Shown: positions 1 to 5,328 of the stretch, in pieces
Position numbering within the stretch: the stretch's first letter is position 1
How the letters are laid out: each line of letters begins with the position of its first letter
Source: Candidatus Tectimicrobiota bacterium
Lineage (GTDB): Bacteria; JACPSX01
Assembly: GCA_016193065.1 (NCBI GenBank)
Contig: JACPSX010000072.1
Coordinates: forward strand, 1-5,328
DNA: 5,328 nt
Direction: 5' to 3'
Made by a program: the position numbers and the translations under genes
Notes under the pieces: model-generated
Database searches by the model: none
Seen by the model: only the letters and a program-made list of their open reading frames with translations
What the model was told of the DNA's origin: nothing

Positions 1-2
1 TG

Positions 3-47
3 GATCCCGAGGTGCTGCTGGCGGCAGTCAGGCACCTGCCGCGCTAG
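3..47 (+). CDS. C-terminal end of an upstream gene (partial)
   Basis: Reading from position 3, the frame gives DPEVLLAAVRHLPR followed by TAG at 45-47. The peptide looks like an ordinary alpha-helical protein C-terminus, and the stop lies 30 bp before the dctP ATG, which suits a co-transcribed upstream gene. Only 14 residues are visible, so no family can be named. The other two forward frames also lack a stop over this short stretch, so the choice rests on residue composition and the operon-like spacing. Confidence 0.4.
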   Translation, partial: DPEVLLAAVRHLPR

Positions 48-67
48 CCTGTCAAAGCCAGGTTGCT

Positions 68-72
68 GGAGG
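68..72 (+). promoter_or_regulatory. Shine-Dalgarno site fixing the dctP start
   Basis: GGAGG lies 5 nt before the ATG at 78. An in-frame TTG at 63 would give a protein five residues longer, but it lies upstream of this ribosome site, so ATG 78 is the start. Confidence 0.8.
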
Positions 73-77
73 TGAAC

Positions 78-1109
78 ATGAGAAAAGCCATCGGCCTCTT
101 GCTCGTCATCGTTCTCGCGGGTCTGCTGACGTACGACGCAGGCTCCCCCGTAGGGGCGCAGGAAATCGACCTGAAACTGTCCCACTTTATGGCGCCCGCC
201 CACCCCATGGACCAGTTTGTCATGCGCCCCTGGGCGCAGAAGGTGGAAAAACTCACCCGTGGGAAGGTAAAGATCAAGCTCTTTCCCGGCGGCGTGCTGG
301 GTCCCCCTCCGGCGCAGTACAATTCGGCCGTCAAAAACATTGCGAACATCGCCTTCGGCCTTCAGGGGTACACACCGGGCCGTTTTTCCGTCACCTCGGT
401 GATGGAGCTTCCCTTCCTCGTCGACGATTCGACGGACGGAACCCGCGTCATGTGGGATCTCATGAAAACCTTCCTGAAGGATGAGTACAAGGACACCCAC
501 GTCCTGCTTCTCTGGCAGTCCGACCCCGCGATCATCATGACCCGGAAGAAGCCCGTGAAGACCCTGGAAGACATGCAGGGCCTCAAGATCCGCAGTCCCT
601 CGGCCGCACAGGCGGGGATCATCAGCGCTCTGGGCGGCGTGCCCGTGCAGATGCCCATCACCGACGCGTACAACTCCCTGGAGAGGGGAGTGATCGACGG
701 GATCATGGCCCCCTGGTCCGCGGTCCGCTCGTTCAAGTTCGATGAAATCGCCAACTACTACACCGACGCCGGGATCGCCCGCAGCACGTTCTTCCTGGTC
801 CTGAACCAGAAGGTCTGGGATGACCTTCCCGCCGACGCAAAACAGGTGATTTCGGAGACCACCGGCGTGGAGGAATCGGTGCACGCAGCCCAGGTCTACA
901 TGGATATCGCGGAAAAGGCCAAGAGCTTCGTCAAGCAGAAGAGGAGCGAGATCATCCTCCTGTTGGGGGCGGAAAAGACCAGATGGAAGAAAGCCGTGCG
1001 GCCTTTTTCCGACCAGTGGGTCCGGGACATGGAGAAGAAAGGTTTGGCCGGCGAGAAGATTCTGGCTGAGGCCGAGAAGCTGGCCGAAAAATACGAAAAG
1101 AGCCGCTAA
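78..1109 (+). CDS. dctP: TRAP transporter solute-binding protein, DctP family
   Basis: This is the periplasmic receptor of a TRAP transporter. It captures an organic acid, typically a carboxylate, and hands it to the DctQ/DctM membrane complex. It has 343 residues, normal for the family. An N-terminal signal peptide (Arg2-Lys3, hydrophobic residues 5-17) has a likely cut after VGA, at Ala27/Gln28. The mature protein opens with DLKLSHFMAPAHPM (31-44), the usual first beta strand and loop. Residues 170-175 read KIRSPS, where Arg172 matches the conserved arginine that salt-bridges the ligand carboxylate in TRAP receptors. DAYNSLERGVIDG (196-208) is the second family signature. The ORF is intact and ends 11 bp before dctQ. 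The ligand cannot be deduced: members of this family bind C4-dicarboxylates, keto acids, aromatic acids and others. Confidence 0.93.
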   Translation: MRKAIGLLLVIVLAGLLTYDAGSPVGAQEIDLKLSHFMAPAHPMDQFVMRPWAQKVEKLTRGKVKIKLFPGGVLGPPPAQYNSAVKNIANIAFGLQGYTPGRFSVTSVMELPFLVDDSTDGTRVMWDLMKTFLKDEYKDTHVLLLWQSDPAIIMTRKKPVKTLEDMQGLKIRSPSAAQAGIISALGGVPVQMPITDAYNSLERGVIDGIMAPWSAVRSFKFDEIANYYTDAGIARSTFFLVLNQKVWDDLPADAKQVISETTGVEESVHAAQVYMDIAEKAKSFVKQKRSEIILLLGAEKTRWKKAVRPFSDQWVRDMEKKGLAGEKILAEAEKLAEKYEKSR

Positions 1110-1120
1110 GCCCAAGGCGC

Positions 1121-1621
1121 ATGACGGGGCTCGAACGGCTGTACAATTTGCTATCCCGCCTGACGAAGGGATTAGGCTACGTCGCCGGGATCATCCTGAT
1201 GGTCCTCATGGGGATGACCATCCTCGACGTGGCCGGCCGCTATCTCTTCGACGATCCGGTTCCCGGCGTCTTTGAGCTCACCCAGATCATGATGTCCATC
1301 CTCGTGGCCTTCGGCCTGGCTTACTGCGGGACCAGGAAAGGTCACGTGGGGGTGGATATCTTTTTCCACAGATTTCCCCGGCCCCTGCAGAGAATCTCCA
1401 ACCTGCTGACCGGTGTTCCGTCTCTGGTGCTACTCATTCTGATCGTGGTTCAAACGTATCAACACGGGCTGGAAGTAGAGAGCAATCACACGGTATCCGG
1501 GATTCTGTCCATTCCCCTCTACCCGTTCATCTTCGTGACGGCCCTGGGGATGGCTTTCTACGCCCTGGTGATCTTGCTGGACCTCGTCCGGGGCGTTCTC
1601 GAAATGATCCATGAGCAGTGA
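1121..1621 (+). CDS. dctQ: TRAP transporter small permease, DctQ family
   Basis: This is the small inner-membrane subunit of the TRAP transporter, which pairs with DctM and helps dock the solute receptor. The 166 residues contain four hydrophobic segments at roughly 18-38, 48-70, 90-113 and 128-153, as expected for DctQ. The family signature follows TM1: DVAGRYLFDDPVPGVFELTQ at 36-55, with Arg40 and Glu52 at the usual conserved places. The start is ATG with a weak AAGG 3 nt upstream, 11 bp after the dctP stop, so translation is probably coupled to dctP. The 3' end overlaps the dctM ATG by 11 nt, the arrangement typical of dctQM pairs. The reading frame is intact. Confidence 0.92.
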   Translation: MTGLERLYNLLSRLTKGLGYVAGIILMVLMGMTILDVAGRYLFDDPVPGVFELTQIMMSILVAFGLAYCGTRKGHVGVDIFFHRFPRPLQRISNLLTGVPSLVLLILIVVQTYQHGLEVESNHTVSGILSIPLYPFIFVTALGMAFYALVILLDLVRGVLEMIHEQ

Positions 1622-2874
1622 ACTCCTCGTCGGAATCTACGGAATTCTCGCCATGATCGGTCTCCTGATCTTTGGGATGCCGGTCGGACTGTCGATGGCC
1701 GTGGTCGGCTTCGTGGGATTCGCTCACTTGGCCGGCTGGCAATCCGCCCTGGCCATTCTGGGAAGCTACCCCTTCGATTACAGCGCCAACTATGCATTGA
1801 GCATCATTCCCCTGTTCATTCTCATGGGTCAGTTCGCTTATTACTCAGGCATGAGCCGGGACATGTTCTATTCCGCCCACCAATGGCGCGGCCACCTTCC
1901 GGGGGGCCTGGGTATGGCCACCATCGCGGGATGCGCGGGGTTCGCGGCCGTTTCCGGCTCGAGCCTCGCCACCTCGGCGACCATGGGAACGGTGGCCCTG
2001 CCGGAAATGCTGAAGTACAAGTACCATCACCGGCTGGCCGCCGGCAGCATCGCCGCCGGGGGAACGCTGGGAATACTGATCCCCCCGAGCACGGGATTCG
2101 TCGTTTACGGCCTGATCACCGAGCAATCCATCGGAAAGCTGTTCCTGGCGGGCATCCTCCCGGGCCTCCTTCTGACCGTCCTGTTCATGGTCAGCATCTA
2201 CATCCAGACCCGGCTGAAGGGAGAAGATGCGTTCCCTGGCCGGCGCCTGGGGAATCACCGCGCTGTTCATCGTCGTGATCGGGGGGATCTACACCGGGGT
2301 CTTCACTCCGACGGAAGCCGCGGCGGTGGGCGCTTTCGGCACCCTGCTCTTCGCCCTCTGCAAGGGAAAGGCGAAAGGAAGAACGATCAAGGAGAGCCTG
2401 CTCTATTCCATCCAGACGACGGCGATGATCTTTCTGATCCTGATCGGCGCCCACATCTTCACTCCCTTCCTGGCCATTTCCAACCTCCCCACGGTCCTGG
2501 TGGGGCTGGTGACGGAACACAATCTCTCCCCGTATACAGTGCTCATCGGTTTCGTCGTCCTCCTGATCATCCTCGGCTGCTTCCTGGAGGGGCTGGCGAT
2601 GATCGTGATGACGGTTCCCCTCGTTTTTCCGGCGATCACGGCGCTGGGGTTTGACCCCATCTACTTCGGGGTGATTCTGGTGATCGTGCTGGAAATGGGG
2701 CTCATCACCCCACCGGTGGGATTGAACGTCTTCGTGCTGAAGGGGGTCGCCCCCGATATCACGCTCAAGGACGCCTTCATCGGGATTTTCCCTTTCTGGC
2801 TGGCCATGCTGGTCTGCCTGGTGATTTTGCTCCTCTTTCCCCAGATCGCGATGCTTATCCCGAACACTCTCTGA
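1611..2874 (+). pseudogene. dctM: TRAP transporter large permease DctM, frame broken mid-gene
   Basis: DctM is the large sodium-coupled permease subunit of TRAP transporters. The N-terminal part (1611 to about 2220) has clear signatures: PLFILMGQF from residue 67, GFAAVSGSSLATSATMG at 110-126 and GGTLGILIPPS near 150-160, then EQSIGKLFLAGILPG. After TRLKG the frame turns into Arg/Gly/His-rich nonsense and stops at 2654. DctM homology resumes in the +1 frame from about 2221 (EKMRSLAGAWG), with GGIYTGVFTPTEAAAVGAFG and, near the end, GLITPPVGLNVFVLKG, stopping at 2874. Relatives usually carry about a dozen loop residues (an NP-x-LGPxGP-like stretch) between these halves. Loss of about 35 or 38 nt, or one inserted base in a short-looped variant, would explain the break. 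The two frames sum to about 420 codons against a usual 425-430. It overlaps dctQ by 11 nt. Whether this is a true mutation or a sequence error cannot be told here. Confidence 0.85.
2217..2229 (+). promoter_or_regulatory. Shine-Dalgarno-like sequence and ATG at the dctM break
   Basis: AAGGGAG (2217-2223) is followed after 3 nt by ATG 2227, in the frame of the DctM C-terminal half. If used, it would give a 215-residue polypeptide from 2227 to 2874 holding the second half of the permease. The purine run lies exactly at the frame change, so it could also be chance or the scar of a deletion: GAAG occurs twice here, at 2216-2219 and 2223-2226. Confidence 0.35.
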
Positions 2875-2942
2875 GAGAGCTCTCCTCCGTTTCCCATTAC
2901 CATCGGGAAGTTTCACCGGGCTCGATCGCACCCCCAGGAATC

Positions 2943-2966
2943 CTTGCCGTCGGGGCCGACAGCAAG
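2943..2966. terminator. Hairpin beyond the TRAP operon, possible terminator
   Basis: CTTGCCGTCGG (2943-2953) and CCGACAGCAAG (2956-2966) are inverted repeats of 11 bp with a single mismatch, separated by GG. It lies 68 bp after the dctM stop and just outside the end of the convergent DedA frame, a fitting place for transcription to end from either side. Neither strand shows a T-run after the stem, so an intrinsic terminator is not well supported; a transcript-stabilising 3' hairpin is an alternative. Confidence 0.4.
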
Positions 2967-2974
2967 AAGGCAAA

Positions 2975-3773
2975 TCATACCTTGCTGCGATCCAGTTCGT
3001 CTCGTGCCGGATTTCTTGAGAGGAGCAAGGAAGATATGGCTAACCCGGAGGCGGAGTTCAAATCGTTACAGTGGAGTTCGCAGGGACGTTCCGGGGGGAG
3101 AAACTGTTCTCCTTCAACGGGCCGACAGGAGACGCCGCCCGCCGGCGCAGCCGGAGAGTCCGGGGGCTCCGCGGCCTGCGGTTCCGTCTCCTGACGCAGG
3201 CGGCCCGGCCCGTGGCGCCGGCGCCGGTAGAGTTTTGTGAACAGGGAAACGAGGAGGGCGGCGCCGAGAGCTGCGGCCAGGATCCTGGAAGCGGCCCGAT
3301 ACCGGAGAAGAAAACCTTGCAGCCGCCACCCCACGCTGTACCCAGTGAATAGGAACGCGGCGGCCCAGGTCAGGGCTCCCGCGGGCCGAGCCGGCCAGCG
3401 GGAAGAGGAAACCCCGCACCCCCACGATGAAGCGCCCCAGGATCACGGCTGCCGGCCCGCGCCGCCGGTAAAAGTCGAGGGCGTTCTCCATGCAGTCCCC
3501 CGAGCCCAGGGTCAGACGGCAGTAGAGCTTGAGGAGGCCGTGCCCTCCGAGCCGGCCCATCCAGTAGCCGATGCTGTCGCCGATGAGGGCCGCCAGCCAG
3601 GCGACCAGAAGGCCGGATACCGGATCCACCTGACCCATTCGCGCCAGGGCGCCGAACGTCATCAGGAAGAGTTCCCCGGGAAGAGGAAGTCCGGCGTTGT
3701 CCAGAAGAATGGCTCCGAAGAGGATCCAATATCCGTGCCGGACAAATGAATCCAGGAGAAGCTCGATGCTCAC
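2975..3773 (-). pseudogene. DedA-family (SNARE-associated) membrane protein, frame broken
   Basis: DedA proteins are multi-pass inner-membrane proteins tied to lipid-carrier flipping and envelope homeostasis. The start is GTG 3773, with GGGAGG 9 nt upstream. Residues 1-131 (to about 3381) match the family: GLPLPGE at 28-34, GDSIGYWMGR at 65-74 and GRFIVGVR at 113-120, with Arg114 and Arg120 conserved, then PLAGSAR. This frame then turns Pro/Arg-rich and stops at 3114. The expected continuation appears in the +1 frame from 3379, GALTWAAAFLFTGYSVG, followed by a last hydrophobic helix and LYRRRRHG. Between SAR and GAL, family members usually have about 12 more residues (an MxxxxFLxYNxx-like stretch), so about 35 or 38 nt seem to be missing. 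The second frame runs to a stop at 2975, giving a hydrophilic tail of about 75 residues that is unusual for DedA, so the true C-terminus is uncertain. Confidence 0.82.
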
Positions 3774-3824
3774 GGAAGGGAGCCTCCCAAAGTGTACCGG
3801 GCTATTCCGGAGATGTTTTCTCGC

Positions 3825-3859
3825 AAACCCGGGGTTTCCCGTTCGCGGAGAACCCGGGG
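3825..3859. repeat. AACCCGGGG direct repeat with a small palindrome
   Basis: AACCCGGGG occurs at 3826-3834 and again at 3851-3859. The first copy is also part of AAACCC-G-GGGTTT (3825-3837), which is symmetric around one base. The pair lies in the 172-bp gap between the DUF6789-like gene and the DedA gene, about 50-85 bp upstream of the DedA GTG. It could be a regulator site for DedA expression, but nothing identifies a binding protein. Confidence 0.3.
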
Positions 3860-3945
3860 GGCAACTGGCGATCCGCCTGCTGTCTTAAACTCGCATGGCG
3901 GGCGGCCAGCGGCCCCGGGTGGATTGCCCTCCTTACGGCCGGAGG

Positions 3946-4422
3946 CTACTCGGCGCCTCCGGCAAAACCCCCGAGCAGCGCCCCGTAGACCGCGTGGGCC
4001 AGCAGAGAGGCCATGACGGCCATCAGGCCCCCGGAGTTGGCGCTGAAGAATCCCCCACCCATCATCGGAGTGACGGCCGCCTGGGAGAGGAACCAGAGGA
4101 CGAGACCCAGGAGGGTTCCCCTCATCCAGGACGCGCCGGGCAGCAGGCGATAGGCGGCATAGACATAGACCAGCGGGAAGATGATGCTGCCGTTGATGAA
4201 ATGCATCAGCATCCCCAGCAGCCAACTGCCGCCGAGGACGCTTCCGAGCATGGCGGCTACATCCATCGGCCGGCCCAGCATCATGGGGGCGACGAAGTAC
4301 ATCATCATGGTCATGACGGCGGTGCCGTTGAATCCCCCGAGGATGGCCGTCGGCAGGGCGGGGTGTGTCGAACCGCTTGCGGCCGAGGACCTGGAAGCGG
4401 AGTTCGTAAGGACTTGTTGCAT
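3946..4422 (-). CDS. Small multi-pass membrane protein, DUF6789-like
   Basis: A 158-residue, Gly/Met-rich hydrophobic protein with about four membrane segments, near 27-49, 60-94, 103-121 and 131-153. After a polar Ser/Ala-rich leader (1-22) come GGFNGTAVMTMMMYFVAPMMLG (first helix, 29-50), HFxxG (74-78), PMMGGGFF (119-126) and HAVYGALLGG (143-152). The layout of small helices with spaced His and Pro-Met-Met-Gly motifs resembles the uncharacterised family DUF6789; I assign it from memory of that pattern and no biochemical role is known to me. The start at ATG 4422 is well supported by AGGAGGG 7 nt upstream; the stop is TAG at 3948-3946. The frame is intact, in contrast to both neighbours. It runs in the same direction as the DedA gene, 172 bp apart, and is divergent from the sigma gene. 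Confidence 0.8.
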   Translation of the reverse strand: MQQVLTNSASRSSAASGSTHPALPTAILGGFNGTAVMTMMMYFVAPMMLGRPMDVAAMLGSVLGGSWLLGMLMHFINGSIIFPLVYVYAAYRLLPGASWMRGTLLGLVLWFLSQAAVTPMMGGGFFSANSGGLMAVMASLLAHAVYGALLGGFAGGAE

Positions 4423-4607
4423 GTGTTTTCCCTCCTCATTTCGGTTGAGAGCGGGCGGCCGGGGCCCGGGGCTTTCCTCCCCGTGGTGAGGTCCTGGGTT
4501 CCGGCGTTTCCATTGATAAGATGAAGCAGGCGTGCAAACGATTCACCTCAGCGAGGACAAAGGGGGAGGTTTCTGCTAGTGTAGTGTCCCAGGAGTCCCT
4601 TGACTCA

Positions 4608-4640
4608 TCGTTCGTGGTGAGCTTGTCGAACCATGAACGA
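4608..4640. repeat. Internal hairpin of the MITE-like element (left)
   Basis: TCGTTCGTGGT (4608-4618) pairs with ACCATGAACGA (4630-4640), 11 bp with one mismatch, around an 11-nt loop containing GAGCTTGTCGA. On the other strand it reads TTCGACAAGCTCACCACGAACG. As I recall, GTTCGAC-AAGCTCA-CGAACG hairpins of this type are common dispersed repeats in bacterial genomes; that recollection is unverified here. Confidence 0.6.
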
Positions 4641-4655
4641 AACCCGTTGAAAACG

Positions 4656-4716
4656 CTTCGCCCTTCGACCGCGGGTACCCGCGAAGCGGGTGCGGCTTCC
4701 GGGTGAGGGCGAACGG
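4656..4716. repeat. Internal nested hairpin of the MITE-like element (right)
   Basis: TTCGCCCT (4657-4664) pairs with AGGGCGAA (4706-4713). It resembles the left hairpin read in the opposite direction (TTCGAC ... GCGAACGG), but its loop is enlarged by about 35 GC-rich bases. These carry CGCGGGTACCCGCG (4670-4683) and ACCCGC-GAA-GCGGGT (4677-4691), so alternative foldings compete. The loop may be a secondary insertion into an ancestral hairpin. Confidence 0.5.
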
Positions 4717-4854
4717 AATTGTAAAGAAGCGTTGGGGACACTACACTAGAATGCCGGAAATTCTTCCGATCGCGAGAACTGAAAGTCCAGGTTCCGGGTT
4801 TTGACTGGAGAGAGGGAACTCCCGGCACGCCGCCAGCGGAGGAACTGAGGGTCG

Positions 4855-5270
4855 ATGAACCAGCGATCCGCAATAGACCGGAGCTCTGATCGAGGCCGTC
4901 AAGAGACTTCAGAACGGAGACAAGAGCGCCTTGGAGGTGATCCTAGCCCAATGCCAGGAGCGCCTCTACTAGTACGCCCTGAGAATGACCGGGGACAGCA
5001 ACGACGCCCAGGAGGTGCTCCAGGAGGTCTTCCTGACCGTCCTGGAGAAGATGCGCACCTTGCGGGAGCCGGGATCCTTCCTCCCCTGGGTATTCACCAC
5101 GGCGAAGAATCTCTGCTACCTGCTCGGTCGCCGCGGTAAAATCCAGGTTACACCGGGCGCGCCTGTTTGTGCGAGAGATTCTCTCTCGGTACCTGAGGGA
5201 AGGGAGCAGCCGGAAAGACGAACGGGAGCGGGGAAGAGTGCTTAACCTTGTGAAAAAAGCCTGGACCGCT
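4855..5270 (+). pseudogene. ECF-type RNA polymerase sigma factor, multiply disrupted
   Basis: ECF sigma factors direct RNA polymerase to stress or envelope promoters through regions 2 and 4. ATG 4855 has GAGG 4 nt upstream and reads MNQRSAIDR. The frame then must move +1 near 4880 to give ALIEAVKRLQNGDKSALEVI and AQCQERLY. TAG (4970-4972) interrupts it, where CAG (Gln) is the simplest ancestor. It continues YALRMTGDSNDAQEVLQEVF and FLPWVFTTAKNLCYLLGRRG, a good region 2. Near 5131-5136 it jumps +1 again into VKSRLHRARLFVREILSRYL (5136-5195), the end of a region 4 helix-turn-helix. The linker and most of region 4, roughly 70-80 residues, are absent between GRRG and VKSRLHRA. Without region 4 and with a nonsense codon, a functional factor is unlikely. 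The last frame stays open past 5270, so the original stop is not visible. Confidence 0.8.
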
Positions 5271-5328
5271 ATGCGCTGCCGGATGGTGATGCCCGGGGGG
5301 ATCAGTTGCGAGGCACTGAACCAACTGC
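5271..5328 (+). CDS. Possible start of an anti-sigma (zinc-finger) protein, cut by the window edge
   Basis: From ATG 5271 the frame gives MRCRMVMPGGISCEALNQL and runs off the window. Anti-sigma proteins with a zf-HC2 domain often follow ECF genes and begin with a Cys followed by a short helix leading to a YLDGEL-like motif; ISCEALNQL would fit, but the diagnostic part lies outside. ATG at 5283 or 5289 are equally possible starts, and no clear ribosome site is seen. The same frame is open back into the sigma region 4 remnant, so a fusion tail is an alternative. Confidence 0.25.
   Translation, partial: MRCRMVMPGGISCEALNQL

Follow-up and report, generated by a model that had tools for sequence, protein, structure and literature searches.

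REP palindromes are among the commonest bacterial repeats, and insertion sequences of the IS630 family are Tc1/mariner-like. Both miniature IS630 elements (MITEs) and REP doublets are already known. RUP of Streptococcus pneumoniae and Correia/NEMIS of Neisseria are listed as IS630-derived (PMC2817692), and inverted REP pairs are described as REPINs and RAYT-associated doublets (PMC3116915, PMC2817692). According to the part of PMC2170065 that cites Tenzen and Ohtsubo 1991, IS630 of Shigella prefers the TA in CTAG. In the sections of PMC3733652 that deal with it, the CGTC class of REPs is reported without a dedicated transposase and the authors leave open its movement by other transposases; CGTC-1 dimers of H. 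neapolitanus lie inside 41-bp palindromes, GTAG-15 dimers of A. variabilis also lie inside palindromes, and these sections treat the enclosing palindromes as targets without naming them transposon ends. Here, we identify one REP-enclosing palindrome as a pair of IS630 ends, show that three end families of a single genome house one hairpin pair, and add its spread across phyla.

The window (the whole stretch of 5,328 nt analysed here, from a Candidatus Tectimicrobiota bacterium) carries a segment at 4576-4749 between two divergent genes, DUF6789 (3946-4422, minus strand) and a sigma-70-like fragment (plus strand). A sequence-only reading had taken this segment for a 174-bp element with perfect 15-bp ends, a fold-rich non-coding interior and two hairpins related to a TTCGAC-type repeat in opposite orientation. 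The anatomy was borne out: the arms (4576-4590 and 4735-4749; 15 nt, 100% complementary, 144 nt apart) are the only perfect arm pair reported within 4200-5328, the segment is non-coding, and its strand folds at -87.4 kcal/mol compared with -57.2 +/- 4.5 for shuffles (z -6.76; 0/200 as good). The 174-bp segment stands, but the element proper is shorter, 4579-4746 (168 bp), because the TA dinucleotides flanking it are the target duplication, with an outer C and G completing CTAG. Its parts are as follows.

4577-4578, no strand: left TA of the target-site duplication (C4576-TA-element), from the flank counts and from the gpmA frame described below, which is restored only when one TA is removed
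4579-4608, plus strand: left transposon end, GTGTAGTGTCCC followed by subterminal ...CTTGACTCAT, aligning with L048
4609-4639 (approximate), minus strand: REP-like hairpin 1, TTCGTGGTGAGCTTGTCGAACCATGAACGAA, a paired stem in the fold with copies elsewhere in the same genome
4640-4656, plus strand: spacer with GTTGAAAACGC, conserved in the alignment with L048, L060 and L062
4657-4717 (approximate), plus strand: REP-like hairpin 2 with an enlarged loop (CGCCCTTCGAC...GAGGGCGAACGG), with near-identical genome copies
4718-4746, plus strand: right transposon end, the 3' end of an IS630-type transposase gene, whose C-terminus is common to L095, L134 and L132
4747-4748, no strand: right TA of the target-site duplication (element-TA-G4749), from the flank counts

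The segment is almost certainly a miniature non-autonomous IS630-family transposon, i.e. about 30 bp of IS end on each side with a REP-like pair in the place of the gene. It falls within the 70-300 bp of an IS630-derived MITE and retains just the final codons of a transposase ORF: 4720-4749 (TGTAAAGAAGCGTTGGGGACACTACACTAG) reads CKEALGTLH*, the 3' end of a transposase gene of the type found in the complete element L132, and the left end resembles that of L132 (GTGTAGTGTCCCGTAAATAACTTGACATAT). It is like RUP and Correia/NEMIS in its short non-coding form, IS630-type ends and TA duplication. It differs from them in its end sequence and in its interior, an inverted pair of REP-like hairpins of its host (~30 and 61 bp) that is also found in other terminal-repeat families.

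Two neighbouring genes in the window are irregular. An in-frame TAG (4961-4984, LY*YALRMTGD) interrupts the sigma-70-like gene shortly ahead of the listed ORF 4985-5245, and this ORF also stops early; the gene is a pseudogene or reflects an assembly error. The TRAP transporter DctM gene (1611-2874) is split into two frames, 1611-2654 and 2227-2874, by a frameshift or an assembly error.

We scanned 84,980 species genomes for the ends, using the pattern GTGTAGTGTCC, a gap of 95-155 nt and GGACACTACAC. Further copies, which the earlier reading had proposed to look for, were found at 27 loci, in MAGs titled Elusimicrobia, Nitrospinota, Acidobacteria, Deltaproteobacteria, Nitrospirae, Methylomirabilota, Lentisphaerae, Planctomycetota and others; all the material compared was metagenome-assembled. 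The window's own genome has one full copy and two partial relatives; together with the 27 loci, the element is present in multiple copies. In the 28 elements, window included, which were selected by requiring the ends and the size range but not the outer bases, the left outer flank is CTA in 25 and CCA in three, and the right outer flank is TAG in 25 and TGG or CAG in the others. Every exception is one transition away from CTA/TAG. Matches to CTAGTGTAGTGTCC occur in 21/22 genomes with end loci, and the reversed control pattern gave none. The ends lie in unrelated gene neighbourhoods and, in other phyla, also enclose unrelated interiors. A plasmid search with the 174-bp DNA found no relatives, and the viral contigs held no complete MITE with these ends. 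A cargo-free palindrome, two back-to-back GTGTAGTGTCCC ends in CTAG, is present at L104 (G066:C1:21859-21897) and is the smallest possible element with such ends.

Parts of autonomous relatives were seen in viral contigs, and a complete one in L132. Contig breaks are typical at multi-copy IS, and several viral contigs end ~126 nt inside a copy of the window-type ends, in stubs that encode transposase N- and C-termini: in L095, the C-terminus ...FVWTASVERIISKVAKCKEALGTLH* reads into the right end, and in L076, MSRVAAPIILSAEERTTLAAWS directly follows the left end. L132 is a complete element, with ends TAGTGTAGTGTCCC and TATTGTAGTGTCCC ~1.14 kb apart and a TA on both sides; it shares GTGTAGTGTCCC on the left and TTGTAGTGTCCC on the right with the window. 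Its ORF of 369 aa is an IS630 family transposase (E 2.5e-85) with a DDE_3 domain, and terminates AKCKEALGTLQ* within the right end. In L095 and L134 the transposase terminates CKEALGTLH*, as in the window, within this right end, and L134 has a CTAG flank. The full-length IS with the same termini that the sequence-only reading had called for therefore exists, and its classification of the segment as a non-autonomous transposon is upheld by this IS together with the 27 loci and their CTA/TAG flanks or one-transition derivatives.

The transposase of L132 is 54-60% identical to those of the annotated, plasmid-borne IS630 relatives ISAzs31 and ISRjo2, whose outer ends also begin CTAGTG.... The CTAG target and TA duplication are common to ISAzs31, ISRjo2, the Shigella IS630 and the window element, which differs from the other three in having no transposase gene and in its ends, which read GTGTAGTGTCCC. 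In the window's own assembly, which is 86% complete, we found no matching transposase and no autonomous copy with the window's ends. Its sole DDE_3 hit is an IS630-family IS, L128 (G000:C24), which was rejected as the partner of the window element because its ends, CTAGTGCACTGAC, are different. The L128 transposase is 318 aa long with a DDE_3 match only at positions 79-145, as if the catalytic domain were partly missing.

The target was resolved at L051, where an element interrupts a phosphoglycerate mutase gene (gpmA). Joining the flanks minus one TA gives ...VAYL|GDPEKVEEAARAVAAQ... in an unbroken gpmA frame, which matches solved mutase structures and TIGR01258 (positions 2-244/245) without interruption; removing CTAG in place of TA would break the frame. 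The target is thus CTAG with the TA duplicated, in agreement with the flanks of nearly all copies. The earlier reading had left the duplication as TA or CTAG and had proposed to settle it from empty sites in relatives. The choice falls on TA within CTAG, through an empty site deduced from a reading frame in another organism rather than observed as an allele. When the joined flanks were compared by BLAST with the fetched loci, the only matches were to L046's own right flank, and among these loci the gpmA frame of L051 alone was informative. At the window locus, the empty site would be expected to read CTGCTAGAATGC. The reading was to be abandoned if neither a second copy nor an empty site came to light; the 27 loci and the gpmA frame speak for it on both counts.

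The interior proved to be a repeat of the genome at large. Hairpins 1 and 2 carry the core TGAGC..GTCGAA / TTCGAC in opposite orientation, and the core pattern TTCGACNNGCTCA has 79 matches in the window's own genome, where the reversed pattern has 2; most of the 79 lie outside the window element, and many form +/- pairs with a start-to-start spacing of 62-63 nt. This agrees with the earlier suggestion of a composite in which a REP-like repeat sits between transposon ends. Hairpin 1 recurs at many further places in the genome with 94-97% identity. Other copies of hairpin 2 are 93-100% identical and lie in three terminal-repeat contexts, family A (ends GAGACTGTGTC), family B (ends CAGGCTGCTGAAAAA) and family C (the window's ends), in or beside which 54/76 examined cores were located; that the pair is housed in two further families goes beyond what the sequence-only reading had seen. 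The enlarged-loop variant, i.e. the window's hairpin 2, is found in all three families (A, B and C) and once on its own, and hairpin halves have therefore been exchanged between families; in the alignment, the relatives C151 and L048 have a short loop.

Outer inverted repeats with a score of 8 or more flank 16 of the 26 REP pairs picked blind to their ends, where 0.53 are expected from shuffled flanks (a pairing-swapped control was contaminated by same-family pairs), although a few of these scores are due to a surrounding CCCTC/GAGGG palindrome and not to transposon-like ends. Because family copies share descent, the 16 are not independent events, and a count of distinct end families is a better gauge. 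A search for an IS behind families A and B gave no match, and their ends are accordingly putative transposon ends.

Several further arrangements were seen around these repeats. In the window's own genome, family A elements (e.g. L149, L152, L158 and L196) lie inside the loop of another palindromic repeat, CCCTCnCCC...GGGnGAGGG, with possible direct repeats at the junctions in L158 and L149 (CCTTG and CCTCAGG). Also in this genome, two unrelated hairpin repeats have loops expanded, at an identical position, by small palindromes centred on GGGTACCC (L148, L156, L164, L179, L184 and L188), suggesting that palindromes grow through template switching or through insertion targeted to loops. On a viral contig (L282:11728-11878), a CAGGCTGCTGAAAAA-ended mini-element surrounds another inverted hairpin pair (CCCTTCGAGACG.../...CGTCTCGAACCATG).

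Outside this genome, and again beyond the earlier reading, the same composite was found in MAGs assigned to other phyla. By alignment, L048, L060 and L062 keep the window's ends, both hairpins and the spacer GTTGAAAAC, with L048 83-84% identical to L060 and L062. G062 has ~12 family-C matches, several of which are composites sharing one hairpin type, and many-copy composites occur in both G062 and G060. Other family-C elements enclose other hairpin pairs: the interiors of L046, L047 and L055, judged by eye against the description in the relevant sections of PMC3733652, share the CGTC REP layout (TGTC/CGTC start, AT-starting stem, CCA tail, head-to-head dimers). Where those sections describe palindromes around such dimers, one is here a pair of IS630 ends. 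The window's hairpins read TTCGTGGTGAGC.../CGCCCTTCGAC..., with CGTCC in some copies, and differ in stem and tail from the described class (8-9 bp stem, CCA tail). CGTC-type pairs in G071 and G074, picked by interior alone, have outer repeats scoring at least 9 in 7/14 cases, with 0.06 expected; the search matched no transposase to their several distinct end sequences (GGGAGYGTTGAAAAA, GGTAGTGGKACAG, GGGAGTGGTGGAAA and TGTTGAAAAAGT), which are thus, like those of families A and B, candidate transposon ends. G071 also has short tandem arrays of REP-like units (L232-L236), with the half-unit AAAGGCTCACCATGAGCGGTT repeated as if one arm had been amplified.

Could the hairpins be the resident structure, and the transposon ends be illusory? 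The nested inverted symmetry, and the folding of REP pairs as one long hairpin as for REPINs (PMC3116915), would suit a long REPIN or REP cluster whose outer arms are merely the outer layer of a host palindrome; as with REPINs and RAYT-associated doublets (PMC3116915, PMC2817692), there is an inverted hairpin pair in many copies per genome. We regard this as highly improbable. An IS630 element with the same target, L132, terminates in these outer ends and so refutes the idea for the ends, and the same ends enclose unrelated interiors in other phyla. The doublets here also differ from REPINs and RAYT doublets in lying within DDE-type terminal repeats. Two Y1_Tnp genes matched in the 86% complete assembly, and their fetched flanks contained no REP core, i.e. 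a Y1 transposase flanked by the same REP, as a RAYT would be, was not found there. It is hardly more credible that the segment is a structured RNA or a bidirectional terminator between the DUF6789 and sigma-factor-like genes, retained for its function. The very stable fold, the intergenic position and the divergent genes would fit, but these ends recur in other phyla and in neighbourhoods unrelated to this one, the fold is accounted for by transposon anatomy, and a structured RNA was rejected when an Rfam search of 4576-4749 returned no family match.

A more serious alternative, if still an unlikely one, is that the ends are those of a transposon and the REPs came late: REP-like units, either mobilised by a Y1/RAYT-type enzyme or duplicated through gene conversion or template switching of a polymerase, would have entered or replaced the loop of a resident MITE or of a bare two-end palindrome. 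Such a palindrome exists at L104, in the window's own genome hairpins often lie within the loops of other hairpins, two Y1_Tnp genes are present, and the long-loop variant occurs in three terminal-repeat contexts and once alone with its halves exchanged. Against this, the Y1_Tnp flanks fetched are free of the REP core, and the ends, both hairpins and the spacer are conserved together in MAGs assigned to other phyla, with many-copy composites in G062 and G060; this conservation and copy number indicate that cargo and ends travel together. The evidence does not distinguish capture of the pair at the birth of the element from an entry of REPs into resident MITEs afterwards. Literature searches found no paper accounting for the end sequence or the REP core.

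We therefore return to the miniature IS630 transposon with a REP passenger. By analogy with its family, an IS630-type transposase supplied in trans would excise the element at its ends, and the excised element would insert at the TA of CTAG and duplicate the TA. The REP pair would be a passenger that took the place of the transposase gene on capture, and further copies of the same REP may at times have overwritten it. That the window's own genome has a single complete copy counts against this reading, and transposition within that genome is therefore presumed. That copy looks like a resident relic, given that the 86% complete assembly yielded no matching transposase and only two partial relatives are left, and the element is probably inactive there now, as the sole IS630 found has other ends.

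More generally, CGTC-type REPs likely ride inside MITEs of DDE transposases. We put forward more tentatively, as a possibility somewhat short of an even chance, that transposase-less REP dimers (CGTC-class and TTCGAC-core) spread mainly as interchangeable passengers in many unrelated DDE MITEs, with their halves swapped between the MITE families of one genome and with carriage between phyla by the MITEs. If so, the passenger model would explain the movement of such REPs, and the palindromes that enclose REP dimers, so far treated as targets, would be reinterpreted as transposon ends. REP pairs within IS630 ends, with the target and transposase type known and an empty site restored, offer a concrete, testable vehicle for such repeats.
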